From contig VBLC01000053.1 of the NCBI GenBank assembly GCA_005879315.1, positions 1-57,854 on the forward strand: 57,854 nucleotides of DNA, written 5' to 3'. The DNA is from Deltaproteobacteria bacterium. GTDB lineage: Bacteria; Myxococcota; Myxococcia; Myxococcales; 40CM-4-68-19. The translations under genes and the position numbers were made by a program. Shown piece after piece: positions 1-57,854 of this stretch. Numbering within the stretch: position 1 is the stretch's first letter; every line of letters starts with the position of its first letter. The notes under the pieces are model-generated. The model saw only the letters and a list, made by a program, of their open reading frames with translations, was not told the DNA's origin and ran no database searches.

Positions 1-695
1 AAGTGCAGCGCATGCGATCGGTCGTGCGCCGCCTCGCCGAGCGCCTCAAGACGCGCCTCTCGCGCCGCCGCAAGGTGCGCCGCCGCGGCAAGCTGAGCGT
101 GCGCCGCACCCTGCGCAAGAACCTCTCGACCGGCGGCGAACCCTACCAGCTCGTCTTCCGCGCGCGCCGGCGCGAGCGGCCGGAGATCGTCGTGCTCTGC
201 GACGTCTCCGACAGCGTCCGCAACGTCTCGCGCCTGATGCTCCAGTTCGTCTACACGCTGCAAGAGCTGTACGCCCGCGTCCGCAGCTTCGTCTTCGTCA
301 GCGACCTCGGCGAGGTGACGCACCTCTTCAAGAACACCGACGTCGGCGCCGCCGTCGATCTCGCCACCGCCGGCAAGGTGATCAACCTCTCCGCCAACTC
401 CAACTACGGCCGCGCCCTGCAGCTCTTCCACAGCACCTATCTCGGCTCCGTCACGCGCCGGACGACCGTCATCGTCATCGGCGACGGCCGCACCAACTAC
501 AACCCTCCCCACGCCTGGGCCCTCGCCGAGGTGAAGCTCAAGTGCCGCCGCCTCGTCTGGCTCTGCCCGGAGGAGAAGCATTCCTGGGGATTCGGCGACA
601 GCGAGATGCCTCTCTATGCCCGCCATTGCCACCGGGTCGAGACCGTGCGCTCGCTCGACGACCTGGCCAAGGTGGCGGCGGAACTGATGCCCTGA
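1..695 (+). CDS. VWA domain protein (CoxE-like), 5' truncated
   Basis: This is the C-terminal part of a von Willebrand factor A domain protein, cut by the left edge of the window; the visible frame begins at base 3. Residue numbers count from there. An arginine-rich stretch (about residues 9-36) precedes the VWA fold, whose MIDAS motif D-V-S-D-S lies at 67-71 and should bind a divalent metal. A second acidic loop (VIGDGRTNYN) follows. The CoxE-like VWA family is usually found with MoxR-type AAA+ ATPases and works in cofactor or complex maturation; the ATPase would lie upstream and is not visible. The gene is 7 bases from the next one on the same strand. The family is secure, the specific role is not. 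Confidence 0.8.
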   Translation, partial: VQRMRSVVRRLAERLKTRLSRRRKVRRRGKLSVRRTLRKNLSTGGEPYQLVFRARRRERPEIVVLCDVSDSVRNVSRLMLQFVYTLQELYARVRSFVFVSDLGEVTHLFKNTDVGAAVDLATAGKVINLSANSNYGRALQLFHSTYLGSVTRRTTVIVIGDGRTNYNPPHAWALAEVKLKCRRLVWLCPEEKHSWGFGDSEMPLYARHCHRVETVRSLDDLAKVAAELMP

Positions 696-702
696 GCATG
701 TT

Positions 703-1842
703 ATGTATTCGCGGATTCGCATGGCCCGTGACCCGAACGACTGGCAGGAGCAGCTCCAGGCGTCGCTGCGGCGCGCGCAGGAGGCCATCGCCCGCGGTTC
801 CACCCAGCAGGAGGAGATGGTCCGTGCCTGGACGGAGAGCCTGCGCACCGCCTATCCCGACTGGGGCCGCGAGCGCTGGCAAAGGCGCCTGGAGCGCAAG
901 CTGCGCCGCCGCGCCGAGCGCGAGGCCCGCATCGCCAACGCCAGCCTCTTCGAGGGCTATCTCTGGCTCCTGGGCGCGATCATCCTCTTCATCGTCGCCC
1001 TCTCGGCCCTGCCGTTTCTCTGGTGGCTGATCTTCCCCGCCGCCGGCCTGGGCAGCCGCGGCACGCGGGTGATCGCGCGACATGCAGGGCTGACACGGCC
1101 GATCGAGTCCGCTCCGCCGGTCGCTGCCGCCGGGCTGGAGGTGCAGCGCCCGCGCATGGGCATCTTCGACGGGTCGGCGCTGCGCCAGCCCTTTCCGGGG
1201 AAAGCCGCGCCTGCGCAGGGCGCGCCGCCCCAGGCCGATCCTCGCGACGTCCGCGCCGACGCCATCTGCGACAAGATCCTCGCCGAGCTGCGCACCGCGC
1301 CCGACGTCGTCAAAGACATCTTCATCAAACCGGAAGAGACGGTGCAGGCGCTGCGCACCACCTGCCGCGACCTGACCCGGCGCGAGCGCGAGCTCCGCAA
1401 GTTCCTCTCGCCCGAGGAGGATACGCGCCTGGTCAAGGAGCGCGAGGCGCTGCAGAAGCGGATCGCGGGCGAGACCGACGAAGTCACCAGGATGCGCCTC
1501 GCCTCGGCCCTGGCCGCGCTCGATCAGCAGCGCGACCAGCGCACCGAGCTGACCCACGCCGCCGCCCGCTTCGACGCCGAGCACACCCGCATCTCCTATA
1601 CGCTGGAGAGCCTCTACACCCAGGTGGTGCGGATGCGCTCGGCCGATTCCTCGAGCGCGGACGTGGCCGGCGCCGGATTGCGCCGCAGCCTGGACATGCT
1701 CTCGCACGAGGTCAACGCGCTCGCCGACGCGCTGGAAAGCGCGAACAGCGGCGAGCCGGCGAAGATGCGCAAGGTGGCCGAGGTGCCTGCGGCCGCGAGC
1801 GCAGCGGAGCCGCCCAACCCGGGCACGCGGGAGAAGGCGTGA
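703..1842 (+). CDS. Unknown membrane-anchored coiled-coil protein
   Basis: I do not recognise this 379-residue protein. Residues 1-80 are highly charged and probably helical. A hydrophobic segment at about 85-113 could span the membrane once or as a tight hairpin. It is followed by a proline/alanine-rich linker, then a long charged helical region (about 220-330) with heptad-like leucine spacing that suggests a coiled coil. It starts 7 bases after the VWA gene and its TGA overlaps the GTG of the carbonic anhydrase gene, so it is probably co-transcribed with both. An in-frame ATG at 721 is an alternative start. No catalytic motif is visible. Confidence 0.6.
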   Translation: MYSRIRMARDPNDWQEQLQASLRRAQEAIARGSTQQEEMVRAWTESLRTAYPDWGRERWQRRLERKLRRRAEREARIANASLFEGYLWLLGAIILFIVALSALPFLWWLIFPAAGLGSRGTRVIARHAGLTRPIESAPPVAAAGLEVQRPRMGIFDGSALRQPFPGKAAPAQGAPPQADPRDVRADAICDKILAELRTAPDVVKDIFIKPEETVQALRTTCRDLTRRERELRKFLSPEEDTRLVKEREALQKRIAGETDEVTRMRLASALAALDQQRDQRTELTHAAARFDAEHTRISYTLESLYTQVVRMRSADSSSADVAGAGLRRSLDMLSHEVNALADALESANSGEPAKMRKVAEVPAAASAAEPPNPGTREKA

Positions 1843-2351
1843 TCCTCCCGCACGGCGGACATGTGCCGAAGATCGCACCCGACGTCTTCGTCGCCGACAA
1901 CGCCACCGTCATCGGCGACGTCGTCCTGGGGGCGCGCGCCAGCGTCTGGTTCGGCGCAGTGTTGCGCGGCGACGTGGAGAAGATCCGCATCGGCGCCGGC
2001 ACCAACCTCCAGGACCTCTGCGTGGTGCACGTCGACAGCGGCGGCTTCGCCACCGTGGTCGGCGACGACGTCACCGTTGGCCATCGCGTGATCCTGCACG
2101 GCTGCAAGATCGGCAATCATGCCCTCGTCGGCATGGGGTCCATCGTCATGAACGGCGCGGAGATCGGCGACGAAGTCATCCTCGGCGCGGGAAGCCTGGT
2201 TTCGCCCGGCGTGAGGATTCCGCCCGGCGTGCTCGCGCTCGGCTCGCCCGCCAAGGTGAGGCGCCAGCTCACCGACGAGGAGAAGGCTTCCATCCGCGAC
2301 AGCGGCGCGCGCTATGCCGGCTATGCCGCCGTCTACCGGGACATGAGATGA
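1839..2351 (+). CDS. Gamma-class carbonic anhydrase family protein
   Basis: A 170-residue left-handed beta-helix protein of the gamma carbonic anhydrase/YrdA type. Hexapeptide repeats run through most of the chain. The three expected metal-ligand histidines are present at about residues 64, 82 and 87 (in VVHVD and TVGHRVILHGC). The family hydrates CO2 or, in many bacterial members, has no demonstrated activity; it acts in the cytoplasm as a trimer. The GTG start at 1839 overlaps the preceding stop (GTGA), and the gene overlaps the next by four bases, which fixes both ends and indicates translational coupling. Confidence 0.88.
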   Translation: MILPHGGHVPKIAPDVFVADNATVIGDVVLGARASVWFGAVLRGDVEKIRIGAGTNLQDLCVVHVDSGGFATVVGDDVTVGHRVILHGCKIGNHALVGMGSIVMNGAEIGDEVILGAGSLVSPGVRIPPGVLALGSPAKVRRQLTDEEKASIRDSGARYAGYAAVYRDMR

Positions 2352-2848
2352 CCGTCGAGGTCCCCCGCGCGGAGATCGATCGCTACGCCGCGCTGAGGGC
2401 CTGCCCGCTCTTGCGAGAGTTCACCGAGGTGGGCATCCGCGTGCTTGCCGAGGCGGTGGAGCAGCGTTACGTGGGCCGCGAGACGTACGCCTTCCGCGCC
2501 GGGGAAGCGTCCACCGCGCTCTCCGTCATCGCCAAAGGGACGCTGCAGCTCGTGCCGCGCGAGGGCGGAGCGCCCCTCGCGGAAGTGGGCGCCGGAGATA
2601 CGGTGGGCAGCTTCTCCCTCCTCATCGGGGGCGAGCATCTGCTCTCGGCCCTGGCGATCAAAGACGTCGAGCTGCTCGAGCTCTCCAAGGAAACGTTCGC
2701 TCGCCTGGAGAAATCGCACCCGCGTACGGCGCTGAAGCTCACTCTCGCGCTCGCGCAGGACCTTGCCGAACGGCTGCGGGAAGCAAAAGGTCCTTTGCGA
2801 GAGTTTCTCGTCTGGCAGATCAGCAAACGGCAGGCGGAAGGTCGCTAG
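2348..2848 (+). CDS. Cyclic nucleotide-binding domain protein without effector domain
   Basis: A 166-residue protein made of a single CRP-like cyclic nucleotide-binding fold (about residues 15-135: beta roll followed by a helix ending in ...ALAQDLAERLREA). No helix-turn-helix follows it, so it is not a normal CRP/FNR regulator. The canonical phosphate-binding cassette is poorly conserved, so nucleotide binding is uncertain. It starts by ATGA overlap with the carbonic anhydrase gene. It may be a sensor or adaptor subunit for another protein, but the partner cannot be named from this window. Confidence 0.75.
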   Translation: MTVEVPRAEIDRYAALRACPLLREFTEVGIRVLAEAVEQRYVGRETYAFRAGEASTALSVIAKGTLQLVPREGGAPLAEVGAGDTVGSFSLLIGGEHLLSALAIKDVELLELSKETFARLEKSHPRTALKLTLALAQDLAERLREAKGPLREFLVWQISKRQAEGR

Positions 2849-2908
2849 CTTGCCTCCAGGCGGGTCGCCGCATAGGGTGGGACGAAAGTCCCAGCATCGG
2901 GGGCGCCG

Positions 2909-3594
2909 CTGCTGAAGCTTTGGCTCTTCAGATTCCTGCTCCACTTCCACGGGCCGGCCGCCTACGTCGGCGTGCTCTTCGTCCTCATCTGCTGCGGGCT
3001 GGGCGTGCCGCTGCCCGAGGACGTGCCGCTCATCATCGGCGGCTATCTCGCTGCGCGAGGCGGATCGCTTCCGGCGATGATCGCCACCGGCCTCGTCGGG
3101 ATCCTCATCGGCGATTCGATCATCCATCGCGCCGGCCAGACGTACGGCGAGCGCCTGCTGGGGACGCGCCTGGGCAAGCACATTCCGGGCGAGAAGGTGC
3201 AGCGCACCATCCATCTCTTCGAGAAGCACGGCGCCAAGTTCATCATGGTGGCGCGCTTCGTCCCCGGCCTGCGCGCGGTGACGTACTTCGTCGCCGGCAC
3301 GACCGGCGTGCCGTACTGGAAGTTCATTCTCTTCGACGGCCTCGCCGCCTGCATCTCGGCGCCCGCCTGGGTCGCGATGGGATGGTGGGCCGGCAAGAAT
3401 CACATGCTGCCGCGCGCCTGGCGATGGGCAGCGGAGGCGAACACCTGGATCTTCGTCACGCTCGGTGCGCTGCTCGCCTTCTGGGCGCTGGTCGGACATC
3501 TGCGACGGCGCGCGAGGCGCCGCCGGGGTGAGCCGATCGACACGCCCATCCCCAAGCTGCGCGCGGTCGGCGGCGGGGCTGCGCGCCGGATCTC

Positions 3595-3598
<4 letters not shown>
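2909..3598 (+). CDS. DedA family membrane protein
   Basis: A polytopic inner-membrane protein of the DedA/SNARE-associated family, which includes undecaprenyl-phosphate and phospholipid scramblases. Seen in the sequence: the N-terminal re-entrant region [13 protein letters not shown] with its conserved acidic residue, and the [23 protein letters not shown] region with the family's Arg/Pro/Gly signature. The start is uncertain. There is no ATG, GTG or TTG between the upstream in-frame stop (2873) and GTG 2972, yet family-like sequence ([20 protein letters not shown]) extends upstream of 2972. A CTG start at 2909 or 2912, behind the GGGGG run at 2899-2903, would give a normal-length protein. 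Its stop overlaps the convergent PilZ-like gene. Confidence 0.85.
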
Positions 3599-6082
<2,484 letters not shown>

Positions 6083-6086
<4 letters not shown>

Positions 6087-7981
6087 GGGAGCTGCGCAAG
6101 ACCGTCTGCAACCGCGACTGCCCGGATGCCTGCTCGATCGTCGCGCATGTCGAAGACGGCAAGGTCTTGCAGCTGGGCGGCGATCCACGCCATCCGGTGA
6201 CGCACAATTTCCTCTGCTGGCGAACGAACAACTTCCTGCCTCTGCAGTATTCGCCCGGCCGGCTGACTTCTCCGCTGCTGCGCGGGAAACCGGTCTCCTG
6301 GGACGAAGCGCTCGACTTCGCTGCCGCGCAGCTGTCGCGCATCCGCGCCGAGTCCGGGCCGGCCGCCATCTTCAATTATCGAAGCGGCGGATCGCTCGGC
6401 GCTCTGAAGCACCTGACCGACTACTTCTTCTCCGAATTCGGTCCGGTGACGGTGAAGAGCGGCGACATCTGCTCGGGCGCCGGCGACGAGGCGCAGCTGA
6501 TCGACTTCGGCGAAGAAGACGCGAACGACATCTTCGATCTGCTCAACTCGCGCAACATCATCCTCTGGGGAAAGAACGTCGTCGTCTCTTCGCCGCACAC
6601 CGTGCCGGTGCTCAAGGACGCCGTCCGGGGCGGGGCGCGGATGATGCTGATTGATCCCGTCTGGCACAAGTCGGCCAAGCTCTGCGATCTCCATCTGCAG
6701 CCGCGTCCGGCGGGCGATTTCGCTCTCGCCATGGCGGTGGCGCGCGCGCTCTTCGAACGCGGCTGGACCGACCCGACAGCGGGCGATTACTGCGATCACC
6801 TTCCCCAGTTTCGCGCGCTGGCGTTCTCGCGCACCGACTGGTGCGAAGAGGCCGACGTCACGCCCGACCTCGCCCTCGAGATCGCGCGCCGCCTGCACGA
6901 GGGTCCGACGGCGATCCTGGTCGGCTGGGGCCTGGCCCGGCGGCTGAACGGCGGCGCCACGGTTCGGGCTCTCGACGCGCTCGGCGCCATCAGCGGCAAC
7001 CTGGGCGTGCCGGGAGGCGGCGTCTCCTACTATTTCCGAAGGCGCAAGACTTTCGACTTTTCCTTCATCCAGAAGCGCGCACCGCGGACCATCCTCGAGC
7101 CGCTCTTCGGGCCCCAACTGCTCGGCGCCTCCGATCCGCCGGTGCGCGCGGTGTGGATCACGGCGGGGAATCCGGTAGCGATGCTGCCGGAATCGGCCAC
7201 GGTGGATCGCGCCCTGCGCAGCCGCGAGTTCGTCTGCGTGGTCGACGCATGGATGACCGACACCGCGCGCGCCGCCACGCTCGTCCTGCCGACCAGCACG
7301 CTGCTCGAGAGCGACGATCTGCTCGGCGCCTATGGTCATCACTGGGTCGGCGTCTCGCAGCCGGTCGTGCCGCCCCCCGACGGCGTCAAATCCGATCTGG
7401 AGATCCTGCAACTTCTCGGCGAGCGGCTCGGGGTCGACGTGCTGCGGGGTAGCGCCCGCCAGTGGAAGGAACGGATTCTCCGCCGCGACGCCGGCCTTTC
7501 GCTCGCCCAGCTGGAAGAGCAGGGTCCGCAGCGCCACGCGCTCGCGCCGAAAGTGCTCTTCGCCGATCGCAAATTCGCCACCAAGACGGGCAGGGTGAAC
7601 TTGCTCACCTCGGCGCCGTCCGCGACCACCTTGAGCGCCGACTATCCGCTCTTCCTCATGGCTCTCTCGACCGACAAGGCGCAAAGCTCGCAGTGGTCGC
7701 AGGAGCTGGAGGGGCCGATGGTGGTGACCGTCCATCCGCTCGCCGCGCAGGGCATTCCCGACGGCGCGCCGGCGCAGCTGCGCTCGGCCATCGCCTCGAT
7801 GCCAGTGCGGGTGCGCCACGACGAGAGGCAGCGGCGCGACGTCGCCATCCTCCCCAAGGGCGGACATCTGAAAGACGGCCGCTGCGCGAACCTCTTGTCG
7901 CGAGCGCGGGCCACCGACATCGGCGGCGGCGGCGCGCTCTATGACGAGGGAGTGCGGCTGGAGCCGGCCCGGAGCGACTGA
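6083..7981 (+). CDS. Molybdopterin oxidoreductase, DMSO reductase family, cytoplasmic
   Basis: A 632-residue catalytic subunit of the DMSO reductase superfamily. The N-terminal 4Fe-4S motif is complete: C9-x3-C13-x3-C17-x27-C45. The molybdopterin domains follow (GDICSGAGDEAQL near the expected metal-ligand loop; WGKNVVVSSPHTVP; ITAGNPVAMLPES), with a C-terminal dinucleotide-binding barrel. There is no Tat signal, so it should be cytoplasmic, and no electron-transfer subunit is adjacent. The start overlaps the EF-hand gene (ATGA). The substrate is unknown; formate dehydrogenase-like, thiosulfate reductase-like and other roles cannot be separated. It lies between guaB and guaA, which supply the guanine nucleotide used to build its bis-MGD cofactor; a functional link is inference. 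Confidence 0.85.
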
Positions 7982-7984
7982 AAA

Positions 7985-9547
<1,563 letters not shown>

Positions 9548-9586
9548 GCTGTCGCCGTAGAGTGGAGTCTCGGGAGGTTGGACGGA

Positions 9587-10732
9587 ATGCGGCTGGTTGG
9601 ATTTGTGATCGCGGTCCTCGCCGCGGGACCGGCGCTGGCCAGCAGCGTCTCCGACGAAGCTGCCTTCAACTCTGCTCAGTCCACCGGCAGCAATCCGCGC
9701 ACCGGTTACATGAGCGATTCGCTCAACGCCAGCTTCGACGTCACCGAGCAACTGTCGCTCAACGCCGGCGCGATGATCACGCTGGAGGGTCGGACACCGG
9801 CGGCAGCGCGCGGCCAGTTCGGCACGAGCGGAAGCAGCATCATGGCCTTCTCCGCAGGGCTGGACTGGGAGCCGACCGACAACTGGTCGCTGGGCGCCAC
9901 TTTCGACCTCTCGCCGCAGAGCACGCAGTTCGTCGGGACGCAAGTCCAACTCTCGACCAGCGGAACCCAGGGTGACGCCCTCTTGCGCTCGCAGACCTCC
10001 AGCTACGACGGCGCCTTCGATCTCTCCTATGACACCGCCGGAGATTCGGACCTGGAGTTCTCCTTCATGGGCGGCGTGACCTTCAGCCATCTCGACGCCG
10101 ACCAGGCGATCGTCCGAGTGCGCAACGCGGCGACGGGAGCGGCCTCGACTCCCCAGCAGATCCGCGACTATTGCGTCTCCCACAAATGCCCGAGCGGTCT
10201 TCTGCAGGCGCTTCGCCCCCAGACCGGCGTCACGCTCGACTCGCAGAGATTTTCCCTCGGCGCGACCGCGACGGTTGCCCGGGATACCGATCTCGCTCTC
10301 TCCGGCGACTACTACCACTACCAGCAGGACCCGACGGCGGTCGGCTTTTTCAGCGTCGCGACCGTGGGCCATTTCGGCGCCGGCCTGCCGATCGCGCCGC
10401 TGCACTACATGATCCGGCCCGAGGTCTTGCATCGCTTCGGCGATTTCTCCGCCAAGCTCTGGGTGCAGGCCGGCAAGTACGTCGAAGGCGGGGGCGACAC
10501 CACCAAAGGCATCGGGCTCAAGCTTCAATACAAATTCACGAAGAAGTTCCGCACCTGGCTGACAGTGACCGGGCAGAGCGACATCGGCGTCCAGTGCACT
10601 CCGCTGAGCCCGGGGCAACAGCCTCCCAGCTCGGGGCAGTGCGTTCCCGGCGCCGGCCAGATCGGGTTCTACGAGCCATCGGACACGACCAACTCGGGCA
10701 GCGTCAGCTTGGGCGCCGGCTATCGCTTCTGA
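9587..10732 (+). CDS. Exported beta-barrel-like outer membrane protein
   Basis: A 381-residue protein with a clear signal peptide (MRLVGFVIAVLAAGPALA, cleavage before SS). The rest alternates polar and hydrophobic residues with many aromatic-ended strands, and the chain ends in GYRF, typical of outer-membrane barrels. Two cysteine-bearing loops (CVSHKC, and C...C around residue 345) could be surface-exposed. ATG 9587 is preferred because GGGAGG lies 9 bases upstream (9572-9577). No close family is recognised; a porin-like or structural role is inferred. Confidence 0.65.
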   Translation: MRLVGFVIAVLAAGPALASSVSDEAAFNSAQSTGSNPRTGYMSDSLNASFDVTEQLSLNAGAMITLEGRTPAAARGQFGTSGSSIMAFSAGLDWEPTDNWSLGATFDLSPQSTQFVGTQVQLSTSGTQGDALLRSQTSSYDGAFDLSYDTAGDSDLEFSFMGGVTFSHLDADQAIVRVRNAATGAASTPQQIRDYCVSHKCPSGLLQALRPQTGVTLDSQRFSLGATATVARDTDLALSGDYYHYQQDPTAVGFFSVATVGHFGAGLPIAPLHYMIRPEVLHRFGDFSAKLWVQAGKYVEGGGDTTKGIGLKLQYKFTKKFRTWLTVTGQSDIGVQCTPLSPGQQPPSSGQCVPGAGQIGFYEPSDTTNSGSVSLGAGYRF

Positions 10733-10837
10733 GGACGGCGCGGGCGCAGTTGACGTAATCCTTCTTATCAGACGTTGCCTCGGCGCTCCCTGAGGCGATG
10801 CCCCTCTCGACCTTGCAGCAGCCGATGAATGCTGGAC

Positions 10838-10866
10838 TTGCAATTGCAATAAAATAGCATTATATT
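10838..10866 (+). promoter_or_regulatory. Promoter and palindromic operator of the xre-res operon
   Basis: In a conspicuously AT-rich stretch, TTGCAA (10838-10843) is 17 bases from TATATT (10861-10866). The -35 hexamer is the left half of a perfect 12-base palindrome TTGCAATTGCAA (10838-10849). An operator overlapping -35 is a natural site for autoregulation by the Xre-type antitoxin encoded just downstream; that binding is inferred. AAGGAG (10875-10880) supplies the ribosome-binding site. Confidence 0.6.
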
Positions 10867-10886
10867 TTCAAAAGAAGGAGATGGCG

Positions 10887-11261
10887 ATGCGTGTCCAGAC
10901 CAAGCCCCAGCCGCGACCCGCCGCCGTGCTGGGCAAGGCGCTCATCCGCGCCGCCGGGTCGCTCGGCCTGACGCAGGCCGAGGTGGCCGCGGTGGTGGGC
11001 TCCAGCGCGGCCAGCGTCTCGCGCACTTTCGCTGGCGGGCGCGGCGTCGACCCCGACTCGGCCGAGGGGCGGCTGGCGCTCCTCTTCGTCCGCGTCTTCC
11101 GCAGCCTCGACGCGCTGGTGGGCGGCGATGGCGCCAAGGCGCGCCTCTGGCTCGACGCGGACAATCGCCACCTGGGCGGCAATCCGCGGCGGCTGCTCGG
11201 AACCGCGCAGGGACTGGTGCATGTCGCCGAGTATCTGGACGCGATGCGCGGGACCCTCTAG
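10887..11261 (+). CDS. Xre/MbcA/ParS-type antitoxin
   Basis: A 124-residue antitoxin of the Xre-RES family. A helix-turn-helix lies at about residues 20-50 (LTQAEVAAVVGSSAASVSRTF). The C-terminal half is the MbcA/ParS toxin-binding domain, with the signature LLGTAQGLVHVAEYLDAMRG that covers the toxin active site. It should repress its own promoter and neutralise the RES toxin that follows. ATG 10887 fits AAGGAG with 6 bases spacing better than ATG 10881. The toxin start lies inside its 3' end. Confidence 0.88.
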   Translation: MRVQTKPQPRPAAVLGKALIRAAGSLGLTQAEVAAVVGSSAASVSRTFAGGRGVDPDSAEGRLALLFVRVFRSLDALVGGDGAKARLWLDADNRHLGGNPRRLLGTAQGLVHVAEYLDAMRGTL

Positions 11262-11985
11262 GGCGCGCGCTCTCAAGGGCAGCTTCAGCCGCGTGGTCGA
11301 GGCGCAATTCCGCAACTCGACCCGCAAGCTGGTCGATTCCGACGAGGAGCAGCGCCTCCTCGAAGAGCTGCTCGACGCGCGCGCCAAGCTGCCCGTGCCG
11401 GCGGGGTTCGAGGGGCTGCACTACCTGCTCTACACGCCCTTCCGCCATCCGCCACTGCGCAACGGGTCGCGCTTCGGCACGCGCGGCCAGCGGGGAATCT
11501 TGTATGGCGCCCACGAGCTGCCCGCGGCGCTGGCCGAGGTGGCGTATTACCGGCTCGTCTTTCTCGAGGGGACCCGGGCCGATCTGGGAACGGTCTTCAC
11601 CGAGCTGACTGCCTTCGAGTTCGGAATCGCGGTGCGGCGGGGGATCGATCTGTCGCGCCCGCCGTTCCGCTCGCACGAGGCGGAGATCTCCTCTCCCGTC
11701 CGCTACGACGCGTCGCAACTTCTCGGCGCGGAGATGCGCGCCGCCGGGGTGGAGGCGTGCCTGTATGTCTCGGCGCGCGCGCGGCCCCGTGCGCTGAACC
11801 TGGCCGTCTTCGAGAACGTCTTCAACCCGTCGCGGCCGACCGCGGAGGAGCGCTGGTCGTGCAGGGCGGCGCGAGCCCGGGTCGAGTTCCGCTCCGAGCA
11901 GCTGGTGAAAGACGAGCGCCGCCACTCCTTCTCCCGCGAACAATTCGAAGTCGCCGGCAAGCTGCCCACACCAGCGCTTTCTTGA
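11221..11985 (+). CDS. RES domain toxin
   Basis: The toxin partner: RES-domain proteins are NAD-degrading or ADP-ribosyltransferase-like enzymes that deplete NAD when unbound. With ATG 11221 the protein has 254 residues. An N-terminal region RVVEAQFRNSTRKLVDS typical of the longer RES subgroup precedes the core. The family's namesake residues appear as R84 (GSRFG), E106 (ALAEVAYY) and probably S184 (LYVSAR). The start overlaps the antitoxin by 41 bases. ATG 11221 is the nearest upstream start giving the full N-terminal domain. It looks intact and so potentially active. Confidence 0.85.
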   Translation: MSPSIWTRCAGPSRARALKGSFSRVVEAQFRNSTRKLVDSDEEQRLLEELLDARAKLPVPAGFEGLHYLLYTPFRHPPLRNGSRFGTRGQRGILYGAHELPAALAEVAYYRLVFLEGTRADLGTVFTELTAFEFGIAVRRGIDLSRPPFRSHEAEISSPVRYDASQLLGAEMRAAGVEACLYVSARARPRALNLAVFENVFNPSRPTAEERWSCRAARARVEFRSEQLVKDERRHSFSREQFEVAGKLPTPALS

Positions 11986-12022
11986 TTTGTACTTGGCTGG
12001 AGAGCGGACAAGAATCGCCTGC

Positions 12023-12841
12023 ATGGAGACGCTGACTCCGCTGGAGCTGCTCTACGAGAAGCCCGGCCTGACCTCTTTCGGGCTGCCCTCCGCACTCGCG
12101 GCCGCTTATGGCGGCGAGCTGGGGATCGACGCTCCGCGTGTCTACGCCAATTTCGTCACCTCGGTGGATGGCATCGTCGCGCTCGGCGGCGAGGTCGAAT
12201 CGGGCGGGATCATCAGCGGACACAGCGAGGCCGACCGGTTCGTCATGGGGCTGCTCCGCGCCTGCGCTGACGCGGTGGTGGTCGGCGCTGGGACGTTTCG
12301 CAAGACGCCGAACCACCTCTGGACAGCGGAGCGCGTTGCACCCGCGATGGCTCCAGCCTTCGCCGAGCTGCGCGCGAAGCTCGGTCTGACCGCGCGGCCA
12401 CTGTTTGTGCTGGTGACCGCAAGCGGTGAGGTGGACGTGACGCACCCGGCGCTGGCCGGCGATGCACTCGTGGTCACCACTCCCTCGGGACGCGCCCGGC
12501 TTGCCGGAAGGCTCGCGGCAACCGTACGCATCGCGGCCTTCGAAGGAAACCGGCTCGCGCTCGCGCCTGTGCTGGCGATGCTGCGCGCGCAAGGATTGCG
12601 CCGCATCCTCAGCGAGGGCGGGCCCTCGTTCATCGGCGATCTGATCGCCGAAAGCTTGCTCGACGAGCTCTTCCTCACCCGGTCGCCGCTGCTTCTCGGA
12701 CGAAAGGACGGCGACGGCCGCAAGACGCTCGTCGAGGGAGTCGACCTCCCCAGGAAACGACCCTCGCTCGAGCTGCTCAGTCTCCGCCGTCACGGCTCGT
12801 TTCTGTTTCTGCGCTATTCACTTGGAGCCCGACGCCGGTAG
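12023..12841 (+). CDS. RibD C-terminal-type pyrimidine reductase family protein
   Basis: A 272-residue NAD(P)H-dependent reductase with the dihydrofolate-reductase-like fold of the RibD C-terminal domain. Seen: NFVTSVDGIVAL near the N-terminus, the nucleotide-binding stretch ADAVVVGAGTFRKTPNHLW, and ILSEGGPSFIGDLI with DELFLTRSPLLLGR towards the end. The deaminase half of RibD is absent, and no other riboflavin gene is near, so it may be a stand-alone reductase acting on a pyrimidine or pterin-like substrate. ATG 12023 is chosen over in-frame upstream codons because the family begins near this point. Confidence 0.82.
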   Translation: METLTPLELLYEKPGLTSFGLPSALAAAYGGELGIDAPRVYANFVTSVDGIVALGGEVESGGIISGHSEADRFVMGLLRACADAVVVGAGTFRKTPNHLWTAERVAPAMAPAFAELRAKLGLTARPLFVLVTASGEVDVTHPALAGDALVVTTPSGRARLAGRLAATVRIAAFEGNRLALAPVLAMLRAQGLRRILSEGGPSFIGDLIAESLLDELFLTRSPLLLGRKDGDGRKTLVEGVDLPRKRPSLELLSLRRHGSFLFLRYSLGARRR

Positions 12842-12850
12842 ACTGCCGGC

Positions 12851-13918
12851 GTGGACCTGCCCCCGCCACGGCGCATCTCGCGGCCCTTTCTCGCGCTCCT
12901 CCTGCTCTCGGCGGCGCTGCTGCTCTACGTGGCCTGGCCCTTCCGCACGCCGCTCTTTCTCGCCATCGTGATCGCGGCGGTGCTGCACGGCGCGCTCGAG
13001 CGGCTCACCGCCGCGCTGCGCGGACAGCGCGTCCTCGCCAGCGCGCTGATGACGCTGGCGGTGCTGGTGGTGATCGTCGCGCCCTTCGCAAGCCTGGTCG
13101 CCTTTCTCACCCGCGAGTCGATGGTGGGCCTGGGGTACATCCGCGACACGCTCGGCGTGCATTCTGTGGAGGAGCTGCGCGCGGCCGCGCTGCCGGAGGC
13201 GCTCGAGCGGATCCTTCAGGTGTTCCACCTCGACCGCGAGCAGGTCTACGACGGCATCAACTACCTGGTCGGCCTGGCGCAGGACGCGACGCCGGGGCTC
13301 CTGGCCTCGGGTGGGCGCGCGATCGCCGCGACCCTGATCATGCTCATCGCCCTCTACTTCCTGCTCGTCGACGGGCGGCGCGTGGTGCAGTGGGCGTGGC
13401 GCGTTTCGCCGCTCGACGCGCGTCAGACCGAAGAGCTCACCGCTGAAATGCGCCGGGTCACGACCGCGACGGTGACCGGCATCATCTTCACCGCCGCCTT
13501 CCAGGGCCTCGCGGCTGCCGGCGGCTACTTCCTCTGTGGAATTCCCCACGCCGGATTCTTCGGCATGCTCACCGCGCTGGTCTCCTTCGTGCCCGGAGTC
13601 GGAACCAGCCTCGTCTGGGTGCCGGTGTCGATCTCGCTCTGGGCGGGGCACCACCAGGCCGCCTCGATCCTGCTCGCCATCTTCTGCCTCGTGGTCGTGG
13701 TGGGCGCGGAGCAGGTGGGCAAGCCGCTGCTCTTGCGCGGCCAGGTGCAGATGCACACCGGGCTCATCTTTCTTTCCCTGCTCGGCGGGTTGGCGATGTT
13801 CGGTCTGATCGGCATCCTGGCCGGGCCGCTCATCGTCGCTTTCTTCCTCGCCATGGTCCGCATCTACGAGCGCGATTTCCGCGTCTCGTCGGCGTCCGCG
13901 CCCGACAAGGCCGCCTAG
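12851..13918 (+). CDS. AI-2E family transporter (permease)
   Basis: A 355-residue polytopic membrane protein of the AI-2E/PerM family. Hydrophobic segments occur near residues 14-50, 60-85, 155-180 and across most of 210-345, about eight in all. The signatures IALYFLLVDG and SFVPGVGTSLVWVPVSI are family-typical. Members export autoinducer-2 or act as Na+/H+ exchangers; which applies here is unknown. The GTG start lies 6 bases after TAGACT (12839-12844), a -10-like hexamer, suggesting a leaderless transcript. Confidence 0.85.
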   Translation: MDLPPPRRISRPFLALLLLSAALLLYVAWPFRTPLFLAIVIAAVLHGALERLTAALRGQRVLASALMTLAVLVVIVAPFASLVAFLTRESMVGLGYIRDTLGVHSVEELRAAALPEALERILQVFHLDREQVYDGINYLVGLAQDATPGLLASGGRAIAATLIMLIALYFLLVDGRRVVQWAWRVSPLDARQTEELTAEMRRVTTATVTGIIFTAAFQGLAAAGGYFLCGIPHAGFFGMLTALVSFVPGVGTSLVWVPVSISLWAGHHQAASILLAIFCLVVVVGAEQVGKPLLLRGQVQMHTGLIFLSLLGGLAMFGLIGILAGPLIVAFFLAMVRIYERDFRVSSASAPDKAA

Positions 13919-13938
13919 CGTATGGTACTGGTCCCGGC

Positions 13939-16455
13939 GTGCACACGCCGGTGACATCTCCGCGGCGCGGGGTCGTCGCGCGCGTCACGGAGGCGGCGGT
14001 GGCGCGGCCGGCGCTTTTTCTCGCGGCCGCGGTTGCGCTCGCTGCGGTGTCCGTCTGGGCGGCGTCGCACCTGGAGATCCGCTCCAGCTTCCAGGAGCTG
14101 CTGCCCGAGGGGCTGCCTTCGGTGCACCAGGTGAAGGAAATGATCCGCCGCGTCGGGGGCGACGGCACCGTCTACGTCGTCGTGCAATCCCTCGTCGGCC
14201 CGCAAGGGCTCAAAGATGCCGAAGCGCTCGCGCCCAAGCTGGCCGCCGATTTCATCGCGCTGGGCCCAGAGCAAATCCGCTCGGTCGACTGGAACATGAA
14301 GCCCGTCGAGCAGTGGTACGAGGCGCACTGGCCGCTCTTCGTCCCGCTCGAGGATCTGCGCAAGGCGCGCGACGCCGTCCGCGAGGAGATCAAGAAGCGC
14401 AAGGTGGCGGCGAATCCGCTCGCGGTGCAACTCGACGAAGAGGACCAGTCCCAAGGGAAGGACCAGCCGGCGTGGATGGACCCCAAACAGCCGCTGCCGC
14501 GCGACCAGGTCGCCGAGCGCTTCAAGCGCTACGTCGATGGGTTCATGGTCCATCCCGATCAGACCTCGCTGACGCTGGTGGTGCGGCCGGCTGGCACCAG
14601 CCTCTCTGTCGGCGAGGCGCGCCAGCTGGTCGAGAAGATGCGCAGGTTGCTCGAGCGGCACGGGCAGGAGATCTCCGCCCGGAAGCTCAAGGTCGAATTC
14701 GCCGGCAGCTTTCCGCTCTTCATCGCCGAGTACGAGGCGATCATCAACGACGTCGCCGGCACGGCGGTGCTGGTGGTCGTGCTGGTGCTCTCCTCGATCC
14801 TTCTCTTCTTCCGCGACCTGCGCTCGACGGTCTCGCTCGGCGCCGCCGTCCTCGTCGCGGTCGCCGTCACCTTCGGCCTCACCTGGGTCGTCATCGGCTA
14901 CCTGAACACGCAGACGGCGTTCCTCGGCGCCATCGTGGTCGGCAACGGAATCAATTACGGGCTCATCTATCTGGCGCGGGTCAAACAGCTGCGCGCGCGA
15001 GGCGAGCCGCTCTTGCCTTCTTGCGTGGAGGGAGCGCTCACCACCGCGCGCGCCACGCTGCTCGCCTCGGCGGCCACCAGCGTCTCTTTCGGCGTGCTGA
15101 TGATGGCCGCCAACCGCGGCTTCCGGCATTTCGGCTTCATCGGCGGCATCGGCATGCTGCTCTGCTGGATCTGCACGTTCACGCTGGTGCCGGCGCTCCT
15201 GGCCGTCTTCGAGAGAATTCACGGCGCCCCGAAGCAGCGCCTCGAGTCCGACGGCGCCTGGCTGCTGCCCGGCCTGCGCCGCCTCTTCGCCAGGCCGCGG
15301 CTGATCGTCGCCGTGTTCGCGGTGCTCTGTGTGGCCTCGGCGATCGTCTTCCTCCGCCAGCTGCCGACCGCGATGGAGCGGAACCTCGATCACCTCAGCA
15401 ACGATCCACCGAAGGGACATCGGGAGCTGCTCGAGGCGCAAGACCGCGCCAACTCTTCCTTCGGCAAGTCGCTCTCCGGCGCCATCGCGCTGCTCGACTC
15501 GCGCGAAGACGCCGATGCTTTCTGCGAGGTGATCCAGCAGCGGATGAAAGAGAAGCCCTACAGCGATCTGATCGACGGCTGCGACACCCTCTCCAGCGTC
15601 GTGCCGCGGCAGCAGGAGGAAAAGCTCCGGGTCATCGCCGAGATCATCCGTGAAGTCCCCGACTCCGTCCTGGCGAAGGTCTCCGACGCAGTCCAGCGCG
15701 AGCGGCTGCGGATCGTGCGCGATCAACTGGCCGAGCAGCGGCCGATCACGGTCAAGGAAGCGCCGCCCAACCTGCTCGACCGATTTCGCGAGCGCGACGG
15801 AACGCTCGGGCGCATCGCCGCCATCACCGCCAAGCCGCAGGCCCACATCGAGATCGCCGAGAACCTGGAGGCCTTCGTGCGCGGCGTCCGCAACGTCAAG
15901 GTGGACGGCAAGAGGTACGACGCCACCGGCGAGAACGTCATCTTCGCCGACCTGCTCACCGACATCGAGAAGGAGGGACCGCGCACCACCCTGCTCTCCT
16001 TCGCCGGCGTTTTCATCCTCGTCTTCGTCTTCTTCCGCAACCTGCGGACGAGCGCGGAGGTCACCGGCACGCTGCTTCTCGGAGTGATCCTGATGTGCGG
16101 GGCGGCCGCGGTCATCGGTCTGAAGATCAATTTCTTCAACTTCATCGTCTTCCCCATCACCTTCGGCATCGCCGTCGATTATGGCGCCAACGTGGCGGCG
16201 CGCGTGCACGGGCGCGGCGGCGACGTCCTCCGCTCGCTCGCCGAGGTGGGGCCGGCGGTGGCGCTCTGCTCCTGGACCTCGATCATCGGCTACGGCACTC
16301 TGCTCTATTCGCTCAACCGCGCGCTGCGCAGCTTCGGCTGGTACGCCATGGTCGGCGAGGTCACCACCATCACGACCGCGCTGGTGCTGCTGCCGGCGCT
16401 GCTCTTGCTCGAGCGCCGCCGCGATGATCGTCCTCGGGATGCAGGATCTATCTGA
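13939..16455 (+). CDS. MMPL/RND-family lipid transporter
   Basis: An 838-residue inner-membrane transporter with the two-fold repeat of the RND superfamily: one membrane span near residues 27-45, a large periplasmic loop, a five-span cluster (about 255-425), one span near 455-470, a second periplasmic domain, and a second five-span cluster (about 690-825). Sterol-sensing/MMPL motifs appear in both halves (AIVVGNGINYGLIYLARV and FPITFGIAVDYGANVAARV, with charged residues in the spans). Such proteins move hopanoids, lipids or polyketides using proton motive force. No periplasmic adaptor gene is adjacent. Its end overlaps the convergent nuclease gene by 8 bases. Confidence 0.87.
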   Translation: MHTPVTSPRRGVVARVTEAAVARPALFLAAAVALAAVSVWAASHLEIRSSFQELLPEGLPSVHQVKEMIRRVGGDGTVYVVVQSLVGPQGLKDAEALAPKLAADFIALGPEQIRSVDWNMKPVEQWYEAHWPLFVPLEDLRKARDAVREEIKKRKVAANPLAVQLDEEDQSQGKDQPAWMDPKQPLPRDQVAERFKRYVDGFMVHPDQTSLTLVVRPAGTSLSVGEARQLVEKMRRLLERHGQEISARKLKVEFAGSFPLFIAEYEAIINDVAGTAVLVVVLVLSSILLFFRDLRSTVSLGAAVLVAVAVTFGLTWVVIGYLNTQTAFLGAIVVGNGINYGLIYLARVKQLRARGEPLLPSCVEGALTTARATLLASAATSVSFGVLMMAANRGFRHFGFIGGIGMLLCWICTFTLVPALLAVFERIHGAPKQRLESDGAWLLPGLRRLFARPRLIVAVFAVLCVASAIVFLRQLPTAMERNLDHLSNDPPKGHRELLEAQDRANSSFGKSLSGAIALLDSREDADAFCEVIQQRMKEKPYSDLIDGCDTLSSVVPRQQEEKLRVIAEIIREVPDSVLAKVSDAVQRERLRIVRDQLAEQRPITVKEAPPNLLDRFRERDGTLGRIAAITAKPQAHIEIAENLEAFVRGVRNVKVDGKRYDATGENVIFADLLTDIEKEGPRTTLLSFAGVFILVFVFFRNLRTSAEVTGTLLLGVILMCGAAAVIGLKINFFNFIVFPITFGIAVDYGANVAARVHGRGGDVLRSLAEVGPAVALCSWTSIIGYGTLLYSLNRALRSFGWYAMVGEVTTITTALVLLPALLLLERRRDDRPRDAGSI

Positions 16456-17242
16456 GCCGCAGGGCGGCGGCGACGGCCTTGGTGACATCGTAGAGCATGG
16501 CGCCGCGGTCGGTGACGGGCAGCGGCCGCGCCGGCATGCCCGTGCGCTGCAGCAACCGGTTGTAGCCGAGCTCGGCGAGCGGCCGCAGGTGGAAGACGTC
16601 GTAGAGGTTGTACTCGACGAGCCGCTGCAGCGCGCGGCGGTCTCCCGCCTTCTGCGCGTGCCAGAGCGCGACGGCATCGGCCCCGGAGAGCCGCGCCAGG
16701 TGAGGTGGGCGGAAGAAGTCGGCCCGCTTCTCCACTTCCTTGAGGCCGCCCTTGTCGCGCAGTCGCTGGTAGACGTGCTTGAGATCGACGTGGACCGCCG
16801 GCGGCGTCCAGTGAGGCAGCGCGCGCCGGAGAATGGGCAGATCGAAGGCCGCGCCGTTGAAGGTGACGAGCGCGCTCCAGCCGCGGGCGCGCTCGAGGAA
16901 CTCCGCGGGGGAAAGGCTGACGATGCCGCGAGCATCGAGCACTCCGATGACGGTGATCGCATCGGCGGCGGCCTCGATGTCGATGAAGGCCGCCCCGTCA
17001 ATCACCTGCGGCAAGAGCCGCCAGTGCTCGGTCTGCGGCAGGACCCGCGCGAAATATTCAACATCGCCTGCGGCGAGCCGCTCGCGGCTCTGCGCCACTC
17101 CTTCGCGCAGCTTGCCGTCGAGCCGCGGCGAGAGCAGCTCGCCTTCGCCGACATCGTCCCAGGAGCGCACTCCGGAAAACCACAGCTGCCGCTCGCGCAG
17201 GCCGCCGATCCCGGCGATGTGCCGGAACGAAGCCGTGATCAA
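16448..17242 (-). CDS. YprB-like RNase H-fold exonuclease (DEDD type)
   Basis: A 264-residue protein with an RNase H-like fold of the YprB/RNase_H_2 family. Candidate metal ligands D88 and E90 (FIDIEAA), D134 (TFNGAAFDLPIL) and D215 (YNLYDVFHL) match a DEDD exonuclease pattern. The TTG start at 17242 overlaps the preceding stop (TTGA) and has AGAGGAA five bases upstream, a convincing ribosome-binding site. It ends the TPR/BamB-like/NUDIX/nuclease operon. It probably trims DNA or RNA; the substrate is unknown. Confidence 0.78.
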   Translation of the reverse strand: MITASFRHIAGIGGLRERQLWFSGVRSWDDVGEGELLSPRLDGKLREGVAQSRERLAAGDVEYFARVLPQTEHWRLLPQVIDGAAFIDIEAAADAITVIGVLDARGIVSLSPAEFLERARGWSALVTFNGAAFDLPILRRALPHWTPPAVHVDLKHVYQRLRDKGGLKEVEKRADFFRPPHLARLSGADAVALWHAQKAGDRRALQRLVEYNLYDVFHLRPLAELGYNRLLQRTGMPARPLPVTDRGAMLYDVTKAVAAALRLR

Positions 17243-17634
17243 GCCGGTTCCTCTGCCAGCTGCACCAAGATGGGGACGTCCGCCTCGCAGAAAGGCAAGC
17301 CGGGCAGCTCGCGCCGCTCCACCCAGCGGATCGCCTCGCACTGGAGCGCGCGCGGCTCCTCGCGCTCGTGCAGCGCGCAGCGATAGAGCGCCAGCTCGAC
17401 CTGCAGGTCGGGATAGATGTGCTCGACGCGCGCGTACTCCTCGCCCACTTTCGCGCGCACGCCCAGCTCCTCGTGCAGCTCGCGGGCCAGCGCGGCCCGC
17501 TCGCCCTCGCCCTGCTCCACCTTGCCGCCGGGAAATTCCCAGAGCGAGGCGCGCTCGCCCTCGGGCCTGCGCAGCGCCACCAGCACCTTGCCGCCGCGCT
17601 CGATGACGCCGGCGACGACCAGCACCCGTCTCAC
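17239..17634 (-). CDS. NUDIX hydrolase, MutT-like
   Basis: A 131-residue (deoxy)nucleoside triphosphate pyrophosphohydrolase. The NUDIX box is perfect: G37-x5-E43-x7-R51-E52-L53-x-E55-E56-x-G58-V59. The size and the start VRRVLVVAGVI fit MutT-type enzymes that clean oxidised dGTP, though substrate cannot be proven. The GTG start overlaps the BamB-like stop (GTGA) and its own stop overlaps the nuclease start, indicating coupled translation. Confidence 0.9.
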   Translation of the reverse strand: MRRVLVVAGVIERGGKVLVALRRPEGERASLWEFPGGKVEQGEGERAALARELHEELGVRAKVGEEYARVEHIYPDLQVELALYRCALHEREEPRALQCEAIRWVERRELPGLPFCEADVPILVQLAEEPA

Positions 17635-18740
17635 GGCAAGAGGCCCAGCGAGTACAGCGCGCCGCCGTTGGAGATGATGAAGGCCACGCCGGGCAGCACC
17701 AGCGCCGGTTGGGAGAAACCGCTGCCCGGATCGAAAGCGCCGCGCGCCTCCCCGGTCTGCGCATCGATTCCGAGGAGGGCGCCGCGGTCCTGCGCCACCA
17801 GCACGAGGCCGTTCATGGCCACCGGCTGCGTCGGGTAGTTCTCCTTGCGCAGCTCCATCTTCCACAGCTGCTTGCCGCTCATGCGGTCGAGCGCGACCAG
17901 CGCGCCCTTGCCGCCGGCGATGACCCGCGGCCCGTCGACCAGCACGTGATTGGCGCCGGGGAGGGCCGTCGTCCAGGCCGTCTCGCCGGTGGTCGCGTCG
18001 ACGGCCAGCACACCCGCCTTCGCGCTCGCCAGATAGATGCGCGAGTCGGCCTCGGGCGCTTCGATCCAGTCGACGTCGAGATAATCGCCCGCGCCGCTCA
18101 CCTGCCGCGTCCAGCGCGCCACTCCGTCCTGCGGCTGCAGCGACGCCACCGTGCCGTCGGCGAAGCCGACGAAGATCGACCGACTCGCCGCCCGCGGCCG
18201 GGCGTTGCCGCGGATGGTGAATCCTCCCGGCGGATCGCGGTGGAACTTCCACAGGCTCTTGCCTTCCTTGGCGTCGACGGCGGTGACCGATTCCTCGCTC
18301 GACATGACGAAGAGCCGGCCCTCCGAGAACGTGGGCGTGGTGGTCAGCTCCTCGTGCACGTCGACCTGCCAGCGCAGCGAGCCGGTGAAGCGGTTCAAGG
18401 CGCTCAGCTTGCCGTCGGCAGCGGCCAGGTAGAGCGTCTCGCGCTCGAGCAGAGGAGCGGCGATGATCGACCCGCCGGCGCGGAAGATCCACGAGGTCTT
18501 GCCGCGGAAACGGCAGCGCACCGTGCCCTCGTGCGTGCCGGTGTAGAGCCGCGTTCCGGCTTCGTCGATGACCGGAGTGGCGGTCTCGTGCGGCTGGAAG
18601 CCGACTTTGTCGAGCGGCACCAGCCGCTGCATCTCGCCGACGAAGAAGGGCCGGTCGAGCGGCGTAGCGCGCGGCGGCGCCTTCGGCTCATGAGAGAGCG
18701 GCGTGGAGGAGAAGGCCAGCAGCAGTGCGAGAAGGCGCAT
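17631..18740 (-). CDS. BamB-like PQQ-repeat beta-propeller protein, exported
   Basis: A 369-residue protein with an N-terminal signal peptide (MRLLALLLAFSSTPLS) and repeated propeller blades of the PQQ type (patterns such as AVDAKEGKSLWKF, AVDATTGETAWTT, ALDRMSGKQLWKM, GIDAQTGEARGAF). It resembles BamB, the scaffold lipoprotein of the outer-membrane protein assembly machine, but no lipobox cysteine is visible, so it should be a soluble periplasmic protein. It follows a YfgM-like TPR gene, as bamB follows yfgM in Escherichia coli, which supports the assignment. Confidence 0.8.
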   Translation of the reverse strand: MRLLALLLAFSSTPLSHEPKAPPRATPLDRPFFVGEMQRLVPLDKVGFQPHETATPVIDEAGTRLYTGTHEGTVRCRFRGKTSWIFRAGGSIIAAPLLERETLYLAAADGKLSALNRFTGSLRWQVDVHEELTTTPTFSEGRLFVMSSEESVTAVDAKEGKSLWKFHRDPPGGFTIRGNARPRAASRSIFVGFADGTVASLQPQDGVARWTRQVSGAGDYLDVDWIEAPEADSRIYLASAKAGVLAVDATTGETAWTTALPGANHVLVDGPRVIAGGKGALVALDRMSGKQLWKMELRKENYPTQPVAMNGLVLVAQDRGALLGIDAQTGEARGAFDPGSGFSQPALVLPGVAFIISNGGALYSLGLLP

Positions 18741-18743
18741 CGC

Positions 18744-19490
18744 TTATTTCTGCTTCGGAGTCGCGGCGGACGGACCGGAAGGCAGGGCGGCCAGCTCCAG
18801 GCGCTGGTTCGCTTCCATCGAGACGGGGTCCTTGGGATAGTCCTTGGCCACCTTCTCCAGCTCCGACTTTGCGTTGGGCTTGCCCTGGAGCAGATCGAGC
18901 CGCGCCCTCTGGAAGTCCGCGCGCTCGGGCATGCCCGCCTCGCGCAGCCTCTCGAAAGCGGCGCGGGCCTCGTCGATCCTGGTCTGCGCCTCGAGAGCAT
19001 ATCCGAGCGATTCGGTGGCGAAGGCGCGCAGCGGATGGTCCTTGGAGGTGCTGCGGAGGAAATCCTCCAGCTCCTTCTGCGCGCCAACCGCATCGCCGGC
19101 CTTGAGCTTGTGGAATCCGAGCTCCGCCTGAGCGGTGTTGGCGGCCGCCGTGTTGCCGTTCTCGCTGCGCACTTTCTCCAGCGCCGCCAGCACGGCCTTG
19201 TCGCGCTCCTCCTTGCTGGGGAAGGTCTCCGCACCCGGCTGCGCCGAGGCATCGCCGGCGATGGGCCGCGACTGCAATTCCAAAGCTTCGGCCAGCGCGA
19301 TTCCGGCCTTGCTCTCGCGCGAGCTGCGCCAGGCGATGAAGCCCCACACCGCCACGATCGCGATCGCCAGCGCTCCGCTGCCGATGATGAGCGCGCGCTG
19401 GTGCGCGACCATCCAGCCCATCGCCTGGCCGGCCCTGGCCTGGAACTCGTCCGGCCTCTTCAGCTGCTTGCGGTCGATCTTCTCGGACAC
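18744..19490 (-). CDS. YfgM-like single-span TPR protein
   Basis: A 248-residue protein with a cytoplasmic N-terminus, one membrane span at about residues 33-54, and a periplasmic tetratricopeptide-like region (helical pairs around AAANTAQAELGFHKL and RAFATESLGYALEAQ). This layout matches YfgM, a periplasmic chaperone-associated protein tied to the Sec translocon. GTG 19490 is chosen because GGGAGGC lies 7 bases upstream. It is the first gene of a four-gene operon that continues with the BamB-like protein 3 bases downstream. Confidence 0.75.
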   Translation of the reverse strand: MSEKIDRKQLKRPDEFQARAGQAMGWMVAHQRALIIGSGALAIAIVAVWGFIAWRSSRESKAGIALAEALELQSRPIAGDASAQPGAETFPSKEERDKAVLAALEKVRSENGNTAAANTAQAELGFHKLKAGDAVGAQKELEDFLRSTSKDHPLRAFATESLGYALEAQTRIDEARAAFERLREAGMPERADFQRARLDLLQGKPNAKSELEKVAKDYPKDPVSMEANQRLELAALPSGPSAATPKQK

Positions 19491-19562
19491 GCCACTGCCT
19501 CCCGGAGAACGGCTGTTCCTGCCGGAAACCCCCGGTGAAGTCAATCGAGGTAAGCTGCCGCG

Positions 19563-20051
19563 GTGCTCTGCGTGCTGGCGCTCGCTCCGCTGCTTTTGGC
19601 CGCGCCGCTGCGGGCCGGAACGCCGCAGCTGAGCTTGCGCGTCGAAGGGCTCTTCGGTCAGCCGACCACGCAGCTGGGCGCGCGCGGCGGCGCAGGAGTC
19701 GGCGCCGCCTGGCGTCTCACCGACCAGGTCTCCCTCCTGGCCGATCTCGCCCAGCGCGCCGCACGTGGCGGCGGCATCGGCTCCGCGGCGGTGGGGCTGC
19801 AGGCGACGCTGGACGCGACGCCGATCTCTCCTTATCTGGAGCTGTCGGTGGCGCAGTTCACCAATCGTTCGGCGCTCGGATATTCGTTGGCGACTCGCAC
19901 CGGCGCCGGCGCCGACTGGCAGATCACGCCGCGGACCGCGCTCGGCCTCGTCGTGCGCACGTACACGCCCTTCGATCCGGAGAGCGGCAACAGCGCATTG
20001 GCGGGCCTGGAAGCGGCGCTGCGGCTCGTCTTCACACCGGGAGCGAAATGA
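19563..20051 (+). CDS. Small exported barrel-like protein
   Basis: A 162-residue protein with a signal peptide (MLCVLALAPLLLAAPLRA) and a mature part made of short amphipathic strands, as in small eight-stranded outer-membrane barrels. No family is recognised. The GTG start is 6 bases after TAAGCT (19551-19556), a -10-like hexamer, so the mRNA may be leaderless. Its stop overlaps the following reductase gene. Confidence 0.6.
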   Translation: MLCVLALAPLLLAAPLRAGTPQLSLRVEGLFGQPTTQLGARGGAGVGAAWRLTDQVSLLADLAQRAARGGGIGSAAVGLQATLDATPISPYLELSVAQFTNRSALGYSLATRTGAGADWQITPRTALGLVVRTYTPFDPESGNSALAGLEAALRLVFTPGAK

Positions 20052-21052
20052 TGCGTGCCGTGCGGCTGGAGAGACAGGGTCCGCCCGAAGAGCTGAAGCT
20101 TCTCGACCTGCCCGACCCGGCGCCGGCGGCGGGCGAGGCGCTGGTGCGGCTGCACGCCTGCGGGCTCAACCGCCGCGACGTGTGGATCCGGCAGGGGCTT
20201 TACGCCCGCATCCAGCTTCCCTGCGTGCTCGGCTCGGACGGCGCCGGCGTCGTGGAGCAGGCGCCCGACCGGAAATGGATCGGCAAGCGCGCGGTGATCA
20301 TTCCCTGCTACGGCTGGGGGCCGGACCCGAAAGTGCAGTCGCGCGACTTCTTCATCCTCGGCATGCCCCGGCAGGGGACGATGGCGGAAAAGATCGCCGT
20401 TCCCCAGTCGATGCTCTGCGAGATTCCCGCGCATCTCTCTTTCGCCGAGGCGGCCGCGCTGCCCGTCGCCGGTCTCACGGCCTATCGCGCGCTGGTGACG
20501 CGCGGCGAGCTGCGCAAGGACGAGCACGTGCTCGTCACCGGCATCGGCGGCGGCGTGGCCACGCTCACCCTGCTCTTCGCCAAGGCGCTGGGCGCGCGCG
20601 TTTCGGTCAACAGCGGCAGCGCGGAGAAGCTCGCCAAGGCGCGCTCCATGGGCGCCATCGCGGCGGTCTCGTACAAGGAGAAGAACTGGGAGAAGGAGCT
20701 GGTCGCACAGGCCGGCGGCCCGCCGTCCCTGATCATCGACGGCGCCGGCGGCGACGGTCTCAACAACCTGCTCGCCGCCAGCAGCGGCGCGGCCCGCATC
20801 GTCGTCTACGGCGCGACCCGGCTATCCCCCAGCAAGCTCGACATGCCGAAGATCTTCTTCAAGCAGGTCGACATCCGCGGCACGACCATGGGAACGGACG
20901 ACGAATTCCGCGCGATGCTGCAGTTGGTGGAGCGGGCGCGCATCCAGCCGGTCATCGACCGCGTCTTTCCCCTCTCGCAGGCGGTGGAAGCCAACCGGCT
21001 GCTCGAGGAGTCCGCGCAGATGGGCAAGATCATCCTCGACTGCACGAAGTGA
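20048..21052 (+). CDS. Zinc-independent quinone oxidoreductase-like MDR enzyme
   Basis: A 334-residue medium-chain dehydrogenase/reductase. The GroES-like N-terminal part has HACGLNRRDVWIRQG and GSDGAGVVE; the Rossmann part has GIGGGVATLTLLFAKALGA for NAD(P)H. The four-cysteine structural zinc lobe is absent and the catalytic zinc ligands are not evident, so it belongs with quinone oxidoreductases or related enoyl reductases rather than alcohol dehydrogenases. ATG 20048 overlaps the previous stop (ATGA). Substrate unknown. Confidence 0.82.
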   Translation: MMRAVRLERQGPPEELKLLDLPDPAPAAGEALVRLHACGLNRRDVWIRQGLYARIQLPCVLGSDGAGVVEQAPDRKWIGKRAVIIPCYGWGPDPKVQSRDFFILGMPRQGTMAEKIAVPQSMLCEIPAHLSFAEAAALPVAGLTAYRALVTRGELRKDEHVLVTGIGGGVATLTLLFAKALGARVSVNSGSAEKLAKARSMGAIAAVSYKEKNWEKELVAQAGGPPSLIIDGAGGDGLNNLLAASSGAARIVVYGATRLSPSKLDMPKIFFKQVDIRGTTMGTDDEFRAMLQLVERARIQPVIDRVFPLSQAVEANRLLEESAQMGKIILDCTK

Positions 21053-21067
21053 CCTTCGCGCTCGAGC

Positions 21068-22117
21068 TCAGAGCAGTCCGCGCAGCGCGGCCCGCGACTT
21101 GCCCAGCGCCAGGCCGAAGCGCCCGTCGGGGGACTCGAGCCAGCGGACCGGCGTCCAGCCGGCCGCGTCGATCAGGCGCAGCACTTCGTCGCGCCGGAAG
21201 CGGCGCGAGATCTCGGTGCGGATGCCCTCGCCTTTGCGCAGCCGGAGCGCGCCGCCGATGCGGCCGAGATCGATCTCCATCTCACTCCGCGCCACCAGCC
21301 ACATCTCGATCCGCCGCTGGCCGACCACGTAAGGCGCATGGTGATCGAAGGCGTCGGGATCGAAGCTGCTCCCCGCGAGCGCATTCACGTTGCGAAGGAG
21401 ATTCCTGTTGAATTCAGCCGTCACGCCGCGCGCGTCGTTGTAGGCGAGATGGATCGCCGCAGGATCGGTGACGAGATTCGCGCCGAGGAGCAGAAGGTCG
21501 TCCGGCTCGACGTGCTCGCGCACGCGGGAGAGGAACCTCACCGCCTCGCCATCCTCGTAATTGCCGATGGTGCCGCCGAGGAAAAGCACCAGCCGCTTTC
21601 CGCCTGCCGGCTTTTCCGGCAGCGTGAGGCCGTTGGTGTAGTCGGCGAGCACCGGCTCGAATGCCACGCCGGAGCCGAGGATCTCCTGCGTCCGCGCCAG
21701 CGCATGCGCGCTGATGTCGACTGCGACGTAGCGAGGTTTTCCGCCTGCCGCTCCCGCCGCGGCGAGGATGGCCAGGGTCTTGGAGGCGGCGCCGCTGCCC
21801 AGCTCGACGATGTCGGAAAGCGCTGCGCCACCGGCCTCTGCGACGATCTCACCGGCGCGCGCCTCGAGCAGCGCGCGCTCGGTCCGGGTGGGAAAATATT
21901 CGGGCAGCCGGGTGATCTCTTCGAAGAGTGCCGAGCCGCGATCGTCGTAGAGATGTTTGCAGGGGATCTCCCGCGGCGACCGCGCCAGCCCCTCGCGCAA
22001 TTCGCCCAGCGCAGCCGACTCGGCGTCGAGGTTGACCACCGTGGCGGTGCGCGCCGCGGCAGGCCGGGGAAGGAAATGCGCGCCGCGCGCGCGGCTGTCC
22101 GAGCGACGTCGGATCAC
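21068..22117 (-). CDS. egtD: L-histidine N-alpha-methyltransferase
   Basis: EgtD trimethylates histidine to hercynine with S-adenosylmethionine, the first step of ergothioneine synthesis. 349 residues. Seen: N-terminal CKHLYDDRGSALFEEITRLPEYFPTRTE, the SAM-binding VELGSGAASKT, LFLGGTIGNYE and the C-terminal FNRNLLRNVNALAGS/FDHHAPYV region, all diagnostic of the family. The GTG start overlaps the egtB stop (GTGA). It is the last gene of the egtC-egtB-egtD operon. Confidence 0.95.
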   Translation of the reverse strand: MIRRRSDSRARGAHFLPRPAAARTATVVNLDAESAALGELREGLARSPREIPCKHLYDDRGSALFEEITRLPEYFPTRTERALLEARAGEIVAEAGGAALSDIVELGSGAASKTLAILAAAGAAGGKPRYVAVDISAHALARTQEILGSGVAFEPVLADYTNGLTLPEKPAGGKRLVLFLGGTIGNYEDGEAVRFLSRVREHVEPDDLLLLGANLVTDPAAIHLAYNDARGVTAEFNRNLLRNVNALAGSSFDPDAFDHHAPYVVGQRRIEMWLVARSEMEIDLGRIGGALRLRKGEGIRTEISRRFRRDEVLRLIDAAGWTPVRWLESPDGRFGLALGKSRAALRGLL

Positions 22118-23178
22118 AGGTCCCCTGCGCAGCGGAAGCCGCTGGGGAATTCGCGGAAGTCCGGAACGTACCAGTTGCGCAGGCTTTTCCGCAGCAGGGC
22201 GGGCGAGGTGGCCCACGATCCTCCGCGCAACGCGCGGTGCGTGCCGAACCAGGGGAACGAATAGCCTTGGTACGGATACGGCCGGAAGCCGGGATAGGGC
22301 CCAAACCAGCTCGCGGTCCATTCCCAGACGCCGCTCGGCTCGACCCCGGCGGCTTCCATCTCCTCCTCGGTGGGCAGCCGCGCCCCCCGCCAGCGCGCAT
22401 AGGCCTCGGCCTCGTACCAGGAGAGGCAGGTGACGGGGGCGTCCGGATCCTGCTCGTCGAACCGCAGCGGCGCGAAGATCCCGTTTTTCCGCAGGAAGCT
22501 CCACCCCTCGTCCGACCACAGGCTCCGCTCGCCGTAGCCCGTCCGGACAAATTGTACAAATTGCGCGGCCGTCACCGGGGCGGGGTCCAGCCAGAAAGGA
22601 GGCAGCTCGACCTCGTGGAGCGGCCGCTCGTTGTCGTACGCGCGCGAGAGATCCGCGCATCCGATCTGCAACCGTCCGCCGGGAAATTCGATCCGGTCGG
22701 CGGAGCGCAGCCGCAGCGCCGGCGGCATGCGGTGCAGCCGTCCGGCAGCGAGCGCGGCGATCACCTGGATGTGCTCGCCGTGCTGCAGCTCGTGCTGCGC
22801 CAGGTGTTGGACGAGAAAATCCTCGGGCAACCCGAGAATGGCCGGCACGCGCCCGGCGTCGAGGCCGGCGCAGACCTTGTCGAGCACTTCGTCGAGATAG
22901 GCGCGCAGCTCGCGGGCGGGCGGCAGCTCCCTGCGGCTCGGCTTTGCCGTCTGTTGCGGATCGAAGAAGTCCCCGTAGCGCCGCTCCTCTCCCGGCAAGA
23001 GCCAACGCGCCTGAACCGAGGCGACATGGCCGAGGTGCCAGCCGACCGGGCTGTAGGCGGGCCCGGGCGATTGCGCCCAGCGCTCCTCGGGAACGTCCGC
23101 GAGAGCGGCGAGCAGGAAGCGCCGCCCCTCGAGAAGCTCGCCGGACAGCGACCGGCGGGGCGAGGCGCGCGTCTTCAT
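22114..23178 (-). CDS. egtB: Ergothioneine iron-dependent sulfoxide synthase
   Basis: EgtB joins hercynine to a thiol donor (gamma-glutamylcysteine in the actinobacterial pathway) using O2 and non-haem iron. The N-terminal DinB-like domain carries WHLGH (H48, H51) and H129-x3-H133-x-E135, matching the three-histidine iron site. The C-terminal formylglycine-generating-enzyme-like domain ends with RALRGGSW...RNWYVPDFREFPSGFRCA. At 354 residues it is shorter than typical EgtB (about 430). It overlaps egtC upstream (ATGA) and egtD downstream. Confidence 0.92.
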   Translation of the reverse strand: MKTRASPRRSLSGELLEGRRFLLAALADVPEERWAQSPGPAYSPVGWHLGHVASVQARWLLPGEERRYGDFFDPQQTAKPSRRELPPARELRAYLDEVLDKVCAGLDAGRVPAILGLPEDFLVQHLAQHELQHGEHIQVIAALAAGRLHRMPPALRLRSADRIEFPGGRLQIGCADLSRAYDNERPLHEVELPPFWLDPAPVTAAQFVQFVRTGYGERSLWSDEGWSFLRKNGIFAPLRFDEQDPDAPVTCLSWYEAEAYARWRGARLPTEEEMEAAGVEPSGVWEWTASWFGPYPGFRPYPYQGYSFPWFGTHRALRGGSWATSPALLRKSLRNWYVPDFREFPSGFRCAGDL

Positions 23179-23921
23179 CGCAAAGGCTCCACAGCGAGAT
23201 CGGAGCCGGGCCGCGCGGTGCAGATCGCGTCCGCAGGCAGCTCGCGCCACTTCGCTCCGTCGAGTGGCTCGGAGGCGAGACAGACTCCTTCGCCGAAGGG
23301 AGCGAAGTAGAGCGTGGCCGGCTCTGCCCCCCGGGCCCAGCGCAGGCCGATCAGCTCCTCGCCGTCGGCGAGGAGCAGCGTAGCGACCGCGGGTCGCTTC
23401 AGCTCGCGGCAGATCTCCTCGAGCGCCTCGATCGCGCCGCGAACTCCGTGCTCGATGATCAGCGCGAAGATGTGCTCGGAATCGCTGGTGCCCGCGATCG
23501 ATTCGTAGGCCTTGTTCCCCAGGCGCTCGCGGAGCAGCCGCTGGGCCCCGTGCCGGAAGTCGCGGATGAATCCGTTGTGGGCGAAGGCGAGACGCTCGTG
23601 CGCGAAGGGCTGCACGTTTGCGAGCTCGAATCCGACCCCCGGTGTGGCGCTGCGCACTGCCGCTACCGTGCAGCGGACGCGCAGGCGATCGCCCATCCAG
23701 CCGAGGTTCGGGTCGGCCCAGATGGGCACGGCCGTCCGGTAGAGGGCCGGCTCGGGGCGGCCGTCGTCCAGCCAGAGCGCGGCGCCGAAGCCGTCGGCAT
23801 TGACGGTGCCGCTCTGCATCTCGCGTGGCCGATAGCTCTGCACCAGGAGCGAGTGCACGGGGGCGGAGACGATCTCCCCCAGCCGGATTGCCGGCCCAGC
23901 GTACCCAGCCATTCGACACAT
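23175..23921 (-). CDS. egtC: Gamma-glutamyl hercynylcysteine sulfoxide hydrolase
   Basis: EgtC is a class II glutamine amidotransferase-like hydrolase that removes the gamma-glutamyl group after the EgtB step. The N-terminal nucleophile is Cys2 (MCRMAGYAG), exposed once Met1 is removed. Family motifs NADGFGAALW, FAHNGFIRDF and TSDSEHIFAL are present. 248 residues. It heads the operon. Its presence implies a gamma-glutamylcysteine-dependent pathway; EgtA and the lyase EgtE are not in the window. Confidence 0.93.
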   Translation of the reverse strand: MCRMAGYAGPAIRLGEIVSAPVHSLLVQSYRPREMQSGTVNADGFGAALWLDDGRPEPALYRTAVPIWADPNLGWMGDRLRVRCTVAAVRSATPGVGFELANVQPFAHERLAFAHNGFIRDFRHGAQRLLRERLGNKAYESIAGTSDSEHIFALIIEHGVRGAIEALEEICRELKRPAVATLLLADGEELIGLRWARGAEPATLYFAPFGEGVCLASEPLDGAKWRELPADAICTARPGSDLAVEPLR

Positions 23922-23960
23922 GCGCGTTACAGGCTGCGCTCTGACGGCCGTGCTGGCAAG

Positions 23961-24908
23961 TCATTCGGCGGCGCTCTGGGGGCCTTTGAACCAGGAGAAG
24001 AGCAGCGCGGCGGCGAGGATGGCGGCGATGATCAAGAGCGAGGTGCCCGTCGGCAGGTGCACCCAGCGGAAGAGCAGCATCTTGCTTCCGACGAAGATGA
24101 GGATCGCCGCAAGCCCCGGCTTGAGGTAGCGCAGCCGCGTGAGCATCCCGCGCAGCACGAAATAGAGCGCGCGCAGGCCGAGCACGGCGCAGATGTTGCT
24201 GGAGAAGACCAGGAAGGAATCGTCGGTGACGGCGAAGACGGCGGGAACCGAATCGAGCGCGAAGATGAGGTCGGTGGTCTCGGCGGCGACGATGGCGAGA
24301 AAGAGCGGCGTGGCGAAGAGGCGGCCGTCGATGCGGCGGAAGAATTCCGGCCCTTCGATCGTCTTGGTGAGCGGCAGCTGTCGCGCAACCCAGCGCACGA
24401 CCGCGTTGTCGGAGGGCACGCGCTCCGAGACATCCTCGTGGAAGAGGATCTTGATCGCCGTGTAGACGAGGATGGCGCCGAAGACCGCCACCACCCAGTG
24501 GAAGCGATGGACGAGCGCCACTCCGGCGAGGATGAGCGCGCCGCGCAAGAGAAGCGCGCCGATGATCCCCCAGAAGAGCACCCGATGCTGGTACTGCGGC
24601 GGAATGGCGAAGGCGCGGAAGAGCAGGACGAAGACGAAGAGGTTGTCGACCGAGAGCGATTTCTCCAGGACGTAACCGGCGAAGAACTCGAGCCCTTGCT
24701 CGCCGCCGTACTGCGTCCAGAGCCAGCCACCGAAGACGATCGAGAGGGTGATCCAGAAGAGGCTCCAGCCCACCGCCTCGCGGAAGCCTTGTTTGGTCTG
24801 CCGGGCGGAGATGCGCAGATCGAGCGCCAGGAGCACGAGCACGCCGAAGATGAATCCGGTCCAGAGCCCGAGGCTGCCGATGTTGCGGGCGCCGAAGTCG
24901 GGGCTCAC
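23961..24908 (-). CDS. TerC family integral membrane protein
   Basis: A 315-residue polytopic protein of the TerC family, associated with metal (notably manganese) export and tellurite resistance. About seven to nine hydrophobic spans; signatures SVDNLFVFVLLF near the middle and the acidic AAETTDLIFALDSVPAVFAVT supply the conserved carboxylates inside the membrane. The GTG start overlaps the der stop (GTGA), so it is translated with der. Confidence 0.9.
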   Translation of the reverse strand: MSPDFGARNIGSLGLWTGFIFGVLVLLALDLRISARQTKQGFREAVGWSLFWITLSIVFGGWLWTQYGGEQGLEFFAGYVLEKSLSVDNLFVFVLLFRAFAIPPQYQHRVLFWGIIGALLLRGALILAGVALVHRFHWVVAVFGAILVYTAIKILFHEDVSERVPSDNAVVRWVARQLPLTKTIEGPEFFRRIDGRLFATPLFLAIVAAETTDLIFALDSVPAVFAVTDDSFLVFSSNICAVLGLRALYFVLRGMLTRLRYLKPGLAAILIFVGSKMLLFRWVHLPTGTSLLIIAAILAAALLFSWFKGPQSAAE

Positions 24909-26254
24909 TTGCCGCGACCTCCCGACCCGCGGGGCGTCCTGCCGCTCTTCTGCCGGAAGACGAGCCGCACCGGGACGTGCAGCTCGAAGCGTTCGCGGAG
25001 CCGGTTGAGCAGGAAGCGCCGGTAGGAGTCGTCCACCGCTTGCGGCCGATTGCACTGGATGGCGACGGTGATCGGCTGCACGCCGACCTGGAAGGCATAC
25101 GAGAAGCGCACCGGAAAGCCGCGGAAGAGCGGCGCGGGATGCTCGTCCTGCATCTGTTGCACCCACTCGTTCAAGAGCGGCGTGGGAATGCGGCGCGACG
25201 CCTGGTCGTGCAGCTCCGCGGCCAGCTCGAGGATCTTGTGCACGCGCGTGCCTTCGAGAGCGCTGACGAAGAGCAGCGGGGCGAAGTCGACGTGCTGGAG
25301 ATGGCGCGCGGCCTCCTCCCGCAGCCGCTTGGTCTCGCCCTCCTTGTCGCGCACCAGATCCCATTTGTTGACGCAGAGGATGACGGCGCGGCCGCGCTCC
25401 TCGGCTTGCGCGGCGATGCGGGCGTCCTGCTCCACGCCCAGCTCCGTCGCATCGGTGAGCACGACCACGACGTCGGCGCGCTCGACCGCCCGCAGCGCGC
25501 GCTGGGCCGAGAAGACTTCGACCTTGTCGACCACGTGGCGCTTCTTGCGCAGGCCGGCCGTGTCGGTGAGCAGGAAGCGGCGGCCTTTCCAGACGAGCTC
25601 CTCGTCGACCGCGTCCCGCGTCGTGCCGGGCAGCGCCGCTGCGACGAAGCGCTCTTCGCCGATCAGCCGGTTGAGCAGCGTGCTCTTGCCGACGTTTGGC
25701 CTTCCCAGCACGGCAAGATGGATGACGCTCTCCTCCGGCTCCTCCCGAGCGCTCGACTCGGCGAGATGCGCTGCGGCCGCGTCCATCAGCTCATCGACGC
25801 CGCGGCCGTGCTCCGCGCTGAGCGGAAAGACATCGAAGCCGAGCGCGTGCAGCTCGCCCAGGTCGAGGTTCCCCTCGCGTTTCTGCGAATCGACCTTGTT
25901 CGCCGCCAACAGCACGGGCTTCCCTCCGCGCCGCAGCAGGGCGGCCAGCTCTCGATCGGCGCCGGCCAGACCTTCGACGGCGTCGACCACCAGCACGATC
26001 ACGTCGGCCTCGCGCATCGCCGTCTCGGCCTGCTCGCGGACGGCCTTGACCAGCTGCTCGTCGCTCTTGGTCAAGAAGCCGCCGGTGTCGACGACGCGAA
26101 AGTGCTTTCTCCCCTGCTGCGCCTCGGCATACTGCCGGTCGCGAGTCACTCCCGGAACGTCCTCGACGATCGCCAGCCGCTTTCCCACCATGCGATTGAA
26201 GAGGGTCGATTTGCCCACGTTGGGGCGCCCTACCAGCGCGACGAGCGGCAGCAC
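24905..26254 (-). CDS. der: Ribosome biogenesis GTPase Der (EngA)
   Basis: A double-GTPase protein of 449 residues needed for 50S ribosomal subunit assembly. The first G domain has [19 protein letters not shown] and NKVD; the second has [19 protein letters not shown] and NKWD. A C-terminal KH-like domain ends in RLVFRQKSGRTPRGSG. The GTG start shares one base with the miaB stop. miaB, der and terC form one tightly packed operon. Confidence 0.97.
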   Translation of the reverse strand: MLPLVALVGRPNVGKSTLFNRMVGKRLAIVEDVPGVTRDRQYAEAQQGRKHFRVVDTGGFLTKSDEQLVKAVREQAETAMREADVIVLVVDAVEGLAGADRELAALLRRGGKPVLLAANKVDSQKREGNLDLGELHALGFDVFPLSAEHGRGVDELMDAAAAHLAESSAREEPEESVIHLAVLGRPNVGKSTLLNRLIGEERFVAAALPGTTRDAVDEELVWKGRRFLLTDTAGLRKKRHVVDKVEVFSAQRALRAVERADVVVVLTDATELGVEQDARIAAQAEERGRAVILCVNKWDLVRDKEGETKRLREEAARHLQHVDFAPLLFVSALEGTRVHKILELAAELHDQASRRIPTPLLNEWVQQMQDEHPAPLFRGFPVRFSYAFQVGVQPITVAIQCNRPQAVDDSYRRFLLNRLRERFELHVPVRLVFRQKSGRTPRGSGGRGK

Positions 26255-27585
26255 TACCCGCTGACCACCGCGAGGCGGCGCTTCTGCTGCGTGGCCGGCG
26301 CGGCCGCGCGATCGATCACCCGCGCCTGCATCCCTCGCAGCGCGGCAGGCGAGGCCTTCTCGACGAGCACCTCGACGAGGTCACCGACTTCGGCGTCGCC
26401 GGCGAACTGCACCGCCCAATTCTCTCGCGAACGGCCGAAGCCCCGATCCTCGACCAGCACCTCGACCCTGTCGCCGATGCGCTGCCGATGACGCTGCAGC
26501 GTGCGGGCCCTCTGCAGCGACTGCACTTCCTCGAGGCGTCGCAGGGCCACCTCGCGCGGCACTTCACCCCACTCGGCCATCTTGAGAATCGCCCCGGTGT
26601 GGGGCCGCGGGCTGTAGAGGAAGGAGAAGAGGTTGTCGTAAGGCGTGCAACGAAGGAATTCGAGGTTCTGCCGGTGCTCGTCTTCCGTCTCACCCAGGAA
26701 GCCGCAGATGATGTCGCTGGTGAGCGCGACCTCGGGCGGAAGGGAGGCGATGCGCCGCTGGTAGTCGGCGATGGTGTACTTGCGGCGCATCCGGGCAAGG
26801 ACGCTGTCGGCGCCGTGCTGGACCGGCAGATGGAAGTGCGGCATCAGCTGCGGCACTTGGGAAAAGCAGCGAACCAGCTCGGGCGACAGGTCCATCGGAT
26901 GCGACGTGGTGAAGCGGATGCGCAAGATCCCCGGCACGCTCGCCACGCGGCGGATCAGCTCGGCGAAAGTGCAGCCGCCCGCATAGGAGTTGACGTTCTG
27001 TCCGATGAGCGTCACCTCGCGCACGCCGGCCGCGACGAGCGCGGCCACCTCGCGGACGATCTCCCCATCGGGCCGCGACACTTCGCGGCCGCGCGTGTAA
27101 GGCACGACGCAGAACGAGCAGACGTTGTCGCAGCCCTTCATGGCGGTGACGAAGGCGGTGGCGCGGCCGCGGCTCGTCTCGGGATCGGCCTGGGGAAAGA
27201 GATACTCGTGCGAGTCGATGAAGTCGGTCTCGATGCCGCCCTGCTCCGCCAGCTGCGGCACCTTGTCGAGGTGGTCGGGGCCGAGGACGAAGTCGACGAA
27301 CGGCGCCCGGTGGAGGAGCGCCTCCTTCTTTTGCTGCGCCACGCAACCCGCCACGCCGATGCGCGTCCCGCGCTGGGCCTTGAGGAGGCGATAGCGGCCC
27401 AGCGCCGAGAAGAGCTTGTCCTCGGCCTTCTCCCGGATGGCGCAAGTGTTGACCAGGACCAGGTCGGCGCCGTCGGCGGCCTCGGTCGCCTGCCAACCGG
27501 CGCGCAGGAGCGCCTCGCCCATGCGCTGCGAGTCGGACTCGTTCATCTGGCAGCCGAAAGTGTGGATGTAATAACGGCGCTGCAC
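26254..27585 (-). CDS. miaB: tRNA-2-methylthio-N6-dimethylallyladenosine synthase
   Basis: Radical SAM methylthiotransferase that adds the methylthio group to i6A37 of tRNA. The UPF0004 domain has three cluster cysteines (TFGCQMNESDS, VNTCAIREKAE, VAGCVAQ). The radical SAM motif is GCDNVCSFCVVPYTRGRE (C-x3-C-x2-C). A TRAM domain ends the chain. GTG 27585 gives 443 residues, the usual length; a TTG at 27624 would add 13 poorly conserved residues. No strong ribosome-binding site precedes either. Confidence 0.95.
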   Translation of the reverse strand: MQRRYYIHTFGCQMNESDSQRMGEALLRAGWQATEAADGADLVLVNTCAIREKAEDKLFSALGRYRLLKAQRGTRIGVAGCVAQQKKEALLHRAPFVDFVLGPDHLDKVPQLAEQGGIETDFIDSHEYLFPQADPETSRGRATAFVTAMKGCDNVCSFCVVPYTRGREVSRPDGEIVREVAALVAAGVREVTLIGQNVNSYAGGCTFAELIRRVASVPGILRIRFTTSHPMDLSPELVRCFSQVPQLMPHFHLPVQHGADSVLARMRRKYTIADYQRRIASLPPEVALTSDIICGFLGETEDEHRQNLEFLRCTPYDNLFSFLYSPRPHTGAILKMAEWGEVPREVALRRLEEVQSLQRARTLQRHRQRIGDRVEVLVEDRGFGRSRENWAVQFAGDAEVGDLVEVLVEKASPAALRGMQARVIDRAAAPATQQKRRLAVVSG

Positions 27586-27747
27586 GGGACTGGCGGGTAT
27601 GGCAGAGCAGTTTTCCCCAGTCAATCGAATCGCAATCTACGACATCGAGACGATGCGCGCGGTGTACGCCTTGACGGCGCCGGCCTCGTACGCGACCCTG
27701 TGCGGCGCTTTCGAACAGCGCCCATCGCGGGCGCAAGGGTTGCCCCG

Positions 27748-28482
27748 ATGCGCTTTTTCCCTCTCGCGGTGCTCACCTTCGCTCTTGCCGTTCGCGCGCA
27801 GGGCATCGATCGCGACAGCCTCCTGACCGACGCGCCGGCGGTCCCCGCGCAAGGAACGGTCCGCGTCTCGGGTGGCGCGACCGCGACGCAGAACACCGAC
27901 AACGGCGCGACGCCCAGCGGTTCGTCCAGCATCACCGGCTCGATCGGCTGGACGCCCTTGCAGAACCTGAACGTCGACGTCGGCGCCTATGCGCAGGTCG
28001 GTGCTTCCGGTCCGGCCGCGCGGGTGCGCTACCAGTTTCTCTCGCAGAGCAGCTTCGGCATCGATCTCTCGGGCGGCCTGCGCTTCAAGACGGTGGGGTT
28101 CCATCCCGACCGGGGCGAGCTGGAAATGCTCGTCGCCGTCGGCCGCCGCTTCGGCAAGTTCGAGCTGGTGCTCAACGGAGTCTTCGGGGTCGAGACCGGC
28201 GGTGGCGGCGGCAAGGACATCGAAGCCAAAGGCTTCGCCGGCTATCGATTCAACGATGCAATCCGAGCCGGCCTCGACAGCCGCCTGCAGAGCGAAATGT
28301 CCGATCAGGAGGGCGCCACGCCGATTCCCGGCGTCCGCGACTACGACCTCACCGCCGGCCCGGCCGTCTCCTGGATGCTGACGCGCACCATCCAGCTGCA
28401 GGGTCTCGTCGGCGTGGCGCAGCCGAAGAAGACCAACGTCACGGCGCCGGTAGGCGTCGTCTCCGCGAGCATCGACTTTTAA
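27748..28482 (+). CDS. Exported beta-rich protein, unknown function
   Basis: A 244-residue protein with a signal peptide (MRFFPLAVLTFALAVRA, cleavage near QG). The mature part shows alternating strands (TVRVSGGATATQN, GSIGWTPLQNLNVDVGAYAQV, GIDLSGGLRFKTV) consistent with an outer-membrane barrel. No family is recognised. The gap of about 160 bases between this gene and the divergent miaB probably carries promoters for both; I see no clear consensus pair there. Confidence 0.6.
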   Translation: MRFFPLAVLTFALAVRAQGIDRDSLLTDAPAVPAQGTVRVSGGATATQNTDNGATPSGSSSITGSIGWTPLQNLNVDVGAYAQVGASGPAARVRYQFLSQSSFGIDLSGGLRFKTVGFHPDRGELEMLVAVGRRFGKFELVLNGVFGVETGGGGGKDIEAKGFAGYRFNDAIRAGLDSRLQSEMSDQEGATPIPGVRDYDLTAGPAVSWMLTRTIQLQGLVGVAQPKKTNVTAPVGVVSASIDF

Positions 28483-28491
28483 CGTGCGCTT

Positions 28492-28980
28492 TTGTTCGTT
28501 CTCGGCCACGTCGGCATCGGCACGCGCATGTTGGGCCCGCTCCGCGCGCGGCTGCCTGCGCGCTGGTTGATCTTCGGCTGCCTCTTGCCCGACCTGATCG
28601 ACAAGCCCCTCTTCTATCTGGTGCGCGCGAGCTGGATCACCGGGACACGCACCATCGGGCATACTGGCCTCTTCCTTCTCGCGCTGCTCCTTGCGGCAGC
28701 CATCGCGCGCTCGCCCGCGACGTGGGCCGTCGTCGCCGGCGTGGCCACGCATTTCGTCCTCGACATCGCCGGCGAAGTGGTGACGGGCGCCGAGCCCGAT
28801 TCCTCCATCTGGCTGGCCCTTTTCTATCCCGCCCTGGGCTGGCGCTTTCCGCTGGCCCACTTCGGCACGCTGCTCGAGCACCTGCGCCTTTCCGCGCAGA
28901 ACGCCTATATCCTCGCCGGGGAGATCATCGGCGGCGCCATCCTGCTGCGCGCCTGGCAGAAGCGCCGTCAGTCCTCGTAG
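28492..28980 (+). CDS. YdjM-like membrane metal-dependent hydrolase
   Basis: A 162-residue integral membrane protein resembling the YdjM/LexA-binding putative hydrolase family. Four or five hydrophobic segments carry conserved histidine/aspartate clusters (LGHVGIGTRM, LPDLIDKPLFY, TIGHTGLF, GVATHFVLDIAGE) that could bind a metal. The start is a TTG; no ATG gives the conserved N-terminus. It lies 9 bases after the previous gene and runs into the convergent era gene, overlapping by 13 bases. Confidence 0.7.
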   Translation: MFVLGHVGIGTRMLGPLRARLPARWLIFGCLLPDLIDKPLFYLVRASWITGTRTIGHTGLFLLALLLAAAIARSPATWAVVAGVATHFVLDIAGEVVTGAEPDSSIWLALFYPALGWRFPLAHFGTLLEHLRLSAQNAYILAGEIIGGAILLRAWQKRRQSS

Positions 28981-29867
28981 CCGGCGCGGCGCAGGCCCTT
29001 GTCGCTCTGGGTCCAGCCCGGCTCGACACGCACGTGCAGCTGGAGAAAGACCTTGGCGCCGAGCAGCCGCTCCATTTCGTGCCGCGCCTTGCTGCCGATC
29101 TCCTTGAGGCGTGCCCCGCCTTTGCCGATGACGATGGCCTTCTGGCTGTCGCGCTCGACGATGACCTGCGCAGAAATGCGCACCAGACCGCGGGGGCCTT
29201 TGGCGCGCTCCGACTCGTCGAACTGCTCGATGACGACCGCCGCGCTGTAGGGAACTTCTTTCTCGGTGAAGCGCAGGATCTGCTCGCGCACCAGCTCGGC
29301 ACACAGCTGGCGCTCTTCGACATCGGTCCAGGTCTCCGCCGGAAAGAGCGGCGGGCTCTCCGGGAGATGCCTGGCGACGAGGTCGAGCAACCCGTCGACG
29401 TTCTCGCCGGTGAGCGCCGAGAGGGGATAGATCTCGCTCCAACCGTGGAAGTCCTTCCAGCGGTCGATCAGCGGCAGGAGCTTTTCGCGCGGCATCTGAT
29501 CGATCTTGTTGATCAAGAGCAGCGTGGGCTTCCTCGACGCCTTCACCTGATCGAGCGCCCTCCGCGTGGCCGAATCGACGGCCGGCGGCCCGGCCTCGAT
29601 GAGAAAGAGGGCCACGTCCGCATCGGCCAGCGTCTGCAGGGCCCGCTGCACCATGCGCGCGTTGAGACCGCCACGCGCGGCATGAAGGCCGGGCGTGTCG
29701 AGCAACGCCACCTGCGCGTCGGGCCGCGTGACCACGCCGAGAATGCGGCCGCGCGTGGTCTGCGGCTTGTGCGAGACGATGGCCACCTTCTGCCCCACCA
29801 GCCGGTTGAGCAGCGTGCTCTTTCCGACGTTGGGCCGGCCGACGATGGCGGCGAAGCCCGCTCTCAA
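28968..29867 (-). CDS. era: GTPase Era
   Basis: Essential GTPase that assists 16S rRNA maturation and 30S assembly. The G domain has [20 protein letters not shown] and NKID; the C-terminal KH domain has [13 protein letters not shown]. 299 residues, the normal size. The TTG start overlaps the stop of the cyclophilin gene (TTGA). rnc lies upstream on the same strand, the common rnc-era association, but two genes separate them here. Confidence 0.97.
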
Positions 29868-30394
29868 GGAATCTTTTCGCTGCGGACGATCTCGACGCGC
29901 TCCAGCTTGGTCTGCGCGTTTCCCGCCCGCGCGATCTGCGGCACGAGGTCGCCGCCCTTGACCACTTCTCCGAAGATGGTGTGCCGGTTGTTCAGGTGCG
30001 GCGTGGCCACTTCGGTGATGAAGAACTGCGAGCCGTTGGTGTTGGGGCCGGCGTTGGCCATGGCGAGCAGGCCGGGCTTGTCGAACTTGCGCCCGCTCTG
30101 GAACTCGTCCTCGAACTTGTAGCCGGGGCCGCCGGTGCCGGTGCCGAGCGGATCGCCGCCCTGGATCATGAACTGCGGGATGACGCGGTGGAACACCGTG
30201 CCGTCGTAGAGCTTCGCTTTCGACTTCTGGCCGGTGCGCGGATCGATCCAGTCCTGCGAGCCTTTGGCTAGGCCGACGAAATTGGCGATCGTCTTGGGCG
30301 CCTCCTTCTCGAAGAGCTTGACGACGATGGTGCCGCGGCTGGTCTGGAAGACGGCGTAGAGATCGCCGGGGCCCTGGGGAATGTTGGACGCCAT
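29864..30394 (-). CDS. Cyclophilin-type peptidyl-prolyl isomerase
   Basis: A 176-residue cyclophilin. Seen: [21 protein letters not shown] with the catalytic arginine, GYKFEDEF, and [10 protein letters not shown]. There is no signal peptide, so it is cytoplasmic. ATG 30394 is preferred over GTG 30400 because AGAGG is 5 bases upstream of it. Its stop overlaps the era start, so era depends on its transcription. Confidence 0.93.
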
Positions 30395-30434
30395 GATCAC
30401 CTCTGCATAGCGGACCGCGCCTCGCTCGTCTACC

Positions 30435-32516
30435 TCACTCGGGGACCGTCAATGTGCCCGCGCTGAAAGAGATGGTGTCGGAGGCGGCAGGCGAGGCGGC
30501 GATGGGCGGGACGTTGGTCGCCGAAATCTGCGTCGTCGCGTTTCCGCGCGGAGTGGTCCGCACCACCTGGCTGGGCGGCAGCGGCGTACCGTTCTTCAAG
30601 TAGGCGTACATCAGGTCGAGAGAATTGATCACGTAGCGGTGCAGTGGAACGAGCCGCGCCGCGTAGCCGGCGATGGGAAGGAATGCGTCGAAGTGCTGCG
30701 CGTTGGCCACCTCGTAGAACCGGACCTTGCTGCCCGCCCCCTCGGCAAACTGGTCGGCCGCATAGTAGGCGCGCGAAGCATGGTTGATGGGGACGAGCGT
30801 GTCGGCGCGTCCCTGGACGAGGATCGCCGGCTTGCCGTGCAGGTTGCCGCTGCGCTGCACTTCGGCGATGCCGGCCTTCAAGGCGGTGGCTTTCGCGTCG
30901 GTGCCAGTGAAGAGGTTGCGCAGGCAGACGGCGCCGTCGGCGTCGTAGTCCTGGGTTCCCGAGGTCGCCGAGGTGCCCAGATCGAAGCGAATGGCGCCGC
31001 CGGAGGAGTTGTTCTGGATCACGCTGACGGGTCCGGTAGGCGGCACGCCGTTGCCAGTGCCGAACAGGTTGAGCAGCGCGGTGGTCTGCGCGGTCGTAGC
31101 CGCCGCCGGCGCGCCGGTACCGCTCGCTGTGCCGAGGCTGTAGCCGCAGACGCTGTCCTTGACGCTGAAGCGGCCGTACGCGTTCGCGTACGTGAGCGTC
31201 ACCGCGGGAACCGCGAAGCCGGTCGTGTAATGCGTCGAGTGCAATACATCGCTGTCCGTCTCCCAGCCTGCGGCGTGCAACTTGCCGAGTGCCTCATCGG
31301 CGAGCGCGCTGGTGCCGCTGGCCGTGAGGAGCCCTTGCGCCTTGAGCGAATTGCAGCGTGCCGTGGCGGTGGCGGTGACGAGCGTGGTGTTAATCATGTT
31401 CACCGAGGTCGAAAGCGCCGCGCACGGCTGGTAGAGATTGGCGATGGTGAAATACTCGAAGAGCGGCTTGCCGAAGGCAGCCACGGCATTGGCGCCACGC
31501 TTGATGGTGACGCCCGTCAGCGCCGAAGGCGACATCTGCACCTGCGGCTCGCCCGCCACCACTCCGGAGATGAGCCCCTTGGTGTCCTGCTCGGCCGCAG
31601 CCAGCGACGCGCCGCCTCCGTTCGAGACGCTCGCGGCGATGACGATCACCTGTCCCGGCCAGAACGTGATCTGGTGCTTGCCCGAGGAATCGAGCTTCCC
31701 GAACTGTTCGTTGAGCAGGTAGAAGGCAAAGTCGATCGCGTCGAGCGTGTTCTTGCCCCAGTCTTTCTCCGGGTTCTTCTGCGAGTGGGCGTGCTTGTAG
31801 GCGAAGCGATTCGGGGTCGCGGTGTTGAAGGCCGCGCGATCGGTCGCGCTCAAGCTGGCGACGAACTCGGCGTTCTTGCCAAGATTGGCCGACGTATCGC
31901 GAAGGCCGTTGATGTCGTCGGCGGTGTCGTTCTGCACGTCGTACGCGCCGTTGCCCGTGCCTTTGTCGGTGTACGCCACGGCGCAGCCGTGCTTGAGGCC
32001 CCACTCGCCGGCGGTGGCGATGGCGCCGTAGACGCCGCGCGAACCCGACGAGGTCGCGGTGACGATGCAAGGGTTCTTGGGATCGAAGCTCGTCGGAATC
32101 TGCACCATCATCGTGACGTTCAGGGAGCCGCTGCCGTCGTCGAAGTAGGCGAGGTACTCGTCGCCGGCGATCTTCCCTTGGCCGAGGGTGTTGTTGCCCG
32201 AAGTGTCGATGTTGGGCCCGTAGAGAACGCCGTATCCACCCAGTGTCGTGATGTCCACCAGCGCGCGGTAGTTGTTGTAGATGGCCAGCCGCCGCAGCTC
32301 GGAGGCGAGCGGCGCGGATGGATTGTTGGCGGTGGGCGCCGCGCCCTGCAGGCCGGACATGCCGAGGCCGGCGGTGAGGAGGTCGTCGGTGTTGCCGTCG
32401 TAACTGGTGTGCTTGAGCGACGAGGTGACCATCGCCGAAGGCGCTGTGTTCAGCGCTGGCTTGGAGCAGGCCAGGAGTACGCTGGCCGCAAGGACGACAC
32501 GAAGAGTCGGCATCAT
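30435..32516 (-). CDS. 3-hydroxybutyrate oligomer hydrolase, lipoprotein
   Basis: A 693-residue protein similar to D-(-)-3-hydroxybutyrate oligomer hydrolases, which cut short oligomers released from polyhydroxybutyrate. The N-terminus is a lipoprotein signal with lipobox LLAC (Cys17), so it should sit on a membrane facing the periplasm or outside. The likely nucleophile is S298 in the [11 protein letters not shown] motif; GRADTLVP and NAQHFDAF would supply the Asp and His. Its composition looks less GC-extreme than its neighbours and it interrupts the rnc-ppi-era line, so it may be an insertion. It has its own promoter within the end of rnc. Confidence 0.85.
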
Positions 32517-32547
32517 TCTCTCTTTGCAGGTGTGAGGAGGGGCGAAA

Positions 32548-32576
32548 AGACTATCGGCGCGAGCCGGCAGCGTCAA
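32548..32576 (-). promoter_or_regulatory. Promoter of the oligomer hydrolase gene
   Basis: On the minus strand TTGACG (32576-32571) is exactly 17 bases from TAGTCT (32553-32548). Transcription would start near 32541, about 25 bases before ATG 32516. The promoter lies mostly inside the last codons of the rnc-type gene. Confidence 0.55.
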
Positions 32577-33765
32577 CGCGGGCGCGCGCGAGCAGATCCT
32601 CGACCAGCTTCGACTTGGCGCCTGAATAGCGCAGGAGCGTGGCGCCGGCCGCCAGCGCGCCCCGCTTGCCCTCGAGGTAGCGGCGCGCCTCTTGAGGGTG
32701 CGAGCGCAGGTAGTCGCGCAGGAGCAGCGCGTTGTGCCAGAGCTCGCCGCCCTGCACGACGACGTGCGCGTTGAAGGAGAGGGGCCCGCGCTTGCGGAAG
32801 TACAGGCGGCCAGGCACGCCGGCTTCGCCGCAGGCCTCGTAGTCGACGAGGCGGAGCGTAGGATCGAGCGCGGGCACGCCGACCAGGAGATCGATGATCG
32901 GCTTCGCCGCCAGTCCCGGCACCGCGGTGCTGCCGATGTGCTCCACCGCCGCGGCGGGCACTGCAGCCCGCAGCCGCTCGGCTTCTTCGACGGCCAGATC
33001 TGCCCAGCGTGGATCGTAGTCTTGGAGGCTGACAGGCTCCTCCAGGAGCGCCTGCTCCAGCGCCGCCGGCGCGGCCAGCGCGGCGCGGGCTGCGGCCTGC
33101 TCCGCCTCCTTCTTCGACCGTCCGCTGCCGCTCGCCAGCCGCGCGCCGTCGAGCAGCACCTCGACCTCGTAGGAGCGCGCGTGATCGGGACCGCTCACCG
33201 TCAGCACCTGGTACTGCGGCGAGCGCCGCCGGCTCTGCAAGAGCTGCTGCAGCTCGGTCTTCGGATCGTGGCCCAGCGCCTCGGCTTGCTCGAAGAGCGG
33301 CAGGAGCACGCGCTCGATCGCTTCCCGGGCGCGCTCCATGCCGCAGGAGAGGAAGACGGCGGCGATGACCGCTTCGAGCGCGTCGGCCAGCCGCCCCGCG
33401 CTCTCCCGACCGCCCGCGCGCTGCTCGCCGCGGCCGAGCAGGAGCAGCTCGCCCAGTCCGAGCTGCCTCGCGACGATGGCCAGCGACTCCTCGCGCACCA
33501 GCGACGCTCGCAGCCGCGTCAGCTCGCCTTCCGATGCGCCGGGAAATCGATCGTACATGCGCTGGGCGATGGCGAATCCGAGCACGGCATCGCCGAGGAA
33601 CTCGAGCCGCTCGCTGGAACGCAGCTGCTCGCGCGCCGGCCGCTCGTGGACGAAGCTGCCGTGCCGGAGCGCCTCGAGCGCGAGATCGGCGCGCAGCGAT
33701 CCGGCCGGCAATCCCAGCCTCTCGGTGAGCAGCGCCACGCGCTCCTGGTCGTTGAGCTCGATCAA
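32551..33765 (-). CDS. rnc: Ribonuclease III fused to a GrpB/UPF0157 nucleotidyltransferase domain
   Basis: A 404-residue protein with three parts. Residues 1-160 are an RNase III catalytic domain with signature ERLEFLGDAVLG; D59, D128 and E131 are probable metal ligands. Residues 165-232 are a double-stranded RNA-binding domain (KTELQQLLQ...SKKEAEQAAARAAL). Residues 245-400 are a GrpB/UPF0157 domain (EHIGSTAVPGLAAKPIIDLLV, then HVVVQGG and LLLRDYLRSHPQEARRYLEGK), a family placed in the polymerase-beta-type nucleotidyltransferase superfamily. The frame is continuous, so the fusion is not a merged annotation. Ordinary RNase III ends near residue 230. The TTG start lies 7 bases after TAGTCT (33778-33773). 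It probably matures rRNA precursors; the GrpB role is unknown. Confidence 0.9.
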   Translation of the reverse strand: MIELNDQERVALLTERLGLPAGSLRADLALEALRHGSFVHERPAREQLRSSERLEFLGDAVLGFAIAQRMYDRFPGASEGELTRLRASLVREESLAIVARQLGLGELLLLGRGEQRAGGRESAGRLADALEAVIAAVFLSCGMERAREAIERVLLPLFEQAEALGHDPKTELQQLLQSRRRSPQYQVLTVSGPDHARSYEVEVLLDGARLASGSGRSKKEAEQAAARAALAAPAALEQALLEEPVSLQDYDPRWADLAVEEAERLRAAVPAAAVEHIGSTAVPGLAAKPIIDLLVGVPALDPTLRLVDYEACGEAGVPGRLYFRKRGPLSFNAHVVVQGGELWHNALLLRDYLRSHPQEARRYLEGKRGALAAGATLLRYSGAKSKLVEDLLARARVDAAGSRR

Positions 33766-33775
33766 AGCGGAAAGA

Positions 33776-34699
33776 CTACAGCCGGGCCGCCTCGTCCGCC
33801 ACGCTGTAGGGATCGGTCTCGCGCCGGGCGATGCGCAGCGCGAGGTCGTCGAGCTGCGCCCCCTGCCGCGCCAGGCGGTCGACGGCGACCTTGAGGAGCC
33901 GCGCGCGCAGCACTTCGACCAGCTCGGTCCGGGCGCGATCGCGCTCTCGCTGCAACAGGCCGGGCCCGCTGCGCAGCTTTTGATAATGAGAATCGATTTC
34001 AGCCCAGAGCTCGTCGGTGCCCTCGCCGCGGGAGGCGACGCACTTGACGATGGCGACTTCCTTGTCGGTCAGCTCCAGCATCGTGCGCAGGTCGCGGATG
34101 GTCCGGTCGGCGCCCTCGCGGTCGGCCTTGTTCACGGCGAAGAGATCGGCCACTTCCAGGATGCCGGCCTTGATCGCCTGGATGTCGTCCCCCAGGCCGG
34201 GCACGACGACCACGACGGTCGTGTGGGCCAGCCGGCAGATCTCCACCTCGTCCTGGCCGACGCCGACCGTCTCGATGAGGATGATGTCCTTTCCCATCGC
34301 GTCGAGCACGCGCGCGCAGTCGGAGGTGGCGCGCGAGAGGCCGCCGAGCTGTCCGCGCGTCGCCATCGAGCGGATGAAGACGCCGGGATCGAGCGCGTGG
34401 TCCTGCATGCGGATGCGATCGCCGAGGATGGCCCCGCCGGTGAAGGGGCTGGTGGGGTCGACGGCCAATACGCCCACCGTCTTCCTTTTGGAGCGGAGCA
34501 GCGCGACCAGCCGATCGACCAGCGTGCTCTTCCCTGCTCCGGGATTTCCGGTGATGCCCACCAGGTGCGCGCGGCCGGTGTGCGGCCAGAGGGCGCGCAG
34601 CTCCGCTTCCGCCTGCGGCTGCGCGTCGTCGATCAGCCGCATCAGCCGCGCCACCGCACGGACGTCGCCTTTGAGGACGCGGGGGGCGAGCTCGGTCAT
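33776..34699 (-). CDS. meaB: MeaB/ArgK-type G-protein chaperone of a B12-dependent mutase
   Basis: A 307-residue GTPase of the MeaB family, which loads and protects adenosylcobalamin in acyl-CoA mutases. Seen: Walker A GNPGAGKSTLVDRL, the switch motifs VDPTSPFTGGAILGDRIRM and ETVGVGQDEVEI, and NKADREGAD. The start overlaps the acyl-CoA dehydrogenase stop (ATGA). The mutase subunits it could serve are encoded 10-15 kb away (44924-45331 and 47718-49406). Confidence 0.93.
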   Translation of the reverse strand: MTELAPRVLKGDVRAVARLMRLIDDAQPQAEAELRALWPHTGRAHLVGITGNPGAGKSTLVDRLVALLRSKRKTVGVLAVDPTSPFTGGAILGDRIRMQDHALDPGVFIRSMATRGQLGGLSRATSDCARVLDAMGKDIILIETVGVGQDEVEICRLAHTTVVVVVPGLGDDIQAIKAGILEVADLFAVNKADREGADRTIRDLRTMLELTDKEVAIVKCVASRGEGTDELWAEIDSHYQKLRSGPGLLQRERDRARTELVEVLRARLLKVAVDRLARQGAQLDDLALRIARRETDPYSVADEAARL

Positions 34700-35838
34700 G
34701 CCTGCAGCAGATCCCGCGCGATCACCAGGCGCTGGATCTCGCTGGTGCCTTCGCCGATGGTGCACAGCTTCACGTCGCGGTAGATGCGCTCGACCAAAAA
34801 CTCGCGGGTGAAGCCGTAGCCGCCGTGGATCTGCACGCCGCTCGCGGCCGCGCGGCAGGCGGCCTCGCTGGCGAAGAGCTTGGCCATGGCGGCCTCGGTC
34901 GTGTACGGCTTGCCCTCGCTGGCGAGCTGCGCGGCGCGAAAGACGAGAAGGCGAGCCGCATCCAGCTCGGTGGCCATGTCGGCCATCATGAAACGGAGCG
35001 CCTGGAATTCGGCGATGGGTTTGCCGAAAGCCTTTCGCTCTTGCGCGTAGGCGACGCTCTCCTCCAGCGCGCCGCGCCCCAGCCCGACGCTGAGCGCGCC
35101 GATGGTGATGCGGCCCTTGTCGAGGATCTTCAGCGTATCGATGAAGGCGGAGTTCACTTCGCCGATGCGGCGCCAGTCCTCGACGAAGACGTCCTCCAGC
35201 ACCAGCTCCGCCGTGTCGGAGGAGCGCATGCCGAGCTTTCCGTGCAGCGGGCGCTGGCTGAAGCCCTTCAGGCCTTTCTCCAGGAGGAAGGCGGTCACCC
35301 CCTTCTGCCGGCGCCCGGCATCGCTGGAGGCGAGCACGACGAAGACGTCGCCGACGGTGCCCTGGGTGATGAACATCTTGTTGCCGTTGAGCACCCAGCC
35401 ATCTCCCTTGCGCACGGCCGTCGAGCGCATCGCCGCCGCGTCCGATCCGCTGCCCGGCTCGGTCAGGCCCCAGGCCGCGAGCTTGCGTCCCGCCGCCAGG
35501 TCGGGGATGTAGCGCCGGCGCAGCTCTTCGCTGCCGAATCGAAGCAGGTGGGAAGTGCCCAGGCCGTTGTGCGAGGCGACGGTGAGGGCGAGCGATCCAT
35601 CCCAGCGCGCGATCTCCTCGACCACCGCTGCGACGCTGACGGTATCCAGGTCGGCCCCGCCGAGCTCCTCCGGCACCGTCATGCCGAGGATGCCCAGCTC
35701 GCCCAGCTGCTTGACCGCCTCGCGGGGAAAGCGCTCCTCGCGATCCCACTCCATGGCGCGCGGCTTCACCTCGCGGACGCAGAAGTCGCGGACCGTCTCG
35801 ACCAGCTTGCGCTGGCTCTCGTCGAGCTGGAAATCCAT
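34696..35838 (-). CDS. Acyl-CoA dehydrogenase
   Basis: A 380-residue flavoprotein of the acyl-CoA dehydrogenase superfamily, forming an alpha,beta double bond and passing electrons to ETF. Seen: FGLTEPGSGSD-like WGLTEPGSGSDAAAM and NGNKMFITQG in the middle domain, the FAD-contact SVGLGRGALEESVAYAQERKAFGKPI, and the end IGEGTSEIQRLVIARDLLQA with the usual catalytic-base region. Substrate length is not decidable; it could be isovaleryl- or another short/branched-chain enzyme. It is translationally coupled to meaB. Confidence 0.92.
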   Translation of the reverse strand: MDFQLDESQRKLVETVRDFCVREVKPRAMEWDREERFPREAVKQLGELGILGMTVPEELGGADLDTVSVAAVVEEIARWDGSLALTVASHNGLGTSHLLRFGSEELRRRYIPDLAAGRKLAAWGLTEPGSGSDAAAMRSTAVRKGDGWVLNGNKMFITQGTVGDVFVVLASSDAGRRQKGVTAFLLEKGLKGFSQRPLHGKLGMRSSDTAELVLEDVFVEDWRRIGEVNSAFIDTLKILDKGRITIGALSVGLGRGALEESVAYAQERKAFGKPIAEFQALRFMMADMATELDAARLLVFRAAQLASEGKPYTTEAAMAKLFASEAACRAAASGVQIHGGYGFTREFLVERIYRDVKLCTIGEGTSEIQRLVIARDLLQA

Positions 35839-35892
35839 CGCGCGCGAGTTGTAAAACGAAAGCTCCTTGCGCACCACCCGCTCTCGAGCGCC

Positions 35893-37071
35893 CTATCCCT
35901 CAGCCGACTTTGCCGGCAGCGCATGGAGGATCGAACAGGCCGCGCAGGCGAGCAGGGTTGCGTAGCGGAGCGACACCATCGGCCAGAAGACAGCGTGGGC
36001 GAACCAGCTCACTTGCGGCCAGACACGGTCGCTCTGCAGATGGAGAAAGCTGAAGCTGACCACGAAATCGGCGAGCGCGACGGCGGAGGCGGCGGTGGCC
36101 AGCCAGGCCGGCAGGCTGGCGAGAGCGATCAGAGCGATCACCCAGAGCCAGTATTGTGGCGAATAGACTTTGTTCGCGGCAAAGAAGATGCAGACGAGGC
36201 CGCAGGCGGCGCGCAGGGCATCGAGACGGCGCGTGCGCAGCTCGAGGACGGCGAGCAGCGCCGCCGCCCCGAGCGTCACCGCGGCGGAGATCTGGTTGGC
36301 GATCGGCACGAAGGCGCGCGGGTCGGCGCCTGCGAGCAGATAGAGGCTCGGCTCGATCTCGCGGATGCGGTTGTAGCGGAAGAACCAGAGCCAGTTGTCG
36401 GTGGCGAAGAGCGCGAAGGGAAGATTCAAGACCAGCGAGACGAGCAGGAAGATGCCCGACAGCTCCAGCGCATGCCGCACCGACTTGCGCAGCGAGACGA
36501 GCAGCAGCACGCCGAGAACCAGCAGCGGAAAGAATTTGGTCCACACCGCGAGGCCGAGCACCGCAACCGCCGCGCGCTCGCGGCCTTTGGCCCAGAGCCA
36601 GATGCCGAGCGCGAGGGGCAGGATGCCGAACAGGTCCCAGTTCAAGCCGCCGTAGACGAGCAGCGCCGGCGAGGCCGCCCAGGTCCATGGGGACGCGGCC
36701 GGCAGCGACGCCAAGAACCAGAGCGCTCCCAAGCCACAGAGCGCGAGCGCGAGATAGGTGAGCGCGAAATATCCCGACCGTTCGGGAGCGAGGACGCTCG
36801 GCCACCACATGCCCAGCCCCATCAGCACCGGGTATTCGAGCTTGTCCTGCAGATAAGGAAGGGGATGCCGCTGCGCGCCGCGGTCCTCGTGCAGCGCGAG
36901 GATGTCCGAATAGGCGAGCGCGCCGAAGGCCCAGGTGCGGTAGCCCCAGGGCGAGGGATGGCTCGTCCCCGGCGCGGTCCGGAGATAGCCGGCGAGAAAG
37001 AGCGCGCAAGCGACCGCGGCGGGCGCAGCGAAGCGGCGCAGCGTCGCGCGTCGATCGAGTGGCGGACCCAT
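35893..37071 (-). CDS. Polytopic membrane protein, GT87-like glycosyltransferase
   Basis: A 392-residue protein with about ten hydrophobic spans. The early loop (YRTWAFGALAYSDILALHED...LEYPVLMG) resembles the acidic first loop and YP motif of GT-C/GT87 polyprenol-phosphate mannosyltransferases; later loops hold WDLFGILPLALGIWLWAKGRE and SPQYWLWVIAL. Donor and acceptor are unknown. ATG 37071 is preferred; upstream in-frame sequence to 37167 is arginine-rich and unlike a membrane leader. The gene stands alone between a dehydrogenase and a divergent hydrolase. Confidence 0.68.
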   Translation of the reverse strand: MGPPLDRRATLRRFAAPAAVACALFLAGYLRTAPGTSHPSPWGYRTWAFGALAYSDILALHEDRGAQRHPLPYLQDKLEYPVLMGLGMWWPSVLAPERSGYFALTYLALALCGLGALWFLASLPAASPWTWAASPALLVYGGLNWDLFGILPLALGIWLWAKGRERAAVAVLGLAVWTKFFPLLVLGVLLLVSLRKSVRHALELSGIFLLVSLVLNLPFALFATDNWLWFFRYNRIREIEPSLYLLAGADPRAFVPIANQISAAVTLGAAALLAVLELRTRRLDALRAACGLVCIFFAANKVYSPQYWLWVIALIALASLPAWLATAASAVALADFVVSFSFLHLQSDRVWPQVSWFAHAVFWPMVSLRYATLLACAACSILHALPAKSAEG

Positions 37072-37121
37072 GCGCGGGCAGCGTGGCACGGAACAACCGC
37101 GCGCGGTAGTTTGCGCCTTCC

Positions 37122-38120
37122 ATGAAGACACTGATCCTCTGCGCCCTCGCCGCCGGCTGCGCGGCAAGCAAACCGACCTACTTCGACAACACCGGCCGCG
37201 ACGATCTGCTCAGCGGCGGCGCGCGTCGAATCGAGATCGGAACGCCGAGCGGCAAGTTCAAGGTCTGGACCAAGCGAGTGGGAAACAATCCCTCGCTGAA
37301 ATTGCTCACCCTGCACGGCGGACCCGCCGCCACGCACGAATACTTCGAGGCTTTCGACACGCACCTGCCGGCCGCAGGCGTCGAGTACTACTTCTATGAC
37401 CAGCTCGGTTCGGCGTACAGCGACCAGCCCGACGATCCCAGGCTCTGGACCATCGAGCGCTTCGCCGACGAAGTCGAGCAGGTGCGCACGGCGCTCGGAC
37501 TGACCAAGGACAACTTCGTCCTGCTCGGGCATTCCTGGGGAGGAATTCTCGCCCTCGAGTACGCGCTTCGCCATCCGCAGGCGCTCAAGGGGCTGGTGAT
37601 CTCCAACATGATGGCGAGCATTCCCGCTTACAACGAGTACGCGCGCAAGGTGCTCATGCCGCAGATGGATCCACTTGTTCTCGCCGAGGTGCTGGCCATC
37701 GAGGCGCGCAAGGACTACGACAACCCGCGCTATGAAGAGCTGCTCTTCCCCGCCTTCTACACGCAGCACATCCTCCGCATGCCGCTCGAACAGTGGCCCG
37801 ATCCGGTGCTGCGCTCCTTTGCGCATCTGAACAAGAAGATCTACGTGCCGATGCAGGGACCGAGCGAGATGGGCGCGAGCGGCGTGCTCGAGCATTGGGA
37901 TCGCACGGCGGACCTCAAGAGCATCGCGGTCCCGACGCTGGTGATCGGCGCGCAGTTCGACACCATGGACCCCAAGCACATGGAGTGGATGGCGAAGCAG
38001 ATCCCGCGCGGGCGCTTTCTCTACTGCCCGAAGGGGAGCCACCTGGCGATGTACGACGACCAGGAGACGTACTTCGCCGGGCTCGTCGCGTTTTTGCGCG
38101 ACGTCTCTAAACAGGAGTGA
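37122..38120 (+). CDS. Proline iminopeptidase-family alpha/beta hydrolase, lipoprotein
   Basis: A 332-residue S33-type alpha/beta hydrolase. Seen: oxyanion-hole HGGPAATHEYF, the family YDQLGSAYSDQPDD, nucleophile elbow GHSWGG, an acid in GAQFDTMDP and the histidine in KGSHLAM. A short signal with AAGC at residues 10-13 looks like a lipobox, so the enzyme would be membrane-tethered outside the cytoplasm. A -10-like TAGTTT ends 9 bases before the ATG. It overlaps the convergent carboxylase gene by 14 bases. Confidence 0.85.
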   Translation: MKTLILCALAAGCAASKPTYFDNTGRDDLLSGGARRIEIGTPSGKFKVWTKRVGNNPSLKLLTLHGGPAATHEYFEAFDTHLPAAGVEYYFYDQLGSAYSDQPDDPRLWTIERFADEVEQVRTALGLTKDNFVLLGHSWGGILALEYALRHPQALKGLVISNMMASIPAYNEYARKVLMPQMDPLVLAEVLAIEARKDYDNPRYEELLFPAFYTQHILRMPLEQWPDPVLRSFAHLNKKIYVPMQGPSEMGASGVLEHWDRTADLKSIAVPTLVIGAQFDTMDPKHMEWMAKQIPRGRFLYCPKGSHLAMYDDQETYFAGLVAFLRDVSKQE

Positions 38121-39636
38121 CCGAGCGCCGCTTCGGGGAGAGCGGCCGCTCGCGCTGCGCCGCCGCCGCGAAGCGTTTGACGATCTCCTCGCGCAGCCGG
38201 TCGCCGGGGACGATCGTATCGACGACCTGCTCCGCCGCGAGCTTGTAGATGTCGATGTCCGCCCGGTACTCGTCGCGCAGCTTCTGGACATACGCGGCGC
38301 GCTCCGCCTCGGGCCTCTCCTGGATCTTGTTGAAGTAGACGGCGTTGACGGCAGCCTCGGGACCCATCACGGCGATCATCGCCTGCGGCAGCGCGATGGT
38401 GGCGTCCGGATCGAAGGCCGGCCCGCCGAAGGCGTAGAGGCCGGCGCCATAGGCCTTGCGCACGACCACGCAGATCTTCGGCACCGTCGCCTCGCTCACC
38501 GCCATGATCATCTTCGCTCCGTGGCGGATGATGCCCTCGCGCTCCACCTTGGTGCCGATCATGAATCCGGGAACGTCGGCGAGATAGAGGATGGGAATGC
38601 CAAAGGCATCGCAGAGCCAGATGAAGCGCGCCGCCTTGTCGGCGCTGTCGACGAAGAGCACGGCGCCCTTGTGCTTGGGCTGGCTGGCGACGATGCCGAC
38701 CGGCCGCCCTTCGATGCGGGCGAAGGCGGTGATGACTTCGGGAGCGAAGAGCTTCTTGACCTCGAAGAGCGAGCCGGCGTCGATCAGCTCGGCGATGAGC
38801 AGCTGCATGTCGAAGAACTTGTTCTGGTCGGAGGGGATGATCTCCTCGATGCGCTTGCCGGATCGGGCGGGGGCGACCGCCTTGGACAAGGGCAATTCGC
38901 CGGCGAAACTCTCGGGGAAGAATGCGAGATATCGCTTGGCGGCCTCGATGGCTTCCTGCTCGGTCTTGACGAGCACGTCGCCGCAGCCGGAGACGGTGCA
39001 GTGCATGCGCGCGCCGCCCAGGTCCTCGAGAGAGACCTTCTCGCCGATGACCATCTCGGCCATGCGCGGCGAGCCCAGGTACATGGAGGCGTTGCCCTCG
39101 ACCATCACCACGATGTCGCAGAAGGCGGGGATGTACGCGCCGCCGGCCGCGCTCGGCCCGAAGAGCAGGCAGACCTGCGGCACCAGGCCCGACATCTGGC
39201 ACTGCATGTAGAAGATGCGGCCCGCGCCGCGGCGGCCGGGGAACATCTCGACTTGATCGGTGATGCGCGCTCCGGCGCTGTCGACCAGGTAGAGCATCGG
39301 ACAGCGCATCTTCTCCGCCTGCTCCTGGATGCGGATGATCTTCTCCACCGTGCGCCTGCCCCAGGAGCCGGCCTTGACGGTGGAGTCGTTGGCCATCACC
39401 GCCACCAGCCGGCCGGCGATCTTGCCCAGGCCGGTGACCACGCCGTCGGCGGGCAGCTCCGGGTCGAGCCCGTTCGCGAGCGCGCCGTCCTCGACGAAGC
39501 TGCCCTCGTCGAGGAGAAGGCGGATGCGCTCGCGGGCGAAGAGCTTGCCGGTCTCGGCATTCTTCTGGTGGTACTTGGGCGCCCCGCCCTTCTCGATGCG
39601 CGCCAGCTCCGCCTTCAGCTTCTCGTCGAGGGCCAT
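38107..39636 (-). CDS. Acyl-CoA carboxylase carboxyltransferase (beta) subunit
   Basis: A 509-residue crotonase-fold carboxyltransferase that moves CO2 from carboxybiotin to an acyl-CoA. Both halves are complete (LVDSAGARITDQVEMFPGRRGAG with FGPSAAGGAYIPAFCD; then FVDSADKAARFIWLCDAFGIPILYLADVPGFMIG with RKAYGAGLYAFGGPAFDPD). The sequence is closer to the broad acyl-CoA carboxylase beta group than to classical propionyl-CoA carboxylase, so propionyl- and methylcrotonyl-CoA are both possible. The biotin carboxylase partner is not in the window. Confidence 0.9.
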   Translation of the reverse strand: MALDEKLKAELARIEKGGAPKYHQKNAETGKLFARERIRLLLDEGSFVEDGALANGLDPELPADGVVTGLGKIAGRLVAVMANDSTVKAGSWGRRTVEKIIRIQEQAEKMRCPMLYLVDSAGARITDQVEMFPGRRGAGRIFYMQCQMSGLVPQVCLLFGPSAAGGAYIPAFCDIVVMVEGNASMYLGSPRMAEMVIGEKVSLEDLGGARMHCTVSGCGDVLVKTEQEAIEAAKRYLAFFPESFAGELPLSKAVAPARSGKRIEEIIPSDQNKFFDMQLLIAELIDAGSLFEVKKLFAPEVITAFARIEGRPVGIVASQPKHKGAVLFVDSADKAARFIWLCDAFGIPILYLADVPGFMIGTKVEREGIIRHGAKMIMAVSEATVPKICVVVRKAYGAGLYAFGGPAFDPDATIALPQAMIAVMGPEAAVNAVYFNKIQERPEAERAAYVQKLRDEYRADIDIYKLAAEQVVDTIVPGDRLREEIVKRFAAAAQRERPLSPKRRSVTPV

Positions 39637-39687
39637 TGGGCGCGCTTCTAGCAGGAAGCATGCCCCGCTGCACGTCACACAGAGGCG

Positions 39688-39716
39688 TTGAAAGGAAGCT
39701 CTGAAGGCCCTACGCT
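39688..39716 (+). promoter_or_regulatory. Promoter of the Doc-type module, apparently leaderless
   Basis: TTGAAA (39688-39693) and TACGCT (39711-39716) are 17 bases apart. The -10 ends 6 bases before ATG 39723, so transcription should begin at or next to the A of the start codon. No ribosome-binding site is visible, consistent with leaderless translation. Confidence 0.55.
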
Positions 39717-39722
39717 TAGGGT

Positions 39723-40088
39723 ATGCCTGCTGTGGATGTCGAAGAGGTGATCCGGCTCGCAGTTGCGTCGGGCATTTCTCGCGACGCGTTCCCCTCCGAT
39801 TGGGAGGGGCATGAGCTGGCGCTCTATCAGGATTTCACGGGGCGCGGCACGAGCGAGGAACTCGCAAGGCGCCTGCACGAAGAAAAGAGATCCCGCGGAG
39901 ACTGGATTCTCGATCTCGGCAGCAAAGCCCTTCTCCTCTCGAAGGCGCAGGGAGACGCGCTCGGCGAAAAACTGAAGAAGGCCAGCATCCCTTACTCGAC
40001 TGGCGACATGAGCGTGCCCTATTCCAAACGAATCAATCGGGTAACGCGCGATCATCAAGAAATCCTACGCAAGCTGGCAAAGCGGTGA
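39723..40088 (+). CDS. Unknown 121-residue protein, candidate partner/antitoxin of a Doc toxin
   Basis: I do not recognise this protein. It is small, charged and probably helical, with no obvious DNA-binding fold of the Phd, AbrB or CopG types usually paired with Doc. Its position is that of an antitoxin: it is first in a two-gene unit and its stop overlaps the GTG of the Doc-type gene (GTGA). The coding sequence is noticeably richer in A and T near its end than flanking genes, which suggests horizontal transfer. The role is inferred from position only. Confidence 0.6.
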   Translation: MPAVDVEEVIRLAVASGISRDAFPSDWEGHELALYQDFTGRGTSEELARRLHEEKRSRGDWILDLGSKALLLSKAQGDALGEKLKKASIPYSTGDMSVPYSKRINRVTRDHQEILRKLAKR

Positions 40089-40491
40089 AGTTGGAGCACG
40101 TTCCGCCGATGCCGGTAAGCCAGATCGAAGACATTCACACGGAAGCACTGTCGACCGGAGGTGCGCCCGGACTCCTCGACTGGAGCTGCTCGTTTCCGCC
40201 GCCGAGGCTCCGAAAGCAACCTTCGATGGTCGCCCACTGTATGGTTCACTGGCGGAAATGGCTGCTGTTTACGCATGGGGCATCGCGCGCAACCATCCTT
40301 TCGTGGATGGCAACAAGCGCACTGCACTCATCACAGCCGTCACCTTTCTCGAGTTGAACGGCTACAAGATTCTCGTTGGACCCGAGTGGGTCGACTTGAT
40401 GGTTCGTCTCGCGAGCGATCCCGCTTTCGCGCGGCAGGAGCTGGTCGACGCCTTTGCTCGCGCAATGGGACACGACGAACCGGTCACATAG
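40085..40491 (+). pseudogene. Doc/Fic-type death-on-curing toxin, single-base frameshift
   Basis: Two adjacent frames together give a Doc protein. The first (from GTG 40085) reads VSQIEDIHTEAL...GGAPGLLD, the second reads ELLVSAAEAPKATFDGRPLYGSLAEMAAVYAW then the Fic motif HPFVDGNKRTAL (40294-40329) and ends at 40491. Aligning to the usual Doc order, one base is missing around 40180-40182: only two bases stand where a codon should separate the Asp of GLLD from ELLV. Either the gene is broken or the assembly lost a base. The Fic motif itself is intact (H-P-F-x-D-G-N-K-R), so restored protein would be an active kinase-like toxin. Confidence 0.75.
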
Positions 40492-40570
40492 TCCCTCACT
40501 AGGGGCGGGACACGGCACTGAGCCGGCCAGGCAGGCGACTGGCGGGGCTCCATGCGTTACCCTGTTGGCG

Positions 40571-40890
40571 ATGCCCAAAGGCAAGCCCCGCGAGCAGGGC
40601 GATACCGCGGTCGTCACCGAGAAGAAGTCCAAGACCCAGAAGCCCAAGCTGTGGAAGGTCATCCTCCACAACGACGACTTCACCACCATGGAGTTCGTCA
40701 TCCACGTCCTCGAGGTGGTCTTCAACAAACCCCCGGCGGAGTCGGTCGATCTGATGCTGCAGGTGCATCACCGTGGCATGTGCGTCGCAGGCGTGTACAC
40801 TTACGAAATCGCGGAGACGAAGGTGCAAACGGTAGAGCAGATGGCGCGGGCAGCGGAGTTCCCCTTCCTCTGCACCATGGAAACGGAAGA

Positions 40891-40894
<4 letters not shown>
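40571..40894 (+). CDS. clpS: ATP-dependent Clp protease adaptor ClpS
   Basis: A 107-residue adaptor that delivers N-degron substrates to ClpAP. Seen: WKVILHNDDFTTMEFVIHVLEVVF and the ligand-binding region HHRGMCVAGVYTYEIAETKV, followed by LCTMETEE. The ATG is 7 bases after TACCCT (40558-40563), a -10-like hexamer, and no good Shine-Dalgarno is present. Its stop overlaps the clpA ATG, the classical clpS-clpA pair. Confidence 0.95.
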
Positions 40895-43230
<2,336 letters not shown>

Positions 43231-43236
43231 GGCGCC

Positions 43237-44010
43237 CTACTCGCCCTTCCACTTCGGCCGGCGTTTCTCGGCGAAGGCCCTCAGTCCTTCCAGACGATCT
43301 TCGCTGAGCAGGACCTTCTCGTAGTGGCGGCGCTCGGCTTCGAGCGCGGCATCGAGCGCGAGGTCCCAGCCCTCCTCGATGGCAGCCTTGGCCGCCGCCA
43401 CTCCGAGGGGCGCGTTGTCTTCGATCTCTTTTGCAAAAGCGAGCGCCGCCGGCACGACGTCGCCGGCAGCGGAGATGCGGCTCACCAGGCCCATCTGCAG
43501 CGCCTCTTCGTCGTCGACGCGGCGGGCGGTGAGGATCATCTCCTTGGCTCGCCCCAGGCCGACGATGCGCGCCAGCCGGACGGTCCCTCCCCCGCCAGGG
43601 ATGATGCCGACGCGCGTCTCGGTGAGGCCGATCTGCGCAGCAGGGTCGATCACCCGCAGATCGCAGCAGAGGGCGAGCTCGCAGCCGCCGCCCAGCGCCA
43701 GCCCGTTGATCGCGGCGATCCAGGGCTTGGTGCAGCGCTCGATCTCGCGGAAGTTCGCGTGCAACGCCACCAGCCATCTGCGGATCTCGTCCTCGCTCCA
43801 GCCCTGCCTCTCCTTGAGGTTCGCTCCCGCGCAAAAGGCGCGCGTCCCGGCGCCGGTGAGGACGACCGCGCGCACGGAGGAGTCCACCGTGGCCTGCCGC
43901 GCCTGCTCCGCCAGTTCTCCGACCAGGGGCGGCGAGAGCACATTCATCTGCTTCTCGCCGTCGATGGTGAGGATGCGGACGGCGCCGCGGTTCTCGACGC
44001 GCAGATTCAT
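43237..44010 (-). CDS. Enoyl-CoA hydratase, probably methylglutaconyl-CoA hydratase
   Basis: A 257-residue crotonase-family enzyme. The oxyanion-hole segments FCAGANLKER and AINGLALGGGCELAL are intact, and GLTETRVGIIPGGGGT provides the usual acid/base region. The AGANLKER wording, rather than AGADI, is typical of AUH/methylglutaconyl-CoA hydratases of leucine breakdown. It overlaps the HMG-CoA lyase gene (ATGA), which catalyses the next step of that pathway. A general enoyl-CoA hydratase role cannot be excluded. Confidence 0.85.
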   Translation of the reverse strand: MNLRVENRGAVRILTIDGEKQMNVLSPPLVGELAEQARQATVDSSVRAVVLTGAGTRAFCAGANLKERQGWSEDEIRRWLVALHANFREIERCTKPWIAAINGLALGGGCELALCCDLRVIDPAAQIGLTETRVGIIPGGGGTVRLARIVGLGRAKEMILTARRVDDEEALQMGLVSRISAAGDVVPAALAFAKEIEDNAPLGVAAAKAAIEEGWDLALDAALEAERRHYEKVLLSEDRLEGLRAFAEKRRPKWKGE

Positions 44011-44927
44011 GTCGAGGCTCCTTCGCGTGCCTCCCCGGGAGCCCGCCGGCCCAGCGCCGCCTGCAGCCGGCGGCCCGGCAGCTTTCTTCCGACCAGCTGC
44101 TGCGCGAGCCAGCCGGCTTCGATCAGCTTGTCGAGGTCGATGCCGGTCTCGACGCCCATGTCGGCGAGCATCGAAGCGAGATCCTCCGTCGCGAGATTTC
44201 CCGCTGCGCCGGGCGCGTACGGGCAGCCGCCCATGCCGCCGACGCTGGTGTCGAACATGGAGATGCCCATCTCCATTCCCACCAGGCAATTGGCGAGCGC
44301 GGTGCCGTGCGTGTCGTGCAGGTGCAGCGCCAGCATCGCGGCGGGAAGCTGGCCGAGGAAGTGCTCGAGGATCTTGCGCGTCTGCAGCGGATTTCCCACG
44401 CCGATGGTGTCGCCCAGCGAGAGCTCGTCGCAGCCCATCTCCCGGAGCCGCAGGGAAATCTCCAGCGCGCGGCGCGGATCGACCTTGCCCTCGTACGGAC
44501 ATCCCCAGACGGTGCTCAGGTAGGCGCGGACGAACAGGCCCTGCTTCTTCGCCGCCGGAACGATCTCGCCGAAATGCTCCAGCGACTGCGCGATGCTCTT
44601 GTTGGTGTTCTTCCGGTTGTGCGTCTCGCTCGCCGACATGAAGACGGCGACCTCGCCGATGCCCGCCGCCACGGCGCGATCGAGGCCCTGCCGGTTGGGG
44701 ACCAGTGCGGCGTAGCGCACGCCCGGCCTGCGCGGAGCGCGGCGCGCCACCTCGTCGGTTTCGGCCAGCTGCGGGATCCAATCCGGCCGCACGAAGGAGC
44801 CCACCTCGATGCGCTTCAAGCCCGCCTCGGCGAGGGCGGCGATGAGCCGCAGCTTGTCCTCGACGGGCAGCCGCGCGCTCTCGTTCTGCAGGCCGTCGCG
44901 CGGGCCGACTTCGTAGAGGCTGATCAT
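44007..44927 (-). CDS. Hydroxymethylglutaryl-CoA lyase
   Basis: Cleaves HMG-CoA to acetyl-CoA and acetoacetate, the end of leucine catabolism. 306 residues. Catalytic R10 and D11 are in [11 protein letters not shown]; the metal histidines are in [13 protein letters not shown]; the loop cysteine is in [15 protein letters not shown]. Also present are [12 protein letters not shown] and [10 protein letters not shown], all diagnostic. The start overlaps the B12-subunit stop (ATGA). Confidence 0.94.
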
Positions 44928-45331
44928 GCCCGCGGCCGGACGTTGTCGCGCACCCACTGCGCGATCATCCTGGTGGTCGCGCCAGGGGTGAAGATCTCCT
45001 TCACTCCCAGCTTCTTCAGCTCGGGAATGTCGCTGTCGGGGATGATGCCGCCGCCGAACACCACCACGTCCTGGGCGCCCTGCTGCTGGAGCAGATCGAG
45101 CACCGCGGGAAAGAGCGTCATGTGCGCGCCGGACATGATGGAGAGCCCGATGCCGTCGACGTCCTCCTGCACCGCCGCCGCGACGATCATCTCGGGCGTC
45201 TGGTGCAGGCCGGTGTAGATCACTTCGAAGCCTTCGTCGCGCAGCGCACGGGCGATGATCTTGGCGCCGCGATCGTGGCCGTCGAGCCCGGGTTTGGCCA
45301 CCAGGATGCGGGTCTTGCGGGCGTCGGCCAT
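44924..45331 (-). CDS. B12-binding small subunit of an acyl-CoA mutase
   Basis: A 135-residue stand-alone cobalamin-binding domain. The DxHxxG motif is D17-G-H19-D-R-G22, where H19 would be the lower cobalt ligand; GLSIMSGAH and VVFGGGII complete the B12 fold, and IFTPGATT follows. It should pair with the separately encoded mutase large subunit at 47718-49406. Separate large and small subunits are the rule for isobutyryl-CoA mutase (IcmA/IcmB) and some archaeal-type methylmalonyl-CoA mutases. It is in the operon started by hxlR. Confidence 0.9.
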
Positions 45332-45338
45332 CAGCGGT

Positions 45339-46064
45339 TCACCCCAGCGGCTTCATCAACAAGGCCACCAGCTGCGGCGTGGCCTCCGTGAGCGGCGCAT
45401 CCGGCTCCAGCCGGCGGAATTCCAGGCCCGCGGCGCGCGCCAACGCCGCGAGATCGGGCGGCGGATAGTATCTGATGACGAAGGTCGCCGAAAGGCGCTC
45501 GCCCTTGGCGGTGAGCAGGCGCTTCGTCACCCGGTCGACATTGGCGCGCGGGTCGAATGCGCTTTCCTCGACGACGTGGCCGAGGCCCGGCACGTCCTCT
45601 TCGAACCGCGACCGGGGCTGCGCCTTGAGGCGCAAGGGATTGTCGCTGGTGAGGACGAGCGCTCCCTCGGGCCGCAGAACCCGCGCGCACTCGCGCAGCG
45701 CCCGGCGCGCATCGTCGTCGCTGCCGAGGAACATCGAGCTGTAGAAGCAGAAGGCGGCGGACAAGGTGCCTTCGTGCAGAGGAAGCGCGCGCAAATCCGC
45801 CCGCAACAGCGGGGCGCCCGGAGCCTGGGCGCGCGCCTCGGCGAGCAGGAGCGAGCTCCGGTCGATGCCGAGCGGGTGTGCGTGCCCTTGCTCGACCAGC
45901 GCGCGCAGGTGGCGGCCGTAGCCACAGCCAAGATCGGCCACCGGCTTGCCCTGCTCCACTTGCGCCAGTTGCAGGGCGACTCGGACGTCTTCTCGGGCGA
46001 GCGCGGGAGTGGCGAAGCGGCGAGTCGTCTCGAGGAAGAGCCGGTCCGACTCCTCCCCGCTCAT
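45339..46064 (-). CDS. Class I SAM-dependent methyltransferase
   Basis: A 241-residue methyltransferase of the Rossmann-like class. The SAM-binding glycine motif is [15 protein letters not shown], followed by the acidic loop [16 protein letters not shown] and [23 protein letters not shown]. Substrate unknown. ATG 46064 overlaps the hxlR stop (ATGA) and the gene ends 7 bases before the B12-subunit gene, so it is an operon member. Confidence 0.85.
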
Positions 46065-46411
46065 CTGCCGCGCGCGGTCTTCTGCGCGGGCAAGTCCACC
46101 CATTTGTCCGCCCAGCGTTCCGCCGCCGTCAACACGCGCGTCAGCGCGCGGCCCTTCGTGGTGAGACCGTACTCGACGCGCAGGACCGGCCGATCCAGGA
46201 CCCGCCGCTCGACGATGCCCGTCTCTTCCAGCTCCTTGAGGCGCTCGGAGAGCATCTTGTCGCCCACCACCTCCAGCACTTCCTTGAGCCGGCTGAAGCG
46301 CAGCGGCCGCGGATGGATCGACCGGATGATGAGGCCCGTCCAGCGCTTGCCGAGCAGATCCATCGCGGTCTGGAACTTGTCGCAGATCTGCGAGCTGTGC
46401 CGAGGGGCCAT
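46061..46411 (-). CDS. HxlR family transcriptional regulator
   Basis: A 116-residue winged-helix regulator of the HxlR/MarR-like group. Seen: DLLGKRWTGLIIRSIHPRPLRFSRLKEVLEVVGDKMLSERLKELEETGIVERR, the complete family core. A cysteine (C10, in SSQICDKF) is at the position often used for redox sensing in HxlR proteins. TATACT (46427-46422) lies 10 bases upstream, so its leader would be very short. It heads the methyltransferase/B12-subunit/HMG-CoA lyase/hydratase operon and is divergent from yceI. It probably binds the inverted repeat between them. Confidence 0.9.
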   Translation of the reverse strand: MAPRHSSQICDKFQTAMDLLGKRWTGLIIRSIHPRPLRFSRLKEVLEVVGDKMLSERLKELEETGIVERRVLDRPVLRVEYGLTTKGRALTRVLTAAERWADKWVDLPAQKTARGR

Positions 46412-46461
46412 GGGAGAGGAAAGTATATCCCCGCGAATCCCTCGGCGCCAGCGAGCATCTC

Positions 46462-46480
46462 TACTTCCAAAAAGGAAGTA
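46462..46480. promoter_or_regulatory. Inverted repeat, probable HxlR operator
   Basis: TACTTCC and GGAAGTA form a perfect 7-base inverted repeat around an AAAAA spacer, in the 98-base region between hxlR and yceI. HxlR-family operators such as those of YodB contain TACT/AGTA half-sites, so this fits. It overlaps the likely yceI promoter spacer and lies about 50 bases upstream of hxlR transcription. Confidence 0.65.
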
Positions 46481-46509
46481 ACTACCCTTTCGCAAGGAGC
46501 TCGCCAGAC

Positions 46510-47052
46510 ATGACCACCTGGAAGATCGACACCGCCCACTCCGCCGTCCACTTCAGCGTCCGGCACATGGTCGTCTCCAAGACCCGCGGCCGCTTCACTC
46601 GCTGGAGCGGACAAATCGAGTTCGACCCCGATCAGCCGCTCAAGTCCAGGGTGGAGGTCGCCATCGACCCCGACAGCATCGACACCGCTGATCCCCAGCG
46701 CGACGCGCACCTGCGCTCGGGCGACTTCTTCGAGGTCGAGAAATACCCGCAGGCCTCCTTCCGCAGCACGGAGATCGAAGACCTGGGCGGGGACCGCTAC
46801 CGCGTCCTCGGCGATCTGACCGTCCACGGCGTCACCAAGCCGGTGATCCTCGACGCCATCTTCGAGGGCAGCGCCAGGGATCCCTGGGGCGGCGAGCGGG
46901 CGGGCTTCAGCGCCAGCACCAGCATCGATCGGCGCGAGTTCGGCCTGGGCTGGAACAAGCTGCTGGAGACCGGCGGCGTGCTGGTGGGCGACAAGGTCGA
47001 GCTGCAGCTCGAGGTCGAGGCGGTCAAGCAGGCTGCGGTGAAGGCGGCCTGA
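46510..47052 (+). CDS. YceI family lipid-binding protein, no signal peptide
   Basis: A 180-residue lipocalin-like YceI protein, a family binding polyisoprenoid or other amphiphiles. Seen: IDTAHSAVHFSVRHMVVSKTRGRF, DAHLRSGDFFEVEKYPQASF and the VTKPVILDAIFEG/DRREFGLGWN strands. Most YceI proteins are periplasmic, but here no signal peptide exists, so it should be cytoplasmic. AAGGAG (46494-46499) is 10 bases before the ATG. The gene is divergent from hxlR and probably controlled by it. Confidence 0.92.
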   Translation: MTTWKIDTAHSAVHFSVRHMVVSKTRGRFTRWSGQIEFDPDQPLKSRVEVAIDPDSIDTADPQRDAHLRSGDFFEVEKYPQASFRSTEIEDLGGDRYRVLGDLTVHGVTKPVILDAIFEGSARDPWGGERAGFSASTSIDRREFGLGWNKLLETGGVLVGDKVELQLEVEAVKQAAVKAA

Positions 47053-47067
47053 GGTTACACTCGCGGC

Positions 47068-47717
47068 ATGTGGGGAGAATCTTCCAAGCTTCGCATGCCG
47101 GATCCTCGAGAGGCGCTGCCGGGGCGAACCGAGCGCATGCCGGTGCCGCCCCGGCATACCGTGCTGGGAACGCCGCTCGCGCCTCCCTACCCTGAAGGAA
47201 TGGAAATCGCGCATTTCGGGATGGGATGTTTCTGGGGCGCCGAGAAGGCTTTCTGGCAGCTCGACGGCGTCCATACGACGGCCGTCGGGTATGCGGCCGG
47301 ATATACGCCGAATCCGACCTACCGCGAGGTCTGCACCGGCAAGACCGGACACAACGAGGTGGTGCGCGTCGTCTTCGATCCGCACCGCATCTCCTATGAG
47401 CAGCTCTTGCGCGCCTTCTGGGAAGGCCACGACCCGACGCAGGGAATGCGCCAGGGCGGGGACGTGGGCACGCAATATCGATCGGGGATCTACCTGGCGA
47501 ACGCGGGGCAGCGCGCCGCGGCGGAAGCATCGCGCGAGGCGTACCAGCGCGAGCTGAGCGCGGCGGGCTACGGGAAGATCACCACCGAGCTTCTCGAGGC
47601 CAAGGATTTCTATTTCGCCGAGGACTATCACCAGCAATACCTCGCCAAGAATCCTGGCGGCTATTGCGGCCACGGCGGCACGGGCATCTCCTGCCCGGTC
47701 GGCGTCGCGAAGAAGGC

Positions 47718-47724
<7 letters not shown>
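47068..47724 (+). CDS. msrA: Peptide methionine-S-sulfoxide reductase MsrA
   Basis: Reduces methionine-S-sulfoxide in proteins. 218 residues; the catalytic Cys54 is in [13 protein letters not shown], with [26 protein letters not shown] and [18 protein letters not shown], whose cysteines resolve the active site. The first 40 residues are an extension relative to minimal MsrA. TACACT (47056-47061) lies 6 bases before the ATG, again suggesting a leaderless message. It overlaps the convergent mutase gene by 7 bases. Confidence 0.95.
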
Positions 47725-49406
<1,682 letters not shown>

Positions 49407-49475
49407 GGTCGGTTGCTAACATGCTGCGCGCGGCGGGGCCAACAAGCGCGACAGGCAGCCGTTCAGCTGCGGGGG

Positions 49476-50582
49476 CTACTCCCTGAGCAGCTCGCGGGCG
49501 ATGACGTGGCGCTGGATCTCGCTGGTCCCTTCGTAGATGGCGGTCACGCGCACGTCGCGGTAGTGCCGCTCGACGGGGAATTCGTCGATGTATCCGTAGC
49601 CGCCGTGCACCTGCACGGCGCGGTCGCAGGCCTTGATCGCTTTCTCGGCAGAGTAGAGCTTGGCCATCGATCCCTCGAGCGCGAACGGCCGGCCTGCTTC
49701 TTTCAGCGCCGCCGCCCGGAGCGTCAAGAGGCGCGCCGCCTCGAGCTCCGTGGCCGAATCCGCCAGCATGAAGCGGATCGCCTGATAATCGGCGATCGGC
49801 CTGCCGAACGCCTGCCGCTGCTGCGCATAGCGGGCGGCCGCCTCCAGTGCCGCCGTCCCGATCCCCACCGCCTGGGCGGACACGCCGATGCGCCCTCCCT
49901 CGAGCGCGGTCATGGCGACGCCGAATCCTTGCTCCTGCGGGCCCAGCAGCGCGCCCGCCGGCAGGCGCAGGTCCTCGAACGAGAGCGAAACCGTGGTGGA
50001 CGCGCGCACGCCCATCTTGTCCTCGTGCCGGCCGACATGCAGCCCGCGCGCGCCACCCTCGACGAGAAAGGCGGAGATGCCTTTGCTCCCGTTCCCGCCG
50101 GTGCGCGCCCAGACGATGATCAGGCCTGCGCGATCGCCGGAGGTGATCCACTGCTTGCTGCCGTTGATCACCCAGGAGTCGCCGTCGCGCCTCGCGCTGG
50201 TGCGCAGCGCCGCGGCATCCGATCCGCAGTGCGGCTCGGAGAGGCCGAAGGAGGCGGCCTCGAAGCGGCCGGAGGTGATCTCCGGCACGTAGCGCGCCTT
50301 CTGCTCCTCGCTGCCGAAGCGGCAGAGTGTCTCCGCCACCATGTTGTTCACCGCCATGGTCACGGCGGTGGCGGCGCAGCCCTGGGCGATCTCCATCATC
50401 GCCAGCGCATACGCGACCGGACCGGCTTCCGCGCCGCCGTACTTCTCGGGGACGTTGACGCCCATCAGGCCCAGCTCGGCCAGCTCGCGCAGCTGCTCGC
50501 GCGGAAAGCGGCTCTCCCGGTCGAGCTGTCCTGCGATGGGCGCCAGCGACTTCTGCGCAAACGCCCGCGCGGTCTCGCGCAC
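49476..50582 (-). CDS. Acyl-CoA dehydrogenase
   Basis: A short-chain-type acyl-CoA dehydrogenase, with FGLSEPHCGSDAAAL, NGSKQWITSG, the FAD-contact ALEAAARYAQQRQAFGRPI and the catalytic-base end AIYEGTSEIQRHVIARELLRE. With GTG 50582 it has 368 residues and begins inside the first helix. Homology suggests 10 more residues (LFEPNEAQAL) upstream, reachable only from a CTG at 50612, because a TAG (50619-50621) blocks the frame. The CTG option would give normal length. Substrate is unknown but butyryl-CoA is plausible from context. Confidence 0.9.
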   Translation of the reverse strand: MRETARAFAQKSLAPIAGQLDRESRFPREQLRELAELGLMGVNVPEKYGGAEAGPVAYALAMMEIAQGCAATAVTMAVNNMVAETLCRFGSEEQKARYVPEITSGRFEAASFGLSEPHCGSDAAALRTSARRDGDSWVINGSKQWITSGDRAGLIIVWARTGGNGSKGISAFLVEGGARGLHVGRHEDKMGVRASTTVSLSFEDLRLPAGALLGPQEQGFGVAMTALEGGRIGVSAQAVGIGTAALEAAARYAQQRQAFGRPIADYQAIRFMLADSATELEAARLLTLRAAALKEAGRPFALEGSMAKLYSAEKAIKACDRAVQVHGGYGYIDEFPVERHYRDVRVTAIYEGTSEIQRHVIARELLRE

Positions 50583-50618
50583 CAGTGCTTGCGCTTCGTT
50601 GGGCTCGAACAGGTCTTT

Positions 50619-51098
50619 CTATCCTTCGGTCACCACGATGGGCGGCGGCGGGTTGGGTCGTGTGACGACCTTGTACATCTTCTCGAACTCGGCGGCGAAC
50701 TCGTAGAGTTGTTTGCGCAACAGCGAGCGATCGATGAGCACCCCGTCGTGGGTCACCAGACCGAACTCCCTCGCCACCGCGAATCCCTTCTCGGTGATTC
50801 CCCAGCGGGCGTGGCCGTCCTCCTTGAACACGCCCAGATTGACGAAGTCGTGGACAGCCCTCGCCAGGGAGGTGTGCCACCGCGCCAGCCGCCGCTCGAG
50901 CGGATTCGATTCCCAGTCGCGCGCGCTCAAGGGAACGATGTCGCGGATGTGCACGTAGATGTCGCTGATGCCTGCGCTGCCGCCGCCGAAGAGCAGCGCC
51001 GAGAGCAGTGGAGCGCAGAACATCTGCCGAGGGGTGAGCTGATCGGTCAGGCCAGTCGAGCCGAGGCCTTGTGTGGACGCCGCGCCCTGAACAGCCAT
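50619..51098 (-). CDS. Small winged-helix protein, Mrr N-terminal-like
   Basis: A 159-residue protein. The middle (about residues 28-115: LLSALLFGGGSAGISDIYVHI ... RWHTSLARAVHDFVNLGVF ... RWGITEKGFAVA) resembles the winged-helix domain found at the N-terminus of Mrr-type restriction proteins. The Mrr nuclease domain is absent. It sits inside the acyl-CoA dehydrogenase operon, its stop followed directly by the next dehydrogenase. It may be a regulator of this operon. The family assignment is by pattern only. Confidence 0.6.
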   Translation of the reverse strand: MAVQGAASTQGLGSTGLTDQLTPRQMFCAPLLSALLFGGGSAGISDIYVHIRDIVPLSARDWESNPLERRLARWHTSLARAVHDFVNLGVFKEDGHARWGITEKGFAVAREFGLVTHDGVLIDRSLLRKQLYEFAAEFEKMYKVVTRPNPPPPIVVTEG

Positions 51099-51128
51099 CG
51101 GAAAAGCCCCCCAAGCAACTGCAGCCTA

Positions 51129-52268
51129 CTACTTCAATAGCGCATTCGAAATCACCAACCGCTGAATCTCCGAAGTCCCCTCGTAGATCTCGGTGATGCG
51201 CGCGTCGCGGAAATGGCGTTCCACGTCCATCTCCTTCGAGTAGCCCATCCCGCCGTGGATCTGCAGCGCCTTGTCGGCCACGCGGTTGGCCGCTTCGCTG
51301 GCGTAGAGCTTCGCCATCGCGGACTCGCGCGTGTGGCGCAGCCCCTGGTCCTTCATCGCTGCAGCGCGGAGCGTGAGCAGACGCGCCGCCTCCAGCTCGG
51401 TCGCCATGTCCGCGAGCATGAACTGGATGGCCTGGTGTTGCGCGATGGGCACGTCGAAGGTCTTGCGCAGCTTCGCGTAATCGCGCGCCTCCTCGAAGGC
51501 GGCCCGGCCGATGCCGATGGCCTGCGCGGCGATGCCGATGCGCCCGCCGTCCAGGGTGCTCATGGCGATCTTGAATCCGTCGCCCTCGGCGCCGAGGCGC
51601 TGCCAGGCCGGCACCTCCAGGTTGTCGAAGAAGATGGTGCAGCTGGGCGAGGCGCAGATGCCGAGCTTCTCGTCGGTCTTCTGCCGGACGAAGCCGGGCG
51701 TGTCGGTGTCGACGACGAATGCGGTGATGCCCTTCGTGCCTTTGCTCAAGTCCGTCATGGTGAACATGACGATGGCGTTGGCGACCGGGCCGTTGGTGAT
51801 CCAATTCTTGGTGCCGTTGACGAGGTAGCGATCGCCCTTGCGCACCGCCGTCGTCCGCTGCTCGGCGGCATCCGACCCCGCCTGCGGTTCGGTCAGGCCG
51901 AAGCAGCCGATCTTCTCTCCTCGCGCGAACGGCTTGAGCCAGCGCTCTTTCTGCTGGTCGTTGCCGTACTTGAACACCGGATCGCAGAAGAGCGAATTGT
52001 TCACGCTGAGGGTGACGCCGACGGAAGCGCAGCCGCGCGAGATCTCCTCGATGGCCAGGGCATAGGCGACGGTGTCCATCCCCGCGCCGCCCCACTCCGA
52101 AGGCACCGCGACTCCGCCGAGACCGAGCTCGAAGGCCTTGCCGACCGCCTCGGCCGGGAACCTGTGCTCGCGATCCCAGCGCTTGGCGTTGGGCCTCAGT
52201 TCCTTTTCCGCGAACTCCCGGCAGGTGTCGCGCAGCAGCCTCTGCTCTTCGGTGAGTTCGATCTGCAT
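51129..52268 (-). CDS. Acyl-CoA dehydrogenase, short-chain type
   Basis: A 379-residue enzyme beginning MQIELTEEQRLLRDTCREFAEKEL, with FGLTEPQAGSDAAEQ, NGTKNWITNG, ...GRAAFEEARDYAKLRKTFDVPI and ITEIYEGTSEIQRLVISNALLK. The pattern is typical of butyryl/short-chain acyl-CoA dehydrogenases. It has its own promoter (52334-52307) in addition to any read-through from the MCAD-like gene upstream. Confidence 0.93.
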   Translation of the reverse strand: MQIELTEEQRLLRDTCREFAEKELRPNAKRWDREHRFPAEAVGKAFELGLGGVAVPSEWGGAGMDTVAYALAIEEISRGCASVGVTLSVNNSLFCDPVFKYGNDQQKERWLKPFARGEKIGCFGLTEPQAGSDAAEQRTTAVRKGDRYLVNGTKNWITNGPVANAIVMFTMTDLSKGTKGITAFVVDTDTPGFVRQKTDEKLGICASPSCTIFFDNLEVPAWQRLGAEGDGFKIAMSTLDGGRIGIAAQAIGIGRAAFEEARDYAKLRKTFDVPIAQHQAIQFMLADMATELEAARLLTLRAAAMKDQGLRHTRESAMAKLYASEAANRVADKALQIHGGMGYSKEMDVERHFRDARITEIYEGTSEIQRLVISNALLK

Positions 52269-52306
52269 GGTGCGAATCTCGCCAGGCTGTAAAGCGGGGA
52301 TCGGGG

Positions 52307-52334
52307 AGCATACACAGACCGCCGGCTGCGTCAA
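52307..52334 (-). promoter_or_regulatory. Internal promoter before the second acyl-CoA dehydrogenase
   Basis: On the minus strand TTGACG (52334-52329) is 16 bases from TATGCT (52312-52307). Transcription would start near 52300, about 32 bases before ATG 52268, allowing the lower half of the operon to be expressed independently. Confidence 0.55.
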
Positions 52335-52371
52335 AGCTCACCGACTGCGGTTTTTGCCGGACCCGCGGTGG

Positions 52372-53520
52372 TCACTGCCCCTGGGCGAGAAGATTGCGCG
52401 CGATCACCATGCGCTGGATCTGCGAAGTCCCCTCGTAGATCTGCAGCAGCTTGGCGTCGCGCATCAGCTTCTCGACTGGATACTCCTTGGTGTAGCCATA
52501 TCCGCCGAAGATCTGCACGGCGTCGGTGGCGACCGCCATCGCCGAGTCCGCGCCGAAGGCCTTTGCGTAGGACGACTCGATGGCGTCGAGCTTGCCCTGC
52601 CCGATGCTCCAGGACGCCTTCCACATGAGGAGCCGCGTCGCCTCGTACTTCATCGCCATCTCCGCGAGCATGAACTGGATGGCCTGGAACTGGGCGATGG
52701 CCTGACCGAAGGCCTTCCGCTCGAGCGCATAGCGACGGCATTCGTCGAGAGCGCGGCGCATGATCCCGCACGCTCCGGCCGCGATCCAGGGCCGGCTCCG
52801 GTCGAAGGTCTTCATGGCGATCTTGAAGCCCTGCCCTTCCTCGCCGACCAGATGCTCCTTGCCGAGCTTCACCTCCTCGAAGAGCACGTCGGAGGTGTCG
52901 CTGGCGCGCTGGCCGAGCTTGTCTTCCTTCTTGCCGACCGAGACGCCCGGCAGGTCGCGTGGGACGACGAAGCAGGTGATGCCCTTGTGCCGGTCGCGCA
53001 CGTCCCCGATCCGTCCGAAGACGGTGTACCAGCTGGCGAAGCGCGCGTTGGTGATCCAGCGCTTCTGGCCGGTCATGACGTACTCCTGGCCGACCTTGCG
53101 CACCGCCGTTCGCATGCCCGCCACGTCGCTGCCCGCGTCGGGCTCGGAGCAGGCGTAGGCAGCGAAGATGGGGGCCTCGGTGAGCGAGCCGCAGAACTTC
53201 TTCTTCTGATCTTCGGTCCCGGCGAGGATGAGCGGCATGGCGGCGAGGTTGTTGCCCAGGAGCGTCGTGCCGATGCCCGCGCAGCCGTAGTTGATCTCCT
53301 CGGCCATGAGCACGTGGTCGAGCGTCGAGAGACCGAGCCCGCCGTACTCCTGGGGGATCTCGGCGTTCATCAGGCCGATCTCCCAGGCCTGCTCGCAGAT
53401 CTCCTTGGGGAAGGTGCCGTGCTCGTCGAGCCGCTGCGCGACGGGGATGATCTTCTCTTTGGTGAACTTGCGCGCCGTCTCGACCAGGCGCTGCTGTTCG
53501 TCGGTGAGTGCGAAGTCCAT
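52372..53520 (-). CDS. Medium-chain-type acyl-CoA dehydrogenase
   Basis: A 382-residue enzyme closely following the medium-chain (ACADM) pattern: [59 protein letters not shown], and [15 protein letters not shown], with [25 protein letters not shown] at the end. It should oxidise medium-length acyl-CoA and pass electrons to ETF. It follows the crotonase gene by 5 bases. Confidence 0.93.
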
Positions 53521-53525
53521 GTCGG

Positions 53526-54299
53526 TCACTTCCCCGTGAATCTCGGCGATCGTTTCTCGATGAACGCGCGCATGCCTTCGCGCCGATCCTCGGTGTCGAA
53601 GAGGAGGGCAAACGACTCCGCCTCCTGCCGGTTGGCGGCGCGCAAAGGCATGTCGTAGCCGCGCTCGACCAGGCGCTTGGCGCGCGCGACCGCCAGAGGC
53701 CCTCGCGTCGCGATCTTCTCCGCTACCTGCTTGCAGTGCGCGAGGAGCCGGTCGGGCGGCAGCACCGCATTGACCAGCCCGATGTCGAGCGCGGTGCGCG
53801 CATCGATCATCTCGGCGGTGAAGATCATCTCCTTGGCGCGGAGCTTCCCCACCAGCCGGACCAGCCGCTGCGTGCCGCCGAACCCCGGCGTCACCCCGAG
53901 CGAGACTTCCGGCAGGCCGAGCCGGGCGTTCTCGCTGGCGAAGATCATGTCGCAGGCAACCGCCAGCTCGAGGCCTCCGCCCAGGGCGTAACCGTTGACG
54001 GCGGCGATGGTGGCGCAGGGGATGTCCTCGAGGAGCGCAGTGACGACGTGCCCCAGCTCGCTGAACTCCCGCGCCGACCAAGGCGTCATCGGCGCCATCT
54101 CGGAGATGTCCGCGCCGGCGACGAAGGCCTTGTCGCCCGCGCCGGTGAGGATGAGGGCGCGCTGATCGGCGTTGTCGCGCACGGCCTGGGTCAGCTCGCG
54201 CAGGGTCTGGCTGTTCAACGCGTTGAGCGATTTGGGGCGGTTGACGGTGATGATCGCGAGAGGACCTTCTCGATCGACGTAGATGTTCTGGTAGGCCAT
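53526..54299 (-). CDS. Enoyl-CoA hydratase (crotonase)
   Basis: A 257-residue hydratase. Oxyanion-hole and catalytic segments: [30 protein letters not shown] and [20 protein letters not shown], with the two catalytic glutamates in place. It hydrates crotonyl-CoA or similar. It is 1 base from the hydroxybutyryl-CoA dehydrogenase gene and 5 bases before the MCAD-like gene, so one operon. Confidence 0.94.
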
Positions 54300-54300
54300 G

Positions 54301-55149
54301 TCAGTACCTGTAGAAGCCGCGCTTGGTCTTGCGGCCCAGCCAGCCTGCGTCGACATATTGCCTGAGCAAAGGAGCGGGCCGGTACTTGTCGTCGCCAAGA
54401 CCTTTGTGCAGCACCTCGGCGATGGACAGGCAGGTGTCGAGCCCGATGAAATCGGCCAGCGTCAAAGGCCCCATCGGAACGTTGGTGCCGAGCTTCATCG
54501 CAGTGTCGATGTCCTCGGCGCTGGCCAGACCCTCCTGCAAGGCGAAACAGGCCTCGTTGAGCATGGGGATGAGAATGCGATTGACGATGAATCCCGGCAT
54601 GTCTTTCGACAGCACCGTCGTCTTCCCCATCCGCTCGGCCAGCGCCTTGGTGGCCGCATAAGTCTCGTCGCTCGTCTGCGCGCCGCGGATGATCTCGACC
54701 AGCTGCATGAGGGGGACGGGATTCATGAAATGCATTCCGATGACCCGCTCGGGGCGATCGACGGAGGCGGCGATCCGGGTGATGGGAATGCTCGAAGTGT
54801 TCGTCGCGAGAATGGCGTGCGGCGGCAGCGCGCGCGCCAGGTCGGCGAAGACCTTCTTCTTCACGTTCTCGTTCTCGGTCACCGCCTCGACGGCGAAGTC
54901 GGCCTGCGCCGCGTCCGACACCGAGCCCCCCACCCGCGTGCGCGCGAGGACCTCGGCCGCCACCTCGGTCTGCAGCTTGCCCTTGGCCACCGCCTTCTGC
55001 AGCTGGAAGCCAATCTCCTTGAACGCCCTCTTCGCCAGTTCGGCGTTGACGTCGATGAGGAAGACGTTCACGCCGCTCTGCGCGGCCATCTGCGCGATGC
55101 CGGCGCCCATCTGCCCGGCGCCCACCACGGCCAGCGTCTTGACGTCCAC
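54301..55149 (-). CDS. 3-hydroxybutyryl-CoA dehydrogenase
   Basis: A 282-residue NAD-dependent enzyme oxidising 3-hydroxybutyryl-CoA to acetoacetyl-CoA. The Rossmann motif is [24 protein letters not shown] and [17 protein letters not shown] contain the catalytic region, and [13 protein letters not shown] with [15 protein letters not shown] forms the C-terminal domain. GTG 55149 is chosen because GGAGAGGAGAG is just upstream. It starts the beta-oxidation operon. Confidence 0.94.
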
Positions 55150-55184
55150 GGCGGCTCTCCTCTCCTCTGTAGAAGAGGCGGCGG

Positions 55185-55212
55185 AGATAAGCCAGCGTGC
55201 GTTGAGAGTCAA
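55185..55212 (-). promoter_or_regulatory. Promoter of the beta-oxidation operon
   Basis: On the minus strand TTGACT (55212-55207) is 16 bases from TTATCT (55190-55185). Transcription would begin near 55178, and the leader carries GGAGAGGAGAG before GTG 55149. The upstream 116-base repeat ends 18 bases beyond the -35. Confidence 0.55.
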
Positions 55213-55229
55213 TGCGCCGGCTCCAAGAA

Positions 55230-55345
55230 CCGGGCCCAGGCCCGGGCGCGTACTCGGGCGCGCGGACGGATACGCCGACGGGCCCGGCCGAACCCGTGGC
55301 CGTCCACGTCCCCGAGCCCGAGTACGAACCCGGACCCCGGCCCGG
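55230..55345. repeat. 116-base palindromic repeat, copy 1
   Basis: First of two direct copies flanking the histidine kinase gene. The two are the same length with about eight mismatches. Each is internally an imperfect palindrome over its whole length: the left end CCGGGCC...TACTCGGG pairs with the right end CCCGAGTAC...GGCCCGG, and GGACGGATACGCCGACGGG pairs with the matching inner arm, leaving a short loop. It also shows a six-base periodicity of CG steps. It fills most of the gap between the kinase and the beta-oxidation operon. Confidence 0.9.
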
Positions 55346-55397
55346 CAGTCGGCTCGTCTCGTGCCTCGGATTTCCCCGAATCAGATAGACTTTCCCC

Positions 55398-57260
55398 GTG
55401 GACCTTCGTTTTTGCCAGGGCATCGTCGAGGACGCGGCCGCCATCTGCGGCGCGATCCTCTCGGAATTGCGCCTGCGCGGAGACCTGCTTGGCCAGCACG
55501 CCGCCGCAAAGGCGAACGACCTGACCCAGGCCGCCGTCGGCGGCGTCCTCGCCGCACGCAAGCGCAAGGACGAGACGGCGCGCAAGCTGCGGGACCTCGT
55601 CGATCGCGGCCTTCTTTCCGACGGACCGGGCGTCGAGCGCACCGTGCACCTCGCCCGCTGTCCCGACGGAGTAGCAGAGGCGCTCGACCTCGGAGGACTC
55701 GCGCCGGCCGAGCTCTGGTGCGCCGATGTTCCGCTGACCGTCGAAACGGAGTCGGCGGGCGTCCTGCGGCTCATTCTCGACCGCGAGCCGCGCCGCTCGC
55801 TCTTGCGTGCCCTGCGCGGCGTCGGCCACGAGGCCTCGCTCCAGCTGGCGCAGGAGCGCGGCCGGCTGCGCGCGGTGGGCGAGCTGACGCGCTCTCGCCA
55901 GAGCCAGGCGGCTCTCGCTGCCGCAGCCGCCCGCTTGCGCCGCGAGACCGAGCGCGACGGCGTCCTGCGCGCCATCGCCGAGGAGTTGCGCAAGCTGGGC
56001 TACGAGAGCGCGGTCCTGCTCAACGAGAGCGACGGCCTGGTGCTGCGCCATCTCTCGCACAAGCCAACCGTCATCAGCGAGGCGATGAAACTGGTCGGGC
56101 TGAGGAAGATCTCCGAGCTGAAGCAGCTCGCCATCGATCCGGCGCGGTCGCCGCTTCTGGGCCAGCTGCTCTCCTCGCCGGAGCCGGTGGTGGAGGTGCG
56201 ATCGCATTCGTTCCTCCGCGCCCTCTGGGGCAGGCGTGCGCCGGAGCCCGTCCGCAACAAGCTCGTCCAGCTCCTCGGCCTCGGGGAAGAGCTGCTCGCC
56301 ACGCCGCTCAAGGGAGCAGGCGACAGCGCTCTCGGCATCCTCACGGTCGCGCCGCGGCCGGGGATGGAGCCCGACCTCGGCGTGCTCAGCTCCTTCGCGC
56401 TGCAAGGTTCGCTGGCGCTCGAGCGCGTGCTGATGCGGGCGCAGATGCGGGCGCAGGCGGCGATCATCGAGGGCGCGGTCGAAGAGCGCACCCGGGTCCT
56501 GCTCGAAGCCAACGAGCGCCTGCAGGCCGCCGATCGCCGCAAGGACAACTTCCTCGCCAACGTCTCGCACGAGCTGCGTTCGCCGCTCGTGACCATGCTC
56601 GGCTACACCGACCTGCTTCTCGCCGGGAAGATGGGCGAGGTGAACGAGCGTCAGCGGCAGTGCCTGCAGGTGGCGCGCAGCTCGGGCAAACGGCTGCGCG
56701 CATTCATCGAGGAGCTGCTCGACTTCTCCCGCTTCGAGCTGACCCGCGAATCGTTGACCTTCCAGCCCTTCGATCTGGGCGAAGCCGTGGCGCAGGCGCT
56801 GGCCGACCTGCAGCCGAAATTTCTCGAACGGCGGCTCAACGTGCGGCAGAGAGTGGCGCGCGGGACTCCGCCGGTGCTGGGCGACCGCGAGCGCATCCTG
56901 CAAGTCTTGACGAATCTGTTGAGCAACGCCGAGCGGCATTGCCGCGATGGCGGCAGGATCGTCATCTCGGCGCAGCCGCGACCCGGCTTCGTGCTCGTCT
57001 CGGTGCAGGACAACGGCACGGGCATTCCCGCTGCGCACATCGAGAAGATCTTCGACCGGCTCTACCAGGTCGGCGACGTGAAGGACGCGCGCTCGCGGGA
57101 GCAGGGGCTCGGGCTGGGCCTCAACATCGTCAAGAGCATCGTCGAGGCGCACGGCGGCGAGGTGTCGGTCGAGAGCGAAGTCGGCAAAGGCTCCACCTTC
57201 TCTTTCACGCTGCCGCTTGCGGACGTGAAGAGCAGAGGGGAAGCCACCGCCGCTTCGTGA
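55398..57260 (+). CDS. Sensor histidine kinase with GAF-like domain, orphan
   Basis: A 620-residue kinase without membrane segments, so cytoplasmic. Residues 1-160 are helical with no named domain, about 165-355 are a GAF-like sensor, then a coiled coil leads to the HisKA domain with phosphate acceptor H391 ([10 protein letters not shown]). HATPase_c follows with [10 protein letters not shown] (N box), DNGTGIP (G1), [13 protein letters not shown] (G2) and [12 protein letters not shown]. The signal is unknown and no response regulator is adjacent. The GTG is 6 bases after TAGACT (55386-55391). Two 116-base direct repeats flank it. Confidence 0.92.
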
Positions 57261-57270
57261 AGCCAAAAAC

Positions 57271-57386
57271 CGGGCCAGGGTTCGGGCGCGTACTCGGGGT
57301 CGCGGACGGATACGCCGACGGGCCCGGCCGAACCCGTGGGCGTCCACGTCCCCGTGCCCGAGTACGAACCCGGACCCCGGCCCGGT
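57271..57386. repeat. 116-base palindromic repeat, copy 2
   Basis: Second direct copy of the repeat at 55230-55345, in the same orientation, beginning 10 bases after the kinase stop. It has the same length with about eight substitutions and no gaps. The central 30-odd bases, including GGATACGCCGACGGG and GGCCGAACCCGTGG, are identical in both. It could act as a strong hairpin between the convergent kinase and GIN-domain genes. Confidence 0.9.
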
Positions 57387-57395
57387 TTGTAGTCT

Positions 57396-57854
57396 TCAGT
57401 CCTCGACGTCGACTGAGGAACTTCCGGATGTCGACACTCGCGCGCGGGCTCCGCCCCGTGCGCGCAGCTCCGAGGCTCCGGAGAGGCCGCCCCGGATCCG
57501 CCCGGTGGCTCGCAGCTCGGCCCAAGAGCCGCCGCTCTCCTGGACCTCGACGTTCTTCACTTCCAGCGCGCTGCCGTGCAGCTGGGAGCCGCCGGAGAGC
57601 TGCAGCTCGAGATCGTCGGCGCGGCCGCTCACCTCCAGACTCGCGCCCCCCGATCCATGCAGCGAAAGCTCGCGCGCATCCACGCCCCGGACGCGTACAT
57701 GGCTGCCGCCGCTGGCGTTGATCTCGTGGCGGTCCGCGCGCGTCAGCTGGGCCTCGACCATGGCTCCGCCGCTCGCCCCGATGGCGCGCAACTCCGGCGT
57801 CTGGATGGTCACTCTCACGGCCCGATGGTTGCCGTCCCACCAGCTGTTGCTCTT
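57396..57854 (-). CDS. GIN-domain (DUF2807-type) auto-transporter adhesin-like protein, 5' truncated
   Basis: The C-terminal part of a GIN-domain protein, running off the right edge (KSNSWWDGNHRA precedes the first visible valine). The visible 150 residues are a parallel beta-helix-like series of short repeats with GSGG and ASGG turns (AIGASGGAMVEA, EINASGGSHVRV, SLHGSGGASLEV, QLSGGSQLHG), each about 16-20 residues. Such proteins are usually exported and attached to the cell surface. The start and signal peptide are outside the window. Confidence 0.75.
   Translation of the reverse strand, partial: KSNSWWDGNHRAVRVTIQTPELRAIGASGGAMVEAQLTRADRHEINASGGSHVRVRGVDARELSLHGSGGASLEVSGRADDLELQLSGGSQLHGSALEVKNVEVQESGGSWAELRATGRIRGGLSGASELRARGGARARVSTSGSSSVDVED

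Follow-up and report, generated by a model that had tools for sequence, protein, structure and literature searches.

The window, which is the whole stretch of 57,854 nucleotides that was analysed, carries on its minus strand a gene in which an RNase III is joined to a GrpB domain (rnc-grpB). This gene, its parts and its conserved neighbours are located as follows.

32551 to 33765, minus strand: fused gene rnc-grpB, 404 amino acids, TTG start at 33765, stop at 32551–32553
33301 to 33687, minus strand: RNase III catalytic domain, residues 27–155, with E52, E55, D59, D128 and E131 intact
33073 to 33264, minus strand: double-stranded RNA-binding domain (dsRBD), residues 168–231
33037 to 33072, minus strand: linker, residues 232–243, with a predicted helix at 233–241
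32587 to 33036, minus strand: GrpB (UPF0157, PF04229), a nucleotidyltransferase-fold (NTase-fold) domain, residues 244–393
32890 to 32934, minus strand: GrpB signature GSTAVPGLAAKPIID, residues 278–292
33776 to 34783, minus strand: meaB, the upstream neighbour, with its stop 10 bases ahead of the start of rnc-grpB; the order is the same in the fused relatives
29864 to 30400, minus strand: cyclophilin-type peptidyl-prolyl isomerase (ppi), a conserved neighbour downstream of rnc
28968 to 29867, minus strand: era GTPase (30S assembly), a conserved downstream neighbour

Translation of the minus strand from 33765 to 32551 gives 404 amino acids with zero internal stops. A preliminary description of this DNA had reported the unbroken frame with the right coordinates; the strand, which it left unstated, is minus. 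Its assignment of RNase III, double-stranded RNA-binding and GrpB domains to one chain is borne out by Pfam matches that each lie far over the curated cut-off: Ribonucleas_3_3 at residues 27–155 (4e-30), Ribonuclease_3 at 52–142 (7e-25), dsrm at 168–231 (4.8e-18) and GrpB at 244–393 (2.7e-36), the last with 125.6 bits against a curated cut-off of 25.5 for PF04229. The RNaseIII equivalog TIGR02191 of NCBIfam is matched as well (217 bits, cut-off 166). The RNase III motifs read ERLEFLGD (52–59) and DALE (128–131). By correspondence to E. coli RNase III we take E52, E55, D59, D128 and E131 to be the catalytic set; all five carboxylates are present, as described earlier, and the RNase III signature with the catalytic E/E/D/D/E is found in all six fused copies introduced below. 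As in class 1 rnc, a single RNase III domain is followed by one dsRBD. With GrpB at 244–393 after the dsRBD the protein departs from the usual short tail of rnc, which makes it a variant and not a non-member.

The fusion was searched for in 40 whole genomes, comprising its own and those of relatives. The same single-frame gene occurs in three genomes of the same genus (G001, G005, G006) and in one of the sibling genus (G007), with matches spanning residues 1 to ~390–402 at 60–76% identity and full frames of 405, 404, 411 and 401 residues, respectively. Because this frame recurs in the same operon in four independent genomes, an assembly chimera, or a join or frameshift at residues 232–245, is ruled out. 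In a further genome, G003, contig C228 breaks off within the rnc frame once the dsRBD has been passed, and contig C452 opens at its extreme end with a GrpB frame that precedes ppi and era; this is consistent with a gene split by the assembly within the linker. The order RNase III-dsRBD-GrpB recurs throughout the clade, and within it GrpB is not found solely as an independent gene. The linker motif P-x-x-L-x-x-ALL-x-E is kept in all five unbroken fusions. The copy of G007 (L036, 9603–10805) is the most divergent: a further stretch of GrpB is lost near the GVPGRLY segment, three residues are missing from the RNase III domain, and its GrpB looks as though it were undergoing further trimming.

The fused gene occupies the place of rnc in the operon with era, as in the sister genera. 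The shared gene order is carboxyltransferase, an unnamed membrane-like protein, acyl-CoA dehydrogenase, meaB, rnc(-grpB), ppi and era. A conserved membrane-protein-like frame of the operon at 35893–37167 (minus strand), which has no Pfam match at 1e-5, is ~62–72% identical in the fused relatives. A gene for a 3HB-oligomer hydrolase (30435–32516, minus strand; PF10605, 3e-293) sits between rnc-grpB and ppi-era in the window; ppi nearly adjoins rnc-grpB in G005, G006 and G003 (gap <250 bases), and ~1.5 kb separate the two in G001. No RNA elements of Rfam were found within the window. An origin in phage defence or on a mobile element was considered and rejected, as the fusion matches no model of PADLOC-DB (anti-phage defence) and the operon is a housekeeping one.

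The role of rnc lies in the processing of rRNA and double-stranded RNA. In the genome of the window, which is 97.6% complete, the fusion is the only RNase III, and it must therefore carry the housekeeping role. A second housekeeping RNase III that would free the fusion for a special task is ruled out, there being no second copy. The fusion therefore alters a housekeeping enzyme instead of adding a specialised one.

Outside the clade, the sister genera (g3 and g4; G008–G011) possess ordinary rnc genes of 243–289 residues and have no GrpB gene anywhere in these genomes, which confines the fusion to a single clade. In a set of 195 genomes of the phylum, inferred from gene content to be Myxococcota, the GrpB domain was found in 47, and a match spanning both parts occurred only in genera g1 and g2, which make up this clade. 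In G002, whose genome is 61% complete, a stand-alone GrpB is present that is distinct from the fused ones and falls outside their group. The six fused copies form one group in the RNase III tree (support 100/98) as well as in the GrpB tree (100/99), and one fusion event therefore suffices: GrpB was gained once, in the ancestor of the two genera, and has been stable since. In the GrpB tree the fused domains do not nest with the stand-alone GrpBs of the phylum; descent from these is thus unsupported, and the domain may come from outside the phylum. The nearest row in that tree is a Nocardiopsis protein, but it stands on long branches. The fusion is absent from 72,556 plasmid and 50,697 phage records, none of which covers 80% of the query. 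The flanks of 11 GrpB genes on viral contigs, ~1.5 kb long or shorter where the contig ends, contain no RNase III, and neither do the smaller flanks around plasmid GrpB genes. A protein query against a collection of 84,980 species genomes, a search that detects close relatives only, recovered no fusion, its sole match being a distant RNase III.

The GrpB domain is under purifying selection. Pairwise NG86 dN/dS values are ~0.2–0.5 for GrpB and 0.12–0.35 for the RNase III part; they are rough because dS is near saturation, and they lie below 1 in every pair. Across five full copies from two genera at 60–76% identity, GrpB stays in frame with zero stops or frameshifts. Together with the conserved linker, these findings argue against a useless passenger, that is a chance fusion tolerated since RNase III accepts C-terminal extensions, and now decaying slowly without function. 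Such a passenger would account for the faster evolution of GrpB, which changes 2–3 times as fast as the RNase III part (branch lengths of 1.08 and 0.33 in G007), for the loss of family-invariant residues and for the further shortening in G007. It does not fit the conserved Y, K, R and D positions, and we consider it improbable.

Structure prediction with AlphaFold2 gave a mean pLDDT of 94.8 for the full-length fusion (one chain, pTM 0.75) and of 95.3 for GrpB alone. The GrpB model resembles GrpB of Enterococcus faecalis (2nrk; TM 0.75, E 5.7e-12), and the GrpB half of CoaE (PDB 6n39) is its second-best structure match. Beyond GrpB, the Foldseek neighbours are the uridylyltransferases and poly(U) polymerases URT1, TUT4 and Cid1, with weak matches (E 5e-4 to 1e-2). 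The membership of GrpB in the nucleotidyltransferase superfamily, as initially proposed, agrees with these terminal uridylyltransferases being the nearest non-GrpB structures. Both models lack a helix between strand 2 (290–297) and the strand at 321–325. A helix after strand 2 belongs to the conserved NTase core (PMC11646218); in the models of the fused GrpB none is predicted across residues 297–321.

The residues of the six fused GrpBs were compared with 40 reference GrpBs from six phyla, an archaeon included: 29 loci of the own phylum, ten plasmid-borne genes (five phyla, including Halobacterium) and 2nrk. A Legionella GrpB in this set is itself fused to an acetyltransferase. The copy in the window holds all family-invariant residues (W, H, GST, AKP, D, the strand-5 H, R, Y, K, Y and K). 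The GrpB signature, reported as intact, is so in this copy (GSTAVPGLAAKPIID, 278–292); in the relatives this holds in part, since A287-K288-P289 (AKP), present in all 40 references, is broken in three of the six fused copies by K288R (two copies), P289A (one) and A287G (two). His334, which was assigned to strand 5 by reading the model and not by superposition, occurs in 36 of the 40 references and only in the window's own among the fused copies, where four others have Gln and one has Arg. The stretch from D292 to Y309 comprises 22 residues in 38 of the 40 references, 16 in the fused copies and 14 in G007, so that all six fused copies lack six residues behind strand 2, at the place of the NTase core helix. 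The pocket signature of GrpB is partially lost within the fused group.

The preliminary description had proposed that RNA cleavage is coupled to nucleotide transfer, with GrpB as an active nucleotidyltransferase that adds nucleotides to the RNA ends cut by the RNase III domain. The fold, the RNA uridylyltransferases and poly(U) polymerases among the Foldseek neighbours, the invariant D292 and GS motif, and K288 and H334 in the window copy favour this idea, and some nucleotidyltransferases have fewer than three acids, with one in Tam41 and one missing in RelA-type enzymes (PMC11646218). Compared with active nucleotidyltransferases, however, only D292 of the three carboxylates is present. Instead of the pattern G[GS]-x(9-13)-D-h-[DE] the window copy reads GS-x12-D292-L-L294, in which the second acid is absent, and at the position of the third acid on strand 5 stands His, in the relatives Gln or Arg, and never an acidic residue. 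The second acid is also missing from 30 of the 40 reference GrpBs, so its absence alone is not decisive. The loss of His, AKP and the helix within the fused group weighs more. The motif residues drift inside one genus, and just three C-terminal helices follow in the GrpB model, whereas the uridylyltransferases have a larger second domain. In the literature searched, no catalytic activity was found for any GrpB. The fusion provides no evidence that cleavage and nucleotide transfer are coupled; the proposal is unsupported, and we regard an active transferase at this site as highly improbable. Ten of the 40 references (e.g. the stand-alone L057, L062 and L068) carry D-x-D on strand 2, and these would be the better candidates in a test of GrpB as an active nucleotidyltransferase.

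With moderate confidence we favour a housekeeping RNase III with a once-acquired, most likely non-catalytic GrpB accessory module for folding, dimerisation and/or RNA grip. As the intact residues and the single copy suggest, the RNase III dimer would cut double-stranded RNA by the normal two-metal route. It would carry two non-catalytic NTase-fold GrpB modules, each held on the conserved helical linker after the dsRBD, which would aid protein folding or dimerisation and/or add RNA grip. There are precedents for both contributions. Mycobacterial CoaE folds properly only with its GrpB domain, for which tests of methyltransferase, phosphopantetheinyl transferase and regulatory roles were negative (PMC2765170). 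In NF90 the DZF pseudo-NTase beside dsRBDs dimerises and raises the affinity for dsRNA >10-fold, while DZF alone shows no appreciable RNA binding (PMC11952958). The net charge of the fused GrpBs is near neutral (+1 to −5), which does not point to a surface that binds RNA strongly. The sister genera do without GrpB, which is therefore no intrinsic requirement for the folding of RNase III in this lineage. Against an accessory role stand further the ten residues from H276 to Y380 that are still invariant in the fused copies (H276, G278-S279-T280, D292, R350, D351, Y363, K367 and Y380), which argue that the pocket is still in use, and the retention of K288 and H334 in the window's own copy.

These invariant residues could instead belong to a catalytically dead ligand sensor, in which a nucleotide or metabolite bound in the GST/D292/R350-D351/Y/K pocket adjusts the RNase III activity. 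The set kept in all fused copies is the one common to nearly all GrpBs, others having been lost, and the NTase fold with its weak similarity to UTP-bound terminal uridylyltransferases makes nucleotide binding plausible. The likely pocket residues K288 and His334 differ between close relatives, however, and we know of no ligand of GrpB. For CoaE, regulation in cis via the substrates or products of the kinase was tested and ruled out (PMC2765170). A sensor is conceivable but doubtful. Also rather unlikely is the bolder proposal that GrpB either binds a nucleotide or metabolite that gates the sole RNase III or modifies RNA ends by a non-canonical one-carboxylate chemistry; if true, nucleotide control or end modification would be built into a bacterial RNase III, and GrpB would have its first function.

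The fusion is of interest for the GrpB family, which is widespread in bacteria and archaea and whose function is unsettled. A stable fusion to a well-understood nuclease offers a clean test case. Should a ligand or reaction come to light, GrpB would gain an assigned function; otherwise it would be one more NTase fold turned into a scaffold next to a dsRNA-binding domain.

As of 2009, the described GrpB architectures were stand-alone GrpB, CoaE-GrpB, acetyltransferase-GrpB in both orders and GrpB-deaminase (PMC2765170). The RNase III-GrpB chain is absent among them, both families being already known, and a literature search for RNase III joined to GrpB found no paper. With bacterial RNase III (rnc, TIGR02191) the fusion shares the catalytic domain and dsRBD, all catalytic carboxylates and the operon position seen in the sister genera. 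It differs by ~170 extra residues with the GrpB domain, whereas the nearest rnc genes of the family end 10–60 residues past the dsRBD without GrpB. Similar to the fusion, mycobacterial dephospho-CoA kinase (CoaE-GrpB, PRK03333/NF002879, PDB 6n39) bears GrpB at the C-terminus of an unrelated housekeeping enzyme. There, however, the partner is a kinase; the fusion lacks a CoaE domain and stays below the NF002879 cut-off (score 63.6, cut-off 215). Stand-alone GrpB/UPF0157 (2nrk) has the same fold (TM 0.75, 33% identity), the GST...D signature and the R-D, Y, K and Y positions, but the fused GrpB is six residues shorter after strand 2, and not every member of the fused group retains His334 and AKP. 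NF90/NF45 DZF likewise combines a catalytically dead NTase fold with dsRBDs in one chain (PMC11952958). It is eukaryotic, belongs to another NTase family and has no RNase III domain; the parallel is an analogy of working, not kinship.
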